DNA from: Janibacter sp. Soil728
Lineage (GTDB): Bacteria; Actinomycetota; Actinomycetes; Actinomycetales; Dermatophilaceae
Direction: 5' to 3'
Assembly (NCBI RefSeq): GCF_001428305.1
Contig: NZ_LMRZ01000003.1
Span: 444,225-508,224, forward strand
Length of the DNA: 64,000 bases
The notes below the pieces were generated by a model that was given only the letters and a program-made list of their open reading frames with translations, was not told where the DNA came from and ran no database searches. Shown piece after piece: positions 1 to 64,000 of this stretch. The translations under genes were made by a program, and so were the position numbers. The first letter of the stretch is position 1. Every line of letters starts with the position of its first letter.

Positions 1-138
1 ATCGAGCTGCCGATCGAGGCGGCCTACGAGCAGATGACCCAGGTCATGGTCGACAACTCCTTCACCCCCGACGCCCGCGAGGGCATCGGGGCCTTCCTCG
101 ACAAGCGCCAGCCCCGGTGGCAGCACCGCACGCAGTGA
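1..138 (+). CDS. Enoyl-CoA hydratase/isomerase family protein, C-terminal fragment
   Basis: This is the last 45 codons of a gene that begins before the window. The readable tail contains ARE-GIGAFLDKRQPRW, the usual ending of crotonase-fold enoyl-CoA hydratases, in which an acidic-basic segment before 'FLxKR.P.W' closes the last helix. The catalytic part lies outside the window, so substrate and role (beta-oxidation or another acyl-CoA step) cannot be judged. The next genes run on the opposite strand, so this is the end of its transcription unit. Confidence 0.75.
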   Translation: MELPIEAAYEQMTQVMVDNSFTPDAREGIGAFLDKRQPRWQHRTQ

Positions 139-183
139 GCTGAACCGGCCGCGCGCAGCAGGCGGGGGCTGCCCCCTTCGCCC

Positions 184-519
184 TCAGGTCGTGCGCGGGG
201 CGTACATGATCAGGGCGACACCCACGAGGCAGACGAGGGCGCCCGAGACATCCCAGCGGTCGGGCCGGAAGCCGTCGACGACCATGCCCCACAGCAAGGA
301 ACCGGCGACGAAGACCCCGCCGTAGGCCGCGAGGATGCGACCGAAGTTGGCGTCGGGCTGCAACGTCGCGACCGCGCCGTAGAGGCCGAGCGCGATGACA
401 CCGGCGCCGATCCACAGCCAGCCGCGGTGCTCGCGGATGCCCTGCCAGATCAACCACGCGCCGCCGATCTCGAGCAGCGCCGCGAGGACGAAGAGCGGGA
501 CCGAGCGGGCGACGTCCAC
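184..519 (-). CDS. ynfA: YnfA/UPF0060 family small integral membrane protein
   Basis: A 111-residue protein with four hydrophobic segments, about residues 5-25, 33-52, 62-80 and 92-108, typical in size and layout of the UPF0060/YnfA family. The [10 protein letters not shown]-type segment (here [19 protein letters not shown]) between the third helices is characteristic. The family resembles four-helix small multidrug-resistance transporters, but its substrate is not established. The GTG start at 519 lies two bases past the stop of the upstream hydrolase gene, so the two are probably co-translated. A longer upstream reading frame only traverses the hydrolase gene and was discarded. Confidence 0.85.
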
Positions 520-521
520 GA

Positions 522-1298
522 CTACCCCGCGTTGACGAAGGGGTTGGACAACGTGCCGATCGCGTCGATCTCGATGTCGACGCGCTGGCCGGCCACGACC
601 GGGCCGACGCCCGCCGGGGTGCCGGTGAGGATGACATCGCCGGGCAGCAGGGTGAAGGCCTTGGAGCAGTGGCTGATGAGGTGGGCGACGCCGTGGACCA
701 TGTCGGACGTGTGGCCGTCCTGGACGACCTCGCCGTCGCGGCGGGTGACGAGCGAGACGTCCTGCGGGTCGAGGTCGGTCTCGATCCACGGGCCGAGCGG
801 GCAGAAGGTGTCCATGCCCTTGGCCCGCGCCCACTGGCCGTCGCCGCGCTGCAGGTCGCGGGCGGAGACGTCGTTGGCGATCGTGTAGCCGAAGATGACC
901 TTCTTGGCCTCCTCCGGCTCGATGTCCTTGCACATCCGGCCGATGATGACCGCGAGCTCGCCCTCGTAGTGGACCTCGGAGGTGAGCGTGGTCGGGATGA
1001 CGACCGGGTCGCCGGGCCCGATGACCGCGGTGTTGGGGATGAGGAACATCATCGGCTCGTCGGGGACGTCGTTGCCCATCTCGGCGGCGTGGTCGGCGTA
1101 GTTGCGGCCGATGCCGATGACCTTGCTGCGGGGGATGACGGGAGCCAGCAGACGCACCTCGTCGATGGTCGTGACCTTGCCGGTCAGCTCGATGCGTTGG
1201 TAGAACGGGTCCCCGCTCACCTCGGCGATCTTCTTGCCGTCTGCGTCGACGAGCCCGTAGACCGGGTCGTCACCTTCGGTATATCTCGCGATGCGCAC
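522..1298 (-). CDS. Fumarylacetoacetate hydrolase family protein
   Basis: A 258-residue protein of the FAH superfamily, which cleaves or isomerises acylpyruvates and 2-hydroxyhepta-2,4-diene-1,7-dioate-type intermediates in aromatic catabolism. Visible hallmarks are [13 protein letters not shown] near residue 60, the acidic metal-ligand stretch [13 protein letters not shown] near 105, NDVSARDLQ near 140 and the C-terminal [16 protein letters not shown]. The GTG start at 1298 is preferred because a TAGTGT hexamer lies seven bases upstream, giving a leaderless-type promoter, and because homologues begin with a similar RIARYT segment. The exact substrate cannot be told from sequence. It is followed directly by the ynfA-like gene. 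Confidence 0.88.
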
Positions 1299-1305
1299 GA
1301 ACCCC

Positions 1306-1311
1306 ACACTA
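1306..1311 (-). promoter_or_regulatory. Candidate -10 element of the FAH gene (leaderless type)
   Basis: TAGTGT read on the minus strand, seven bases before the GTG at 1298. It lies back to back with the candidate -10 at 1322-1327 for the divergent gene. Confidence 0.45.
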
Positions 1312-1321
1312 GGCGACTGCC

Positions 1322-1327
1322 TACGCT
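1322..1327 (+). promoter_or_regulatory. Candidate -10 element of the gene at 1335
   Basis: TACGCT, seven bases before the ATG at 1335. No ribosome binding site lies between, which fits a leaderless mRNA. Confidence 0.45.
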
Positions 1328-1334
1328 GTCTGCG

Positions 1335-2210
1335 ATGCCCTCCACGACCCTCACTCGCGATGAGTGGATGACGCGTGCGCGTGCCCACGAGGACGCGGTC
1401 GACGAGCTGACCGCCGGTCACCGTGATCGTCGCTCCCGCGGCGAGCGCCACCCGGTCGAGGACTTCCTCTTCGAGTACTACGCCCACCGCCCCACCCACC
1501 TGCGACGGTGGCACCCCGGCCCCGGGGTCGTGCTGCAGGACGCCGCCGACCGGTACGAAGGGAGGTCCGGCTACGTCGTCGACGAGGCGGGCTCGGCTCG
1601 GCTGGACGTGGCCGGTTTCCTGGGGCGAAGGGAGCGTGCCGTCACCTTCGTCAGGGAGCTGCTCACCGCGACGCTGTCACGGCCGGGGACCCACGACTGC
1701 TTCGGCCTGCACGAGTGGGCGATGGTCTACGGCCTCCAGCCGGGCGAGCAGCGACACGAACAGCTCCCCCTTCGCCTCGACCAGGCCCAGACCGATGCCG
1801 TCGTGGAGTCCCACCGGATCAGGTGCAGCCATGCGGACGCGTACCGCTTCTTCACACCGGCAGCGGCGGAGCTCAACTCCCTTCGCCCCACGCGTGATGA
1901 CCAGCTGGAGCACGAGCAGCCGGCCTGCCTGCACGCGGGGATGGACACCTACAAGTGGGCCTTCAAGCTCGCCCCGGCGGTGCCGTCGGAGATCACGCTC
2001 GACGCCTTCCGGCACGCGCTGCGCATCCGCAGGCTCGACATGCAGGCCTCTCCCTACGACGTCTCGGGCTTCGACCTGGACCCCGTCGCGATCGAGACGA
2101 CGCAGGGCAAGGCGCAGTACGTCGCCCGCCAGCGGGAGCTGATGGTGACGTCCAACTCCCTTCGCCGGCGGATCCTCGAGGTCTGCGAGCTCCTCCTCCT
2201 CCCCTCCTGA
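1335..2210 (+). CDS. 3-methyladenine DNA glycosylase-like conserved protein
   Basis: A 291-residue soluble protein of the actinobacterial family usually labelled '3-methyladenine DNA glycosylase'. Recognisable parts are the N-terminal EWMTRARAHEDAVDEL, HPVEDFLFEYYAHRPTHLRRWHPG near residue 35-60, FGLHEWAMVYG near 130 and DTYKWAFKLAP near 205. I know this family by its sequence style. A glycosylase activity is only its traditional label and no HhH or AlkA-type motif is visible here. The ATG at 1335 is chosen because it follows a -10-like hexamer and matches the family N-terminus. Longer readings into the upstream gene are artefacts of high GC. Confidence 0.75.
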   Translation: MPSTTLTRDEWMTRARAHEDAVDELTAGHRDRRSRGERHPVEDFLFEYYAHRPTHLRRWHPGPGVVLQDAADRYEGRSGYVVDEAGSARLDVAGFLGRRERAVTFVRELLTATLSRPGTHDCFGLHEWAMVYGLQPGEQRHEQLPLRLDQAQTDAVVESHRIRCSHADAYRFFTPAAAELNSLRPTRDDQLEHEQPACLHAGMDTYKWAFKLAPAVPSEITLDAFRHALRIRRLDMQASPYDVSGFDLDPVAIETTQGKAQYVARQRELMVTSNSLRRRILEVCELLLLPS

Positions 2211-2222
2211 CCCCCTCCCTTT

Positions 2223-2302
2223 GCATTGCCCTATGGCAATGCAAGCTTTCGTGCATTCCCCTATGGCAATGCAAGCTTTCGTGCATTGCCATAGGGCAAT
2301 GC
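2223..2302. repeat. Array of three 20-bp palindromes at 30-bp pitch
   Basis: Three units begin at 2223, 2253 and 2283. Unit 1 is GCATTGCCCTATGGCAATGC, unit 2 differs by one base (GCATTCCC...), and unit 3 is the exact reverse complement of unit 1. The 10-base spacers are both AAGCTTTCGT. A perfect palindromic relative sits at 18498-18517. This fills the 133-base gap between the glycosylase-like gene and the DUF1353 gene. Confidence 0.9.
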
Positions 2303-2343
2303 GGGTCCGAGGGCGCGATGGGGTCGGGTAGTGCCACGCTGGG

Positions 2344-3168
2344 GTGGTGGACACGCCTCTGGAGACGCAGCCTCGTCGCTTCTACGACGGCGGACCGTCG
2401 GGGGGCCAGCCCGACCCGACCTCTCCCCCGCTCATCGTCCTCGAGCGCACGCTCGACATGGACGTCGACGAGTTCCGGATGGGCCGACGTCTGGGCTACC
2501 GCGATCGTGAGCTCGGGCAGCTGCTCGTGCCGGTGGACACGGCGACCTACACAACCGACCTGACGTCGGTGCCGTCGATCTTCCTCTGGCTCGTCCCCCG
2601 CACCGGCCGACATCTGCCCGCGGCGCTGCTGCACGACGGCCTCGTCCGCGGATCCTTCACCGCTGCGCCCGACGTGACGATCGATCGTGAGCGCGCCGAC
2701 CTCGTCTTCCGAGCAGCCATGGCCGACACCGGCACCGGGCTCATCCGGCGATGGCTGATGTGGACCGCCGTGACCCTCGGCACGATCTTCCAGGGCCGCG
2801 GCACGAGTTGGTCGTCGGGCGAACGCCGGCGGTGGCGGCTGACCGCCGGCGTCACGCTCCTGCTGACCGCGGTCCTTGGCGTGCTCGCGACCTTCGACCT
2901 CTTCGACATCCGGGTGCCGATCGTCGGCGGGGTGCCCTGGATGGGCGAACACGCGTGGTGGGTGGAGCTGATGACCGGCGCCCTGGGGGCGATCGTCATC
3001 CCCATCCTGCTCGGTCTGACGTGGGGGCGCTTCCGGGCCGCCGGCGTCATCGCCGGGGTCGCCCTCGCAGTGCTGCTGCACATCACCGTGGCCATCGCAC
3101 TGCTGACCGCTGCCTACCGGGTGGCCGAGCGGATCGTCACTCGGCCACCAAGCGAGAGCGACGCCTAG
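2344..3168 (+). CDS. DUF1353 domain membrane protein
   Basis: A 274-residue protein. Its N-terminal half carries the DUF1353 signature: YTTDLTSVPSIF near residue 68, WLVPRTGRHLPAALLHD near 82, in which a histidine-aspartate pair follows the alanine-rich helix. Its C-terminal part has three hydrophobic segments, about residues 170-187, 203-223 and 228-252. DUF1353 proteins have no assigned biochemical role; some occur with phage or wall genes. Start is GTG 2344, with a second GTG at 2347 as an alternative. The gene is convergent with, and overlaps by four bases, the deacetylase gene. Confidence 0.75.
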   Translation: MVDTPLETQPRRFYDGGPSGGQPDPTSPPLIVLERTLDMDVDEFRMGRRLGYRDRELGQLLVPVDTATYTTDLTSVPSIFLWLVPRTGRHLPAALLHDGLVRGSFTAAPDVTIDRERADLVFRAAMADTGTGLIRRWLMWTAVTLGTIFQGRGTSWSSGERRRWRLTAGVTLLLTAVLGVLATFDLFDIRVPIVGGVPWMGEHAWWVELMTGALGAIVIPILLGLTWGRFRAAGVIAGVALAVLLHITVAIALLTAAYRVAERIVTRPPSESDA

Positions 3169-3953
3169 CCTCGCGTGCCCGTGCGCGCTCCCGTGTCCGA
3201 CGCGGGGATCACCCGCACCCATGAGCTCTGGTTGACCGCGCTCGGACCGCCCGCGGAGGCGACGACCCCAAACTCGAAGCCACGTGCCCGCAGGCTGTCG
3301 ATGGCCTCGGGCAGGTACTCCATCTGAGGCCTCGAGCACGAGTCCACCTCGTTGCCGTCGTGCAGGAGCAGGAGTGCCTGGTCCACGGCGTTGTCGTTGA
3401 GGTAGCGCACCACACCCTCGGGGCCGGGACAGGTGAAGTCACCGGCCCCTGTCTGCCAGTGCCACAGGACACCGCCCCACATCTGGTTCTCGCGGATGAC
3501 GGTGTTGCCCTCCTGGGTCTCGTCGCCGTACGGATAGCGGAAGAGCACCGGGGAGGTCCCCGTCACCCGACGCACCACAGCATTGGTGCGCAGAATCTGC
3601 CGTCGTGTCTGGTGGGCATCGAGGTCGCTGAAGTTCGGATGGGACCAGCTGTGGTTGCCGATCACGTGCCCCTCCCGCTGGAGACGCCGCAGCGTGGCCG
3701 GCCTCCGCTGCGCCCTCTCCCCCACGACGAAGAAGGTCGCCTGGACGCCCTTGTCCGCCAGTACGTCGAGGATCTCGTCGGTCATGGCGGTGGGTCCGTC
3801 GTCGAAGGTCAGGGCGATGAGTCCGGCCGACCCCGGTGCGGGGGACTGCGCCACCTGTGCGTCCGCGCGAGCCGACGTACCTCCGGCAGCACAGGCAGAG
3901 CCGGCGCCGAGGGCCAGTGCAGCGAGCGCACCAGCCACGACTGCCCGCCTCAC
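3165..3953 (-). CDS. Secreted polysaccharide deacetylase (NodB/CE4 fold)
   Basis: A 262-residue protein with an N-terminal secretion signal (basic RR, then an alanine/leucine core to about residue 23) and a NodB homology domain. Motif 1 TFDDGP is at 49-54 with the catalytic base and metal aspartates (51, 52). Motif 2 H101-x3-H105 supplies zinc ligands, motif 3 RYPYG follows near 145, and the C-terminal LLLHDGN is motif 5. CE4 enzymes remove N-acetyl groups from chitin-like, PNAG-like or peptidoglycan glycans outside the cell. The GTG start overlaps the stop of the upstream microprotein gene (GTGA), so all three genes from 5173 downward form one operon. Substrate is inferred to be the polymer made by the adjacent glycosyltransferase. 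Confidence 0.9.
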   Translation of the reverse strand: MRRAVVAGALAALALGAGSACAAGGTSARADAQVAQSPAPGSAGLIALTFDDGPTAMTDEILDVLADKGVQATFFVVGERAQRRPATLRRLQREGHVIGNHSWSHPNFSDLDAHQTRRQILRTNAVVRRVTGTSPVLFRYPYGDETQEGNTVIRENQMWGGVLWHWQTGAGDFTCPGPEGVVRYLNDNAVDQALLLLHDGNEVDSCSRPQMEYLPEAIDSLRARGFEFGVVASAGGPSAVNQSSWVRVIPASDTGARTGTRG

Positions 3954-4126
3954 GGTTCCATCGCTCGGATGGTCCGGACGGTGATCCGGTAAAGCAGGAA
4001 GGTGGTGAAGATCAGGGCGAAGATCAGGAGGACCCAGTAGGCGGTGCTGAGACCCGCGAGGGTCAACGACCCCGAGGTGACCGCTGCGGCCTGAGTGGTT
4101 CCAGAGCCGGATGAACCTGCGTACAT
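3950..4126 (-). CDS. 58-residue single-pass membrane microprotein in polysaccharide operon
   Basis: A short open frame between the glycosyltransferase and the deacetylase. ATG 4126 lies 12 bases after the glycosyltransferase stop and has an AGGG-type ribosome binding site. Its TGA overlaps the GTG of the deacetylase. The first 28 residues are small and polar (Gly/Ser/Thr/Ala), residues about 29-47 are one strong membrane segment (AYWVLLIFALIFTTFLLY), and the tail RITVRTIRAMEP is basic, predicting an N-out, C-in topology. Tight coupling on both sides argues it is real. By analogy with PgaD-type accessory subunits of PNAG synthases it may partner the glycosyltransferase; that is inference, with no sequence similarity seen. 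Confidence 0.7.
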   Translation of the reverse strand: MYAGSSGSGTTQAAAVTSGSLTLAGLSTAYWVLLIFALIFTTFLLYRITVRTIRAMEP

Positions 4127-4138
4127 GTGGCGAAATCC

Positions 4139-5173
4139 CTACCAATCTTGAGAGGTGGAACGGAAACTGCCGACAACGGCCACGGCCGTGCAGCACTCGA
4201 GGAAGACTCCGTAGACGTCCTCGACGATCAGGAGTGCACTCAGGAGGACGTCCTCCCAGGCGCGGCCCGGGACACGCCAGGCGGAGGTGACCCTGTCGAC
4301 CCACATGACGACCAGAGGGATGAGCCCGATGAGCGACATGGCCAGCCCGAGCCCCAGGTAGATGAGGGCGATGACATAGGCCACCCAGAGCAGCCGGAGC
4401 AGCGACGACGCCCCGAACAGGAAGTACGCGAGGATGTCCCGGCGGGTGGCCGGGGTCCAGCCGCGCTTGCGGCACTCGTCCACACCCCCACGCCCCCACC
4501 GCAGCCGCTGCCGCCACAGCTGACCGAAGGTGGCCGGGGTGTCGGTCAGGACGTGCGCACCGGGCGCGGCGCCGACGGTGTGGCCGAGGGTCTTGATGTC
4601 GAGGGTCAACGCGTAGTCCTCGATGAGACTCTTGCTGTCCCACGGGAGCCCGCCCCGCACTCGCGTGGAGACCTCCCTCAGGACATCGGCGCGATAGAGA
4701 CTCGCCGCCCCCGACACGACCTGCACCTTCCAGCGCCGCAGATCTCGGCCGTCGTCGTAGCGCGCGTACTCAAGCCGCTGCAGCCGCCAGGCCAAGCCAC
4801 GGGTCGCTGAGTCCTTGGCCCAGTACCGGGCGCACACGGCTCCCCTGTCCGGGTCGGCGGACAGAGCCTCGACCAAGCCTTCCAGTGCGGTCGGGACGAG
4901 GACCGTGTCCGCGTCCATCGTCAGGACGTAGTCGGCGTCGCGGGCGTGGCGCCACCACGCCTGGTTCAGCGCCCCGGCCTTGCGGGCCGTGTTGCCGAGC
5001 GTCTCCATCACGGTCACCGGGTACTGCTGCGCAATGGTCAGGGTCTCGTCGGTCGAGTTGTCGACCGCGATGACGATCCGGTGCGGACGATGAGTCTGAC
5101 CGAGGAGGGACTCGATCGTCGCGGCGATCTGACCCTCCTCGTTGTGCGCAGGCACGAGGACCACAACGCGCAC
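4139..5173 (-). CDS. Processive-type family 2 glycosyltransferase with C-terminal membrane segments
   Basis: A 344-residue GT2 enzyme. VLVPAHNEE (5-13) opens the GT-A domain; D38, the D87-A-D89 pair, E185-D186 and QRLRW (222-226) match the D, DxD, ED and Q/RxxRW motifs of processive beta-glycan synthases such as chitin, hyaluronan and PNAG synthases. Two or three hydrophobic segments follow (about 248-296 and 310-330). Unlike PgaC there is no N-terminal membrane pair. I chose GTG 5173, which is preceded by an AGGGGG ribosome binding site; the upstream TTG 5188 falls in a palindrome. It is first gene of a three-gene operon with a microprotein and a deacetylase. The polymer made is unknown. Confidence 0.88.
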   Translation of the reverse strand: MRVVVLVPAHNEEGQIAATIESLLGQTHRPHRIVIAVDNSTDETLTIAQQYPVTVMETLGNTARKAGALNQAWWRHARDADYVLTMDADTVLVPTALEGLVEALSADPDRGAVCARYWAKDSATRGLAWRLQRLEYARYDDGRDLRRWKVQVVSGAASLYRADVLREVSTRVRGGLPWDSKSLIEDYALTLDIKTLGHTVGAAPGAHVLTDTPATFGQLWRQRLRWGRGGVDECRKRGWTPATRRDILAYFLFGASSLLRLLWVAYVIALIYLGLGLAMSLIGLIPLVVMWVDRVTSAWRVPGRAWEDVLLSALLIVEDVYGVFLECCTAVAVVGSFRSTSQDW

Positions 5174-5187
5174 CACCCACCCCCTCA

Positions 5188-5215
5188 AACATCGTTCTCT
5201 TACGAGAACGATGTT
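5188..5215. promoter_or_regulatory. Operator-like 12-bp perfect inverted repeat
   Basis: AACATCGTTCTC and GAGAACGATGTT are separated by TTAC, directly upstream of the glycosyltransferase start. GAGAAC-GAT-GTTCTC (5204-5218) forms a second overlapping palindrome, and GTTCTCTTACGAG is repeated with one change at 5213-5225. The arrangement suggests a repressor site for the polysaccharide operon. Confidence 0.6.
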
Positions 5216-5265
5216 CTCTCACGAGCAAGGGCATGTCACCCGCACGCTCACGTGGGCGGGTCGAG

Positions 5266-6825
5266 TCAGTCGGCGACGCTCCACAGGCGCACGGGCTCTC
5301 CCGGGAGGGCCTCCTCCGGCTGGAGGGGTACGTCCACACCGCGTGGGAAGCTCAGCGCGGCCTGCACCATCCCCTCGAGGACCGGGGCCAGCCACGGCGT
5401 GGGCGCCGACTGCGCATCCGTGAATATCTCCACCAGCCACTGGTGGGCATCGGGGTCGTACCCGCCACACGCGAAGATGCCCTCGAAGCCAGCAGCTGCG
5501 AGGTACAAGCGTTCCTGGACATCACCCCGGGTCAGATCCGTGTGCATGGCCAAGCCCTCCGCGGCATCGGCGCTGGCACGGTAGGACGCGAGCTCGAAGT
5601 CCTCCGGCTCCGGCAGTGGGTCCACCGCCCCTCGGCCACTCGGACGCCTCCCCTGCCGGACATTGACCACGACGCCCTCCTCGACCCGGCCCACCCACCA
5701 GAGCGCGCCATTGATGGCGCCGCGGGAGCGTTCGGCGACCAGTGCCAAGCGATGGCTCATCCGCTCGGAGGGCATGGCATCGAGCTCTCCGAAGACATCG
5801 GCGACCAGACGGACCAGCTCGTCCGGGACCGGGGCGCCAGCTCCCGGCGACGCCGCGCGTACCCCAGAGGGTTCGAGGTCACGGGAGGCCCGCGCCAGCT
5901 GGAGTGCCGCGGCTGCGGCCTCCTCCGGGGACCGAGGATGGACCGGCGGCTCTGTGATCTCGATCGAACCCCAGGTGATGTCGACGGGGTCGCCCATGCC
6001 ACGCACCGCCTCACGCACACCAGCCACCTTGGCCTCGAGGGAGTCCGACGGTCGCCCGGCTGCGACGATGCCGAACTCGTCCCCACCGAGCTCGGCCACC
6101 ACGACGTCCCCCCACGAGCGCGTCCGGTCGATGAGCAGCGCAGCCATTCGTCCCCGGACCTCATCCGCCGCCTCCCAGCCCAGTCCGCCGCCGTCCTGCC
6201 GCAGCCAGTGGATCCGGGCCACGACGAGCTGCAGGGGGCGCTGCACCAGCGAGCCCGAGATGAGGGCTGCAGCGTGGGCATGGAAGGCATGCGCATCCGC
6301 GAGCGCACTCTGCGGACCCTCGACGTCCCGGCGAGCGAGCACCGGAGCCATCGCTGCCACGAGGACCTGCCCCAGGGCGATCTCGTCGGGGGTGAACGCG
6401 GCCTGCTCACGCGTCACCAGTACAGCGCCCCACGTCCGCAGCCCCACCACCACGGGAAGGACGAGAGCATGGGGCGCACCCATCCACTCGAGGAGGAGGC
6501 GCTCGCCCTCGGCCAGCGTGCCGCCGACCGAACCCGCCCAGGCCTCTCCGTCGAGGAGGACCTCCTCCAGCTGCGGGTGCTGCGTGAGAGAAATGGCGTC
6601 ACCACCCTCCCGTCCGGTCCCCCGCTCGCGCGCGCGGCCGCTGGTGAGCACCACACGCAGGCGCTGTGCGGCCCCTTCGAGCTCAGCGAGCTGCACGGTC
6701 CGGGCTTCCAGTGCGGAGCACAGGTGTGCGGACATGGTCGTGGCCGTGGGCGCACCCGAGGGTGCCGACCATTCTGCGCGCAGGTCCTCAGCGACCGCTC
6801 GCACCACTGGACCAAGGTTGTCCAT
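5266..6825 (-). CDS. GAF-GGDEF-GAF-like signalling protein, probably degenerate cyclase
   Basis: A 519-residue cytosolic protein with no membrane segment. Residues about 30-180 read as a GAF-like sensor, the centre (about 195-350) as a diguanylate cyclase fold with an intact GGDEF signature at 247-251, and the rest as a second GAF-like domain. The usual first metal-binding motif (DIDxFKxxND) is replaced by ARIHWLRQDGG near residue 207, so metal and GTP binding may be lost and the domain could be a sensor or a weak enzyme. ATG 6825 has an AGGGGGG ribosome binding site. Next to the polysaccharide operon it may couple nucleotide signalling to polymer output; this is inference. Confidence 0.75.
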   Translation of the reverse strand: MDNLGPVVRAVAEDLRAEWSAPSGAPTATTMSAHLCSALEARTVQLAELEGAAQRLRVVLTSGRARERGTGREGGDAISLTQHPQLEEVLLDGEAWAGSVGGTLAEGERLLLEWMGAPHALVLPVVVGLRTWGAVLVTREQAAFTPDEIALGQVLVAAMAPVLARRDVEGPQSALADAHAFHAHAAALISGSLVQRPLQLVVARIHWLRQDGGGLGWEAADEVRGRMAALLIDRTRSWGDVVVAELGGDEFGIVAAGRPSDSLEAKVAGVREAVRGMGDPVDITWGSIEITEPPVHPRSPEEAAAAALQLARASRDLEPSGVRAASPGAGAPVPDELVRLVADVFGELDAMPSERMSHRLALVAERSRGAINGALWWVGRVEEGVVVNVRQGRRPSGRGAVDPLPEPEDFELASYRASADAAEGLAMHTDLTRGDVQERLYLAAAGFEGIFACGGYDPDAHQWLVEIFTDAQSAPTPWLAPVLEGMVQAALSFPRGVDVPLQPEEALPGEPVRLWSVAD

Positions 6826-6913
6826 TGCGCCCCCCTGCCTTGTCAGACGACGCCGCAGGTTAGCCCGGCGGTGGGGAGACCGCCACATCGAGTTCACATC
6901 CCGAAGTCCTGGA

Positions 6914-7648
6914 CTATCCGGTCGCCTTCGCCACCATCGTCGGCCTGACGACGAAGCCCATCGCCGTCATGATGGCCAGTGAGTAGTCGCTGAAGTACTC
7001 CGCCGGGTCCTCCACCGAGCCCTCCCAGCCCTCCCAGCCGAGACGAACCTCCAGCGCAATGTGCCCGGTGATGGCAGCGATGGCCGACCTCGCCAGCGAC
7101 ACCGCCTCGGCGCTGGCCGCGCCGCTCGTCACCTTCGTGTGCACCACAGGGAGCCCTGCCTGCTGCGGATCCAGCTGACCCGCCTGGATGGCCTTCTCGC
7201 AGATCTCGGCCCACATCGCCAGGGACTCCCGAACTGCCTCGACGACCTCCCGAGGGCGTGGGTTCATCACCGTCGGCGAGACGAGGAGCGCATGCTCGGC
7301 CTCGTGTGTGAGAGACCAGCGGCGCAGCGCCAGTGTGCTGAGGTACCAGGTCGTCGCGAACTCCTCGTCGGGAGCCTGGGCGCCAGCCGCGCGGATCTCG
7401 GCGAGCGCCTCGGCGTAGGCGTCCGCTGCCAACAGGCCCAACAGCGCGTTGTGGTCGGCCACGTACCGGTAGAGACCGGACGGGGTGATGTCGACGGCCC
7501 GAGCGACGGCCCGCATGGTCACCCCGGAGGGACCGTGGGCCCGCAGCTCTGCGCGAGCCGCGTCCTTGATCTCCTCGAGAACCTGTCGGTGCAGTCGCTC
7601 GCGCCGAGCGGCGCCGATACCGCTGGACTCGGAGCGCCCGCCACTCAT
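6914..7648 (-). CDS. TetR family transcriptional regulator
   Basis: A 244-residue regulator. The N-terminal three-helix HTH spans about residues 22-70 (EEIKDAARAELRAHG... VTMRAVARAVDITPSGLYRYV), a textbook TetR DNA-binding region, followed by a C-terminal ligand domain of the WHG/TetR_C type (TxWYLSTLALRRWSLTHE near 105). ATG 7648 has a ribosome binding site AAAGGTGG five bases upstream; an in-frame GTG nine bases earlier is less likely. Inverted repeats in the 7688-7726 promoter region suggest autoregulation. A similar half-site pair occurs before the polysaccharide operon, so that operon is a candidate target. Confidence 0.88.
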   Translation of the reverse strand: MSGGRSESSGIGAARRERLHRQVLEEIKDAARAELRAHGPSGVTMRAVARAVDITPSGLYRYVADHNALLGLLAADAYAEALAEIRAAGAQAPDEEFATTWYLSTLALRRWSLTHEAEHALLVSPTVMNPRPREVVEAVRESLAMWAEICEKAIQAGQLDPQQAGLPVVHTKVTSGAASAEAVSLARSAIAAITGHIALEVRLGWEGWEGSVEDPAEYFSDYSLAIMTAMGFVVRPTMVAKATG

Positions 7649-7687
7649 CTGGACCACCTTTCACGAGGCTCGCACTCACGTCACCGC

Positions 7688-7726
7688 GAGAACACTGTTT
7701 CCGAATGAGATAGCCTGTCCATTCGG
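7688..7726. promoter_or_regulatory. Candidate TetR operator region
   Basis: Holds GAGAAC-ACT-GTTTCC (7688-7702), which matches 11 of 15 positions of the 5204-5218 palindrome, and CCGAATG (7701-7707) with CATTCGG (7720-7726) as a second inverted repeat. It lies 40-78 bases before the TetR start and also before the plus-strand gene at 7816. Confidence 0.4.
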
Positions 7727-7815
7727 GCCCCAGGGGACTCCACGACACCGTGACCAACTAGAGGATTCGTTCATGTCTTGACGTGGACCCTAGTGGAGAT
7801 CCGAGCGGTCGAGGC

Positions 7816-8694
7816 ATGAGGGGCAGAGACGAGGTGCACTTGCGATCGATCCTGGTGACCGGGGCCCAGAGCTCCACAGGACGGCAGATCATTGCCGCAT
7901 TGGGCACGGCCGGCCATCTCACCCATGCCGTCGACGGTGCCCCGGGGATGGACGCGAGCAGGCTGTCATGGGTCACACACCGCAGACATGGCTGCCCGGC
8001 ACCAACGTCGGCCGAGAGGATCCCGGCGCTGCTCAAGCTGTGCCTCCGGCACCACATCGACACCGTGATCCCCACGCTCGGTGAGGAGCTGGCCGACATG
8101 GCTGCCGCGTCGGCGATGTTCGCCGCGCATGACGTGCAGGTCGCCGTTCCGGACCCCCGCGGTCTGGCCATGATCGCCGACGGTCTCTACGCCCTTCGCG
8201 CACTCGACGCCCGGTCGATCCCGACTGTCTGGTCGTCGCTCCCCAGCGAGCTGGCCGACGGCACATCGCCCGGCCCACCTCACACACGCAGGACGCTGCT
8301 CGTGCCCCGCCAGCCGTGGAGCACCGACTCCGCGGTCAGCATCTTCGACGCCGACGACTTCGACTTCGCCCTCATCGGTGACGACCACCTGGTCTGCTCC
8401 TTCGAGCCCCCGATCTGGAGGATCACGCTGCACCTCTCCGCCGATGGCAGCGCCGCCACGGCCACGGCGTGCCGACTCGAGGGCGCGCCCGTGCCCCCTT
8501 CGAGCACTCAGGCGGCCCTTGCGCACATCCGGGATGCCGCCCGCGCCCTCTCCCTCACGGGACCGATCGAGGTGACCGTCGTCGGCGGAACCCGAGACCC
8601 ACGGATCCTCGACATCACCCCCGGGGTGGGGCCCGTCCACGCGCAGCACGAGGACCTCTTGAGCGCCATCCTCACCCGCCAGCCGGCCGCCTGA
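7816..8694 (+). CDS. Reduced ATP-grasp / carbamoyl-phosphate-synthase-like protein
   Basis: A 292-residue protein. The start is a pre-ATP-grasp Rossmann-like unit (SILVTGAQSSTGRQIIAALG near residue 14, then IDTVIPTLGEEL near 85), as in CarB-type ATP-grasp proteins. The end (about 240-275, LTGPIEVTVVGG... RILDITPGVG) matches the last strands of an ATP-grasp fold, where the usual LEINPR glutamate-asparagine-arginine set reads D-T-G. The middle, where the ATP lid and lysines should be, is short. I read it as a degenerate member of unknown activity. Start is uncertain among GTG 7783, ATG 7816 and GTG 7834. Its end overlaps the convergent PucR gene by 23 bases. Confidence 0.6.
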   Translation: MRGRDEVHLRSILVTGAQSSTGRQIIAALGTAGHLTHAVDGAPGMDASRLSWVTHRRHGCPAPTSAERIPALLKLCLRHHIDTVIPTLGEELADMAAASAMFAAHDVQVAVPDPRGLAMIADGLYALRALDARSIPTVWSSLPSELADGTSPGPPHTRRTLLVPRQPWSTDSAVSIFDADDFDFALIGDDHLVCSFEPPIWRITLHLSADGSAATATACRLEGAPVPPSSTQAALAHIRDAARALSLTGPIEVTVVGGTRDPRILDITPGVGPVHAQHEDLLSAILTRQPAA

Positions 8695-9832
8695 GCACGA
8701 GCAGCCCCAGGTGCAGCTCGAGCCGGTCGCGGCCACGGGAGAGGTCGAGGCCGGTGATCGCCTCGATGCGACGCAACCGGGCGTAGACGCTCTGCCGGTG
8801 CAGACCGAGCCGGGCCGAGGTCGCGGCCACCGAGCAGCCAGCCTCGAGATGGACCCAGGCGGTCTCGATGAGCTCCGGTGCGGCAGCGAGCAGCTCCGCG
8901 ACGGCAGGGGTGCGCACGGCGTCGAGCAACTCGTCGCCGGCGGTGCCGCCGAGGAGCCGCTCGATCCCCAGCGAGGACCACGGGTGGATCCGCGCAGCGA
9001 CCGGCAGGGACGGCAGGTCGGGGCTCGTCGGGCGGACGACACGGAGGGCGGCCCTCCCTTCGCGCAGTGATCGGGCCACCTCCGCGAGAGGCGCGAGATC
9101 ACCCACCCCGGCCACGACGTGCTCGTCGACGATCCGTCCGATGGCACCCAGCGCAGCCTCGGCTGCGGCCTGGACCTCGGCGTCGGTGGTCGCCGGGACG
9201 ACCAGGACGAGGTCACCCGAGCGCTCGGCGACTCCGATGCGTCGAGGCAGGCCCCCGGGGCCGTGGACCTCCTCCGCACGCAGCCGCACTCCCGGCGCCG
9301 CCCCGAGGACGACGACCCCGGCCCGGGTGGCGGGATCGACCGCCAGCTCGTCGGCCAGCTCACGCGCGGGCCCGCGACGGGCACTCGGCTCGGCATCGAG
9401 CAGGTCGAGGACGAGGCGCTCGGTCTCACGGCGACGAGAGGCGAGCCGGGCGAGGTGCTCCCCCGCCTGGTCGGCGAGCACGCCTGCGGCGCGGACCCGC
9501 TCGAGCGACAGGCCCTCGGGCGGCTCGACCGCCCACAGGTAGCCCTGGACGACACCACGCCAGCGGGCCGGTAGGCACAGTCGGGCCGCGGTCCCCCGAT
9601 CCGCATCGGCCGGGATGTGCACCGGGCCGATCGCCCGGGCGATGCCGAAGCTCTCGAACCACTCGCGGGTGCGCGGGTGCGCCCCGCGGGAGAGGACGGT
9701 CTCGGCCCGCACGCTGTCGACATCGCCCGCGTGCGCGGCGAAGGCGAGCAGGCGAAAGCGCCGGTCCTCCAAGGTCACGGGAGCGAGGAGGATCGCGGAT
9801 GCCTCGTCGACGAGGTCCTGCACATCGGCCAT
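8672..9832 (-). CDS. PucR family transcriptional regulator, probable activator of putA
   Basis: A 386-residue regulator. The C-terminal helix-turn-helix (about 335-365, CSVAATSARLGLHRQSVYARLRRIE) and the segment before it (AARIHPWSSLGIERLLGG) are typical of the PucR/CdaR family; the N-terminal half is a GAF-like sensor region. It is divergent from putA with an 82-base gap. Members of this family next to putA activate proline catabolism in actinobacteria (PutR/PruR type), so the same is inferred here. ATG 9832 follows a TACATT hexamer by six bases without a ribosome binding site, which suggests a leaderless transcript; upstream ATGs exist but lack support. Confidence 0.85.
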   Translation of the reverse strand: MADVQDLVDEASAILLAPVTLEDRRFRLLAFAAHAGDVDSVRAETVLSRGAHPRTREWFESFGIARAIGPVHIPADADRGTAARLCLPARWRGVVQGYLWAVEPPEGLSLERVRAAGVLADQAGEHLARLASRRRETERLVLDLLDAEPSARRGPARELADELAVDPATRAGVVVLGAAPGVRLRAEEVHGPGGLPRRIGVAERSGDLVLVVPATTDAEVQAAAEAALGAIGRIVDEHVVAGVGDLAPLAEVARSLREGRAALRVVRPTSPDLPSLPVAARIHPWSSLGIERLLGGTAGDELLDAVRTPAVAELLAAAPELIETAWVHLEAGCSVAATSARLGLHRQSVYARLRRIEAITGLDLSRGRDRLELHLGLLVLRRPAGG

Positions 9833-9838
9833 CAGACA

Positions 9839-9844
9839 AATGTA
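9839..9844 (-). promoter_or_regulatory. Candidate -10 element of the PucR regulator gene
   Basis: TACATT on the minus strand, six bases before ATG 9832. Confidence 0.45.
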
Positions 9845-9901
9845 TGCCACGCCGTCGTGGTTCATGGACATCTGTCTGTGGCGATGGCCACGACCGGCAC
9901 C

Positions 9902-9907
9902 TACCGT
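9902..9907 (+). promoter_or_regulatory. Candidate -10 element of putA
   Basis: TACCGT, seven bases before ATG 9915; no ribosome binding site between. Confidence 0.45.
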
Positions 9908-9914
9908 CGAAGAC

Positions 9915-12900
9915 ATGACGACCACCTCTGCGCCGACCGACCCGAGCACCGCAGCCTTCGCCCCCTTCGTCGAGGGTGCGATCACTCTCGCCGAGCGGTG
10001 GTCCGCGGCCGCCCACGCCGGCGAGACCAAGCGTGAGGCGCAGACGACGGGTCAGCTGGCCGCCCTGCTGTCCGACCACGCCGGGCTCGACCTCGCGGTC
10101 TTCTTCGTCGACCGCGTCGCCCGCCCCGAGGACAACACGGTCGCCGCGACGGCCCTCAACCGGATCACCGCGTCGGACTCCGCATCCTTCCTCGGCACCC
10201 TCGACCGCGGCCTCCTCGGTCTCGGCGCCCGCGCGGCGAAGATCGCCCCCAAGGTCGTCGTGCCCGCCGCCCGCGCCCGGATGAAGCAGATGGTCGGCCA
10301 CCTCATCGTCGACGCTCGTGACCCCAAGCTGGCCAAGCACCTCGCGAGCGCCCGTGAGGACGGCTTCCGCCTCAACATCAACCTGCTCGGCGAGGCCGTC
10401 CTCGGTGAGGGCGAGGCGGCCTCACGCACCGAACGCACCCGCGAGATCCTTCAGCGCCCCGACGTCGACTACGCATCGATCAAGGTCTCCTCCCTCGTCA
10501 GCCAGATCAGCACCTGGGACACCGACGGCACCGTGGAGCGCTGCCTGACCCGCCTGCGCCCGCTCTACGAGACCGCCAAGGCATCCACCCCGCACGCCTT
10601 CGTCAACCTCGACATGGAGGAGTACCGCGACCTCGAGATGACGATGGAGGTCTTCATGACCCTGTTGTCCGAGCCGCAGTTCCACGACCTCGAGGCCGGC
10701 ATCGTCCTGCAGGCCTACCTGCCCGACGCACTGCCCGCGATGGAGCGACTCATCGAGTTCGCCGTCGGGCGCCGCGATGCCGGCGGCGCGCCGATCAAGA
10801 TCCGCCTCGTCAAGGGTGCCAACCTCGCGATGGAGCGCGTCGAGGCGGTCATGCACGGCTGGGAGCAGGCGCCGTACACGACCAAGGCCGATGTCGATGC
10901 CAACTACCTGCGCTGCATCGAGCGCGCACTGCGCCCCGAGCTCGCGGGTGCCCTGCGGCTGGGCGTGGCCTCGCACAACCTCTACGACGTCGCCGCCGCG
11001 CACCTGCTCGCCCAGGACCGTGGGGTCCAGGACGCCCTCGACATCGAGATGCTGCAGGGCATGTCGCCCGCGCAGGCCCGCGCCGTCCGCGACGAGGTCG
11101 GCACGGTGATCCTCTACACGCCGGTCGTCGCCCCCCAGGACTTCGACGCCGCCGTCTCCTACCTCGTGCGCCGCCTCGAGGAGACCGCCTCGCCGGAGAA
11201 CTACATCCACGCCTCCTTCGCCGACGATCCCGCAGCCATGACCGACCAGGAGCGTCGATTCCGCGCGAGCGTCGAGGACATCGGGTCCGTCCCCGTCGGG
11301 CCGCGCCGCTCCGCCGAGCGCGCCCCGATCGGTGACACCTTCGACAACACCCCCGACTCCGACCCGGCCCTGCCCGGCCACCGCGAGTGGGCCACCCGCG
11401 CCGTCACCGCCGCGCGGCCCGAGCCGACCTCGCCCCACCTGAGCATCACCGAGGCCGTCGACGACGTCGTCGACATCGCCCGCACCGCGCACAAGAGCTG
11501 GGCGGCGCGTCCCGCGGCGGAGCGAGCAGAGCTGCTGCGCAGGGCTGCTCGTGAGATCGACGCTCGTCGCGAGCCGCTCCTCGCGGTCATGGCGGCCGAG
11601 GCCGGCAAGACCATCGCCGAGTCCGACCCGGAGATCTCCGAGGCCGTCGACTTCGCCCGCTACTACGCCGACCGGGCCCTCGAGCTCGAGGACGGGCCCA
11701 TGGCCGACGGGGCGAGCTTCACCCCCTTCGCCCTGACGTTGGTGACGCCGCCGTGGAACTTCCCCGTCGCCATCCCCATCGGTGGGGTCCTCGCGGCGCT
11801 CGCCGCCGGCTCAGCCGTCATCATCAAGCCGGCGCCGCAGACCCCGGTGTGCGTCGAGGTCACCGTCGACGCACTCCACGCAGCGGGCATCCCCCGCGAC
11901 GCGCTGCAGGTCGTGCGCACCGAGGAGGACGAGGTCGGTCAGCACCTCGTCGCCCACCCCGGCGTCGACGCCGTCGTGCTCACCGGTGCCAGCGAGACCG
12001 CTCGCCTCTTCGCCGGGTGGCGGGCCGGCCGCACGGAGGGTGCCCGCGTCCTCGGGGAGACCTCGGGCAAGAACTCCCTCGTCATCACCCCCTCCGCCGA
12101 CATCGACCTGGCGGTCGCCGACCTCGTCTCCTCCGCCTTCGGCCACGCCGGGCAGAAGTGCTCGGCCGCCTCGCTCGGCATCCTCGTCGGCTCGATCGCG
12201 GACTCCCCGCGTTTCCGCCGCCAGCTCGTCGACGCCGTCGAGTCGATCGCCGTCGGCTGGCCGAGCGCCCTCGGCACCCGGATGGGACCGATCATCGAGG
12301 CGCCGAGCGGCAAGCTGCTGCGGTCACTCACGACGCTCGAGCCCGGCGAGACCTGGCTGGTCGAGCCCCGTCAGCTCGACGACACCGGCCGGCTGTGGTC
12401 GCCGGGCGTCAAGGACGGGGTGCGCCCCGGGTCCTTCTTCCACCTCACCGAGGTCTTCGGTCCCGTGCTCGGCCTCATCCGCGCCGACTCCCTCGACGAG
12501 GCAATCGAGCTGCAGAATGCGACCGACTTCGGCCTCACGGGCGGTCTGCACAGCCTCGACGAGGGCGAGATCCTGCGCTGGACCGATGCGGCCGCGGTCG
12601 GCAATGCCTATGTCAACCGGCACATCACCGGTGCGATCGTGCGCCGCCAGTCCTTCGGCGGCTGGAAGGCCAGCTCGATCGGTCCGGGCGCCAAGGCGGG
12701 CGGCCCCAACTACATCGCCCAGCTCGGGACGTGGACGAGCGACACGCTCCCGACGAAGGGAGCACCCGTCACCTCCTCGGTCCGCGCGACCGTCGACGCG
12801 CAGCTGGCAGCGCTCGGCGATCGCGTGACCGACTCCGAGCGCACCTGGCTCGAGGCCGCGATGGCCAGTGACGCCGCCGCCTGGGCGGACGAGTTCGGCG

Positions 12901-13337
12901 TCGAGCACGACGAGAGCAACCTCGTCGTCGAGACCAATGTCTTCCGCTACCGCGCCCACCCGCAGGTGCTCGTGCGGGCCGGTGCGGGCACCCGACTGGT
13001 CGAGGTAGTGCGTCTCGTCGCTGCAGCGACCCTGACCGGCGCCCACGTCACCATCTCGGCGGACCCGACCGCCACGCTGCCCAGCAGCATCGGGCACGTG
13101 CAGGTCATCACCGAGGCAGACGGTGCCTTCATCGCTCGTGCCGGACGCACGAGCGACGTGCGGGTCCGCGCCATCGGCGGCGCTCCCGCCTCGCTTGTCG
13201 ACGACCTCGTCGCCGCTGGCGTCGACGTCATCACCGGCGAGGTCCTGGCCACCGGACGACGTGAGCTCCTCCCCTTCGTCAGGGAGCAGGCCGTCAGCAC
13301 CACCCGGCACCGCTTCGGTCACGTGGCGAGCGCCTGA
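9915..13337 (+). CDS. putA: Bifunctional proline dehydrogenase / L-glutamate-gamma-semialdehyde dehydrogenase (PutA)
   Basis: A 1140-residue enzyme that oxidises proline to pyrroline-5-carboxylate on FAD and then the semialdehyde to glutamate with NAD. The proline dehydrogenase barrel fills about residues 30-440 (NLDMEEYRDLEMT near 231, IRLVKGAN near 297). The aldehyde dehydrogenase part follows (TPPWNFPVAIP near 611, LGETSGKN near 713, nucleophile C749 in GQKCSAA). There is no N-terminal ribbon-helix-helix DNA-binding domain, so regulation falls to the divergent PucR protein. A further C-terminal 150 residues resemble the ALDH-like flap of long PutAs. Start ATG 9915 is supported by the promoter hexamer. 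Confidence 0.95.
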   Translation: MTTTSAPTDPSTAAFAPFVEGAITLAERWSAAAHAGETKREAQTTGQLAALLSDHAGLDLAVFFVDRVARPEDNTVAATALNRITASDSASFLGTLDRGLLGLGARAAKIAPKVVVPAARARMKQMVGHLIVDARDPKLAKHLASAREDGFRLNINLLGEAVLGEGEAASRTERTREILQRPDVDYASIKVSSLVSQISTWDTDGTVERCLTRLRPLYETAKASTPHAFVNLDMEEYRDLEMTMEVFMTLLSEPQFHDLEAGIVLQAYLPDALPAMERLIEFAVGRRDAGGAPIKIRLVKGANLAMERVEAVMHGWEQAPYTTKADVDANYLRCIERALRPELAGALRLGVASHNLYDVAAAHLLAQDRGVQDALDIEMLQGMSPAQARAVRDEVGTVILYTPVVAPQDFDAAVSYLVRRLEETASPENYIHASFADDPAAMTDQERRFRASVEDIGSVPVGPRRSAERAPIGDTFDNTPDSDPALPGHREWATRAVTAARPEPTSPHLSITEAVDDVVDIARTAHKSWAARPAAERAELLRRAAREIDARREPLLAVMAAEAGKTIAESDPEISEAVDFARYYADRALELEDGPMADGASFTPFALTLVTPPWNFPVAIPIGGVLAALAAGSAVIIKPAPQTPVCVEVTVDALHAAGIPRDALQVVRTEEDEVGQHLVAHPGVDAVVLTGASETARLFAGWRAGRTEGARVLGETSGKNSLVITPSADIDLAVADLVSSAFGHAGQKCSAASLGILVGSIADSPRFRRQLVDAVESIAVGWPSALGTRMGPIIEAPSGKLLRSLTTLEPGETWLVEPRQLDDTGRLWSPGVKDGVRPGSFFHLTEVFGPVLGLIRADSLDEAIELQNATDFGLTGGLHSLDEGEILRWTDAAAVGNAYVNRHITGAIVRRQSFGGWKASSIGPGAKAGGPNYIAQLGTWTSDTLPTKGAPVTSSVRATVDAQLAALGDRVTDSERTWLEAAMASDAAAWADEFGVEHDESNLVVETNVFRYRAHPQVLVRAGAGTRLVEVVRLVAAATLTGAHVTISADPTATLPSSIGHVQVITEADGAFIARAGRTSDVRVRAIGGAPASLVDDLVAAGVDVITGEVLATGRRELLPFVREQAVSTTRHRFGHVASA

Positions 13338-13365
13338 GGCTCGACCCCTCCGTCCCCCGCCCACC

Positions 13366-13479
13366 GGGTGGAGGTATACCCGCGGACCTTTCGCCCGCGA
13401 GTTCACCTCCACCCGTCGGTCGGGGCACCCGGGTGGATGCGGACTCGCCGACGATCCACCCGCGCGTTTACCTCCACCC
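13366..13479. repeat. GGTGGAGGT-type palindromic repeat, two adjoining units
   Basis: Unit 1 has GGGTGGAGGT (13366-13375) and ACCTCCACCC (13405-13414). Unit 2 has GGGTGGAT (13431-13438) with ATCCACCC (13454-13461), and ends in ACCTCCACCC (13470-13479). The element fills the convergent gap between putA and cimA and is related to 24451-24497 and 55521-55569. In this place it may also stop transcription. Confidence 0.8.
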
Positions 13480-13520
13480 GGGGAGTGGGGGGCGGCGGGG
13501 CGAAGGGGGGTTGCCGCGCC

Positions 13521-15101
13521 TCAGCGGACGGGGACGCCGGCGCGCATCAGCCCGTAGGTGACGCCGTCGACGAGGGCCAACCACGAGGCCTCGACGATGT
13601 TGGGCGCGACCCCGACGGTCGTCCACGAGGTCGCGCCGTCGCTGTGCTCGATGAGCACCCGGGTCGTCGCATCGGTGCCGTGTGCCGCGTCGAGGATGCG
13701 CACCTTGTAGTCGATGAGCTCGATCCGATCGAGCTCCGGGTAGACGACCGACAGCGCCTGACGCAGGCCCTGGTCGAGGGCGTTGACGGGGCCGTTGCCC
13801 TCCCCCGTCGCGACGAGCCGCTGCCCGCCGGCGACGGCCTTGACGGTCGCCTCGGACATCGCGTCGGCTCCGCCCCGGGCATCGATCATGATCCGCCAGG
13901 ACTCGATCTGCGCGTACTCGGGAGCCTCCTCGTCGAGCTCCCGCCGCAGCAGCAGCTCGAAGGACGCATCGGCCGCGTCGAAGGTGTAGCCCTGCTGCTC
14001 CAGCTCCTTGACCTTGGCCAGGACCCGGGTCAGTGCGTCGTCGTCGCCCGAGAGGTCGACGCCGAACTCGCGGCTCTTGAGCTCGACCGTCGCCCGCCCA
14101 GCCATGTCGGAGACGAGCATGCGCATGTCATTGCCGACGTCCTTGGGCTCGATGTGCTGGTAGAGGTCGGGGTCGACCTTGATCGCGCTCGCGTGCAGAC
14201 CGGCCTTGTGGGCGAACGCCCCCGAGCCGACATAGGGCTGGCGGGAGAAGTGCGGGAAGTTGGTCACCTCGCTCACCGCGTGCGCGATGCGGGTGGCGTC
14301 CTGGAGCCGGTGCGGCTCCACCAGGTCCATGCCGAGCTTGAGCTGCAGGTTGGCGATCACGGTGATCAGGTCGGCGTTGCCGGTGCGCTCGCCATAGGCA
14401 TTGACCGTGCCCTGCACGTGGTCGGCGCCCGCCTCGACGGCCGCCATCGTGTTGGCCACCGCGCAGCCGGTGTCGTTGTGGCAGTGGATCCCCAGGCGCG
14501 CACCGGTCGCCTCGATGACGTCAGCCACCGCCGCGCTCACCTGCCCCGGCAGCATGCCGCCGTTGGTGTCGCACACGGCGACGACCTCGGCGCCGGCCTC
14601 ATGGGCGGCGCGCACGCAGGCCAGGGCGTAGTCACGCTCGAGGTGGTAGCCGTCGAAGAAGTGCTCACCGTCGACCATGATCGTGCGACCCTGCGCGCGC
14701 AGATGGCTCACGGTGTCGGTGATCATCGCGAGGTTCTCCTCGCGGCTGGTCTTCAGTGCTCGCTCGACGTGGCCGGGGTGCATCTTGGCCACGAGCGTGA
14801 TGACCTCGGCCCCGGAGTCGAGGAGTGCCTGGACCTGCGGGTCCGTGGCGGCCGAGCCACCCGCACGCCGGGTGGCACCGAAGGCGGCCAGCGTCGCGCT
14901 GTGCAGCTCGAGCTCGGTGGCTGCCCGCGCGAAGAACTCGGTGTCGTTGGGGTTGGCGCCGGGCCAGCCCCCTTCGATGTGGGTGACGCCCAGGTCGTCC
15001 AGGTGCCGCGCAATCGTCAGCTTGTCGACGACCGAGAGGTTGATGCCCTCCTGCTGGGCACCATCGCGCATGGTCGTGTCGTAGACGTGGAAGCCGTGCA
15101 T
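13521..15101 (-). CDS. cimA: Citramalate synthase
   Basis: A 526-residue DRE-TIM metallolyase that condenses pyruvate and acetyl-CoA to citramalate, opening the threonine-independent route to 2-oxobutyrate and isoleucine. DTTMRDGAQQEG (8-19) is the DRE-TIM entry motif; IEGGWPGANPND near 44 is characteristic of CimA rather than LeuA; H206-C-H208 bind the metal; GSGAFAHKAGLHASA near 295 follows the barrel; the last about 130 residues form the allosteric LeuA dimer domain. Length fits CimA. It lies downstream of ilvE and leuB and has its own leader-peptide attenuator (15236-15340). LeuC and LeuD, also needed for the route, are not in the window. Confidence 0.92.
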   Translation of the reverse strand: MHGFHVYDTTMRDGAQQEGINLSVVDKLTIARHLDDLGVTHIEGGWPGANPNDTEFFARAATELELHSATLAAFGATRRAGGSAATDPQVQALLDSGAEVITLVAKMHPGHVERALKTSREENLAMITDTVSHLRAQGRTIMVDGEHFFDGYHLERDYALACVRAAHEAGAEVVAVCDTNGGMLPGQVSAAVADVIEATGARLGIHCHNDTGCAVANTMAAVEAGADHVQGTVNAYGERTGNADLITVIANLQLKLGMDLVEPHRLQDATRIAHAVSEVTNFPHFSRQPYVGSGAFAHKAGLHASAIKVDPDLYQHIEPKDVGNDMRMLVSDMAGRATVELKSREFGVDLSGDDDALTRVLAKVKELEQQGYTFDAADASFELLLRRELDEEAPEYAQIESWRIMIDARGGADAMSEATVKAVAGGQRLVATGEGNGPVNALDQGLRQALSVVYPELDRIELIDYKVRILDAAHGTDATTRVLIEHSDGATSWTTVGVAPNIVEASWLALVDGVTYGLMRAGVPVR

Positions 15102-15235
15102 GGCGGGATCTCTCGTTCGGGACGAAGGGGGCTGCTCGCCTCCCCGCAGTGTGACACCTGCTCGTCGCGCCCGTCCGGTGCTTGGGGTGATGCTCCGGAT
15201 CCGTCTGCCGTTGTCGCCAACTGCTCGACACATGC

Positions 15236-15261
15236 AAAAGACCCCCCGGGTGCGGGAGGTC
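15236..15261 (-). terminator. Attenuator terminator in the cimA leader
   Basis: Read on the minus strand: GACCTCCCG, loop CACC, CGGGGGGTC, then TTTT. A 9-bp GC-rich stem with a T-run, placed between leader peptide and cimA. Confidence 0.75.
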
Positions 15262-15262
15262 T

Positions 15263-15289
15263 GCGCGACGAGCAGGTGGCTCGTCGCGC
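15263..15289 (-). promoter_or_regulatory. Pause/antiterminator hairpin in the cimA leader
   Basis: GCGCGACGAGC and GCTCGTCGCGC form an 11-bp perfect stem with a 5-base loop starting right after the leader stop codon and ending one base before the terminator. Confidence 0.7.
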
Positions 15290-15340
15290 CTAGATAATGA
15301 GCTCGGCTGCGGTAGCAGCCCGGGTCGTCATCTGAAGCAT
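15290..15340 (-). CDS. cimA leader peptide
   Basis: A 16-codon frame MLQMTTRAATAAELII ending in TAG, with GGTGAG seven bases before the ATG. Its last sense codons are Leu-Ile-Ile (CTC ATT ATC), and Thr codons precede them. Directly after the stop come an 11-bp hairpin and a rho-independent terminator, so ribosome stalling for isoleucine (or leucine) would be positioned to influence termination ahead of cimA. This is the classic amino-acid attenuator layout. An internal ATG at 15331 could also serve as start. Confidence 0.7.
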   Translation of the reverse strand: MLQMTTRAATAAELII

Positions 15341-15408
15341 CACGCGCTCACCATGGCACCGATGCATCGGCCACCTTGTCCCGTGTCCGGATCGTGGGAC
15401 GCGGCGAT

Positions 15409-16218
15409 TCACCCGATGAGACCTTCGAGGACCTGCGCGACGCCGTCCTCGTCATTGCCCGGCGCCCGGTCGGTCGCCACGGCCAGCACCTCCGGATGGG
15501 CATTGGCCACGGCGAAGGAGCGCCCAGCCCAGGTGAGCATCGGCAGATCGTTGGGCATGTCGCCGAAGGCCCACACATCCTCCGCCGCGATCCCGAGCTC
15601 GGCGCACCAGCCGGCGAGCGCGGCGGCCTTGGTCACGCCGACAGCCGAGATCTCCGCGAGCCCGCCGGCCCCGGAGAAGGCGACGATCGCCCGGTCCCCC
15701 ACCACCTCGGTGGCGACCCGGATGAACTCGTCGTCGGTCAGGTGCGGGTTGCGGGCCAGCAGCTTGCCGACGGAGGCATCGGTGAGCAGCTCGATGGCCG
15801 GTGTCGTCACGAGGTCCTCCGGGTGGTCGTGGATCGCGGCGAACATGCTCTCCGCGGCCAACCCGTTGTGCCGCTCCGCGGCGAAGCCGGTGCCCGGCAC
15901 CTGCTCGCGCAGGTCGTGCACGATCGCCGTGACGATGCCGCGAGGGATGGACCGCACGCCGAAGATCCGTCGCTCGGCGACGTCGTAGCGGAAGGCACCG
16001 TTGCCGCAGATCGCCACTCCCCTGGCCCCGACGACGTGCGCGAGCTCGTCGAGCCACCTGGGCGGGCGCGCGGTGACGAGCACCGTCTCGATGCCGGCCT
16101 CGGCGACAGCGCGAAGGGCGTCGACCGAGCGCTGCGAGACGCTCCCGTCACTGCGCAGCAGGGTGCCGTCGAGATCGGTCGCGATGAGCCGTGGGGTCAC
16201 GGGCCCAGTCTCGGCCAC
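15409..16218 (-). CDS. HAD superfamily (Cof-type) phosphatase
   Basis: A 269-residue HAD hydrolase of the Cof/type IIB group. Motif I DLDGTLL is at about 15-21, motif II VTARP near 48, a lysine (GVTKAAAL) near 202 and motif IV FGDMPNDLPML near 222. The region between holds the C2 cap. These phosphatases act on sugar phosphates, FMN or related phosphoesters; the substrate cannot be assigned. The start codon is GTG 16218 ten bases after the ilvE stop, so it is likely co-transcribed with ilvE, though a link to amino acid synthesis is not evident. Confidence 0.85.
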   Translation of the reverse strand: MAETGPVTPRLIATDLDGTLLRSDGSVSQRSVDALRAVAEAGIETVLVTARPPRWLDELAHVVGARGVAICGNGAFRYDVAERRIFGVRSIPRGIVTAIVHDLREQVPGTGFAAERHNGLAAESMFAAIHDHPEDLVTTPAIELLTDASVGKLLARNPHLTDDEFIRVATEVVGDRAIVAFSGAGGLAEISAVGVTKAAALAGWCAELGIAAEDVWAFGDMPNDLPMLTWAGRSFAVANAHPEVLAVATDRAPGNDEDGVAQVLEGLIG

Positions 16219-16228
16219 GAGGGCGAGG

Positions 16229-17329
16229 TCAGGCGAGGCGGGTCATCCAACCGCGCGTGTCCTCGGCGACGCCGTACTGGATGTCGAGGAGTGCCTGGCG
16301 GATCCTGCGGGTGTACTCCCCGCCCCCTTCGCCAGCAGTGGACGCAGTCGAGCCACCGTCCCAACGCAGCTCACCCACGGGCGTGACGACGGCGGCGGTG
16401 CCACAGGCGAAGACCTCGGTGATCTCACCGGAGGCGACCCCTTGCGTCCACTCGTCGATCTCGATGCGCGACTCCTCGGGCGTGAGGCCCAGGTCGGGAG
16501 CGAGCTCGAGGATCGAGGCGCGGGTGACGCCCTCGAGGATCGAGCCGGTGAGCGCGGGGGTGCGCAGCCGGCCGTCCTTGGTGACGAAGAAGAGGTTCAT
16601 CCCGCCGAGCTCCTCGATGTAGGTCTGCGTCGAGGAGTCGAGGAAGACCACCTGGTCGCAGCCGTGCTCGATGCCCTCCATCTGACCGGCGAGCGACGAG
16701 GCGTAGTTGCCACCGCACTTGGCGGCGCCGGTGCCCCCGGCGCCAGCACGCGCGTAGTCACGGCTCAACCACAGGTTGACCGGCTTCAGGCCACCGGGGA
16801 AGTAGGCACCCGCCGGGCTCGCGATGACGCAGAAGGTGACCTCGTTGGCCGGCCGGACGCCGAGGAAGGCCTCGGAGGCGAACATGAAGGGACGCAGGTA
16901 GAGGCTCATCTCGCCGCTGCCATACGCCGGGACCCACGCCTTGTCGGCCTCGACGAGGGCCTTGATCCCCGCCACGAAGTCCTCCTCGGAGATCGTCGGG
17001 AGGGCCAGTCGCTCGCAGCTGCGCGCCATCCGGGCGGCGTTGCGGTCGGGCCGGAAGGTCCACACCGAGCCGTCCTCGTGGCGGTAGGCCTTCATGCCCT
17101 CGAAGACCTCTTGGGCGTAGTGCAGGACCGATGCGGCCGGGCTGATCTGCAGCGGCCCGAAGGGACGCACCCCGCCGGTGTGCCAGCCCTCTCCCTTGGT
17201 CCACGTGGCCGTGACCATGTGGTCGGTGAAGGTGGACCCGAAGCCGGGGTTGGCCAGGACGGCCTCACGCTCGGCGTCGGACAGGGGGGCTTCGCTGCGG
17301 GTGGTCGCGAAGGTCAGCTCAGCGGTCAT
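16229..17329 (-). CDS. ilvE: Branched-chain amino acid aminotransferase
   Basis: A 366-residue PLP fold-type IV enzyme that performs the last step of Val, Leu and Ile synthesis. MVTATWTKGEGWHTGGVRPFGPL opens the fold in this family (given here only in part); QEVFEGMKAYR near 74, catalytic lysine K204 in GAAKCGGNYA, IEELGGMNLFFV near 245 and CGTAAVVTPVG near 318 are diagnostic. ATG 17329 is chosen; an in-frame GTG at 17338 is possible because the GAGGAG site lies closer to it. It lies in the ilv-leu-cim supercluster between leuB and the HAD phosphatase. Confidence 0.94.
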   Translation of the reverse strand: MTAELTFATTRSEAPLSDAEREAVLANPGFGSTFTDHMVTATWTKGEGWHTGGVRPFGPLQISPAASVLHYAQEVFEGMKAYRHEDGSVWTFRPDRNAARMARSCERLALPTISEEDFVAGIKALVEADKAWVPAYGSGEMSLYLRPFMFASEAFLGVRPANEVTFCVIASPAGAYFPGGLKPVNLWLSRDYARAGAGGTGAAKCGGNYASSLAGQMEGIEHGCDQVVFLDSSTQTYIEELGGMNLFFVTKDGRLRTPALTGSILEGVTRASILELAPDLGLTPEESRIEIDEWTQGVASGEITEVFACGTAAVVTPVGELRWDGGSTASTAGEGGGEYTRRIRQALLDIQYGVAEDTRGWMTRLA

Positions 17330-17388
17330 CGGTGACACGTCTCCTCGGGGGTCTGGTGTGTTGCAGGTTACCCCTCGGGAGCGGTGTC

Positions 17389-18432
17389 TCAGAGCAGAGC
17401 GGCGATCGCGTCCCCGATCTGGCTGGTGGACCGCTCACCCGAGCGCTCGGCGAGGTCGCCCGCGACGGCCGCCTCGATGCGCTGGGCGTCCTCGGGACGA
17501 CCCAGGTGGTCCAGCAGCATGGCGACGGACAAGATCGCGGCCGTCGGGTCGGCCTTGCCCTGACCGGCGATGTCGGGGGCCGAACCGTGGACCGGCTCGA
17601 ACATGCTCGGGGCCTCGCGGGTGGGGTTGATGTTGCCGCTCGCGGCCAGGCCGATGCCACCGGCGACGGCCGCGGCGATGTCGGTGATGATGTCGCCGAA
17701 GAGGTTGTCGGTGACGATGACGTCGAAGCGCGCCGGGTCGGTCGCGAGGAAGATCGTCGCGGCGTCGACGTGCTGGTAGGCGGTCTCGACGTCGGGAAAC
17801 TCTGCGCCGACCTCCTCGACGGTGCGGCGCCAGAGGTGACCCGCATGGACGAGCACGTTGTGCTTGTGCACGAGGGTCAGGTGCTTGCGCGGTCGGGCCT
17901 GGGCGCGGGCCAAGGCGTCGCGCACGACGCGCTCGACGCCGAAGCGGGTGTTGACGCTGACCTCGGTCGCGATCTCGTGCGGGGTGCCGACGCGCAGCGC
18001 GCCGCCGTTGCCGACATAGGGACCCTCGGTGCCCTCGCGGACGACGACGAAGTCCAGGCCCTTGTCGGTGACCTCGTTCGACAGCGGGCTCGTGACGCCC
18101 GGGAAGAGCTTGGCCGGACGCAGGTTGACGTAGTGGTCCAATGCAAAGCGAAGGGGGAGCAGCACGCCACGCTCGAGCACACCGGACGGTACGGTCGGGT
18201 CGCCGATCGCGCCCAGGAGGATGCCGTCGTGACCGCGCAGCTCCTCGACGACGGAGTCGGGCAGGGTCTCCCCCGTGCGGTGCCAGCGGGCAGCGCCCAG
18301 GTCGTACTCGGTGGTGCGGACGTCGACGCCGGTGGCCGCGAGGACCTTCAGGCCCTCGGCCACCACCTCGGGGCCGATTCCGTCGCCCCCGAGGACAGCG
18401 ATGTCGAACGTGGTCTGCTGCGCGTCGCTCAT
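17389..18432 (-). CDS. leuB: 3-isopropylmalate dehydrogenase
   Basis: A 347-residue beta-decarboxylating dehydrogenase that converts 3-isopropylmalate to the leucine precursor; in the citramalate route the same enzyme can act on 3-methylmalate. [10 protein letters not shown] near residue 15, LRPAKLFPG near 105, [12 protein letters not shown] near 127, HKHNVL near 190, the metal site [12 protein letters not shown] near 237 and [14 protein letters not shown] near 280 are all present. A TAGGGT hexamer seven bases before ATG 18432 suggests a leaderless start. Close by upstream is a perfect 20-bp palindrome. Confidence 0.95.
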
Positions 18433-18439
18433 GCGGTCA

Positions 18440-18445
18440 ACCCTA
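18440..18445 (-). promoter_or_regulatory. Candidate -10 element of leuB
   Basis: TAGGGT on the minus strand, seven bases before ATG 18432. Confidence 0.4.
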
Positions 18446-18497
18446 GGACGCCGTCCCGACATGTGAACCCCTCGTCCCGCGATGCGGACGTGAGCCC

Positions 18498-18517
18498 GCA
18501 TTGCCCTAGGGCAATGC
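18498..18517. repeat. Perfect 20-bp palindrome related to the 2223-2302 array
   Basis: GCATTGCCCTAGGGCAATGC is fully self-complementary and differs from array units by one or two central bases. It lies between ilvD and leuB, about 65 bases before the leuB start. Confidence 0.85.
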
Positions 18518-18542
18518 AGCGACAGGGGGCGAAGGGGTCTCG

Positions 18543-20384
18543 TCAGTCGACCTTGCGCGCGGCGCCCTTGTCGGCGGACTGGGCGAACTTCGCGAAGATC
18601 TTCAGCGCCGGGGAGATGGGACGTTCGCGGCTGACGGGGGCCCACCCCTTCGCGTCCTGCTCGGTGCGGCGGCGGGACAGCTCGGTGTCGTCGACGAGCA
18701 GGTTGACGCGGCGGCCGGGGATGTCGAACTCGATGACGTCGCCGTCCTGCACCAGACCGATCGCGCCGCCCGAGGCGGCCTCCGGGGAGACGTGGCCGAT
18801 GGACAGGCCCGAGGAGCCGCCGGAGAAGCGGCCGTCGGTGATCAGGGCGCACTTCTGGCCCAGACCGGTGCCCTTGAGGTAAGAGGTCGGGTAGAGCATC
18901 TCCTGCATGCCGGGGCCGCCCTTGGGGCCCTCGTAGCGGATGACGAGGACCTCGCCCTCCTGCACCTCCTTGGACAGGATCATCGTCACCGCGTCGTCCT
19001 GGGACTCGGCGACGCGGGCCGGGCCGGAGAAGTTCCACTGGTGCTCGGGCACTCCGGCGGTCTTGACGATGCAGCCGTCGGGGGCGAGGTTGCCGGTGAG
19101 GACGGCGAGCCCGCCCTCGGCCGTGAAGGCATGCTCGACGGAGCGGATGCACCCGTCCTCGCCGTCGGTGTCGAGGCTGGTCCAGCGGTTGGTCGAGGAG
19201 AAGGCCTCGGTCGTACGCACGCCGCCGGGAGCTGCGTGGAAGAGCTCGGTCGCCTTGGCGGTCGTGGCGCCGGAGCGGATGTCCCAGTCGGAGAGCCACT
19301 GCTCGAGGGTCTTGCTGTGCACCGAGCGCACATCGGTTTCGAGCATGCCCCCGCGGTGCAGCTCACCGAGGATGGCGGACACACCGCCGGCCCGGTGGAC
19401 GTCCTCCATGTAGTAGTCGCTCGAGTTGGGCGCGACCTTGACCAGGCACGGGGTCACGCGGGAGAGCGCGTCGATGTCGTGCTGGTCGAAGTCGACCTCC
19501 GCCTCCTGGGCGGCGGCGAGCAGGTGCAGGATCGTGTTGGTCGAGCCCCCCATGGCGATGTCCAGACGCATGGCATTGGCGAAGGCGGCCTTCGTCGCGA
19601 TCGAGCGCGGCAGGACCGACTCGTCGTCACCGTCGTAGTAGTCGCGGCACAGGTCGACGACCAGGGCGCCGGCGTCGAGGAAGAGGTCGCGGCGGGCCGC
19701 GGAGGTCGCGAGCGTCGAGCCGTTGCCCGGGAGCGAGAGGCCGAGCGCCTCGGTCAGGCAGTTCATCGAGTTGGCGGTGAACATGCCCGAGCAGGAGCCG
19801 CAGGTGGGGCAGGCCGCCTGCTCGATCGCGGAGATCTCCTCGTCGCTGACGTTGTCGTCGACCGCCTTGACCATCGCGTCGACGAGGTCGAGGCGGGTGA
19901 AGGTCTCGCCGTCCTCGCCGATGATCGCCTTGCCGGCCTCCATCGGCCCGCCGGAGACGAAGACGGTCGGGATGTTCAACCGCAGCGCGGCCAGGAGCAT
20001 GCCGGGCGTGATTTTGTCGCAGTTGGAGATGCACACGAGGGCATCGGCGCAGTGCGCGTTGACCATGTACTCGATCGAGTCGGCGATGATCTCGCGACTC
20101 GGCAGGGAGTAGAGCATCCCGTGGTGACCCATCGCGATGCCGTCGTCGACGGCGATGGTGTTGAACTCCTTGCCGACTCCCCCGGCCTCCTCGATGGCGC
20201 CGGCGACGAGCTGGCCCATGTCCTTGAGGTGGACGTGCCCGGGGACGAACTGGGTGAAGGAGTTGGCGATCGCGACGATCGGCTTGCCGAAGTCGCCCTC
20301 ACCCATACCGGTGGCGCGCCACAGGGCACGGGCACCGGCCATGTTGCGACCGTGGGTGGTGGTTCGAGAACGCAGCTCAGGCAT
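18543..20384 (-). CDS. ilvD: Dihydroxy-acid dehydratase
   Basis: A 613-residue iron-sulfur dehydratase for the third common step of valine and isoleucine synthesis. Cluster ligands appear in NCDKITPGM near residue 123 and [11 protein letters not shown] near 195; [13 protein letters not shown] near 79 and [11 protein letters not shown] near 278 are family signatures, and the C-terminal [21 protein letters not shown] closes the active site (quoted in two short parts, TDGRFSGG and GHVSPEA). Length is normal. TACGGT lies six bases before ATG 20384, in which a GGAGG also sits, so translation could be leaderless or not. Confidence 0.95.
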
Positions 20385-20390
20385 GCCTCC

Positions 20391-20396
20391 ACCGTA
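20391..20396 (-). promoter_or_regulatory. Candidate -10 element of ilvD
   Basis: TACGGT on the minus strand, six bases before ATG 20384. Confidence 0.4.
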
Positions 20397-20433
20397 GTTC
20401 GACGTGCCGAGGAGTGATACCGCGTCTCACATG

Positions 20434-20467
20434 CAGGCGCCCCCGACCGTGCGGTCGGGGGCGCCTG
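20434..20467 (-). terminator. Strong hairpin, probable terminator of the small gene at 20483
   Basis: CAGGCGCCCCCGACC, loop GTGC, GGTCGGGGGCGCCTG: a 15-bp perfect stem 16 bases after the small frame's stop. There is no T-run, as is common in high-GC actinobacteria. Confidence 0.65.
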
Positions 20468-20482
20468 GAGGTGCGGGTGCGC

Positions 20483-20554
20483 TCACTCGCCGCAGTCGCG
20501 GCGGTCCAGGCTCTCCTGGAGGGCGCGGCGGGCTTCGGTGGCCTCGTCGCTCAT
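20483..20554 (-). CDS. Candidate 23-residue small protein
   Basis: ATG 20554 with a GAGGAG ribosome binding site five bases upstream, followed by 23 codons and TGA. The product is charged and helical in character (begins MSDEATEARRALQESL, ends in Cys-Gly-Glu). A strong hairpin follows the stop, so it looks like an independent tiny gene between the ilvD promoter and the repeats at 20722. I do not recognise it. Support is the ribosome binding site, codon-like GC pattern and terminator; conservation has not been tested. Confidence 0.45.
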   Translation of the reverse strand: MSDEATEARRALQESLDRRDCGE

Positions 20555-20721
20555 GACGGCTCCTCGATATGTGCAGCTGGGGTGGTGCGGACGGGCACGG
20601 TGGGTGGGGGTGCCGATGGTGCGAAGGGGGTGGGGCCGGGTAGGCCGGGCGATCGTGCGACGGTACGCCGGTCGGGTGGCCCACCGGAAGGCCCCATCCA
20701 GTGCGTGGACGGGCGTCTGAC

Positions 20722-20852
20722 CCTTCGAGACGGCCGCGGGCGGCCTCCTCAGGGACCGGGACGAGACGGCCTCCTCAGGGACCGGGACGAGACGGCCTCC
20801 TCAGGGACCGGGACGAGACGGCCGCGGGCGGCCTCCTCAGGGACCGGGACCC
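20722..20852. repeat. Tandem array of CTCCTCAGG-type repeats
   Basis: Four tandem units beginning GAGACGGC and ending CTCCTCAGGGACCGGGAC. The first and last are 36 bases, with an inner GCCGCGGGCG; the two middle units are 26 bases. The first unit is preceded by CCTTCGA, giving the motif seen singly at 54414-54450 and 62758-62832. The array ends about 50 bases before the ABC exporter gene. The rest of the 20555-20900 gap is plain GC-rich DNA with no other gene I can support. Confidence 0.85.
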
Positions 20853-20900
20853 AATAAATGGGAGGCGCGTGTCGGTGGGTGGACATAGCCTTGACAGGTC

Positions 20901-23900
20901 ATGACCCAGACCCTTCAGCGGACCGCCACGCCGCCCCCGACCACCACGACCGACCCGACACCCCCGGAGCGCACCGTCACCTGGCGCCGGATGCGCTCGC
21001 CCGCCGCCGCTGCGGCGCTCGTGTGCTCGGCCCTGGCCGCGATCCTGCTCACCCTCGGCACGGTGGTCATCGGTCGCCTCGCCGAGACCCCGACGATCGC
21101 TCTCGTCCAGATGCTCGCCGTGCTCGTGATCGGCGGCGCGCTCATCGACAACATCGGCAAGGTCGTGTGGGTCGGCCTGTCCGACCGGGCCGAGGGCGTG
21201 CTGCGCGACGACCTGCTCGACGCGGCCCTGGCCCAGCCGGTCGCAGTCCTGTCCGAGCAGGCCGCTGGCGAGATCCTCGACCGGGTCGACGACGACACCC
21301 ACGAGGTCGGCAACCTCATGCGATGGCAGCTGTGGATGTTCGCCCGCACCGCCTTCTCCGTCCTCCCGATGTGGATCGTCGCCGGGCTGACCTGGTGGCC
21401 CGCGTGGCTGATCTTCCCGGTGCTCGCGGGCCTGACGGGAGTGGCCGTGCGGCCCCTGCTCGGCGAGATCGCCCGCCGCAAGGTCATCGAGGAGATGGCC
21501 TGGACCGACCACGCGAGCGCGCTCGAGGAGGGCATCGCCGGACGCGACGACCTGCGCACGAGCCTGGGTCAGGCGCACATGGTGCAACGGCTGGCAACGC
21601 TCACGGCCCGGGTGCACGCACGATTCCGTGACGTCGTCACTCTCGAGAGCCAGCTGGCCCGTCGTGCGGGCCTGCTGCTCCACTCGCTCCTCGCCGGCAT
21701 CGGCATCGCCGGCATCGCCTTGACCGTGAGCGACTCGCTGTCGGTGGGCGAGCTGGTCACCCTCTTCCTCGTCACGTCGACCTTCGTCGGACTGGTCAGC
21801 CAGCTGGCCAACCACCTCCCAGACCTGCAGGCCGGTCTGGGTGCCGTCATCCGGCTGCGCCAGATGCTCGCCGTCGAGCCCGAGCCGCGCGGCGGGGTCC
21901 CGGTTCCCGACGGGGCCGAGGTCGCCGTCGAGGTGCGCGGCCTGGACTTCTCCTATGCCGAAGGCAGCTTCGCCCTGCGCGATGTCACCTTCGCCGCACC
22001 CGCGGGCGAGACCGTCGCGCTCGTCGGGAGGACCGGCTCCGGCAAGTCGACACTGGCGTCCTTCGTCTCGCGGGCTGTCGAGCCGCCCCGCGGCAGCGTC
22101 TTCGTCGGCGGTGTCGACGTGCGAGACATCGACCTGCAGCGGCTGCGCACGGATGTCGGGGTCGTCACGCAGCGGACCGAGATCGTGGCTGCCACCCTCG
22201 CTGACAACATCTCCCTCTTCGACGACATCCCGCGTGCTGACATCGAGGCGGCCGTCATCGAGCTCGGTCTGCGCGACTGGGTCGAGGGACTGCCGGGCGG
22301 CCTCGACACGCTGCTGGGCCCCGGCGGCACCACCCTGTCCGCCGGGGAGGAGCAGCTGGTCGCCTTCGCCCGACTGCTCGTGCGCCGTGTCCGCGTCGTC
22401 GTCCTCGACGAGGCGACCGCCCGCATGGACCCGCTCACCGAACGCCGGGTCGTGTCAGCCGCGGACCGGCTGCTCGTCGGCCGCACCGGCATCCTCATCG
22501 CCCACCGCCTCAACACCATCGAGCGAGCACCGCACGTCGTGGTCCTCGATCACGGCCGAGTCATCCAGCAGGGGCGGCGCACGCAGCTCGCGGAGATGGA
22601 GGGCCCCTTCCGCAGACTCCTGCTCGACAGCCGGACCGAGTCGGCGACGGACCTGCCCGCAGCGCAGGGGCACCTCGACCACTCCGACCTCGACCCGGTC
22701 GGCGGACGGCGCCGCACGACGACGCCCCCCGAGGTGCCCGAGATCAGCGACGGCCCCTCGCTCGCACGAGGCATCGTGCACGCGCTCTCGGTCACTCCGA
22801 CGTGGGGCGTCGCCGGAGCGATCTGCTTCTTGGCCATGTCGCTCCTGAGTGCTCAAGGAGCAGTCACCGGCCTCGTCTGGGGTCGCATCGTCGAGGGCCT
22901 GCAGGCCGGGCAGGACCCGACAGCGCTCGCGATCGTGCTCGCACTCAGCCTGCTCGTCGTCCCCTTCCTCACCGCGGAAGCCTTCGCTCGCTACCCACGC
23001 TGGTGGATCGAGGTCATGCTGCGCACCCGCATGGCGGTCCTCGTCGGCCAGATCCGCGCCGAGCGGCTGCCCCGGACCCCTCCCGGTGAGGTCGTCGCCC
23101 GCTCGATGGACGCCGACCGCTACGCGCGCTATGCCGACAGGTGGGTCGACTTCATCAACGGCCTCGTCATCGCGGCGCTCACCGCTGTGCTCGCCGGCAC
23201 CTGGGTCGCGGGTGCAGTGCTCCTGACCGTCATGGTCACCTCTGCCGTCGCGGCCAGCTTCGGCCGTCCGATCGCCGGCCGTTCGGCTGCTGCCGCGTCC
23301 ACCGCGCGCGCAGGCTTTGGTCGAGCCGTCGTCTCCGCGCTGGAGTCGGTGCGCACGATCAAGCTGGCGGCGGCGACCCCGCACGTCCGACGGCACCTGC
23401 GCGAGGTCGACGGCGGACGCGTCGATGCCGCGGTCAAGGAGCACCGGGTGCAGGCCGTCCTCGACGCCGTGCCGCTCGTCATGGTGCAGTCCGGAGTCGT
23501 CGCGACCTGGTGGATCCACGTCGCGGGCGGCTGGGGGCTCGGCACGGCCATCCTCGTCTCGGGTGCGGTCGCCGGCTTCGACTGGTTCGGTCGGGTCGCG
23601 AGCATGGTCGTCACCGAGGCCCCCGGCACGCGGGCCTGGCAGGTGGAGACGGCGCACTTCGCAGGCGGGACCGACCTGATGGACCTGCCCGAGGGCGTCG
23701 ACCTGGTCGAGGGCACCGCCCCGTCACCGGTCGCCGGTGAGCGCGAGCCACTGCAGCACCTCGAGCTACGAGATGTCACGGTCGTCCACGACGACGGGAC
23801 GATCGGCGCCACCGACATCGACCTGACCGTCCACGCCGGAGAGCTCGTGCTGCTCATCGGGCAGGTCGGGTCCGGCAAGTCGAGCCTGCTCGCCTCCCTC

Positions 23901-24431
23901 GCCGGGCTGGTCGATCACCGCGGCAGCGTCCTGTGGAACGGCCAGCCCGTCACCGACCCACAGCGTGTGCTGCGACCCGGTCGGGTCGCCCACGTCGCCC
24001 AGGTGCCTCGGGTGCTGTCAGGGACCTTCACCGACAATGTGCAGCTCGGGCACGATCGGCCCCTCGAGGACCCGGTCGCTCTGGCCCGGCTGAGCGACGA
24101 CGTCTCCTCGGCCGGCGGCCCGGACTCGCTCGTCGGGCACCGCGGGGTGCGTCTCTCGGGCGGACAGGTCCAGCGTCTGGCGCTGGCCCGCGCGCTGGCC
24201 ACCGAGGCCGAGCTGCTGCTCGCCGACGATGTCTCGTCCGCGCTCGACGCGACGACCGAGATCGCTCTGTGGCAGGGCCTGCGCGAGCAGGGCGCCACGG
24301 TCATCGGGGCCACGTCCAAGCGCGCTGCGCTCGAGCAGGCAGACCGGGTCGTGGTGCTCGTCGCGGGCCGGGCCGTCGCGATCGGCCCGTGGAGCGAGCT
24401 CTCCCCCGCGTGGGGCCACCTCGCCGGCTGA
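20901..24431 (+). CDS. Fused ABC exporter with two permease and two ATPase domains
   Basis: A 1176-residue single-chain ABC exporter with order TMD1-NBD1-TMD2-NBD2. NBD1 (about 345-570) has Walker A GRTGSGKST near 375, signature LSAGE, Walker B VVVLDEATARMD with catalytic glutamate and H-loop AHRLNTI. NBD2 (about 955-1170) has Walker A GQVGSGKSS near 986 and canonical LSGGQ, but its Walker B reads LLLADDVSSALD (Asp for Glu) and the H-loop histidine is replaced in GATSKRA. One ATP site is therefore probably non-hydrolytic, as in asymmetric heterodimeric exporters. The substrate is unknown. It sits on the opposite strand inside the ilv cluster, after a tandem repeat array; a TAGCCT hexamer nine bases before ATG 20901 may be its -10. 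Confidence 0.9.
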   Translation: MTQTLQRTATPPPTTTTDPTPPERTVTWRRMRSPAAAAALVCSALAAILLTLGTVVIGRLAETPTIALVQMLAVLVIGGALIDNIGKVVWVGLSDRAEGVLRDDLLDAALAQPVAVLSEQAAGEILDRVDDDTHEVGNLMRWQLWMFARTAFSVLPMWIVAGLTWWPAWLIFPVLAGLTGVAVRPLLGEIARRKVIEEMAWTDHASALEEGIAGRDDLRTSLGQAHMVQRLATLTARVHARFRDVVTLESQLARRAGLLLHSLLAGIGIAGIALTVSDSLSVGELVTLFLVTSTFVGLVSQLANHLPDLQAGLGAVIRLRQMLAVEPEPRGGVPVPDGAEVAVEVRGLDFSYAEGSFALRDVTFAAPAGETVALVGRTGSGKSTLASFVSRAVEPPRGSVFVGGVDVRDIDLQRLRTDVGVVTQRTEIVAATLADNISLFDDIPRADIEAAVIELGLRDWVEGLPGGLDTLLGPGGTTLSAGEEQLVAFARLLVRRVRVVVLDEATARMDPLTERRVVSAADRLLVGRTGILIAHRLNTIERAPHVVVLDHGRVIQQGRRTQLAEMEGPFRRLLLDSRTESATDLPAAQGHLDHSDLDPVGGRRRTTTPPEVPEISDGPSLARGIVHALSVTPTWGVAGAICFLAMSLLSAQGAVTGLVWGRIVEGLQAGQDPTALAIVLALSLLVVPFLTAEAFARYPRWWIEVMLRTRMAVLVGQIRAERLPRTPPGEVVARSMDADRYARYADRWVDFINGLVIAALTAVLAGTWVAGAVLLTVMVTSAVAASFGRPIAGRSAAAASTARAGFGRAVVSALESVRTIKLAAATPHVRRHLREVDGGRVDAAVKEHRVQAVLDAVPLVMVQSGVVATWWIHVAGGWGLGTAILVSGAVAGFDWFGRVASMVVTEAPGTRAWQVETAHFAGGTDLMDLPEGVDLVEGTAPSPVAGEREPLQHLELRDVTVVHDDGTIGATDIDLTVHAGELVLLIGQVGSGKSSLLASLAGLVDHRGSVLWNGQPVTDPQRVLRPGRVAHVAQVPRVLSGTFTDNVQLGHDRPLEDPVALARLSDDVSSAGGPDSLVGHRGVRLSGGQVQRLALARALATEAELLLADDVSSALDATTEIALWQGLREQGATVIGATSKRAALEQADRVVVLVAGRAVAIGPWSELSPAWGHLAG

Positions 24432-24450
24432 GGGCAGCTCCCCCTTCGTC

Positions 24451-24497
24451 GGTGGAGGTAAACCCGCCGACGAATCCCCCGCGCGTCCACCTCCACC
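24451..24497. repeat. GGTGGAGGT-type palindromic repeat
   Basis: GGTGGAGGT (24451-24459) and ACCTCCACC (24489-24497) bracket GCCGACGAATC. It follows the ABC stop by 19 bases and is related to 13366-13479 and 55521-55569. Confidence 0.8.
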
Positions 24498-24578
24498 CAG
24501 CTGCTTCCCCCAGCCATGGCCCCGCCCACGCACCCAGGCACCCACGCACCCAGGCACCCAGCGCGGGCCGGGCATGAC

Positions 24579-24620
24579 ACAGGGGGCGCCCCGGCTGATG
24601 AGCCGGTGGGCGCCCCCTGT
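24579..24620. terminator. Bidirectional terminator between ABC exporter and ilvC
   Basis: ACAGGGGGCGCCC (24579-24591) pairs with GGGCGCCCCCTGT (24608-24620), with an inner CGGCT/AGCCG stem. It lies in the convergent gap and can serve both strands. Confidence 0.8.
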
Positions 24621-24661
24621 GGGGACCCGCTCGCGGGGGTGACCGCGGCGGGAGTGCGTGA

Positions 24662-25723
<1,062 letters not shown>

Positions 25724-25774
25724 TCACGTCTGGGTGTCATCGTCTCGCGTCCGGCGCGAAGATGACGAAGGGGG

Positions 25775-26284
25775 TCAGTGTCTGGAACGGTCGGTGATCG
25801 AGCGGGGACCGCGGCCGATGGCCACGACACCCGACTGGACCAGCTCCTTGATGCCGTGCGGCTCGAGGATCTCCAGCATCGAGTTGAGCTTGTCGGCATT
25901 GCCGACGGCCTGCAGGACGATCGCCTCCGATGTCGCGTCGACGATCTTGGCCTTGAACATCTGACCCGTCTCGAGGATGCCGCTGCGGTTGCTCGCGTCC
26001 GCGCGCACCTTGACGAGCACCACCTGGCTGTTGACCGAGGCGAGCGGGTCGAGCTCGACGACCTTGAGCACCTCGACGAGCTTGTTGAGCTGCTTGGTCA
26101 CCTGCTCGAGGGGCAGCAGGTCGACGTCGACGACGACGGTCATCCGGGAGACCGCGTCATTCTCGGTCGGACCGACCGCGAGCGAGTCGATGTTGAATCC
26201 CCTGCGGGAGAAGAGCGCCGAGATCCGAGCAAGGACGCCCGGCTTGTTCTCGACGAGGACGGAGAGGGTGTGCTTGGTGCTCAT
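25775..26284 (-). CDS. ilvN: Acetolactate synthase small regulatory subunit
   Basis: A 169-residue subunit with an N-terminal ACT domain (HTLSVLVENKPGVLARISALFSRRG, positions about 4-28, quoted in part as ENKPGVLARIS) and a C-terminal domain that activates the catalytic subunit and mediates feedback by branched-chain amino acids. ATG 26284 is 11 bases after the ilvB stop; the GTG at 26299 overlaps the ilvB stop codon and is a less likely start. Length is normal for actinobacterial IlvN/IlvH. Confidence 0.95.
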   Translation of the reverse strand: MSTKHTLSVLVENKPGVLARISALFSRRGFNIDSLAVGPTENDAVSRMTVVVDVDLLPLEQVTKQLNKLVEVLKVVELDPLASVNSQVVLVKVRADASNRSGILETGQMFKAKIVDATSEAIVLQAVGNADKLNSMLEILEPHGIKELVQSGVVAIGRGPRSITDRSRH

Positions 26285-26295
26285 GGTCTCGTGCC

Positions 26296-28197
26296 TCACT
26301 TTCCGTCGTGGTCTGCGTCGGTGTCCTGCTCCTCGGCCTCGGACTCTTCCCGGTCCCAGACCGGGGCAGCGTCACGGGCTGTCTGGATCGCGTCATTGCT
26401 CACGCCGGCGGGCACCATCGGCCACACCATCGCGTCGCGCTCGACGACGAAGTCGATGACGACCGGGCGGTCGTTGATCGCCATGGCCTGCTCGATGGTC
26501 GCGTCGAGGTCCTCGGGTCGCTCGCAGCGCAGGCCCACGCAGCCGTAGGCCTCCGCGAGCTTGACGAAGTCGGGGATGCGACTGCCGACCGAGGTGTGCA
26601 GGTCGGTGTTGGAGTAGCGCTCGTTGTAGAAGAGCGACTGCCACTGGCGCACCATGCCCAGGCTCGAGTTGTTGATGATCGCGACCTTGATCGGGATGTC
26701 GTTGATGACGCAGGTCGCGAGCTCCTGGTTGGTCATCTGGAAGCAGCCGTCACCGTCGATCGCCCACACGACCCGGTCGGGCTCGCCGACCTTGGCCCCC
26801 ATCGCTGCCGGCACCGAGTAGCCCATCGTCCCGGCTCCGCCGGAGTTGAGCCAGGAGTTGGGGCGCTCGTACCCGATGAACTGCGCTGCCCACATCTGGT
26901 GCTGCCCCACACCGGCCGCGTAGACGGCCTCCGGCCCGGCGATCGCACCGATGCGCTCGATGACCTGCTGCGGCATGAGGGCGTCGTCGCTGGGCGCGGT
27001 GTACCCGACCGGGAACTCCTGCGCCCACCCCTTCGTCGTCGCCGCCCATGCGTCGTAGGTGTGCGGGTTGACGTCGGCGGCGTCGCCCACGCCGGCCTCG
27101 ATGGTCGTGATGAGCTCGCTGATGATCGCCTTGGCGTCACCGACGATCGGCACGTCTGCGGCCCGGTTCTTGGAGATCTCGGCCGGGTCGATGTCGGCGT
27201 GGATGATCCGTGCGCCCGGGGCGAAGGACGACAGCTGGCCGGTGACCCGGTCGTCGAAGCGGGCGCCGAGGGTGATGAGCAGGTCACTGCGCTGCAGGCC
27301 GGTCACGGCAGCGACCGAGCCGTGCATGCCGGGCATGCCCAGGTGCAGCGGGTGCCCGTCGGGGAAGGCGCCCCGCGCCATGAGGGTCGTCACGACGGGG
27401 ATGCCCGTGATCTCCGCGAGCCGGAGCAGCTCCGCGTGGGCGCCGGCGCGGATGACACCACCACCCACGTAGAGGACCGGCTGCCGGCTGGCTGCCATCA
27501 GGCGCACGGCCTCGCGGATCTGCTTGGCGTGCGGACGCGTCACCGGGTGGTAACCCGGCAGATCGATCTGCGGCGGCCACGCGAAGGTGGTGGTGGCCTG
27601 CAGTGCGTCCTTGGCGATGTCCACGAGGACCGGGCCGGGTCGGCCCGTGCTCGCGATGTGGAAGGCCTCGGCGATGACGCGCGGGATCTGCGCCGCGTCG
27701 GTCACGAGGTAGTTGTGCTTGGTGATGGGCATCGTGATGCCGCGGATGTCCGCCTCCTGGAAGGCGTCGGTGCCGATGGAGCTCGAGGCGACCTGACCGG
27801 TGATCGCGACCATCGGGACCGAGTCCATGTGGGCGTCGGCGATCGCGGTGACGAGGTTGGTGGCGCCGGGTCCGGAGGTCGCCATGCACACGCCGACCTT
27901 GCCCGTGGCCGAGGCGTAGCCCTCGGCGGCGTGGCCGGCGCCCTGCTCGTGGCGTACCAGGATGTGACGGACCGCGGTGGAGTCCATGAGCGGGTCGTAG
28001 GCCGGCAGGATCGCGCCCCCCGGGATACCGAAGACGACCTCCGCGCCGACGTGCTCGAGGGCGAGGACCAGGCTCTTGGCTCCGGTCACCTGCTCGGGGG
28101 TCGGTCGGGCGTTCCCGGGCCTACGGGCCATCGCGGCCGGGCTCGGGGCGCTGCTGCTCGTGTCAGTCACCGTGTGTCCTTCGGTTCGGCGTGCCAT
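26296..28197 (-). CDS. ilvB: Acetolactate synthase large (catalytic) subunit
   Basis: A 633-residue thiamine-diphosphate enzyme catalysing the first common step of Val/Leu/Ile synthesis. The TPP-activating glutamate lies in [14 protein letters not shown] near residue 83; [20 protein letters not shown] and the TPP motif [14 protein letters not shown] ... INNSSLG near 490-520 are clear. An AAGGAG site precedes ATG 28197. The first 37 residues are a low-complexity extension typical of actinobacterial homologues. Expression is likely controlled by the leader-peptide attenuator at 28230-28330. Confidence 0.96.
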
Positions 28198-28229
28198 CTG
28201 CTGGTGCTCCTTGATCCTCTCCCGGCATG

Positions 28230-28263
28230 AAAAAGCCCCTCAGTCCGGGTGGACATGAAGGGC
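28230..28263 (-). terminator. Attenuator terminator in the ilvB leader
   Basis: On the minus strand GCCCTTCATGTCC pairs with GGACTGAGGGGC (one bulged T, one G-T pair, loop ACCC) and is followed by TTTTT, 33 bases before ilvB. Confidence 0.75.
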
Positions 28264-28304
28264 GCGCGCTGCGTCGACGACGGGTCGTCGCTCAGGCAGC
28301 GCGC
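28264..28304 (-). promoter_or_regulatory. Pause/antiterminator hairpin in the ilvB leader
   Basis: GCGCGCTGC and GCAGCGCGC form a 9-bp stem, with an inner GACGAC/GTCGTC stem. The 5' arm overlaps the last codons of the leader peptide, so ribosome position would open or close it. Confidence 0.65.
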
Positions 28305-28330
28305 CGGGGAAGTACGAGGAGGAGGGCCAT
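28292..28330 (-). CDS. ilvB leader peptide
   Basis: A 12-codon frame MALLLVLPRRAA with TGA stop. Five of its first seven residues are Leu or Val (Leu-Leu-Leu-Val-Leu). A GGGGGAAAG stretch precedes the ATG, and a TTGACA hexamer lies at 28360-28365 on the same strand. The stop falls inside the first hairpin and a terminator follows, the standard layout for attenuation by charged tRNA-Leu and tRNA-Val. Confidence 0.75.
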   Translation of the reverse strand: MALLLVLPRRAA

Positions 28331-28442
28331 GTCGCTACTTTCCCCCGCCGCCCGCAGCGTGTCAACGTTTGAGACAACGAAGTCCACGATTCGGGACGCA
28401 AACTCGGGTGACGAGACCCGGCGAAGGGAGCATGCTGGCCCG

Positions 28443-29384
28443 ATGTGCGATGGAACCACCCCCTGCACCCTCCCGGACGGTGCCGCGCTCACCGTCCGCC
28501 CGCTCGAGGTCACGGACGCGGAGGCGGTGGTCGACCTCGCCCGCGCCGACGAGATCGAGAGCCTGCCCGAGGCGATGACCGAGCTCGTCGACGTGCAGCG
28601 CAGCTGGCGCGCTCCGGGCACCGACCTCGCCGCGCGCTCGCTGGGGCTCCTCGACGGTGACGAGCTCGTCGGGTACGTCGTCATCGGCCGGCACGGACGC
28701 CTGGACGCCGTCGTCTCGTCCTCGTGGCGTGGCCGTGGCCTGGGTCGGGCGCTCCTCGACTGGGCCCGGGCGAGCGCCTTCGCCCTCGACGCGGTCGAGG
28801 TCTCGCAGACGGTCCCCGTCGGGAGCCCCGCCGAGGCCTTCCTCGTCGCGGCCGGCGGGCGGGCCGAGTACGACGCCTGGGTGCTGGAGCTGCCGGCGGA
28901 GCGCCGGCTGGTCGACCAGCCCCTCCCCCGTGGCCACACCCTGGACGAGGGCCGGCCCCACGAGATGCGCGCCGTGCACCGCGTGATCGAGGACGCCTTC
29001 GGCGAGTGGCCCGGTCGCCGTTCGACGAGCTATGAGGAGTGGTCGGCTGACTTCCTCGAGGGCGCGGAGGCGGCGTCCTGGCGTTGCCGCGTCGTCCGCG
29101 GGCCGCAGGGCGCGGTCGTCGGTGTCGCGATGATCATCGGCAGCGACGACGGGATGCTGTGGGTGGACGAGCTCGCCGTTGCTGCGGATCGACGTGGCCT
29201 CGGGCTGGCCCGAGCCCTGCTCGCCGACTCCTTCGCCGAGGGGCGCAGCCGAGGATTCGCCCGCTCCGGCCTGTCGACCGACTCCCGCACCGGCGCCCTC
29301 GGCCTCTACGAGCACGTCGGCATGGAGGTCGTCTCGACATTCAGGCACTACGCGCTCGACGTGGATGGCCCCCGGCAGGACTAG
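28443..29384 (+). CDS. Tandem GNAT acetyltransferase
   Basis: A 313-residue protein with two GNAT folds. The first (about 15-140) keeps SSSWRGRGLGRALLDWA, the acetyl-CoA loop; the second (about 170-313) has WVDELAVAADRRGLGLARALL near 240 and the closing GALGLYEHVGMEVV. The two-fold layout recalls mycothiol synthase, but the signature segments of MshD are absent, so I leave it as a GNAT protein of unknown substrate. Start ATG 28443 has an AGGGAG about 12 bases upstream. It is divergent from the ilvB leader and overlaps the convergent SixA-like gene by four bases. Confidence 0.8.
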   Translation: MCDGTTPCTLPDGAALTVRPLEVTDAEAVVDLARADEIESLPEAMTELVDVQRSWRAPGTDLAARSLGLLDGDELVGYVVIGRHGRLDAVVSSSWRGRGLGRALLDWARASAFALDAVEVSQTVPVGSPAEAFLVAAGGRAEYDAWVLELPAERRLVDQPLPRGHTLDEGRPHEMRAVHRVIEDAFGEWPGRRSTSYEEWSADFLEGAEAASWRCRVVRGPQGAVVGVAMIIGSDDGMLWVDELAVAADRRGLGLARALLADSFAEGRSRGFARSGLSTDSRTGALGLYEHVGMEVVSTFRHYALDVDGPRQD

Positions 29385-29908
29385 CTGGTCGGAGCCCGGT
29401 ACTGGTCGAGCACGGCCGCGCCGAAGGCGAGGTCCTGCCAGTGCCCGGAGAAGCGCAGCACGGCAGCCGCGCCGGGCGGGAAGCCGTTGCTCAGCAGCTC
29501 GTGCGCGTCGTCATCGCCCTCGCCGTCCGCCAGGAGGCTCGCCACCGCCGGCAGACCGGGGGCGTGCCCCACGACGAGCAGGACATTGGCGTCGTTGATC
29601 GACTCCCTGATCACGGACAGGACCGCGTCCGCGTCCGCGTTGTAGAGGCGGTGCTCGATCTGCACCTCGGCCTCGGAGCACCCTGCCTCCGCGACCTCCT
29701 GCATCGTCTCGCGGGTGCGCAGCGCGGGTGAGCACATGACCTCGTCGCAGCCCAGGCCCTGCTCACGCAGCCAGCGTCCGATGTCTTGCGCATGCTCTCG
29801 GCCACGCTCGGTCAGTGGTCGCTCACGGTCGTCCTGTCCGGCACGGCCCGTCTCGGGCTCCGCGTGCCGCAGCAGGATGAGTGTCCGGTCCTCCGCTGAC
29901 GTCGTCAT
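29381..29908 (-). CDS. sixA: SixA-type histidine phosphatase
   Basis: A 175-residue member of the histidine phosphatase superfamily. LILLRHAEPE (about 9-18) holds the nucleophilic His after Arg; RPLTERGREHAQDIG, MCSPALRTRETMQ (phosphate-pocket arginine) and LLVVGHAPGLP with the second catalytic His near 117 follow. The short length and these motifs match SixA, known in enterobacteria to dephosphorylate phosphohistidine proteins; the partner here is unknown. ATG 29908 matches the family start. Confidence 0.88.
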   Translation of the reverse strand: MTTSAEDRTLILLRHAEPETGRAGQDDRERPLTERGREHAQDIGRWLREQGLGCDEVMCSPALRTRETMQEVAEAGCSEAEVQIEHRLYNADADAVLSVIRESINDANVLLVVGHAPGLPAVASLLADGEGDDDAHELLSNGFPPGAAAVLRFSGHWQDLAFGAAVLDQYRAPTS

Positions 29909-29951
29909 GACTTGAGTGTGGCCCGAGACACACTGAGACGCCACTCCTCGA

Positions 29952-29957
29952 TAACGT
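29952..29957 (+). promoter_or_regulatory. Candidate -10 element of the sugar dehydrogenase gene
   Basis: TAACGT, six bases before ATG 29964. Confidence 0.4.
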
Positions 29958-29963
29958 CTGTGC

Positions 29964-31061
29964 ATGACGCGGCACGCAGCGGTCCGGCTCCTCCTCGGCA
30001 TGGCCCTGCCGATCGCGCTCGCCGCCTGCAGCACGCCCCAAGGGGGCACCCCTCCCCCTTCGTCATCGCCGGTCACTCCGCCCGCCGCGCAGCCGGTCGT
30101 CTCCGAGGTCGTCGGCGATCTCGACGTGCCGTGGGACCTGGCCTTCCTCCCCGATGGCGCCGCGCTCGTCACCCTGCGTGATCGCGGCGAGGTGGTGCGG
30201 ATCGAGGACGAGGAGGTGAGCACCGTCGGCACCGTTCCGGGCGTCGTGGCCGAGGGCGAAGGGGGTCTCCTCGGCCTCGCGATCTCCCCCGACTTCGCGC
30301 GGGACCGGTCCGTCTTCGTCTACGTGACGACGGCCGATGACAACCGGGTTCTGCGGATGGCTTTGGGGGACAACGGCCTTGGCTCACCAGAGCCGGTCCT
30401 CACCGGCATTCCCAAGGCCGGCAACCACAACGGCGGTCGCATCGCCTTCGGCCCCGACGGCCAGCTCTACGTGGCGACCGGGGATGCGGGCGACACCTCC
30501 GCGGCGCAGGACCCGGACAGTCTCGGCGGCAAGATCCTGCGGATCACGCCCGACGGCGACGCTGCACGGGGCAACCCCGTCCCGGGCTCCCCCGTGTGGA
30601 GCTCAGGCCACCGCAATGTGCAGGGACTCGCGTGGGGCGAGGACGAGACGATGTGGGCCAGCGAGTTCGGGCAGGACACCTGGGACGAGCTCAACCGGAT
30701 CGTGCCGGGCGGCAACTACGGCTGGCCGCAGGTCGAGGGCGCCGGTGGGCGGTCGGGGTTCATCGATCCGGTGGCGACCTGGTCGACAGCGGACGCCTCG
30801 CCGAGCGGCATCGCGGTCGCGAAGGACGGCTCGGTCGTCATGGCGGCCCTGCGAGGCAAGAGCCTGTGGCGGGTTCCGGTTGAGGGAGAGGGTGGTGACG
30901 CACGAGCAGGTGAGCCCGAACGCCTGCTCGAGGGCCAGCACGGCCGGCTGCGCGACGTGGAGCTCGCACCCGACGGGAGCCTGTGGGTCCTGACGAGCAA
31001 CACCTTCCGCGGAGAGCCGCGTGAGGGCGACGACCGTGTCCTGAAGGTCACCCTCCGCTGA
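29964..31061 (+). CDS. PQQ-dependent sugar dehydrogenase lipoprotein (GDH-B/YliI-like)
   Basis: A 365-residue lipoprotein: signal peptide with lipobox LAAC (lipidated Cys at about 22), a proline/serine linker, then a six-bladed propeller of the soluble aldose dehydrogenase type. LDVPWDLAFLPDG near 52, EGGLLGLAISPDF near 98, GNHNGGRIAFGPDGQLYV near 152, GHRNVQGLAW near 213 and GGNYGWPQVEG near 250 are diagnostic. Such enzymes use PQQ and calcium to oxidise sugars outside the membrane; whether this organism makes PQQ is not shown. It is probably monocistronic. Confidence 0.88.
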   Translation: MTRHAAVRLLLGMALPIALAACSTPQGGTPPPSSSPVTPPAAQPVVSEVVGDLDVPWDLAFLPDGAALVTLRDRGEVVRIEDEEVSTVGTVPGVVAEGEGGLLGLAISPDFARDRSVFVYVTTADDNRVLRMALGDNGLGSPEPVLTGIPKAGNHNGGRIAFGPDGQLYVATGDAGDTSAAQDPDSLGGKILRITPDGDAARGNPVPGSPVWSSGHRNVQGLAWGEDETMWASEFGQDTWDELNRIVPGGNYGWPQVEGAGGRSGFIDPVATWSTADASPSGIAVAKDGSVVMAALRGKSLWRVPVEGEGGDARAGEPERLLEGQHGRLRDVELAPDGSLWVLTSNTFRGEPREGDDRVLKVTLR

Positions 31062-31085
31062 CCGTCGGACCGCCCCGTCCGCCCC

Positions 31086-31091
31086 TAATAT
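31086..31091 (+). promoter_or_regulatory. Candidate -10 element of the propeller gene at 31100
   Basis: TAATAT, eight bases before ATG 31100 and only two before ATG 31094. Confidence 0.45.
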
Positions 31092-31099
31092 CCATGGAC

Positions 31100-32476
31100 A
31101 TGAGGCGCGTGGCGGTAGTGGGAGCTGGGCTCGTCATCGTGGGCGCCGTGGGGATCACCGCGGCCGTGCTCGCCGATCTCGGTCGCTGGCCGTACTACGG
31201 CGGAGCCGTCGCGCTCGTCATCGGTGTGGCACTGCTGCTCAGTCGGGTCCTGCGACACCGCGCTGCGCTCGGCGGCGCGTGCCTGGCCGTCGCCGTCGTC
31301 GTGGGCGGTGGAGCCTGGTTGGGCTTGAACGGTCTGCCGGAGCAGCACTCGGCCTGGCCGCAGGAGGGCGGATCCGTCGACTACCGCGTCGCCGGGGACG
31401 CCGCCCGGCAGGGTGACCTGTGGTTCACCGGGGCCGCTGCCTACGAGATCTCGACGGGTGAGGTGCGCTGGACCGGCTGGGGCACGGGCGCACCGCCCAG
31501 TGGCGCCGAGGACATCCGGCTGATCGCCGTGACGCCGACGATGGTCGTCAGCTTCGAGCCCTCGACGCAGGACCGATACAGCGGACAGCTTGTCGCACGC
31601 GCTCCAGCGGACGGCAGCACGCTCTGGTCGGTCCCGAGCCCGATCGTGCGCGGCTCGGCCGTCGACGGTGATGCCCTCGTCGTCACGTCATCCGAAGGCA
31701 CCACTGCCCATGGCCTGAGTACGGGCGAGACGGTGTGGACCTCGCCCGATGGGTCGGCGGCATCGTGCGAGCTCGGTGAGTTGCGCCACTCCTATGGTCC
31801 GTCCCCGTCGCAGAGCGTCGTCCTGCTGTCGGGCGAGGGACGAGGCGCCCGGGCCGATGTCGTGCGGGTCAGCGACGGCAAGGTCCTCGTCGAGGATCTC
31901 AGCTGCCTGTTGAGCGCCCGTGTCGTCGGCGATGTCATCGTGCAGGCGGATGACAGTCGCCTCGTCGCTCGCTCGACCGAGGACGGCACCGCCGTCTGGT
32001 GGACACCGGAGCACATCACGCTCGGATCGCACTACAACGTGTCCGGTAACGGATCGACCATCTTCACCCCCGATGGCTCCAAGGACTACTTCGCCATCGA
32101 CGTCGCCACCGGCGATGTCTCCGAGACCAGCCCACCCCGGGGCTGGCGGGTCGCCCGGGACGAGACACGGCGTCAGGTCGGAGAGCACGTGTGGCAACCG
32201 GTAGTCCGAGAGCAAGGCGGACTGGGGATGTGGGAGCTCGGCACCGATCGGGTCGTCCCCGTCCCGGGCCCCCGGATCCACCGCAGTCTCGAGTCGGACC
32301 CGACGAGTGGGTGGCTCGTCGTCAGCGGCCATGTCGAGGACCCCGTCGGTGACGATCACCCACAGGCCTGGGCGCTCTCCCCCGAGGGCGATCTCCACGG
32401 CCCCTTCACCGGTCGCTCTGCCTACGCCGAGGACGGCGTGATCATGGTCGACAGCACCGTTCATCCACTCGAATGA
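31100..32476 (+). CDS. Membrane-anchored PQQ-like beta-propeller protein, copy 1
   Basis: A 458-residue protein with three hydrophobic N-terminal segments (about 4-24, 33-48 and 56-76), then an extracytoplasmic propeller. Blades show the pattern 'G-x-x-x-W' and 'TGE-x-x-W' (AYEISTGEVRWTG, LSTGETVWTS), as in PQQ_2/WD40-like repeats. ATG 31100 is preferred over ATG 31094 because the -10 hexamer ends only two bases before the latter. It is a tandem paralogue of the next gene; both share the ITAAVLADLGRWPY-type membrane segment and the closing LSPEGDLHGPFTG. The role is unknown; a ligand-sensing or scaffolding surface protein is possible. Confidence 0.7.
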   Translation: MRRVAVVGAGLVIVGAVGITAAVLADLGRWPYYGGAVALVIGVALLLSRVLRHRAALGGACLAVAVVVGGGAWLGLNGLPEQHSAWPQEGGSVDYRVAGDAARQGDLWFTGAAAYEISTGEVRWTGWGTGAPPSGAEDIRLIAVTPTMVVSFEPSTQDRYSGQLVARAPADGSTLWSVPSPIVRGSAVDGDALVVTSSEGTTAHGLSTGETVWTSPDGSAASCELGELRHSYGPSPSQSVVLLSGEGRGARADVVRVSDGKVLVEDLSCLLSARVVGDVIVQADDSRLVARSTEDGTAVWWTPEHITLGSHYNVSGNGSTIFTPDGSKDYFAIDVATGDVSETSPPRGWRVARDETRRQVGEHVWQPVVREQGGLGMWELGTDRVVPVPGPRIHRSLESDPTSGWLVVSGHVEDPVGDDHPQAWALSPEGDLHGPFTGRSAYAEDGVIMVDSTVHPLE

Positions 32477-32524
32477 CCCTGCTCTCCCCGGCGCGGTGAC
32501 CCGCTGGGGTGGTGGCCCCCGAAC

Positions 32525-32530
32525 TAGACT
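32525..32530 (+). promoter_or_regulatory. Candidate -10 element of the propeller gene at 32538
   Basis: TAGACT, seven bases before ATG 32538. Confidence 0.45.
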
Positions 32531-32537
32531 CCGACCC

Positions 32538-33947
32538 ATGGTGAGCAAGGTCGTGCGATGGCTCCGACGTCACCCGGTCGTCGTCGGCGCAACCCTCACC
32601 GTGACCGGTGCGGGCCTGATCGCCGCTGCTGTGCTTGCCGACCTCGGCCGCTGGCCCTACCTCGTCGGGACAGTCCTGCTCGTCGTGGGTCTGGTCCTCG
32701 TCGTCGTCCGCCTCCTGAACCGCCGGACCCCTGCGATCGCCGCCGCCCTGGCCATCGCGCTCGGCCTCGGAGGCGGCGCCTGGCTCGCCCTCAACACCCT
32801 CCCCGACAGTCATCCACACTGGGAGGAGGGCAGCAACGAGGGCCACCTCGCGGTCGACTCCTTCCGCCTGGGCAGCATCCTCTTCGCCGAGGGCATCGCC
32901 CGTGACGCCCAGACCGGTGAGGTGCGCTGGACCGCCCCCGACGACAGCCACGTCATGACCACGACCGACGAGACCGTCGTCCTCGACGAGGCCGTCGAGG
33001 GCGAAGAGGGGCGGCGTCTGGTCGCGCGCCTCATCGACTCGGGTCGACAGGTGTGGTGGACCATGACCCGAGGGCGGCCCACCGCCGTCGCCCAGCACGA
33101 CGGCGTCCTCGTCATCAGCACCCGCGAGGGCACCACCGGCCACGACCTGACCACGGGCGATGAGCTGTGGACCTCGGCCCGCAGAGCCGGTACGGAGTGC
33201 AAGCAGGGCGTCCCGCTGACCCTCGACGTGCCCGACCTGCAGCAGTCGGTGGTCTTCCTCCCTTCGTCCAAGCGTGGGTCGAAGGGGGTCGACCTCGCCC
33301 GGGTCTACGACGGAGAGGTCGTCGCGCGCGGGCTGGACTGCCTCAACTACGGCCGCGTCGTCGCAGGCATCTACGTCGAGCACGGAGACGGGGTCCTCAC
33401 CGGACGGTCCGTGAGCACCGGTGCGCTCGAGTGGGAGCAGGACTGGATCGCGCAGGCCCGGCCCTTCTCCCTCCCCGACAGTGACGGCACCATCTACATC
33501 CCGGACAAGCTGAGCAGGGACGGCAAGGGGTCCACCGTCGATCACTACTCCGCGCTCGACCTGCGGACCGGCGAGATCACGCAGACCCGACCGCCCGGCG
33601 GGTGGGTGTCCGACACCGACGTCGTGCAGGACCAACGGGCCGACGTGCTGTGGCAACCCGTCCGTCGCGGCGCCTCGGCCGGGCTGTGGGAGGTCGGGAC
33701 CCCCAAGGTCGTACGCATCCCGGGCAGCCCGCGCATCTCGATCTCCGAGGCCGACAGCAGCGGCTGGGTCGCGGTCGATGGCTCCACCACGAACATCGTC
33801 GGTGAGCGCACCCGGACCACGTGGGCCGTCTCACCCGATGGCACGCTGCACGGACCCTTCACCGGCGGCAGCGCTCCCCTCGACGGCGCCTCGACCATCG
33901 CCGACGGCGTCCTGCGCGTCGGCGCGCAGGTCTACCCCCTGAAGTGA
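32538..33947 (+). CDS. Membrane-anchored PQQ-like beta-propeller protein, copy 2
   Basis: A 469-residue paralogue of the preceding gene with the same plan: N-terminal membrane segments (about 13-32, 41-56, 64-82) including AVLADLGRWPYLVG, then a propeller with DAQTGEVRWTAP, LTTGDELWTSA and VSTGALEWEQD blades, ending VSPDGTLHGPFTGG. The two copies are clearly homologous but well diverged, so the duplication is old or under different selection. ATG 32538 follows a promoter hexamer. It converges with the dehydrogenase gene seven bases on. Confidence 0.7.
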   Translation: MVSKVVRWLRRHPVVVGATLTVTGAGLIAAAVLADLGRWPYLVGTVLLVVGLVLVVVRLLNRRTPAIAAALAIALGLGGGAWLALNTLPDSHPHWEEGSNEGHLAVDSFRLGSILFAEGIARDAQTGEVRWTAPDDSHVMTTTDETVVLDEAVEGEEGRRLVARLIDSGRQVWWTMTRGRPTAVAQHDGVLVISTREGTTGHDLTTGDELWTSARRAGTECKQGVPLTLDVPDLQQSVVFLPSSKRGSKGVDLARVYDGEVVARGLDCLNYGRVVAGIYVEHGDGVLTGRSVSTGALEWEQDWIAQARPFSLPDSDGTIYIPDKLSRDGKGSTVDHYSALDLRTGEITQTRPPGGWVSDTDVVQDQRADVLWQPVRRGASAGLWEVGTPKVVRIPGSPRISISEADSSGWVAVDGSTTNIVGERTRTTWAVSPDGTLHGPFTGGSAPLDGASTIADGVLRVGAQVYPLK

Positions 33948-33954
33948 GCCGGCC

Positions 33955-34872
33955 TCAGCCGCGGTCCACGACGTGCAGCGGATCCTCACCCGCAGCGAGC
34001 CGGCGCAGCTGCTCGCGCAGCAGCGCGACCATGCGGGGCCGGAAGGCCTCGGTCACCCCGCCGACGTGCGGGCTGATGATGACGCCCGGGGCCGACCACA
34101 GCGGGTGATCCGCAGGCAGCGGCTCGGGGTCGGTGACGTCGAGTGCGAAGCGCAGGCGTCCTGCCTCGGCCAGCGCTGCGTCGGTGTCGAGCGCCGGACC
34201 ACGCCCGACGTTGACGACGAGCGCCCCGTCGGGCAGCGCAGCGAGCGTCTCGGCCCCGAGCATGCCCTTGGTCGCGGCCGTGCCGGGCAGCACCGAGATG
34301 ACGATGTCGTGCTCCGGGAGCAGGTCGAGCAGCTCGTCGGTGCCGTGGATGCGATCGACGAAGTCGTCGCCGTCGCGGGCCCGTGAGGCGACCGCGGTCA
34401 GCTCCACCTCGAAGGGGGCCAGTCGTCTGGCGATCGCGGAGCCCACCGAGCCGTAGCCGAGGACGAGGACCCGCTTGTCGGCCAGACCGGGGCGGAACTC
34501 GCGGGGCAGCCACTCCCCCTTCGCCTGAGCGGCCGCGAACTCGTCGAAGCCGCGCTGGGACGCGAGCACGAGCGCCACCGCCAGCTCTGCGGTCGCAGCG
34601 TCGTGCACGCCGTGCGCATTGGCCAGCTCGACGCCGTCGGGGACGACGGGCAGGGCCGCGTCGACGCCGGCGGAGAGCAGCTGGACCAACCGCACCGACG
34701 GCTGCTGCCGGATCGGCTCGATCTTGTCGGGCGAGGCCATGTACGGCGCCACGAAGACGTCGAGCTCGACCTCGGGTGGCGGCTGCGTCGGGTCCCACAC
34801 GAGGGTGGTGACGCCCTCGACGGGACCGACGGCATCGAGCCAGGACTGATCGGGCAGCGAGACGGTGACCAT
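33955..34872 (-). CDS. D-isomer specific 2-hydroxyacid dehydrogenase
   Basis: A 305-residue NAD(P)-dependent dehydrogenase. The Rossmann motif GYGSVGSAIARRL lies near residue 143, the conserved arginine in VNVGRGPALD near 227, the acidic partner in ALDVTDPEPLP near 249 and the catalytic His in SPHVGGVT near 278. The family includes hydroxypyruvate, glyoxylate and phosphoglycerate dehydrogenases; this short form lacks the ACT domain of SerA, so it is not assigned to serine synthesis. ATG 34872 fits a TATGGT hexamer seven bases upstream. Confidence 0.88.
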   Translation of the reverse strand: MVTVSLPDQSWLDAVGPVEGVTTLVWDPTQPPPEVELDVFVAPYMASPDKIEPIRQQPSVRLVQLLSAGVDAALPVVPDGVELANAHGVHDAATAELAVALVLASQRGFDEFAAAQAKGEWLPREFRPGLADKRVLVLGYGSVGSAIARRLAPFEVELTAVASRARDGDDFVDRIHGTDELLDLLPEHDIVISVLPGTAATKGMLGAETLAALPDGALVVNVGRGPALDTDAALAEAGRLRFALDVTDPEPLPADHPLWSAPGVIISPHVGGVTEAFRPRMVALLREQLRRLAAGEDPLHVVDRG

Positions 34873-34879
34873 GCTGCCG

Positions 34880-34885
34880 ACCATA
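34880..34885 (-). promoter_or_regulatory. Candidate -10 element of the hydroxyacid dehydrogenase gene
   Basis: TATGGT on the minus strand, seven bases before ATG 34872. Confidence 0.4.
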
Positions 34886-34897
34886 GTCACACCGAGG

Positions 34898-36472
34898 TCA
34901 GCCCTCGACCCCGAGCTTCGTCAGGATGATCGCCCGGGCCTTGTCTGCGTCGGCCTGACCCTTCATCTCCTTCATGACCTGGCCGATGAGGGCACCGGCG
35001 GCCTGCACCTTGCCGCCACGGATCTTGTCCGCGACATCGGGGTTGGCCGCGATGACCGTGTCGACCGCCGCCTCGAGCGCCCCGTCGTCCTGGACCAGCT
35101 CGAGACCGCGCGCGTCGGCGACGACCGTGGGTGCGCCCTCGCCGTCGAGAACCCCCTCGAGGACCTGGCGAGCCATCTTGTCGTTGAGCCGGCCGGCCAC
35201 GATCAACGACTCGAGCTCGGCGACGTGCTCCGGGGTGATCCCGACCTGCTCGGCGTAGGTCGCCAGGTCGACGCCCTCGGTGTTGGCCCGACGGGAGGGC
35301 TCGGCGAGCCACCACTTGCGCGCCGACTGGGCCTTGGCGCCTGCCGCAACGGTGGCCTCGATGAGCTCGATGGCGCCGGCGTTGATGACATCGCGCATCT
35401 CGAGGCCGGAGAAGCCCCATTCGCCCAGCAGCCGCTTGCGGCGCAGCGCCGGCGGCTCGGGAAGAGCGGAGCGCAGCTCCTCGACCCACTCACGGCTCGG
35501 GGCGACCGGGACGAGATCGGGCTCGGGGAAGTAGCGGTAGTCGTCCGCGTCGGACTTCTCGCGGCCGCTCGTCGTGACGCCGGTGTCCTCGTGCCAGTGC
35601 CGCGTCTCCTGCAGGACCGACCCGCCAGAGGTCAGGACCGCCGCGTGGCGGCAGACCTCGTAGCGCACGGCGCGCTCCACGCTGCGCAGCGAGTTGACGT
35701 TCTTGGTCTCGGAGCGCGTGCCGAGGGGGACGGCCAACTGCTCCGGTGAGGTCGGGTCGTCGCCCGCCTTGGCACGCAGCGACAGGTTGACGTCGCAGCG
35801 CATCGAACCCTGCTCCATCTTCAGGTCCGAGACCTCGAGGGAGCGCAGCAGGTCCCGCAGCGCCCCGACGAAGGCCTTGGCGACCTCGGGGGCCCGCTCG
35901 CCCGCACCGGCGATCGGCCGGGTGACGATCTCGATGAGGGGGATCCCGGCGCGGTTGAAGTCGACGAGCGAGTACTCGGCTCCCTGGATGCGGCCGGTGG
36001 CGCCACCGACGTGCAGGCTCTTGCCGGTGTCCTCCTCCATGTGGGCGCGCTCGATCTCCACACGGAAGATCTCGGTGCCCTCGCCGGTGGCGGCGGGGAT
36101 CTCGACGTCGAGGTAGCCGTCGAAGGCGATCGGCTCGTCGTACTGCGAGGTCTGGAAGTTCTTGGGCATGTCCGGGTAGAAGTAGTTCTTCCGGGCGAAC
36201 CGGCACCACTGCGCGATCGAGCAGTTGAGCGCCAGCCCCATGCGGATCGCCGACTCCACACCGATCTCGTTGACCACGGGCAGGGCTCCGGGCAGGCCGA
36301 GGCAGACCGGGCAGACCTGGGTGTTGGGCTCGGCGCCGAACTCGGTCGCGCAGCCGCAGAACATCTTGGTCCTGGTACCGAGCTCGACGTGCACCTCGAG
36401 ACCCATGACGGGGTCGAAGGTCGTCAGTGCCTCGTCGTAGCCGAGGACGTCGTCGGTGGTGGTCGTCGCCAT
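34898..36472 (-). CDS. gatB: Asp-tRNA(Asn)/Glu-tRNA(Gln) amidotransferase subunit B
   Basis: A 524-residue subunit that binds mischarged tRNA and phosphorylates it before amidation. [18 protein letters not shown] near residue 22, a Cys-rich cradle segment (FCGC near 39, CPVCLG near 54), [18 protein letters not shown] near 92 and the C-terminal YqeY-like tail domain (about 375-524) are present. The N-terminus is about 15 residues longer than many homologues, as in other actinobacteria. It is last of gatC-gatA-gatB, three bases after gatA. Presence of GatCAB implies indirect Gln and/or Asn tRNA charging. Confidence 0.96.
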
Positions 36473-36475
36473 GTC

Positions 36476-37990
36476 TCAGGCTCCCTTCGTGATGGCCAGC
36501 TCGGGGGCCTGCTCGAGCAGGTGCCCGCCCCAGGCGGAGACGAGGCGCTGCTCGAGAGCCGCGCCGACGGTGTAGAGACGGTCATCGGCCATGGCCGGCG
36601 CGAGGATCTGGAAGCCTGCGGGCAGCCCGTCCTCGGCCAGACCGCTCGGCAGTGACATGCCGGGCACGCCGGCGAGGTTGGCCGGGATCGTCGCGATGTC
36701 GCCGCGGTACATGGCCATCGGGTCGTCGGTCTTGTCACCGAAGCGGAAGGCCGTCGTCGGGGCCGTCGGGCTGACGAGGACGTCAGCGCTGCCGAAGGCC
36801 GCGGCGAAGTCGTCGGCGATGAGACGACGCACCTTCTGCGCGCTGCCGTAGTAGGCGTCGTAGTAGCCCGAGGAGAGGGCATAGGTGCCCAGGATGATGC
36901 GGCGCTTGACCTCGTCGCCGAAGCCGGCGTCGCGGCTGGCCGCCATGACCTGCTCGGCGCTCGGTGCGTCGATCCCGTCCGGGGAGACCCGCAGGCCGTA
37001 GCGCATCGCGTCGAAGCGGGCGAGGTTGCTGCTGGCCTCGCTCGGCATGATCAGGTAGTAGGCGCCGAGGGCGTGCACGAAGTTGGGGCAGGAGACCTCG
37101 ACGACCTCGGCGCCGGCGTCGACGAGGTGCTGCACCGACTCGTCGAAGCGGGCCTGGACGAGTGGCGAGAAGCCCTCTCCCGTCAGCTCCTTGACGATGC
37201 CGATGCGCAGGCCCTTGACGTCAGCGCGCTGGGCGGCGCCGACGACATCCGGGACGGGCTGGTCGATCGAGGTGGAGTCGAGCGGGTCGTGACCGGCCAT
37301 GACCTCGTGCAGGAGCGCGGTGTCGAGGACGGTGCGCGCACAGGGGCCGCCCTGGTCGAGCGAGGAGGCCATCGCGATCATCCCGTAGCGGGAGACGCCA
37401 CCGTAGGTGGGCTTGACGCCGACCGAACCGGTGAGGGCCGCGGGCTGACGGATCGAACCACCCGTGTCGGTGCCGGTGGCCAGAGGTGCCTGCCACGAGG
37501 CGACGGCAGCGCTGGAGCCACCGCCGGAGCCGCCGGGGATGCGCTCGAGGTCCCACGGGTTGCGCGTCAGGCCGTAGGCCGAGTGCTCCGTGGAGGAGCC
37601 CATCGCGAACTCGTCCATGTTGGTCTTGCCGAGGATCGGCAGGCCGGCCGCCTTGAGCTTGGCGACGATGGTCGCGTCGTACGGCGGGACCCAGCCCTCG
37701 AGCATCTTGGACCCGGCGGTCGTCGGCATGCCGGTCGTCGTCATGACGTCCTTGACGGCGATCGGGACGCCGGCGAGACGGTGGAGGTCCTCCCCCTTCG
37801 CCCGGCGGTCGTCGATCTCGCGCGCCTCGGCGAGGGCCGACTCACCCGCGACGTGGAGGTAGGCGCCGACCTGCTCGTCGACTCCCTGGATGCGGTCGAG
37901 GTGGGCGCGGGTGATCTGCTCGGAGGACAGGTCACCGGAGGCCAGCGCGTCAGCGAGCGCGGCAGCGGTCATGCGGGTGGGGTCGCTCAT
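36476..37990 (-). CDS. gatA: Asp-tRNA(Asn)/Glu-tRNA(Gln) amidotransferase subunit A
   Basis: A 504-residue amidase that releases ammonia from glutamine for GatB. The Ser-cisSer-Lys triad is visible: lysine in PIAVKDVM near 81, and [12 protein letters not shown] near 154-165 giving the cis-serine and nucleophile in [11 protein letters not shown] near 176. Length is typical. It is 14 bases downstream of gatC and overlaps nothing; the operon order gatC-gatA-gatB is canonical. Confidence 0.96.
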
Positions 37991-38004
37991 GGTGTCCTTC
38001 TGGC

Positions 38005-38301
38005 TCAGTCTTCGGTGAGGATGCGCGGCACGGCGAAGCGCTCGATCTCGGAGGCGGGCGCCATCGCGAGAGCCGCCTCGGGGGTCAACGACGCACGCAC
38101 CTCGTCCGGACGGGTGACGTTGACGATCGGCATCGGGTGGCTCATCGGCTCGACGCCATCGATCGGGGCCTGCTGCACGGCCGCGACCGAGGAGATGATG
38201 CTCGCGAGCTCGCCCACCATGGTGTCGAGCTCGGCGTCGGACAGGTCGATACGAGCCAACGAGGCGAGATGTGCCACGTCGTCGCGAGTGAGGTCAGCCA
38301 T
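38005..38301 (-). CDS. gatC: Asp-tRNA(Asn)/Glu-tRNA(Gln) amidotransferase subunit C
   Basis: A 98-residue clamp subunit that wraps around Gat[19 protein letters not shown] near residue 10 and the C-terminal [20 protein letters not shown] are hallmark segments. ATG 38301 is chosen because a TAGACT hexamer lies seven bases upstream, making this the leaderless first gene of the operon; an in-frame GTG or ATG further upstream is unsupported. Confidence 0.94.
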
Positions 38302-38308
38302 GCGGGAC

Positions 38309-38314
38309 AGTCTA
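38309..38314 (-). promoter_or_regulatory. Candidate -10 element of gatCAB
   Basis: TAGACT on the minus strand, seven bases before ATG 38301. Confidence 0.45.
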
Positions 38315-38354
38315 GGTTCCGGCGAAGGGAGCACCGCCCCCGGTCGGTCGGGCG

Positions 38355-39070
38355 GTGCTGCGCGCCCTTACCGGTGCGCTCACGCTCGCAGGAGCGGGCG
38401 TGGTGGTCGGGTGTGCCGACGCGCCGGGAGGCGAAGGGGTGCCGTCCGGGGTGAGGGTCGAGCGCGGCACCGTCTCCGGAGCGGGCATCCGGGACGCGAA
38501 GTGGGCACTCGTCCGGCCGGACGGTGACGCCGAGGTGGCCGTCTGCGTCGTGCTGCACGGCAAGGGAGGCCACGTCGACCAGGTCTTCGGAGGTGGGCTG
38601 CGGGCCGAGGAGGTCCTCGCCGACCTGCTGGCCGACGGGGACTTCCCTTCGCCGTGGCCGCGGTCGACGGTGGCGACAACTACTGGCAGGCCCGGGCCGA
38701 CGGGAGCGACTTGGGCGCCCTCGTCACCGAGCACCTCCTGCCGCTCCTCGCGGACGAGCAGGCGATCGACACGACGAGGATCGGACTGCTCGGCGGGTCC
38801 ATTGGGCGGGTACGGGGCACTGCTCCTCACCGGGTCGCTGGGGCGAGCGCGTGTGGCGGGAGTCGCGGCGGAGTCCCCGGCCCTGTGGTTCAACGCGGGC
38901 GGGACCCCGGCCGGCGCTTCGACGACGCCGAGTACTAGGCGGCTCACGCGGTCAGGGGCGCCAGTCGCGGCTGCGCGGCATCCCGGTGGGTGTCGACTGC
39001 GACGACGAGGACCCCTTCGCAGCTGTCGTGGATGGGCCGCCACCTGACAGCCTGATGCGGTCGGCGCTTG
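38355..39070 (+). pseudogene. Decayed esterase (alpha/beta hydrolase) lipoprotein gene
   Basis: Pieces of one alpha/beta-hydrolase are spread over three frames. A signal and lipobox-like VVVGCADAPG, then AVCVVLHGKGGH, read from 38355. A one-base loss near 38646 shifts to AVAAVDGGDNYWQARADG and RIGLLGGSIG, the nucleophile-elbow region. An extra base near 38808 returns to GYGALLLTG and ESPALWFNAGG. A further shift near 38915 gives FDDAEY and a stop at 38936, and the tail LRGIPVGVD-DDEDPFAA is in the third frame. With at least three shifts and one stop it cannot make the enzyme. Homology ends where the inverted-repeat element at 39071 begins. Confidence 0.8.
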
Positions 39071-39180
39071 TGACTCGCGGGTACGACGACAGGCTCCGTG
39101 GCCTTGGTGCACCCAACCCCCGGGAACTCGGCGTCGTTTGAGGCTTCGCTCGACACTCTGTCGTCGTACCCGCGCGTCAC
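39071..39180. repeat. Inverted-repeat pair 1 flanking the DUF559 gene
   Basis: Left arm TGACTCGCGGGTACGACGAC plus AG (39071-39092); right arm CTGTCGTCGTACCCGCGCGT plus CA (39159-39180). The arms are complementary over 22 bases with one mismatch. Arm starts are 88 bases apart, exactly as in pair 2. The interior is not shared with pair 2. Confidence 0.9.
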
Positions 39181-39227
39181 ATGTCCTGTGGACAACCCGA
39201 AGCACGCATCTGGGCCCCGCCACCAAA

Positions 39228-40163
39228 ATGCTTGCCATGCAGCCAGATCAGGTTCTTTCGGAACTGGGCGGGATGGGTTCTCGAGCCGACCTGCTCGCCA
39301 AGGTCACCGAGGCGTCCCTGCGACGAGCCCTCGCGGCGGGATCCGTGGTGCGCCAGTCCCGAGGGAGGTATGCCCTTCCCGTCAGGCCACGCATCGGCGA
39401 ACGCGCTGAGCTTGCAGAGCTGGCCCTCTCCGGCCAGCGCGCTGCCCACGAGTTGTCAGGGACTGCGATCCTGCTGAGTGCAGCGGCGCGCTGGGGCTGG
39501 TCGACCAAATGGGTCGCCACCCTCCCTCAGGTGGCCGTCCCCCTGGGCCGCAAGGTCTCTCCACGTGCTCGACGGTCGATCGACGTGCGATGGCGACCAG
39601 TGCTGCCGGGCGACCGCGACGACGGCTGGGTGACCTCTCGGGTGCGGACCGCCATGGACTGCGCGGTTCTACTACCGGCAGATGAGGGGCTGGCTGTCCT
39701 CGACTCCGCGCTGCGCGAAGGTGCGATCGACCGGGATGAGCTGCTCTTCGCTTCGGCGGGTCTGCCTCGCAAGTCTTCCAGCAGAGTCGAGAGCCTCGTC
39801 CGGATGGCGAGCCCTCTGGCGGCGAACCCCTTCGAGTCGGTGCTGCGCTGGATCGTCTCGGACATCTCGGGACTGAGCGTCCAGCCACAGGTGGAGATCA
39901 CGGATGGTGACGGGCCGATCGGCCGCGTCGATCTGGCGGACGAGGAGCTGCGGATCGTCATCGAGGCGGATTCCTTCGAGTGGCACGGGCAGCGCGAGGC
40001 CCTCGAGCGCGACTGCATCCGGTACAACCGGCTGGTCGCGGACGGGTGGCTGGTCCTGCGCTTCAGCTGGGACCAGGTCATGCACCACCCCGAGCGGGTC
40101 CGTGACCTCGTCCTTCGCACAGTAGCGCAACGTGACTCGCGGGTACGACGACACGTTGCGTGA
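39228..40163 (+). CDS. DUF559 (Vsr/PD-(D/E)xK-like) nuclease with N-terminal winged-helix region
   Basis: A 311-residue protein. The N-terminal part (about 1-60, VLSELGGMGSRADLLAKVTEASLRRALAAG) looks like an AbiEi-type winged helix; the middle is a helical linker; the C-terminal about 110 residues form a DUF559 nuclease: RVDLADEELRIVIEADSFEWHG supplies the D and E-x-D metal residues, followed by RYNRLVADGWLVLRFSWDQVM. Such proteins are common in actinobacteria with no established role; AbiEi members act as antitoxin-like repressors. The last ten codons (after VAQRDSR) are encoded inside inverted-repeat pair 2. Start ATG 39228, alternative ATG 39237. Confidence 0.78.
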   Translation: MLAMQPDQVLSELGGMGSRADLLAKVTEASLRRALAAGSVVRQSRGRYALPVRPRIGERAELAELALSGQRAAHELSGTAILLSAAARWGWSTKWVATLPQVAVPLGRKVSPRARRSIDVRWRPVLPGDRDDGWVTSRVRTAMDCAVLLPADEGLAVLDSALREGAIDRDELLFASAGLPRKSSSRVESLVRMASPLAANPFESVLRWIVSDISGLSVQPQVEITDGDGPIGRVDLADEELRIVIEADSFEWHGQREALERDCIRYNRLVADGWLVLRFSWDQVMHHPERVRDLVLRTVAQRDSRVRRHVA

Positions 40164-40242
40164 CCGCCGCCCCCACAGCCCCCGCCCCATGGGGGGCTGA
40201 CCATCCGATGTCCACCAACATGTCGTCGTACCCGCGCGTAAC
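40133..40242. repeat. Inverted-repeat pair 2 flanking the DUF559 gene
   Basis: Left arm TGACTCGCGGGTACGACGAC plus AC (40133-40154) is in the last codons of the nuclease gene. Right arm TGTCGTCGTACCCGCGCGTA plus AC begins at 40221. The left arm always reads CTCGCGGG and the right CCCGCGCG, the same asymmetric mismatch as pair 1. Confidence 0.9.
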
Positions 40243-40263
40243 GGCGCGGCGGGGCAGCCAGAG

Positions 40264-40361
40264 GACGGCCCGGCGGGTGGGGTCACAGGAGGGGCACGGC
40301 GGACCGGGTCCGCTCGACGGCCCGGCGGGTGGGGTCACAGGAGGGGCACGGCGGACCGGGC
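40264..40361. repeat. 52-bp-period tandem duplication of the nitrilase gene end
   Basis: The segment starting GACGGCCCGGCGGGTGGGG and including TCACAGGAGGGGCACGGCGG occurs at 40264 and again at 40316. The second copy holds the last codons and stop of the nitrilase gene (RSAVPLL-stop); the first is a non-coding duplicate downstream of that stop. Confidence 0.8.
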
Positions 40362-41138
40362 ACTCTCGACGGCCTGCCGGTCGATCTCGCCGACCAGCAC
40401 GTCCTCTCCCCCGCCCAGGCGGGCGCGGACCTCGCCGGTGGGGTCGGCGAGGACGGAGCGGCCGATGCCGTAGGGGCCGCGCACCGAGTCAGCCGTCCAC
40501 GCCTGGCCGACGGCGAGCAGCCACGCCTGGGCGTCGTGGGCACGGGCCCGCGTCAGCAGGTCCCACTGACTCGCCTTGCCGGGCCCGTCACCCCATGACG
40601 CCGGCAGCACGACGACCTGCGCACCGGCCCGGCCGAGCGCGGTGAAGTGATCGGCGAAGCGCACGTCGTAGCAGGTGGCCAGGCCGACCCGCCAGCCGTC
40701 GACGTCGACCGTGACGACCTCCTCCCCCGGCGCCACGGTGTCGGACTCCGTGTTGCCGAAGGCGTCGTAGAGGTGGATCTTGCGGTAGCTCGTCTCGGTC
40801 GTGCCGGGCCCGGTGGCGAACAGCGTGTTGTGCACCCGCGAGCGCTCCCGGCCGTCAGCGGTCGTGATCTGGTCGGCGGGGGCGAACATACCGACGACGA
40901 TGCTCACGCCATGGCGCTCGGCGAGCGAGCGGACCCCGTCGGCGAAACGCCCGTCGAGCGGCTCGGCGACCGTGTCGAGCCGCCCGGCGAAGGAGGCCAT
41001 CGCCGCCTCCGGGTGGACCACCAGCCGCGCGCCGGCCTCGGCGGCGCGACCGGTGAGCTCGTCGATGCGCGCGAGGTTGGCGACCGGGTCGCCGGTGGAG
41101 GTCCACTGGCACCCCGCGAGGCGAAGAGAGTCACTCAC
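40335..41138 (-). CDS. Nitrilase superfamily carbon-nitrogen hydrolase
   Basis: A 267-residue amidase of the nitrilase fold with the catalytic triad E44 (HPEAAM), K120 (YRKIHLYD) and C156 (ATCYDVRF). YDAFGNTESDTVAPG and LLTRARAHDAQAW fit the omega-amidase/NIT branch, which removes amide nitrogen from 2-oxoglutaramate-like compounds; the exact substrate is not certain. Its GTG start overlaps the stop of the SRPBCC gene (GTGA), so the two are co-translated. The 3' end has been tandemly duplicated. Confidence 0.88.
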   Translation of the reverse strand: MSDSLRLAGCQWTSTGDPVANLARIDELTGRAAEAGARLVVHPEAAMASFAGRLDTVAEPLDGRFADGVRSLAERHGVSIVVGMFAPADQITTADGRERSRVHNTLFATGPGTTETSYRKIHLYDAFGNTESDTVAPGEEVVTVDVDGWRVGLATCYDVRFADHFTALGRAGAQVVVLPASWGDGPGKASQWDLLTRARAHDAQAWLLAVGQAWTADSVRGPYGIGRSVLADPTGEVRARLGGGEDVLVGEIDRQAVESARSAVPLL

Positions 41139-41671
41139 GCGACCTCGCCCCCTTCGGCCTGCTGGTCGGCACCGGCACGACGGGCCATGTCCGCACGGGC
41201 CGCCGCGAGCACCTGCTCGTCCCGGCACCCCCCGGCGAAGCCGTCGATCCGCTTGCGGATCTCCCGGCCGAGCAGCCACTGGCCGATCGGGTGGGCGATG
41301 CGCTGCAGCCAGGTGGGGCGCACGTCGTAGGTGTACTTCCACACCGCGAGCGTGCCGTCACCATCGGGCTGGAAGCGCCACCCGCCGCCGAAGCGCGCGA
41401 AGAACCACGGCCCCCGCACCATGGTCATCCCGACTGACGTGGGCGGGCGCCACGAGACGTACTCGCTGACCATGCTCGGCGAGATCGGCCCGGCGAAGGA
41501 CGAGCGGGTGTAGGTGCGCACCCCCACCCCCGGCTCGACCGCTCCGTCGAGGAAGCGCTGCTCGCGGATGAAGGGGTCCCACCGTCGGCGGACCGCACCG
41601 GTCGTCTGGGACACGGCGAAGGCGAGGTCCGGCGGGATCGGGACGTGCACGTCGGCGCTGACCTGTGGCAT
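41135..41671 (-). CDS. SRPBCC (polyketide cyclase/START-like) family protein
   Basis: A 178-residue protein with the START-like helix-grip plan: VSADVHVPIPPDLAFAVSQ at the start, VRTYTRSSFAGPISPSMVSEYVSWRPPTSVGM in the middle (quoted partly: SMVSEYVSWRPP), a long C-terminal helix GREIRKRIDGFAGGCRDE, then a short charged tail. The fold binds hydrophobic ligands; no ligand or reaction can be deduced. ATG 41671 has an AAGGTGGAG ribosome binding site. First gene of a two-gene operon with the nitrilase, divergent from the HIT gene. Confidence 0.75.
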   Translation of the reverse strand: MPQVSADVHVPIPPDLAFAVSQTTGAVRRRWDPFIREQRFLDGAVEPGVGVRTYTRSSFAGPISPSMVSEYVSWRPPTSVGMTMVRGPWFFARFGGGWRFQPDGDGTLAVWKYTYDVRPTWLQRIAHPIGQWLLGREIRKRIDGFAGGCRDEQVLAAARADMARRAGADQQAEGGEVA

Positions 41672-41681
41672 GTCTCCACCT

Positions 41682-41687
41682 TAGGCT
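41682..41687 (+). promoter_or_regulatory. Candidate -10 element of the HIT gene
   Basis: TAGGCT, seven bases before ATG 41695. The reverse strand of this region carries TAAGGT before the divergent SRPBCC gene. Confidence 0.4.
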
Positions 41688-41694
41688 GGGTGAC

Positions 41695-42138
41695 ATGGCG
41701 ACTCTCTTCACGAAGATCATCAACGGCGAGATCCCCGGACGGTTCGTGTGGTCCGACGAGACCTGCGTGGCCTTCCTGACGATCGAGCCGGTCACCGACG
41801 GCCACACGATGATCGTCTCCCGCGCCGAGATCGAGCAGTGGACCGATGCGGATCCGACCACCTGGGCGCACCTGCAGGAGGTCGCCCGGCTCATCGGCCG
41901 CGCGCAGCAGGCCGAGTGGCAGACCCCGCGGGTCGCCCTGATGCTCGAGGGCTTCGAGGTTCCCCACCTGCACGTGCACGTGTGGCCGGCGGCCTCCGCG
42001 GCCGAGGTCGAGCCGCACGCGATCATGAAGGACGTGCCCGCCGAGCGCTTCGACGAGATCGCCGAGCGACTGCGCTCCCGCCTGCGCGCCGATGGTCACG
42101 AGGCCACCGTTCCGGGCCCGGGGCCGCTGCCCGCATGA
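41695..42138 (+). CDS. HIT family hydrolase (histidine triad)
   Basis: A 147-residue protein. The histidine triad HLHVHVWP is at 91-98, with the nucleophilic middle/last histidines 93 and 95; FTKIINGEIPGRFVWSDE near 5 and DGHTMIVSRAEI near 35 form the nucleotide pocket. HIT proteins cleave nucleoside 5'-phosphoramidates or dinucleotides. The TGA overlaps the ATG of the next gene (ATGA), so the pair is translationally coupled. Confidence 0.92.
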   Translation: MATLFTKIINGEIPGRFVWSDETCVAFLTIEPVTDGHTMIVSRAEIEQWTDADPTTWAHLQEVARLIGRAQQAEWQTPRVALMLEGFEVPHLHVHVWPAASAAEVEPHAIMKDVPAERFDEIAERLRSRLRADGHEATVPGPGPLPA

Positions 42139-42929
42139 TGTCCCGCCGCGTCAAGGCGCTGATCTTCGGTGCGGCGATCCTGGCCTTCGCGCTGGCCCTC
42201 GTCGGTGGCGCGGCGCTCTTCGCCAGCACCGGCCAGCCGTGGCCTGCGGCCGGCTGGGCGCTCGTCTGGGGCATCGCGGTCGCCACGACGACCTGGGGCC
42301 TCGTCGGCCACCTCCGAGAGACCGACCCCGCGCTGGTGGACGAAGGGGGCCACACCGTCGTCGCTCCCCCGGCGGCCCCCCTTCCTCCCGCGACCGACCG
42401 CAAGAACCCGTGGCCGGTCGAGTGGCTGGCCCCGGCGCTGGCGGAGGCCTTCGCAGGCACGCCCTATGTCGTGCGCAGCAACGGCCGCTCGATCCTCGTG
42501 CACGCCGATCTCGTCGACGCGCGCTGGCAGCACGTCGCGACGGCCCACCACCTGCGGCAGACCTTCGTCGCACGCTTCACCCCCACCGGGACGAAGGGGG
42601 TGATCCGCCGGACCGACGAGTCGCGCCGGCTCGAGGCGAGCGCCGGGGTGACGCACCTCGGTGCCCAGCTGGCGGTGCAGTCCGGACGCCAGTGGGGCCG
42701 CACCCGACGGGTCGAGTACGGCCTGGGGCTGGATGGCTTCAAGAAGAGGGTCGACTTCGAGTTCTCCACCGCAGAGATCAACCAGCCGGTCAGGGAGGTC
42801 ATGACCCGCGCGGGCTGGCGCGCGACGCTCGACGCCGAGTCCAAGGGTGCGCTCGTCATGGGCGTGATGGGCCTGTCCGCCCTCGTGCTCGTCCCGGTGG
42901 CCCTGCTCGTGAAGAACCTCCTCGGCTGA
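42135..42929 (+). CDS. Hypothetical membrane protein coupled to the HIT gene
   Basis: A 264-residue protein not recognised. It has two N-terminal membrane segments (about 7-30 and 37-58), a proline-alanine linker (VVAPPAAPLPP), a central soluble region with paired basic-aromatic motifs (WQHVATAHHLRQTFVARF, VIRRTDESRRLEAS) and a C-terminal membrane segment (about 238-260). The ATG overlaps the HIT stop codon. The topology places the central domain in the cytoplasm or outside, with both ends anchored. Confidence 0.7.
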   Translation: MMSRRVKALIFGAAILAFALALVGGAALFASTGQPWPAAGWALVWGIAVATTTWGLVGHLRETDPALVDEGGHTVVAPPAAPLPPATDRKNPWPVEWLAPALAEAFAGTPYVVRSNGRSILVHADLVDARWQHVATAHHLRQTFVARFTPTGTKGVIRRTDESRRLEASAGVTHLGAQLAVQSGRQWGRTRRVEYGLGLDGFKKRVDFEFSTAEINQPVREVMTRAGWRATLDAESKGALVMGVMGLSALVLVPVALLVKNLLG

Positions 42930-42986
42930 GCGCCCACACCTCGGGCCGGTCGTGACTCGTCGCGCCTGAGGGTGTAGGCATAAGGC

Positions 42987-43481
42987 ATGGCTACCACCGC
43001 ATTCAAGGGCAACCCCGTCAACACCGTCGGCGAGCTGCCGGCCGCCGGCGCCACCGCTCCGGCCTTCGACCTCGTCGGCGACGGACTGTCGGCGCTGACC
43101 ACCGCCGACGTCTCCGGTCGCGTCGTCCTCAACATCTTCCCCAGCATCGACACCGGTGTCTGCGCTGCGAGCGTGCGCAAGTTCAACGAGCTCGCCGCCA
43201 GCCTCGACAACACGACCGTCGTCAACGTCTCCCAGGACCTCCCCTTCGCGCAGGCTCGTTTCTGCGGCGCCGAGGGCATCGACAAGGTCAAGGTCGGCTC
43301 GACCTTCCGCTCCTCATTCGGTGAGGACTACGGCGTGACGATGGCCGACGGCCCGATGGCCGGTCTGCTCGCCCGCTCGGTCGTCGTCCTCGACGCCGAC
43401 GGCAAGGTCCTGCACACCGAGCTCGTCCCCGAGATCACCCAGGAGCCCGACTACGACGCGGCCGTCAAGGCGCTCGGCTGA
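42987..43481 (+). CDS. tpx: Thiol peroxidase
   Basis: A 164-residue atypical 2-Cys peroxiredoxin that reduces hydroperoxides with thioredoxin. The peroxidatic cysteine is C59 in [12 protein letters not shown], the resolving cysteine C93 in QARFCGAEG, and the N-terminal [12 protein letters not shown] is the Tpx hallmark. Length is typical. ATG 42987 matches the family start; it is monocistronic, ending at a strong bidirectional terminator. Confidence 0.95.
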
Positions 43482-43495
43482 TCGGTCCCGACCCC

Positions 43496-43535
43496 GAAGG
43501 GGGGATGTCGTCCACGTCGGCGACATCCCCCCTTC
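43496..43535. terminator. Bidirectional terminator after tpx
   Basis: GAAGGGGGGATGTCG and CGACATCCCCCCTTC form a 15-bp perfect stem with a 10-base loop in the convergent gap between tpx and the methyltransferase gene. Confidence 0.85.
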
Positions 43536-43566
43536 GTCATGTCCGAAGGGTCGGCCCGGGAGAACG

Positions 43567-44570
43567 TCAGGCGCGGACGGTGCGCGTGACGATGTAGCTG
43601 CGGTCACGCACGAGGACGTCGGTGGGGCCGAGGTCTCGCAGACGCTGCAGATAGGGCAGGTGCGCGTTGTACACCAGCACCAGCTCACCACCGGGCACGA
43701 GGACCCGAGCCGCGTCGTCGATCATCTCCAGCGTGGGCGTCGAGTCCTTGGCGGTGCCGACGTGGAAGGGCGGGTTGCTCACGATGGCGCCCACGGAGGC
43801 ATCCGCCAGCTCGGTCAGACCGTCCGTGCGTCGCACGTCGAGCGCGCCTCTCGTCGTCGCCCTGGTCGAGGCCACCGCTGCAGACGACACGTCCAGCGCG
43901 ACCACATCGGCAAAGCGACGGGCCAGGAGCGCGGCGAGGATGCCGGTGCCGCAGCCGAGGTCGATGACCGTGGCGTCGGTGTCGCCGAGCCGGTCCAGCT
44001 GGCTGACGAGCAGGGCCGTCCCGGCGTCGACGCGCGTACCGGCGAAGGCCGCGCCGTGCGCGTGCACGGTCAGGTCGAGGCCGTCGTGGTGGCGTGAGCG
44101 CGGCCAGTTCTGCTCGACCGCTCGCGGGCCCACGGCGTGCAGGACGCGTGACTTCTGCCGACCGAGGCTGGCGCTCACCTGCTCGAAGCTCACGGCGAGC
44201 ACGTCATTCATCGATCGGGTCATGTGCTTGACCCGTCCACCGGCAACGACCCGGACGTCCGGTGCGCCCACCACCGCGGCGGTGCGGGCGATCTCGTCGA
44301 GGGCATCGAGGGACGCGGGCAGGCGCAGCACCACGAGGTGGGCACCCGTGAGAGCCGTGACGAGATCGGACGCCACGTCGACTCCAGTGGCGGCCACTCG
44401 TCGCTCGCTGACGAGGCTGTCGCTGTGGGCCACGACGTCGGCCCCGGCCAGCTCGGCCACCGCTGCGGCCAGCGCACCGTGATCGTCACCGATCACCGCG
44501 GTCCGCCCCGAAGGGAGGTCCCCGAGCTCGTCGATCAGCAGCCGGTCCACGGGGTCGGGATCGGGACCCA

Positions 44571-44571
<1 letters not shown>
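43567..44571 (-). CDS. Class I SAM methyltransferase, RsmC/RlmG-like
   Basis: A 334-residue protein with a divergent N-terminal copy of the fold (about 1-150) and a catalytic C-terminal Rossmann domain: VIDLGCGTGILA near 202 binds S-adenosylmethionine and IVSNPPFHVG near 261 is the NPPF motif of guanine/adenine N-methyltransferases. The two-domain plan is that of RsmC and RlmG, 16S/23S guanine-N2 methyltransferases. Its ATG shares a base with the helicase stop (TGATG), so they are coupled, which fits a joint role in ribosome assembly. Confidence 0.85.
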
Positions 44572-46322
<1,751 letters not shown>

Positions 46323-46329
46323 ACCCCCG

Positions 46330-46335
46330 ACGGTA
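46330..46335 (-). promoter_or_regulatory. Candidate -10 element of the helicase gene
   Basis: TACCGT on the minus strand, seven bases before GTG 46322. Confidence 0.4.
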
Positions 46336-46377
46336 GTCGTGCAGACCACCTCCCGGCGACAGCGCCACGTGTGTCCC

Positions 46378-46854
46378 TCAACGCCCCCGCACCAGATCGA
46401 CGCTCAGATCGACATGTCCGAGGTGCTGGAAGAGCTCTTCGACGACGTGGAGCGCGACGAAACCCTGCGTGATCGGCTCGGGGTCGCCCTCCTCCCAGCC
46501 ATCGGGTCCGCGCGGGACCTCGTCGGCCTCGAAGTCGGCGAGATCCTCCACCCAGCGCCGTCGCTGCGCGGCGACGATCGCCTCGAGCTGGTCGAGAGTG
46601 CCCGCCGCGGTGAACTCCGCCGACCGGTCCCGGGAGATCGATCGACCGGCGATCGTCTCGCCGCCCCACCGCTCCATCACACCGCAGCAGTGGACGATCA
46701 GGGCGTAGACGCTGTTGGCCCCCTCGACCTCGGGCTGGCGGCACAGCAGCTCGGCTCCCCCGACCTCGTCCAGCTCGTCCGCCCGCGCGAGCAGCTTGGC
46801 CAGGGCGGAGTCGATGTACCACTGCAGGGTGGCGCGCGTGATGCCGGCGGTCAT
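46378..46854 (-). CDS. DinB-like (DUF664) family protein
   Basis: A 158-residue four-helix-bundle protein. The helix pattern LQWYIDSALAKLLARADEL, a central VHCCGVMERWGGETIAG with the first metal-type His, and QGFVALHVVEELFQHLGHVDL near 135 with two more His residues fit the DinB/DUF664 metal-binding fold. Some members are mycothiol- or bacillithiol-dependent transferases; activity here is not known. ATG 46854 overlaps the stop of the upstream gene (ATGA) and has a GGAG site. Confidence 0.8.
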   Translation of the reverse strand: MTAGITRATLQWYIDSALAKLLARADELDEVGGAELLCRQPEVEGANSVYALIVHCCGVMERWGGETIAGRSISRDRSAEFTAAGTLDQLEAIVAAQRRRWVEDLADFEADEVPRGPDGWEEGDPEPITQGFVALHVVEELFQHLGHVDLSVDLVRGR

Positions 46855-47489
46855 GACCTGCTCCCTTCGGCCGGCACCCGGGTGAAGATGCCCGGGCCGT
46901 CGTCCGTCGCCAGCCGCGCACGCAGCGCCGGGTTGCGGTGCAGCCGTCGAAGCGCCTCCAGCGTGGCTCGCGGCTCGACGTCGAGGTGCCGCGCCTCGTA
47001 GAGCGTGATCGTCCGTCCCTCGACGCTCACGCAGGCGTTGTCGATCGGACGCAGGTGTCCCTGTCGCTGCTCCTGGGTGGCCAGGACCGCGTCGACGAGC
47101 GTCCACTGCACCTGCACCCGATCCGCCACGAGCCAGGTCGGGGTCACCCCGATCTGTCCCGGCTCACGTCGCCGCCTGAGCGACTCGCGGGTCGCGAGCG
47201 CGAAGAGCCAGGCGAAGAGCAGCAGGACGGCGAACCCGGCGACGAGGGACACCGGCCCCGCTGTCGTCCCACCACGCACGAGGCGCACCGCGCCGGCCAC
47301 GAGAGCGGCCACGATGGCGATGGTGAGCAGCCCGAAGAGCGGGACGGCCCACCACGGCGGTGGGCGCAGCGGCAGCGCGACCCCGCGCTCCCCCTCCCAC
47401 TCACAGGTGAGGGGCACCCCCTTCGTCCGGTAGTGCCGACTCGACCAGACCGCGAGCGGACTGCCGAAGGGAGAGTCCGACGCCGGCAC
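46851..47489 (-). CDS. Membrane protein, possible PH-like domain
   Basis: A 212-residue protein with two adjacent membrane segments (about 48-70 and 79-101) followed by a cytoplasmic domain. The order 'WLVADRVQVQWTLVDAV ... RTITLYEARHLDVE' resembles bacterial PH-like domains that follow membrane pairs, though I cannot confirm that by eye. GTG 47489 is the best start after the ligA stop at 47504; the ATGA overlap with the DinB-like gene shows co-translation. Function unknown. Confidence 0.65.
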   Translation of the reverse strand: MPASDSPFGSPLAVWSSRHYRTKGVPLTCEWEGERGVALPLRPPPWWAVPLFGLLTIAIVAALVAGAVRLVRGGTTAGPVSLVAGFAVLLLFAWLFALATRESLRRRREPGQIGVTPTWLVADRVQVQWTLVDAVLATQEQRQGHLRPIDNACVSVEGRTITLYEARHLDVEPRATLEALRRLHRNPALRARLATDDGPGIFTRVPAEGSRS

Positions 47490-47503
47490 CCCATCGGCGC
47501 CGG

Positions 47504-49735
<2,232 letters not shown>

Positions 49736-51376
49736 TCAGCGGGCCTCGGCCCAGCGAGCGAGCTCTCGCTTGGACCGGATCCCCAGCTTGTCCCGCAGCC
49801 GCTGGAGGTGGTTGCGCGCGGTGCCGACGCTGATGCCCAGCTCGGCCGCGATCTCCTTGGACGTGAGGCCCTGGGCGGCCCGCTGCGCAACTTCGGACTC
49901 GCGCGGAGTGAGCCCTCCGTTGACGGAGTACCGCTGGCTGTCCGGGATGGTCGCCGTGCCCGGCGCTCGTCGCACCCGCCGCTCGCGCAGCAGCGATGCG
50001 AGCGTGCGCTCCGCGTCCGTGCCCGACAGCAGGTCGATCGCCGACCGGTGGGCCGTCAGCGACTCGCTGCCGGAGGGTGCGACGCGCGAGGCCCTGCGCA
50101 TGGCCTCGGCGGCCGGCAGCACCTCCCCTCGCTGGGCGTACCGTCGGGCGATGTCGAGGTAGGCGGGGTACGGGTCGTGCCGCCCCAGGAGCGTCTCGGT
50201 GAAGTCGCGCTGGATCGCCGCGCGCTCACCGACGGGCCAGAAGTCCCACATGTCCGCCAGCGTCTCAGCCGCCTCCTCGGGCGCGTGTCTGGCGAGCGCG
50301 AGCGCCAAGCCGTCCCAGGCCAGTGCGGGACGGCTGGGAGCCAACCGGCGCAGCGCCGGGCCGAGGTCGCGGTGCGGCCGAGGCTCCCTCCGCGCGGCCC
50401 GCAGGTCCGCCTGGACGACCCGGCCCAGCCACCCGGTCAGCATGCTCACCTGCTCCTGGGCCTCGACCTCCTCGGTGAGGTCCTCACGCGGGACGTACCG
50501 TCCGACCTCGACCGTGGCCGCGGACCGCAGCAGGGTGACGAGGGATGTCAGCTCCTCGGCGCGCCCCGAGATCGAGTCGAGGACCTCGAGGGCGGCTCGG
50601 TGTCGGCAGCGATGGATCAGGGCCGCGGCGCGGGTCGCCTGCAGCAACCCCCGGTGCCGACTCCCGAGGAAGCGGATCTCGGCCACATCGGCCATGGCCG
50701 CGGCCTCGTCGTACTCACCGAGCCCGAGAAGGATGAGAGCGTGGTTGACAAGGGCGTTGCCGCACCAGGTCACCATGCTGGGGTTCTCGACGTCCGCCCG
50801 GTCCCACACGGATCGAAAGGAGTCGCTCGCCTCGTCGATGCGGCCGCCGTAGGCCAGGACCGCGCCCCGGACAGCCGCCGAGCGCTGCACGATCGCCTCG
50901 TCGCCCAGCTGGCGCCCGAGGGACTCGGCCGCATCGCACAGACGCAGCCGGTGGTCCAGGCCCGGGAGCAGGGTGACGCTCGGGAAGGCGAGGCCGAGCA
51001 TGGCGCTCGCCCGTCCCTGGTCGTCGCCGGCGATCGTCAGCTCGGCCAGTCCCTCTCGCCCCCTGATCTCCTTCTCCCGCGGGACGAGCAGGGCCATGTC
51101 GGTGAGGACCTTGCCCCGCGTTGTCGCGCTCAGTGGTTCGGTCAGGAGGGGTCCGACCACCTCGAGCGCGCGGTCCCGCTCGCCCGTCCAGTGGGACACC
51201 GTCAACAGGGTCGACACCAGGGGCACGACGTCGGCGTCAGTCCGGCCCGGGGTACGCAGCGCACCAGCGATGAGGTCCGTGGCTCCCCCAGCGTCGGCTC
51301 GCATGGCCAGGGCGAGGGCGGACCGACACACCTCTTCGACCCATGCGCTCGACGTGGCGACGCCCGGTTGTTCCAT
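49736..51376 (-). CDS. LuxR-type regulator with long helical repeat region
   Basis: A 546-residue protein. The last about 65 residues are a LuxR/NarL helix-turn-helix (GLTPRESEVAQRAAQGLTSKEIAAELGIS, quoted partly: LTPRESEVAQRAAQGL). The first 450 residues are alanine-rich helices of TPR-like spacing (GEYDEAAAMADVAEIRFLG, RCRHRAALEVLD), as in MalT/LAL-type regulators, but no N-terminal Walker A ATPase is present. It is divergent from the zinc peptidase gene with 129 bases between, so that gene is a candidate target. TATGGT lies six bases before ATG 51376. Confidence 0.82.
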   Translation of the reverse strand: MEQPGVATSSAWVEEVCRSALALAMRADAGGATDLIAGALRTPGRTDADVVPLVSTLLTVSHWTGERDRALEVVGPLLTEPLSATTRGKVLTDMALLVPREKEIRGREGLAELTIAGDDQGRASAMLGLAFPSVTLLPGLDHRLRLCDAAESLGRQLGDEAIVQRSAAVRGAVLAYGGRIDEASDSFRSVWDRADVENPSMVTWCGNALVNHALILLGLGEYDEAAAMADVAEIRFLGSRHRGLLQATRAAALIHRCRHRAALEVLDSISGRAEELTSLVTLLRSAATVEVGRYVPREDLTEEVEAQEQVSMLTGWLGRVVQADLRAARREPRPHRDLGPALRRLAPSRPALAWDGLALALARHAPEEAAETLADMWDFWPVGERAAIQRDFTETLLGRHDPYPAYLDIARRYAQRGEVLPAAEAMRRASRVAPSGSESLTAHRSAIDLLSGTDAERTLASLLRERRVRRAPGTATIPDSQRYSVNGGLTPRESEVAQRAAQGLTSKEIAAELGISVGTARNHLQRLRDKLGIRSKRELARWAEAR

Positions 51377-51382
51377 GCACCA

Positions 51383-51388
51383 ACCATA
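51383..51388 (-). promoter_or_regulatory. Candidate -10 element of the LuxR-type regulator gene
   Basis: TATGGT on the minus strand, six bases before ATG 51376, in the shared divergent promoter region. Confidence 0.4.
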
Positions 51389-51505
51389 TGTGCAGTTCTT
51401 GCACTGTGCTCGTCGTCACACTCGCGGAAGCATGCTGTCACCGCCACCCCGGCGGTGAGGGCGCCCAAGTGGGCCCGATGACACCCGTTAGGGAGAGCAC
51501 CACGC

Positions 51506-52765
51506 ATGAAACTCCGTCGTTCCTCAGCCGCCTTGGTCGTTGCCTGCACGTCCATCGGGATGCTGGCCACCGCGCCCGCAATCGCCACCACCGCGCAGAC
51601 CCCTGCCGCGCAGACCGCTACGGCCACCCCGGGTGACACGCTCCAGCAGCGTCTCGATGCCATCCTCGCCTCGCCGACCGTCTCCGACGAGGTCAAGGCG
51701 AAGGTCCGTGAGATCTCGGCGCTGCTGCCGAGCGACTTCAGCGAGCAGATGGCCACGACACGTGCTCGCCTCGGTGTGGGTGACACGCAGTGGTCGCAGA
51801 TTGCCGCGAGCGCCATCGACCCTGACGACTACGAGTGCTCCGACACACAGCTCAGAGACTGGATGAGGGGGCAGACAAGTGACTGGGGCTTCGCAGAGGT
51901 GCTGATCTACTCGTTCATGCCGTGGAGCGACTTCGTGACGTACGACGCGCTGGTGTACGGGTCGGAGTCGAAGACCGCCACCTTCGGGAGCGACGGCGAG
52001 TACACCAACCTGCTGCGGAGCCAGATGAAGGACCTGCGGGACTTCTGGGACGTCCCGGGTCAGGACATCGAGCTGATTCCGATGCACGGTGGGGACGTCT
52101 TCGCCGACCAGGAGCGGTTCGCCCGGGTGCTGACCTTCGCGTTCTCGGGCGACCCGGACGAGCCGATCGAACCGGAGGTGCGCGAACTCGCCGGGCTCCT
52201 CATCGACCTGCTTGACGTGGCGCCCGGCCTGAGCGACGGCAACCATCCCATCTTCAGCTTCAACGCCTTCGCCTTCGACCCTCAGGACACCGGCCTGGAC
52301 GTCTCCAAGCGCATCATCATGGGTGACGGGATCATGGAGGGGATGACGGGCGTCGGCGTCGGCCCGAAGGTCGGACCGCGTTCGATCCTGGCTCACGAGT
52401 ACGGCCACCAGGTGCAGTACGCCCACAACCTTTTCGAGTCCGACCTCACCGGCCCCGAGGCCACCCGGCGCACCGAGTTGATGGCCGACGCCTACGGCGC
52501 CTACTTCCTCGTCCACGCCCGCGGCGAGGCCCTCAACCAGAAGAGGACCCTCGACGGACTCCGGGCCTCCTACCTGGTCGGTGACTGCGGCTTCACCAAC
52601 CCCGGCCACCACGGCACGCCCAACCAGCGCGCTGGCGCAGCGAGCTGGGCGGTCAAGCAGGTCAACAGTGCGCCGGATCAGGGCCACATCCTGCCGACGC
52701 TGACCTACGCCGATCGCTTCGACGCAGCACTCCCCATGATCACGGCACCCGACGCCGAAGAGTGA
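51506..52765 (+). CDS. Secreted zinc metallopeptidase (HExxH)
   Basis: A 419-residue exported protein: signal peptide with an ATAPAIA cleavage region near 22-29, a helical pro-like region (about 40-110), then a peptidase domain. The zinc motif HEYGH is at 297-301 in ILAHEYGHQVQYAHN; ELMADAYGAYF near 330 supplies the third ligand. This resembles neutral zinc peptidases of the YpfJ group, but the N-terminal region is unfamiliar. Substrate unknown. It has an AGGGAG ribosome binding site and is divergent from the LuxR-type regulator. A terminator-like inverted repeat follows. Confidence 0.82.
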   Translation: MKLRRSSAALVVACTSIGMLATAPAIATTAQTPAAQTATATPGDTLQQRLDAILASPTVSDEVKAKVREISALLPSDFSEQMATTRARLGVGDTQWSQIAASAIDPDDYECSDTQLRDWMRGQTSDWGFAEVLIYSFMPWSDFVTYDALVYGSESKTATFGSDGEYTNLLRSQMKDLRDFWDVPGQDIELIPMHGGDVFADQERFARVLTFAFSGDPDEPIEPEVRELAGLLIDLLDVAPGLSDGNHPIFSFNAFAFDPQDTGLDVSKRIIMGDGIMEGMTGVGVGPKVGPRSILAHEYGHQVQYAHNLFESDLTGPEATRRTELMADAYGAYFLVHARGEALNQKRTLDGLRASYLVGDCGFTNPGHHGTPNQRAGAASWAVKQVNSAPDQGHILPTLTYADRFDAALPMITAPDAEE

Positions 52766-52786
52766 CTCCGCGCTCCTGAGCGCCGC

Positions 52787-52827
52787 CTGTCATGCTCTCG
52801 GACCTGATCGGTCCGGGAGCATGACAG
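52787..52827 (+). terminator. Terminator-like hairpin after the zinc peptidase gene
   Basis: CTGTCATGCTCTCGGACC and GGTCCGGGAGCATGACAG pair over 18 bases with one mismatch and a 5-base loop, between two same-strand genes. Confidence 0.75.
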
Positions 52828-52905
52828 CGTGCCCCCCTTCCACTCCTGAGGTCTGCCGTGAGAGATTGCCCTCACACCCGCTGGCCTACCGAGGAGTAGT
52901 CGACG

Positions 52906-54405
52906 ATGACCAACCTGGCGACCAATCTGGTCACCACCGCCCAGAACCACCCTGACTCGGTGGCCATCAAGCTCGACGACGCGGAGCTGACCTACGCGCA
53001 GCTGCACGGTCTCGCGGCCAAGGCGGCCGGCGCCCTGCGCGCTGCCGGTCTGCAGCCGGGCGATCGCGTCTCCCTGATCCTGCCCAATGTCCCGGCCTTC
53101 CCCGTCCTCTTCTACGGGACGCTGCTCGCCGGCGGCATCGTCGTGCCGATGAACCCGCTGCTCAAGGGCCAGGAGATCGAGTACTTCTACAACGACTCCG
53201 GCGCGAAGTTCTCCTTCGTCTGGGGCGACTTCGCTGCCGAGGCGCACATCGGGGCCGAGGGCACCTCGACCACGGTCATCACCTCAGGCCCGGTCGGCCC
53301 GAGCGAGGAGGACCTGCCGGCGGGCGAGCCGATCGCGACGCCACTCGAGCGTGCCGGCGACGACACCGCGGTCATCCTCTACACGTCCGGCACGACCGGA
53401 CGCCCCAAGGGCGCCGAGCTCACGCACGACAACCTCGACCTCAACGCCAAGCGGTCGGCCGAGGACATCATCAAGATCGCCCCCGGTGACGTCATCATGG
53501 GCTGCCTGCCGCTCTTCCACGTCTTCGGGCTGACCTGCGGGCTCGGCGCGGCCGTGCGCAGCGGCGCGACCCTGACGCTCGTCCCGCGCTTCGAGCCGGG
53601 CAAGGCCCTGGAGGTCATCGCCCGCGACAAGGTGACGATCTTCGAGGGCGTGCCGACGATGTACGGCGCGATGCTCCACCACCCGAGCGTCACCGAGACC
53701 GACACCTCGTCCCTGCGCACCTGCGTGTCGGGCGGCTCCTCGCTTCCCGGCGAGACGCTGCGCGAGTTCGAGGAGACCTTCAAGGTCAGCCTCCTCGAGG
53801 GCTACGGCCTGTCCGAGACCTCGCCCGTCGCGTCCTTCAACATGCTCGACCAGCCGACCAAGCCGGGCACCATCGGCCGCGCCATCCCCGGCTGCGAGAT
53901 GAAGCTGGTCGGGGACGACGGCAACGAGGTCGGCCCCGGCGAGGGTGTCGGCGAGATCGCGATCCGCGGCGACAACATCATGAAGGGCTACTGGGGCAAC
54001 CCCGAGGCGACCGCCGAGGCGATCCCCGACGGTTGGTTCCGCAGCGGCGACATCGCGAGCGTCGACGAGGACGGCTACTACACGATCGTCGACCGCAAGA
54101 AGGACCTCATCATCCGCGGCGGCATGAACGTCTACCCCCGCGAGGTCGAAGAGGTGCTCTACTCCCACCCCGACGTCCTCGAGTGCGCCGTCGTGGGCGT
54201 CCCGCACCCGGAGCTCGGCGAGGACATCGGCGCCGCCGTGTCCCTGCGCGAGGGCGCTGCGGCTGACACCGAGGAGATCAAGCAGTACGTCAAGGACCGG
54301 ATCGCGGCCTACAAGTACCCGCGCACCGTGTGGGTCCTCGACGAGCTGCCCAAGGGCCCGACGGGCAAGATCCTCAAGCGGGAGATCCACGCCCCGTCCG
54401 CCTGA
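52906..54405 (+). CDS. Long-chain fatty-acid-CoA ligase (AMP-binding enzyme)
   Basis: A 499-residue adenylate-forming enzyme. [17 protein letters not shown] near 155-171 is the P-loop, [10 protein letters not shown] near 295 the A5/aromatic motif, [16 protein letters not shown] near 372 and [21 protein letters not shown] near 392 the hinge (shown in short form), PTGKILKRE near 485 the catalytic lysine. Compact size suggests medium- or long-chain acids; the specificity is not fixed. Start ATG 52906 has a GAGGAG ribosome binding site. The 140-base region upstream holds the terminator. Confidence 0.92.
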
Positions 54406-54413
54406 GCGACCAC

Positions 54414-54450
54414 GCTCCTGAGGAGGTTGCGAAGCAACCGTCTCGAAGGG
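54414..54450. repeat. CTCCTCAGG-type repeat, single reversed copy
   Basis: GCTCCTGAGGAGGTTGC, then GAAGCAACCGTCTCGAAGG: the reverse complement form of the CTTCGAGACG...CTCCTCAGG motif found in tandem at 20722 and 62758. GGTTGC/GCAACC forms a short stem. Confidence 0.75.
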
Positions 54451-54454
54451 CTGT

Positions 54455-54525
54455 GCACAAGAGGTCGTCCTGGTGCATCTGATGGCTTCGTCCGCCACGG
54501 ATCGCACGAGGACGACCTCTTGTGC
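54455..54525. repeat. 17-bp perfect inverted repeat with 37-bp spacer
   Basis: GCACAAGAGGTCGTCCT (54455-54471) and AGGACGACCTCTTGTGC (54509-54525). It fills the convergent gap and ends right at the stop of the methionine synthase-like gene. It may act as a terminator or be a relic of a small mobile element. Confidence 0.8.
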
Positions 54526-55503
54526 TCACCCCACCGCCAGATCGGTGAGGGCGGCCGCCAGGTCGGTCGTCGTGCGCACCACCGACACGGCCGACGAAGG
54601 GGGGGGCCCCGCCAGTCCGCAGGTCGGCGTCACCACGAGGTCGCCCAGCGCAGCCATCGGCAGGCCGATCCGCTGCCAGGCACCGACGAGCAGGTCACGG
54701 GCGGTCCGCCAGTCACCGCCGGTCGTCGGGACGGCACCGGCCCAGAGCACGACCCCGGCCTCGACGGCCTCGGCCAGCTGCTCCCAGCGGGCCCCGTCGA
54801 TCAGGGAGATGTCGAGCGAGATCGCGCGGGCGCCGCTCTCCCGCAACAGCTGCACCGGCACCTCGCCGGCGCAGCAGTGCACGACCGTCGGCCGCTCCCC
54901 CGCCGCGGCGAGCACCTCGCGCAGCCCGTCGCGCACCTCGGCGCGGTCGACGGCCCGCAGCCGCCCGTAGCCGGACTGGGTGGGCAGACGGCCCTCGAGC
55001 ACGGCAGGCAGGCCCGGCTCGTCGATCTGGACGACGAGGTCGGCGCCGGGGACGAGCCGCTCGACGTCGGCGATGTGCGAGCGCAGTCCCTCCGCGAGCG
55101 AGCCCGCGAGGTCGCGCCGGGCACCGTGGTCGGCGACGGCTCGCTCACCGCGCGCCAGCTCGATGCTCGCGCCGAGCGTCCACGGGCCGGTGACCTGGAC
55201 CTTGAGCGGGCCGGTCCATCCGTCGTAGGCCTCGGCGAGCTCGTCGAGGTCCTCGCGCAGGAAGGCGGCGGCCCTCCCTTCGTCCTTGCCGGGACGGTCG
55301 GCGAAGCGCCACCCGTAGGGCTGGGTCTCCACGTGCAGGCCCTCGAGCAGGGCCGCCGCACGGCCGACCATGTCGGCGCCGACGCCGCGTGCCGGCAGCT
55401 CGGGCAGGTGCGGGACGCCGTCGCCGAGCAGGTCGCGGACGGCGACGACGGCCTCGCGCGGTCGCGTGCCGGGCCAGGAGCCGACGCCGGACGCGCGCGT
55501 CAC
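54526..55503 (-). CDS. Methionine synthase-like (MetE C-terminal fold) protein
   Basis: A 325-residue UROD/MetE-like barrel. The zinc ligands of cobalamin-independent methionine synthase are visible: H and C in [10 protein letters not shown] near 220, and TPTCGLAG near 303 with the final cysteine. The N-terminal half-domain of full-length MetE is absent. Short proteins of this type next to mnmA are usual in actinobacteria, where they are called methionine synthase; true activity is uncertain and a methyltransferase using another donor is possible. The GTG start overlaps the mnmA stop (GTGA), so it is co-translated. Confidence 0.82.
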
Positions 55504-56678
55504 TGAGCCCCCGCCTCGCTGGTTGAAGGTGTACGCGCTGACGATTCGTCGGCGGGTGCACCTCCACCCGGCATGGAGGGAGCACGCGCAGCGCGGCCGG
55601 CGCGGGCGATCGTGCCCGACCCGACGACCCGGGTGCCGTCGTAGAGGACGATCGACTGCCCGGGAGCGGCACCGCGCACGGCGCTGTCGAGGCGGACGAC
55701 GAGGCGCGCGTCGCTCCCTTCGCCCATCACCTCGGCGGTGGCGGGGATCTCCTCGCCGTGCGCGCGGATCTGTGCGCCGAGCCGGTGGCGGCCCGACGCC
55801 GCGGGACCGCACCAGCGCACGTGGTCGGCCTCGATCTCGTCGGCCCCGAGCAGGTCGGCGGTGCCGATGAAGACCCGGTTGGTCTCGGCCTCGACCCTGG
55901 TCACGTAGCGCGGCTGCCCGTCGAGGTCCGAGCGGTCCAGCCCGAGGCCGCGCCGCTGGCCGACCGTGAACCCGTAGGCGCCGCGGTGCCCGCCGACGAC
56001 CTCGCCGGAGCCCTCGTCGACGATCTCGCCGTCCTGCTCACCGAGGCGCTGCGTCAGCCAGCCGCGGGTGTCGCCGTCGGAGATGAAGCAGATGTCGTGG
56101 GAGTCGGGCTTCTTGGCCACGGCGAAGCCGCGCTCGGCGGCCTCCTCGCGGATCTGCGGCTTGGACGTGTCGCCGAGCGGGAAGAAGGCGCGCGCCAGCT
56201 GCTCCTCGTCGAGCACCCCGAGGACATAGGACTGGTCCTTGGCCATGTCGACGGCCCGGTGCAGCTCACGCCCGTGCGGCCCGTCGACGATCTGGGCGTA
56301 GTGGCCGGTCGCGACCGCGTCGAAGCCGAGCGCGAGCGCCTTGTCGAGCAGGGCGGCGAACTTGATCTTCTCGTTGCAGCGCAGGCAGGGGTTGGGGGTG
56401 CGGCCGGCCTGGTACTCGGCGACGAAGTCCTCGACGACGTCCCGGGCGAAGGGAGTGGCCATGTCCCACACGTAGAAGGGGATGCCGAGCCGGTCGGCGA
56501 CGCGACGCGCGTCACCGGCGTCCTCGATGGTGCAGCAGCCGCGGGCGCCCTCGCGCAGGGTCTTGGCGTTCTTGGCCAGGGCGAGGTGCACGCCGACGAC
56601 CTCGTGGCCTGCCTCGATCATCCGGGAGGCAGCGACGGCGGAGTCGACGCCCCCGCTCATGGCGGCGACGACGCGCAT
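55500..56678 (-). CDS. mnmA: tRNA-uridine 2-sulfurtransferase
   Basis: A 392-residue enzyme adding sulfur to U34 of Lys, Glu and Gln tRNAs. The P-loop [13 protein letters not shown] (5-17) binds ATP; C98 in [12 protein letters not shown] and the second catalytic cysteine in [11 protein letters not shown] near 193 form the persulfide pair. About 22 C-terminal residues (from GGGAPADE to AGAQ) are encoded within an intergenic-type repeat (55521-55569), so the protein has a repeat-derived tail and is longer than the roughly 360 usual. The ATG shares a base with the nifS stop (TGATG), as expected for sulfur transfer between the two. Confidence 0.95.
55521..55569. repeat. GGTGGAGGT-type repeat within the mnmA 3' end
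   Basis: Degenerate left arm GGTTGAAGGT (55521-55530) and right arm CACCTCCACC (55560-55569), with inner GACGATTCGTC. Same family as 13366-13479 and 24451-24497, but in coding DNA. Confidence 0.7.
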
Positions 56679-57862
56679 CAGGCGGCCCCGCTGGCCCGCC
56701 GGGCTCGGGTGACGGCCTCGGGGAGGGCGGCGAGCACGGCGTCGACGTCGGCCTGCGTGGAGGTCCAGCCGAAGGAGACGCGAAGGGAGCCCCTCGCCTC
56801 CTCCTCGGAGCGTCCCATCGCGAGGACGACGTGGGAGGGCTGCGGGATCCCCGCCTGGCAGGCGGAGCCGGTGGAGACGGCGACGTCGGCGGCGTCGAGC
56901 AGGTAGAGCATCGAGTCGCCCTCGCAGCCGGGGATGGTGATGTGGGCATTGCCGGGCAGGCGGGTCGTGATGTCGCCGGCCTCCCAGCAGCCGGTCACGC
57001 GGATGCCCAGGTCGAGCGCCTGGGTGCCGGCGAGGAATCGGTCGCGCAGTGCGCCGACGCGCTCGGCCTCGGCCTCGCGGTGCTCGACGGCCTCGGTGAG
57101 CGCGACGGCGAAGGCACGGATCGCCGGGGTGTCGAGGGTGCCGGAGCGGATGCCCCGCTCCTGCCCGCCACCGTGGCTCAGGGCGACGAGCCGCGCATCG
57201 CGCTTGGCCACCAGGGCACCGATGCCGATCGGCCCGCCGAGCTTGTGCGCGCTGACGCTCATCAGGTCGACGCCGCTCGCGGCGAAGTCCACGGGCAGGT
57301 GACCGGCCGCCTGCACCGCGTCGGTGTGGAAGGCGAGTCCGTGCTCGTGGGCGATCTGCGCCATGGAGGCGACGTCCTGGACGGTCCCGACCTCGTTGTT
57401 GGCCCACATGACCGAGACCAGGCCGACGGTGGACGCGTCCTCCTCGATCGCGGCCCGCACGGCGTCGGGCTTGACGGTGCCGCACTCCCCCGGCGCGACG
57501 AAGGTAGCCCGGGCACCCTCGTGCTCGACCGCGTGGTCGACGACGTCGAGGACGGCGTGGTGCTCGACACCGCTGACGACGACGCGGGAGCGTCGGGGGT
57601 CGGCCGCCCGCGCGGCCCGCAGGCTGCCGGTGATCGCGAGGTTGTCGGACTCGGTCCCGCCGGAGGTGAAGAGGATCTCGCTCGGTCGCGCACCCAGCGC
57701 GGCAGCGATGCGCTCACGCGACTCCTCGACGACCCGGCGCGCGTCGCGGCCGGGACCGTGCAGGCTCGAGGCGTTGCCGGTGATCGCCAGCTGCTCGACC
57801 ATCGCCTCCCGGGCGGCCGGGGTCATGGGCGTGGTCGCCGCGTGGTCGAGATAGGTGGTCAT
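56678..57862 (-). CDS. nifS: Cysteine desulfurase (NifS/IscS type)
   Basis: A 394-residue PLP enzyme releasing sulfur from cysteine. [10 protein letters not shown] (about 4-13), [11 protein letters not shown] near 67, NNEVGTVQ near 153, the PLP lysine in [12 protein letters not shown] near 205 and the persulfide cysteine in STGSACQAG near 325 are present. The ATG at 57862 lies seven bases after a TAGACT hexamer, whereas ATG 57868 would be one base after it. It feeds sulfur to MnmA, encoded immediately downstream. Confidence 0.94.
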
Positions 57863-57869
57863 CACCATG

Positions 57870-57875
57870 AGTCTA
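57870..57875 (-). promoter_or_regulatory. Candidate -10 element of the nifS-mnmA operon
   Basis: TAGACT on the minus strand, seven bases before ATG 57862. Confidence 0.45.
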
Positions 57876-58029
57876 CGAGCCGGGATCCGGAAACATTCCG
57901 CCCACGGCGGTCGGACACCCCTGCGCGGCTCTCGCTGCCCGTGAGCCTCCCCCCTTCGCCTGACGGGAATGACTCCGGTCTCTGGCAGGTTTGCCTGCAG
58001 GATGCACGAAACACGCGAAGGGGGTGCCG

Positions 58030-59481
58030 GTGGCGACCGAGCCGAGTGGGGTCGTGGATGACACCGCGATCCCGAGCGCCCAGCGCTGGCGGATCCTGGC
58101 GGTCCTGCTCGTCGCCATCTTCATGTCGTTGGTCGGCGTGAGCATCGTCAACGTCGCCATCCCCTCGATCCAGCACGGCCTCGACGCCAGCGACTCCGAC
58201 GTGCAGTGGGTCCTGTCGGGGTACGCGCTGACCTTCGGCGTCGTCCTCGTCGCCGGAGGCCGTGCCGGTGACCTGCTGGGGCGCGGCGGGCTCTTCGTCA
58301 TCGGCGCCACGATCTTCACCGTCGCGTCGGTCGGCGCAGGACTCGCTCCCGGCGCCAACTCCCTCAACGCCGCCCGGTTCGTGCAGGGAGTCGGGTCGGG
58401 ACTGCTCAACCCGCAGGGCATCGGGATGATCCAGCAGTACTTCCGGGGCGCCGATCGGGCGCGGGCCTTCGGCGCCTTCGGCAGTGTCGTCGGCGTGGCC
58501 GTCGGGATCGGACCCGTCATCGGCGGTCTGCTCATCGAGCTCGGCGGGAGCGAGATCGGCTGGCGGCTCACCTTCCTCGTCAACGTGCCGGTGGGCGTGC
58601 TGTGCATCGTGCTCGCCTTCCTGTGGTTCCCCAAGCCGTTGCTGAGTCGTCCCGTCGCGGTCGAGGGACAGCGTGCCCACGGGTGGCGCTCGCTCGACCC
58701 CGTGGGTTCGCTCCTCCTGGGTCTCGCGGTGCTGGCGACGATGCTGCCCTTCGTCGAAGGGGGGTCCTCACCGCTCTTCTGGCTCACCCTGCCCGTCGGG
58801 CTGGCTCTGGCGTGGGCGTGGGTGCGCTGGGAACGGCACCACCGGGCGACCGGTGGCACCCCCATGGTCGACCTGGGGATCTTCTCCATCCGCAGCTTCA
58901 CCCAGGGCAGCATCATCGCGCTGCTCTACTTCCTCGGGATGACGAGCATCTGGGTCCTCGTGGCCCTGTACCTGCAGGACGGCACGGGCAAGAGCGCCCT
59001 GCAGGCGGGGCTCGTCGGGGTCCCGTCGGCGATCCTCGCCGCGCTCGCCTCCGGCTGGGCGGGACGCAATGTGCCCCGGTACGGCCACCGGATCATCATC
59101 GGCGGTCTCGTCCTGGCCCTCATCGGCGTCACGTCGAGCATCGTCGTCGTGCTCCTGCAGGCGGGCGGCCACGTGAGCGAGTGGTGGCTGCTGCTCACCC
59201 TCGCCTTCGTCGGTGCGGCCCAGGGCGCGGTGATCAGCCCCAACCAGGCGCTGGCCCTCGAGGAGGTTCCGCTCGCCTACGCCGGCAGCTCCGGCGCCGT
59301 GATGCAGACCGGTCAGCGGATCGGGACCTCGATCGGCATCGCTGTCATCACCTCGGTGGCCTTTGCCACCCTCGCCGTGAGCAGCTGGCCGGTGGCGATG
59401 GCCACGAGCTTCGGGGTGATCCTGCTGGTCGTCCTCGTGGCGCTCGCCGTGGCGGTCAAGGACCAGCGCGACCGTCGCTGA
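58030..59481 (+). CDS. MFS transporter, DHA2 (EmrB/QacA-like) family
   Basis: A 483-residue inner-membrane exporter with about 14 hydrophobic helices. VGVSIVNVAIPSIQ in helix 1 and the loop GRAGDLLGRGGLFVIG near 78 are drug:H+ antiporter motifs D1 and A; VGIGPVIGGLLIE near 155 is motif C; VISPNQALALEEV near 397 is a late signature. Substrate unknown, likely drugs or metabolites. GTG 58030 has AAGGGGG five bases upstream; GTG 58024 and TTG 57991 are alternatives. The 167-base divergent region to nifS shows no clear operator. Confidence 0.88.
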   Translation: MATEPSGVVDDTAIPSAQRWRILAVLLVAIFMSLVGVSIVNVAIPSIQHGLDASDSDVQWVLSGYALTFGVVLVAGGRAGDLLGRGGLFVIGATIFTVASVGAGLAPGANSLNAARFVQGVGSGLLNPQGIGMIQQYFRGADRARAFGAFGSVVGVAVGIGPVIGGLLIELGGSEIGWRLTFLVNVPVGVLCIVLAFLWFPKPLLSRPVAVEGQRAHGWRSLDPVGSLLLGLAVLATMLPFVEGGSSPLFWLTLPVGLALAWAWVRWERHHRATGGTPMVDLGIFSIRSFTQGSIIALLYFLGMTSIWVLVALYLQDGTGKSALQAGLVGVPSAILAALASGWAGRNVPRYGHRIIIGGLVLALIGVTSSIVVVLLQAGGHVSEWWLLLTLAFVGAAQGAVISPNQALALEEVPLAYAGSSGAVMQTGQRIGTSIGIAVITSVAFATLAVSSWPVAMATSFGVILLVVLVALAVAVKDQRDRR

Positions 59482-59555
59482 GCGGGACGATCGCTGGGCC
59501 CGCCCCCTTCGCCCCCTCCCCTCGCCCGCCCCCCGTCCGCCCCCTCCCCCGTCCG

Positions 59556-59643
59556 CACAAACTGTGGCTGGCCGCACCTTCGAAGGTCAGCCACACCACG
59601 TGCTGTGGCTGACCACCGCCGATGTGGCCAGCCACAGTTTGTG
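59556..59643. repeat. Nested cruciform of four TGTGGCTGRCC motifs
   Basis: Outer arms CACAAACTGTGGCTGGCC (59556-59573) and GGCCAGCCACAGTTTGTG (59626-59643) are perfectly complementary. Inner arms GGTCAGCCACA (59585-59595) and TGTGGCTGACC (59604-59614) are too. The four motif copies alternate orientation at spacings 22, 19 and 22. Confidence 0.9.
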
Positions 59644-59666
59644 AGCGGGGGGACGGGGACGACGAA

Positions 59667-59696
59667 GGCCCCGCCACGCGGGTGCGTGGCGGGGCC
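59667..59696. terminator. Terminator hairpin between MFS and peptidase genes
   Basis: GGCCCCGCCACGC, loop GGGT, GCGTGGCGGGGCC: 13-bp perfect stem in the convergent gap, 15 bases after the stop of the minus-strand gene. Confidence 0.8.
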
Positions 59697-59711
59697 TGAG
59701 TGCGGCTGGTG

Positions 59712-60641
59712 TCAGTTGACCGACACGTGCACGTGGTCGTAGTGGTTCTGCGTCGGGCTACCGCGGTCCGACATCATCTTGGAGGTCCCGTTGGGGAACC
59801 AGATGCGCTGCTGCCAGATGATGTACTTGATGTTGAGGCTGCCGGCATTCTGCTGCAGCCAGGAGTTGACCTGGTCCCCGCGGGAGCCCGTGACCATGAT
59901 GTCGACGGCGTTGCCGCTGCCGTGGTCGCCCGGGTCACCGGCGCGGAAGCCACCGATGTTGGTCATGTCGGGGAACTGGGTGCGCACGGCCGAGTAGACC
60001 TTCTGCGCGTTGGGGCCCAGGCCGAGAGCCGCACCCTGCGAGGCGTAGTTGCTGGTGTTGACCGAGCTGCTCGGCGCCTGCGTCGGCTCCGGGGCGCTGC
60101 TGGCAGTGCTCTCCGGCTGGACGCTCTCGCGCTCCGAGCTGCGCGAGGTCTGCTCGGGCGCCTGGCTGTCGCTCGACCGCGGGTCCGCGGTCGTGTCCGG
60201 CTCCTCGACCGGCTGCTCCACCGGCTCGGGCTTCGGCTTGGGCTTGGGCTTGGGCTTCAGCTTCACGACCGGGTCGACGGCCAGGGCCCCGGCCGTGTCA
60301 TGCACGTCCTTGGCCGTGGTCCCCGTCGGAGCGGTGACGGCCGCGGCGGCGCGGGAGGTCGAGCGCGATGCGGCGGGGTCACCCGCACGGTCGCCGAGGA
60401 GCTCGGTGACCGTGGCGCTGTCAGCGCTGAACGAGGCGAGGTCCGTCGAGGTCGCGGTGTCCGCGGCCGAGCTCGGGGCGATGACGAAGGCGCCGGACCC
60501 CAGGACGATGCCGACACCGGCGACGGTCTTGGCTGCCGCACGGGCGCCGTTGGCGCTGGCCGAGGACGGCAGGCTGCCCAGGCGGGCGAAGGGGCTGCGA
60601 CGGCTGGTGCCGTGGCGGCTGACGTAACGGGACGTGCTCAC
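59712..60641 (-). CDS. Secreted M15-like (ARB-07466-type) cell wall protein
   Basis: A 309-residue exported protein. A long basic N-terminal region leads to a hydrophobic segment (AAKTVAGVGIVLGSGAFVI near 37-55), then a low-complexity stalk with a Lys-Pro/Glu-Pro run near 128-145, and a C-terminal domain (about 205-309). There GDHGSGNAVDIMVTG supplies a H..D pair and NHYDHVHVSVN a H.H, the arrangement of M15/VanY-type zinc peptidases. A cell-wall peptidase or wall-binding role is inferred. GTG 60641 has a GAGG ribosome binding site six bases upstream. Its long upstream gap (60642-60783) shows no riboswitch I can recognise. Confidence 0.75.
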   Translation of the reverse strand: MSTSRYVSRHGTSRRSPFARLGSLPSSASANGARAAAKTVAGVGIVLGSGAFVIAPSSAADTATSTDLASFSADSATVTELLGDRAGDPAASRSTSRAAAAVTAPTGTTAKDVHDTAGALAVDPVVKLKPKPKPKPKPEPVEQPVEEPDTTADPRSSDSQAPEQTSRSSERESVQPESTASSAPEPTQAPSSSVNTSNYASQGAALGLGPNAQKVYSAVRTQFPDMTNIGGFRAGDPGDHGSGNAVDIMVTGSRGDQVNSWLQQNAGSLNIKYIIWQQRIWFPNGTSKMMSDRGSPTQNHYDHVHVSVN

Positions 60642-60783
60642 GCGAGACCTCAAAGCATTGAAAACAGGGACTGGCCTCACGGCCACGCACACCATAGCGA
60701 GATCTTCAGGCCAAAGTCACGTTTTGGTAAAGGGAGTGCAGGGAGACCTCGCTCACGCTGGCTCGCAGCCGCACTGACCGGGA

Positions 60784-60835
60784 CCTGACGAAGGGGAGGT
60801 CAGCACCCGAGGGCGCCGACCTCCCCTTCGTCAGG
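60784..60835 (-). terminator. Terminator hairpin after etfA
   Basis: CCTGACGAAGGGGAGGTC and GACCTCCCCTTCGTCAGG: 18-bp perfect stem with a 16-base loop, 12 bases after the etfA stop. Confidence 0.85.
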
Positions 60836-60847
60836 AAGGACCGAGGG

Positions 60848-61789
60848 TCACTTGCCCTTGACGGTCTCCGTGGCCTGCGGCAGGACGGTGAAGAGGTCAC
60901 CGACGACTCCGAAGTCGACGAGCTCGAAGATCGGGGCCTCCTCGTCCTTGTTGATCGCGACGATCGTCTTGGACGTCTGCATGCCGGCGCGGTGCTGGAT
61001 CGCACCGGAGATGCCCGCTGCCACGTACAGCTGCGGGGAGACCTGCTTGCCGGTCTGCCCGACCTGCGAGCTGTGCGGGTACCACCCAGCGTCCACCGCG
61101 GCGCGCGAGGCGCCGACAGCGGCACCGAGGGAGTCCGCGAAGGCCTCGACCGGGCTGAAGTCGCCACCGGTGCCACGGCCACCGGAGACGACGATGGCCG
61201 CCTCGGTGAGCTCGGGACGACCAGAGGCCTTCTTCGGCTCGGACGCGGTGATCTTGGACGCCTTGGCGCTGTCGGAGAAGCTCACGGAGAGCTCCTCGAA
61301 GGAACCAGCACCATTGGCCTGCTCGGGCGCAGCGGAGTTGGGCTTGACGCAGATGATCGGCGTGCCCTTGGAGACCTTCGCCTCGACGCTGTAGCTGCCG
61401 GCGAAGACCGACTGGGTGGTGACCGGACCGGCCTGGACGTCGACGACGTCGGTCAGCAGACCCGACTCCGTCTTGACGGCCAGACGCGCACCGATCTCCT
61501 TGCCGGCGGCGTTGCTCGGGATGAGCACCGCAGCGGGCTGCTTCTCGGCGACCAGCTGCGCGAGGACCTCGGCCTGGGGGGCGACGAGGTGCTCGAGAGC
61601 GGCCGGGTCGGAGACTGCGTAGATCTTGTCGGCGCCGTAGCGCGCGAGCAGGTCCTTGGCGGTCTCGGCACCGGGGCCGATGAAGACGGCAGACGGCTCA
61701 CCCAGACGACGGGCGATGGTCAGCATCTCCGCGGCGGGCTTCTTCACCTCACCGTTTGCGTGGTCGATGAGGACGAGGACTTCAGCCAT
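60848..61789 (-). CDS. etfA: Electron transfer flavoprotein alpha subunit
   Basis: A 313-residue subunit that binds FAD and passes electrons from acyl-CoA dehydrogenases to the quinone pool. The N-terminal domain pairs with EtfB; the FAD domain holds [18 protein letters not shown] near 198, [14 protein letters not shown] near 225, [25 protein letters not shown] near 243 (hallmark, partly shown) and [20 protein letters not shown] near 283. It follows etfB by 31 bases. No linked acyl-CoA dehydrogenase is seen in the window. Confidence 0.95.
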
Positions 61790-61820
61790 GTTGTTGCTCC
61801 TTGATGTCCGGAGTCGTCAC

Positions 61821-62600
61821 TCAGACGAACTTGTTGGTGGTCAGGAACTCGGCGAGCTTGGTGCCGCCGTCACCCTCATCGGTGACGATGGTGCCCTGCT
61901 CGCGCGGAGGACGCTTGGTGGTCGCCACGACGGCGGTCGCCGCGTTGGCGAGGCCGACCTGGCCGGCGTCGACGCCGAGGTCGGCGAGGGTCCACTCCTC
62001 GACCGGCTTCTTCTTGGCGGCCATGATCCCCTTGAAGGAGGGGTAGCGCGGCTCGTTGATCTGGTCGGTGACCGAGATCAGTGCCGGGAGGGAGGCCTGG
62101 ATGGTCTCGCTCGCGGTGTCGCCGTCACGGCGCATCGTGGCGACGCCACCATCGACGGACAGCTCGGAGGCGTAGGTGACCTGGGGCAGGCCGAGGCGCT
62201 CGGCGAGCATCGCCGGAACGACGCCCATGGTGCCGTCGGTGGATGCCATACCCGTGAGGACGATGTCCGGGGTACCGATCTTCTTGATGGCCTCGGCGAG
62301 GACGAGGGAGGTCGCGAGGGCGTCAGAGCCGGCAATCGCGTCGTCGCAGATGTGAACGCCCTTGTCGGCACCCATCTGGAGCGACTTCTTGACGGCCTCG
62401 GCGGCGGCGGCGGGGCCGATGGTCAACACAGTGACCTCGCCCTCTCCGGCCTCGACGATCTGGAGGGCCTGCTCGACGGCGTACTCGTCGAGCTCGGACA
62501 ACAGACCATCCACACCTTCACGGTCGGTGGTGTTGTCCTCGTTGAATCCGCGGTCGGACTGTGCGTCCGGAACGTGCTTCACGCAGACGACGATATTCAT
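61821..62600 (-). CDS. etfB: Electron transfer flavoprotein beta subunit
   Basis: A 259-residue subunit binding AMP in its core. MNIVVCVKHVPDAQ opens the protein; LDEYAVEQALQI near 38, DKGVHICDDAIAGSDALATS near 80, and TGMASTDGTMGVVPAMLAE near 116 are family signatures. First gene of etfB-etfA. The AGAGGACG before ATG 62600 is a plausible ribosome binding site. The 222-base region upstream holds CTCCTCAGG repeats and the promoter. Confidence 0.95.
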   Translation of the reverse strand: MNIVVCVKHVPDAQSDRGFNEDNTTDREGVDGLLSELDEYAVEQALQIVEAGEGEVTVLTIGPAAAAEAVKKSLQMGADKGVHICDDAIAGSDALATSLVLAEAIKKIGTPDIVLTGMASTDGTMGVVPAMLAERLGLPQVTYASELSVDGGVATMRRDGDTASETIQASLPALISVTDQINEPRYPSFKGIMAAKKKPVEEWTLADLGVDAGQVGLANAATAVVATTKRPPREQGTIVTDEGDGGTKLAEFLTTNKFV

Positions 62601-62757
62601 CGGTGAATCGTCCTCTTCCTGGGTGAGGGGGCTGGGTACCGGGCGATCCTCTCAGCAGACGTGCGTTGTGGGCACGAACTGTGGGGAGGCTCCCAGTCCG
62701 CTCACGCTATCCATCGAGGCACTGGACCACCAAGGTGGCCCGGGGTGCCCTTCGACA

Positions 62758-62832
62758 CACCCTTCGAGACGCTTGCTGCGCAAGCTCCTCAGGGAGCGGT
62801 GGTGACGCCCTGCGCAAGCTCCTCAGGGAGCG
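62758..62832. repeat. CTCCTCAGG-type repeat with direct duplication
   Basis: CCCTTCGAGACGCTTG precedes two 23-bp direct copies of CTGCGCAAGCTCCTCAGGGA plus GCG, at 62776-62798 and 62810-62832. The second copy supplies the stop codon of the minus-strand gene ending at 62823. Confidence 0.8.
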
Positions 62833-63161
62833 TGGTCGGCGGCGTTGACGAGGACGTGGAAGGACGGTTCCTCGTACGGGTGCGCCGCGCGCAGGGCAGC
62901 GACCACCGAGGTCCGTCGCGACCGGGGGAAGGTGACCTCCACCCGGTCCTCGACGACGTGCTCGAGCTCGCCGACGGTCCCGATGGTGGGGTTCGCGGCT
63001 CCGACCGGGCGGAACCTCCCTTCGCCTCGCAGCACGAAGGCGCACTCGCGGTACTCCCCCACCGCGCCGGCCCCGACAGCGAAGAGCGCCTCGAGGACCT
63101 GCTCGGTGTGCGTGGCCGGGATGTGCGCGACGAGGACGTCGAGGGCCTCGCGCTCGCTCAC
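62823..63161 (-). CDS. YqfO/NIF3-type PII-like domain protein
   Basis: A 112-residue stand-alone version of the inserted domain of YqfO/NIF3 proteins. LVAHIPATHTEQVLEALFAVGAG, then EYRECAFVLRGEGRFRPVG-ANPTIG and AALRAAHPYEEPSFHV are hallmark segments (quoted in part). The fold is CutA/PII-like and may bind small ligands or metals; function is not known. The GTG at 63161 is one base after the upstream stop. The 3' end reads into a repeat, so the stop codon TGA comes from that repeat. Confidence 0.78.
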   Translation of the reverse strand: MSEREALDVLVAHIPATHTEQVLEALFAVGAGAVGEYRECAFVLRGEGRFRPVGAANPTIGTVGELEHVVEDRVEVTFPRSRRTSVVAALRAAHPYEEPSFHVLVNAADHAP

Positions 63162-63162
63162 C

Positions 63163-63804
63163 TCACCACCCCGCGGGAAGGTCGAGCTTGTCCTCGGTCA
63201 CGGCGACGGGCTGGCGGTGCTTGAGCACCTTGGCCGGGACCCCACCGATGACGACGAAGGGGGGATGGCTCCCCCGCACCACCGCGCCGGCACCGACGAC
63301 CGAGTGGGCACCGATGTCGGTGCCACGCGTGATGACGCACTTGGTCGCGACCCACACGTCGTCGCCGAGGCGCACGGGCGACTTGATGATCCCCTGGTCC
63401 TTGATCGGGACCTCGAGGTCGGCAGTGACGTGGTCGAAGTCGCACACGTACACGTCGTCGGCGAAGAGGCAGGCCTCGCCCACCTCGATGTCGAGCCAGG
63501 TGTTGAAGGTGTTGCGGATGCCGATAATGGTCTTGGCACCGATCCGCAGCGTGCCCTCGTGGGCGCGCAGCGCGGACCCACCGCCGATGTGCGTGTAGGC
63601 ACCGACGATGAGCCGTCCCATGCCCGGGGTGACCTGGAACTGCACGCCGGGTCCGATGAAGCAGGGCCCCTCGAAGACCAGCCCGGGCGTGGTGGCGCGA
63701 GCCCGGACCATCCGCAGGTAGCCCAGGACGTGGTGGTGGCTCCAGGCCCGGTTGGCGATGACCCACCGGGCCCAGTGCCACCACGTGAAGTGGGAGGCGG
63801 CCAT
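63163..63804 (-). CDS. Hexapeptide-repeat (left-handed beta-helix) acyltransferase
   Basis: A 213-residue transferase with imperfect hexapeptide repeats through about residues 45-195 (IVGAYTHIGGGSALRAH, LRIGAKTIIGIRNTFN, VWVATKCVITRGTDIGAHSVVGAGAVV, shortened). The His-containing CDFDHV near 122 may be the catalytic base, and VIGGVPAKVLKHR closes the helix, as in sugar O-acetyltransferases. An N-terminal stretch rich in W and H (TWWHWARW) could associate with membranes. It follows the incomplete gene at the window edge by 13 bases, so it probably modifies a glycan or lipid made by that cluster. Confidence 0.82.
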   Translation of the reverse strand: MAASHFTWWHWARWVIANRAWSHHHVLGYLRMVRARATTPGLVFEGPCFIGPGVQFQVTPGMGRLIVGAYTHIGGGSALRAHEGTLRIGAKTIIGIRNTFNTWLDIEVGEACLFADDVYVCDFDHVTADLEVPIKDQGIIKSPVRLGDDVWVATKCVITRGTDIGAHSVVGAGAVVRGSHPPFVVIGGVPAKVLKHRQPVAVTEDKLDLPAGW

Positions 63805-63817
63805 CAGCGCGCGTACC

Positions 63818-64000
63818 TCACCGTGCGGGCTTGGTGCCCGTGACGCCGACGTTGTAGAAGAACTTCTGCGGCACGACGCGGCCGAGGACCGCGTCGACCT
63901 TCATCAGGTTCTTCCACGCCCCGTAGGCGAACTTCGCCCAGCCGAAGCTGAGCGCGTCCTCGGCGACCGCGTACTCGAAGGTGCGGATCGGCCACCCGGC
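63818..64000 (-). CDS. C-terminal fragment of an unidentified enzyme, possibly a methyltransferase
   Basis: The last 60 residues of a gene that enters from the right edge. It contains TFEYAVAEDALSFGWAKFAYGAWKN (partly shown) and ends VPQKFFYNVGVTGTKPAR. Such aromatic endings occur in SAM-dependent methyltransferases and some glycan enzymes, but the fragment is too short for assignment. The following acyltransferase is in the same operon. Confidence 0.55.
   Translation of the reverse strand, partial: AGWPIRTFEYAVAEDALSFGWAKFAYGAWKNLMKVDAVLGRVVPQKFFYNVGVTGTKPAR

Follow-up and report, generated by a model that had tools for sequence, protein, structure and literature searches.

The locus studied here poses the question of why a nuclease gene should lie between two matching sets of inverted repeats, and whether gene and repeats form a single selfish unit. 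It is situated in a 64,000-nucleotide stretch of the Janibacter sp. Soil728 genome, hereafter the window, for which an earlier note, made from the letters alone, had described two pairs of inverted arms with differing interiors around the gene. We found both pairs to be present as described, and the layout to recur far beyond the window.

Two pairs of inverted arms bracket a nuclease gene

The features of the locus are the following:

38005..38334, minus strand: gatC (Pfam GatC), left flank of the insertion site
39070..39091, plus strand: left arm of the 5' pair, 22 bases
39159..39180, minus strand: right arm of the 5' pair, 22 bases
39237..40163, plus strand: AbiEi-DUF559 nuclease gene, 308 amino acids, with the ATG start taken at 39237
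39237..39806, plus strand: AbiEi-like N-terminal part, about residues 1-190 (boundary approximate), a putative DNA-binding module by Foldseek
39825..40121, plus strand: C-terminal EDxHD/Vsr-like nuclease domain, about residues 197-295, by Foldseek and invariant residues
40132..40153, plus strand: left arm of the 3' pair, 22 bases, within the last codons of the nuclease gene
40221..40242, minus strand: right arm of the 3' pair, 22 bases
40335..41138, minus strand: carbon-nitrogen hydrolase (nitrilase; Pfam CN_hydrolase), right flank of the insertion site

Both inverted-arm elements are 111 bp long (39070-39180 and 40132-40242), with arms complementary at 21/22 positions in the first pair and 20/22 in the second, and their 67-bp interiors are identical at only 30/67 positions. 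The 5' pair ends 56 bp upstream of the nuclease ATG, and the last codons of the gene indeed lie in the left arm of the second pair. The previously described geometry of 22-base arms at equal spacing holds, except that each pair starts one base earlier (39070 and 40132) and the arm starts are 89 rather than 88 bases apart. A fixed asymmetry of the arms had also been proposed. A T/G mismatch is seen in both window pairs (left arm ..CTCGCGGG, reverse complement of the right arm ..CGCGCGGG); however, the right arms are not identical, differing at one base (GTGAC/GTTAC), and other pairs of Janibacter sp. Soil728 have different bases at the mismatch position, so that the asymmetry is no rule of the family. 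Read by eye, the outer ends of the arms are mostly GTNAC or GCTAC, and a consistent GTAG, the tag of REP hairpins, was not seen.

Across the 64-kb window we detected four copies of the 22-base arm (at most three mismatches) against 0.01 expected, a number reached by none of 100 shuffles. A chance origin of the pairs is thereby ruled out, as it is by the 36/61 homologue loci against 1/242 control windows reported below. In single-stranded form, each element folded more favourably than every one of 200 shuffles, whichever strand was taken (z -4.55 to -5.85). Two further features adjoin the locus. Just past the second pair, at 40264-40367, two 52-bp direct copies (94% alike) overlap the end of the nitrilase gene, and between gatC and the first pair (38355-39047) lie about 700 bp of broken-looking open frames, possibly a decayed gene, in which the two frames scanned had no Pfam match.

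An AbiEi-like protein joined to a Vsr-like nuclease domain

The window protein matched the Pfam family DUF559 with 31.3 bits (cut-off 20.6), MTES_1575 with 34.8 bits (cut-off 38.2) and AbiEi_4 weakly, and gave no match to Y1_Tnp. Among the 38 sequences of our alignment, 34 matched MTES_1575, 31 DUF559, eight AbiEi_4 and one AbiEi_1 (E 0.001). A sequence-profile search of the PDB returned a single weak match, 3hrl (E 0.24). The AlphaFold model of the protein has a mean pLDDT of 92.2, and its top PDB matches in Foldseek were AbiEi (6y8q, E 2e-4) and Rv2827c (1zel, E 4e-4), with the C-terminal domain matching I-Bth0305I (3r3p, TMt 0.80), 3hrl (0.79) and Vsr (1vsr, 0.57) at E-values of 0.02-0.05. 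Four residues, E200, D232, H250 and D259, are invariant in 38/38 aligned sequences, and in our reading these are the candidate residues of an EDxHD active site. Judged by its predicted structure, the protein is an AbiEi-like part joined to an EDxHD/Vsr-like nuclease.

Six neighbouring window frames scanned with Pfam comprised an amidase, GatC, CN_hydrolase, Polyketide_cyc2 and two without a match, and no AbiEii/DUF1814 toxin partner was found among them. PADLOC reported only weak AbiEi/PDC-S37 matches. The search for carriage of the nuclease on plasmids gave no match, and that of viral contigs two weak matches to the nuclease domain.

Occupied and empty sites in Janibacter

Close orthologues of the nuclease were detected in 12/16 Janibacter genomes, and all 12 are flanked by pairs on both sides, their core starts separated by 86-88 bp, when up to two mismatches are allowed in the 11-base arm core. 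The inner stop reported in four orthologue matches is located in the last few codons. Exact window-family pairs are found in 13/16 Janibacter genomes, with 1 to 15 in each, and the reversed pattern gave none. They occur in all 12 genomes with a close orthologue and are absent from three of the four without one, counts that ignore kinship. In these three genomes (G001, G004 and G006), in which no exact arm pair was found, the gatC and nitrilase matches are 69-99 bp apart, as against about 2,020 bp when the site is occupied. In G015, a 79% complete genome, we found seven pairs and no close orthologue, the strong locus match covering the gatC side only. Nearly all pair-nuclease-pair units of Janibacter stand at this one locus, which we count against a selfish unit.

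A second, also bracketed, copy of the nuclease is found in J. corallicola (G003, locus L091). Among the 16 genomes the corresponding junction holds a pair-nuclease-pair in G003, a solo pair in four (Janibacter sp. Soil728, G010, G012 and G015) and no pair in 11, with six of the latter junctions measuring 468-691 bp and five 49-154 bp; we regarded three extra matches in G010 and G012, each with three mismatches, as due to chance. In terms of which elements are present, the junction is compatible with a single site in a solo and an occupied form; a shared insertion hot spot is a possible alternative. Two other loci deserve mention. In G009 (L068, 1193-2499) the complete pair-gene-pair unit stands in reversed orientation with respect to its flanking genes, with a third, tandem pair alongside. 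On a contig of a Pseudonocardia MAG (L094, 2-572) there is a gene end with 79% identity to the window protein and a pair at its 3' end, reflecting either transfer or bin contamination.

Distant homologues and paralogues carry arms of their own

The earlier note had regarded absence of the arm beside other DUF559 homologues as telling against its proposal. The window arm is literally absent from the distant ones examined, including those of Nocardioides, Sinomonas and Quadrisphaera, but many of them carry other cognate inverted pairs at the equivalent positions instead. We examined 61 homologue loci, a set that leaves out the close Janibacter orthologues but contains three Janibacter paralogues as well as near-identical relatives, and so its members are not all independent. 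One shared arm, inverted on both sides of the gene with 5' and 3' spacing equal within 1 bp, was present at 36/61 loci as against 1/242 shifted windows, these being the windows that yielded any candidate, at a cut-off of 35 chosen after the scores were seen. The figure of 36/61 is probably low, since gene ends are approximate at loci with partial matches; the 25/61 loci that fail this strict test are counted against a selfish unit. In a first test based on four arms, 28/61 loci had scored 38 or above, with a maximum of 36 in 120 shifted control windows, and 4/145 cross-locus controls, among which related loci share arms, scored 38 or more.

A further 40, more distant loci (27-40% identity) included 18 from Janibacter genomes and four that are also among the 61. 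Here 22 were flagged as bracketed, 19 of them with a score of at least 80, a cut-off likewise chosen after the scores were seen. At this level the controls gave 1/22 negative windows and 2/40 loci with flags away from the gene, both with one pair beside the gene; below it, off-gene flags arose in 15/40 distant loci and 7/22 negative windows. Janibacter sp. Soil728 itself has three paralogues (L155, L156 and L157), each with its own arms on both sides; together with the window gene, which has different arms again, these make up four of the five matches in that genome.

Similarity between arms was correlated with that between proteins (Spearman 0.52-0.62 over 27 sequences, reached in 0/2000 permutations). 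The correlation was highest with the nuclease domain (0.62) and lowest with the wHTH (0.52), unlike what reading of the arm by the wHTH alone would predict, a point against the selfish reading. Shared descent would by itself suffice to give a correlation of this kind.

Spacing of the arms and orphan pairs

Pairs also occur as orphans away from the nuclease genes. In Janibacter sp. Soil728 there are 11 exact pairs of the window family, two of them in the window, and the reversed control gave none; this count and those that follow include gene-flanking pairs. The arm of paralogue 2 forms 16 pairs in five genomes, 11 with a spacing of 62-63 and five of 73-74, with none between. That of paralogue 4 forms nine pairs in four genomes, all at 35, and that of Sinomonas nine, spread over three of seven genomes, with a uniform spacing of 53 bp and variable interiors. 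The reversed pattern gave eight matches for paralogue 2, 11 for paralogue 4 (at most one per genome, hence no pair) and none in the Sinomonas control. Unpaired matches, defined as those with no partner within one mismatch and counted against a selfish unit, made up 35/67 for paralogue 2, 11/29 for paralogue 4 and 11/29 for Sinomonas.

Within families, the spacing thus varies stepwise, by about 11 bp at a time. Additional steps, of about 11-12 bp and each seen at a single locus, come from inner gaps of 31 and 43 within one arm type and of 36 versus 47-48 (with one at 45) in Nocardioides. For the families taken together a universal 10.5-bp ladder was not borne out, the Sinomonas inner gap of 38 falling between classes. 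We infer from the steps that the arms are helically phased on duplex DNA, and because each step is close to one helical turn, two proteins on a duplex would be preferred over a folded single strand.

Two orphan pairs at L025 (5002-5315), with different inner arm sequences, are 216 bp apart and adjoin GGGAGCGGGA-like repeats. Many Janibacter orphan interiors, such as L027 5002-5099, have a central near-palindrome like CCCCGGAAATCCGGGG, which is seemingly weaker in gene-flanking pairs and may be a terminator or a third site.

Genomic context and turnover of the orphans

Removal of 18 gene-flank rows and one extra flank-side pair (L147_1380) from 50 orphan rows left 31, and removal of nine sharing flanks left 22 distinct Janibacter sites; duplicates had one or both flanks in common with another row, L034/L193 and L162/L170 only one. 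With genes oriented by a simple gene finder written for this analysis, 14 of the 22 sites are convergent, seven tandem and one divergent, as compared to a background of 44/225 convergent. The binomial p for the convergent excess, 3e-5, was computed on 14/24, before two further duplicate rows emerged. This is not a promoter pattern, and as the context is mostly 3' or convergent we rejected the orphans as operators. One site common to four genomes (L038, L144, L149 and L172) does lie upstream of a gene, being divergent in three and tandem in L172.

Several orphans occupy orthologous sites in different Janibacter species. In eight comparisons of such sites, not all independent, and with the non-orthologous pair L025/L193 left out, 370/422 arm positions, 387/523 interior positions and 702/1083 positions of the 60-bp flanks were conserved. 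That the arms are better kept than the interiors could point to a host function. Other sites differ between relatives: the orphan at C4:679800 is missing in G012, G004 and G002, and the fourth relative inspected, G010, has an apparent arm remnant that looks like the leftover of a deletion. Likewise, G013 and G005 lack an orphan that G007 has at 916320, and in G014 it is degenerate; in the case of two more G007/G013 orphans, the regions predicted to be orthologous failed to match. Orphan turnover is real and mixed in direction, with losses included. At the junctions inspected we saw no transposition event, and no clear target duplications at empty sites, which counts against a selfish unit.

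Relationship to known systems

The closest parallel in layout is that of the REP/REPIN sequences and their RAYT transposases (REPtrons, TIRtrons), described as genes flanked by repeats with solitary copies in extragenic DNA (PMC3733652, PMC3116915). Like these, our nuclease gene is flanked on both sides, in 12/12 close Janibacter orthologues and 36/61 other loci, and dispersed solitary pairs are present. Unlike RAYTs, the enzyme is by fold an AbiEi and EDxHD/Vsr-like nuclease and not a Y1 HUH transposase, and unlike in REP/RAYT systems each family keeps to a set arm spacing that varies stepwise by about 11 bp, a pattern we read as duplex sites. The unit is accordingly REPtron-like in layout, and membership in the RAYT group fails on the enzyme.

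A similar nuclease fold is found in the EDxHD homing endonuclease I-Bth0305I (3r3p, TMt 0.80, E 0.02), which is described as dimerising on a target of nearly 60 bp (PMC3943268). Unlike genes of homing endonucleases, however, the present one lies between two intact site pairs rather than interrupting one, and solitary sites exist in the same genome; interruption of a site in the homing manner was not found, the three empty gatC sites belonging to genomes without exact pairs. The best overall fold match is to the AbiEi antitoxins of type IV toxin-antitoxin systems and to Rv2827c, with AbiEi_4 recognised in 8/38 members; AbiEi is reported to bind two 23-bp inverted repeats (PMC7319586), comparable to the 22-25 bp arms seen here. 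The present proteins differ from AbiEi antitoxins in being fused to a nuclease, in having pairs at the 3' end and dispersed as well, and in lacking the toxin partner in the window frames scanned. The C-terminal domain belongs with the Vsr/DUF559/MTES_1575 restriction-like nucleases; MTES_1575 is described as the Vsr-type domain of a HEPN fusion protein in PMC3710099, the main text of which does not contain the phrase 'inverted repeat'. In the titles and abstract openings of the literature searched, mostly outside subscription papers and outside bioRxiv, we found no description of DUF559/AbiEi nucleases tied to flanking or dispersed repeats.

A proposed selfish nuclease unit and its alternatives

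Sequence comparison has revealed a recurrent layout, arms that are specific to lineages and follow the protein, scattered orphans, a fixed spacing per family, conserved candidate residues, and occupied and empty sites. These observations suggest that the bracketed nuclease is most likely a selfish element that operates in the manner of a REP/RAYT unit or homing endonuclease, a reading to which we assign a probability of about 0.5. As to the original idea, that the nuclease and its cognate elements form a unit is favoured by recurrence across species and genera, by the orphan geometry, by empty sites without pairs and by the lack of a PF01797 match in the Janibacter sp. Soil728 genome, and such a unit may travel as a whole; the stem-loop form then envisaged for the elements is doubtful. 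Under the proposed mechanism, each 22-25 bp arm would be bound by one AbiEi-like N-terminal module, with one arm per protomer, and two inward-facing arms at a fixed, helically phased distance would together make a full site for two proteins, recognised as duplex rather than as hairpin. The C-terminal EDxHD/Vsr-like domain would cut or nick at the paired site, and repair of the break would move or copy the paired-arm DNA, sometimes with the gene. Dispersal would thus be driven by the nuclease, and solitary pairs would be products or remnants of break repair, tolerated mostly at the 3' ends of genes. It should be noted that an active nuclease facing many intact sites would be expected to damage its host if left unregulated, which counts against this reading; regulation by the 5' pair may coexist with a selfish role.

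Pure regulation is also conceivable, although we consider it unlikely. The protein would then be an AbiEi-like autoregulator with the 5' pair as its operator, the 3' pair as a terminator or second operator, and the orphans as a small regulon or as exapted bidirectional terminators kept by the host. AbiEi and Rv2827c are reported to repress their own promoters via 23-bp inverted repeats (PMC7319586), and the 5' pair, ending 56 bp before the ATG, is suitably placed; the conservation of orphan arms above interiors, the frequent location of orphans between convergent genes and the one four-genome site upstream of a gene are further points in favour. However, the AbiEi and Rv2827c repeats lie in the promoter, 3 and 13 bp apart, whereas the window arms are 67 bp apart with a second pair over the stop codon. 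The orientation of the 22 orphan sites, the candidate active-site residues invariant in 38/38 sequences and the lack of a toxin partner in the adjacent frames scanned also argue against it.

More doubtful is a site-and-nuclease system that the host keeps for maintenance of the chromosome, for repair or as a defence against incoming DNA, the paired arms serving to mark the nuclease, to load it or to restrain it. The conserved candidate active site, the close orthologue in 12/16 Janibacter genomes and the orphans at orthologous sites across species are in line with this, but arms and spacing vary from lineage to lineage, the paralogues have sites of their own, three Janibacter genomes have neither the orthologue nor exact pairs, and the PADLOC matches to AbiEi/PDC-S37 are weak. 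Finally, it is very improbable that the pairs are ordinary REPINs or MITEs which a different transposase moves in trans while the nuclease is a bystander: the inverted doublets dispersed outside genes do resemble REPINs (PMC3116915), but the cognate pairs bracket the nuclease family with arms that co-vary with the protein, and RAYT-driven REPINs were rejected because the Y1 transposase profile PF01797, the only profile used, found no match in the Janibacter sp. Soil728 genome, while the control was positive in 5/14 genomes.

Beyond this locus, AbiEi-EDxHD nucleases could constitute a large undescribed selfish class in Actinomycetota, each paralogue having a private, helix-phased duplex site, bracketing itself and seeding solitary sites, with several independent systems per chromosome; we hold this broader claim tentatively, at somewhat less than even odds. 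If the selfish reading is true, the substrate of AbiEi-DUF559 proteins would become readable at each locus, and many natural enzyme-site pairs would become testable at once. It would also mean that bracketed dispersal of the REP kind evolved in the absence of a known transposase, and that there is a nuclease family whose specificity co-varies with its visible sites.
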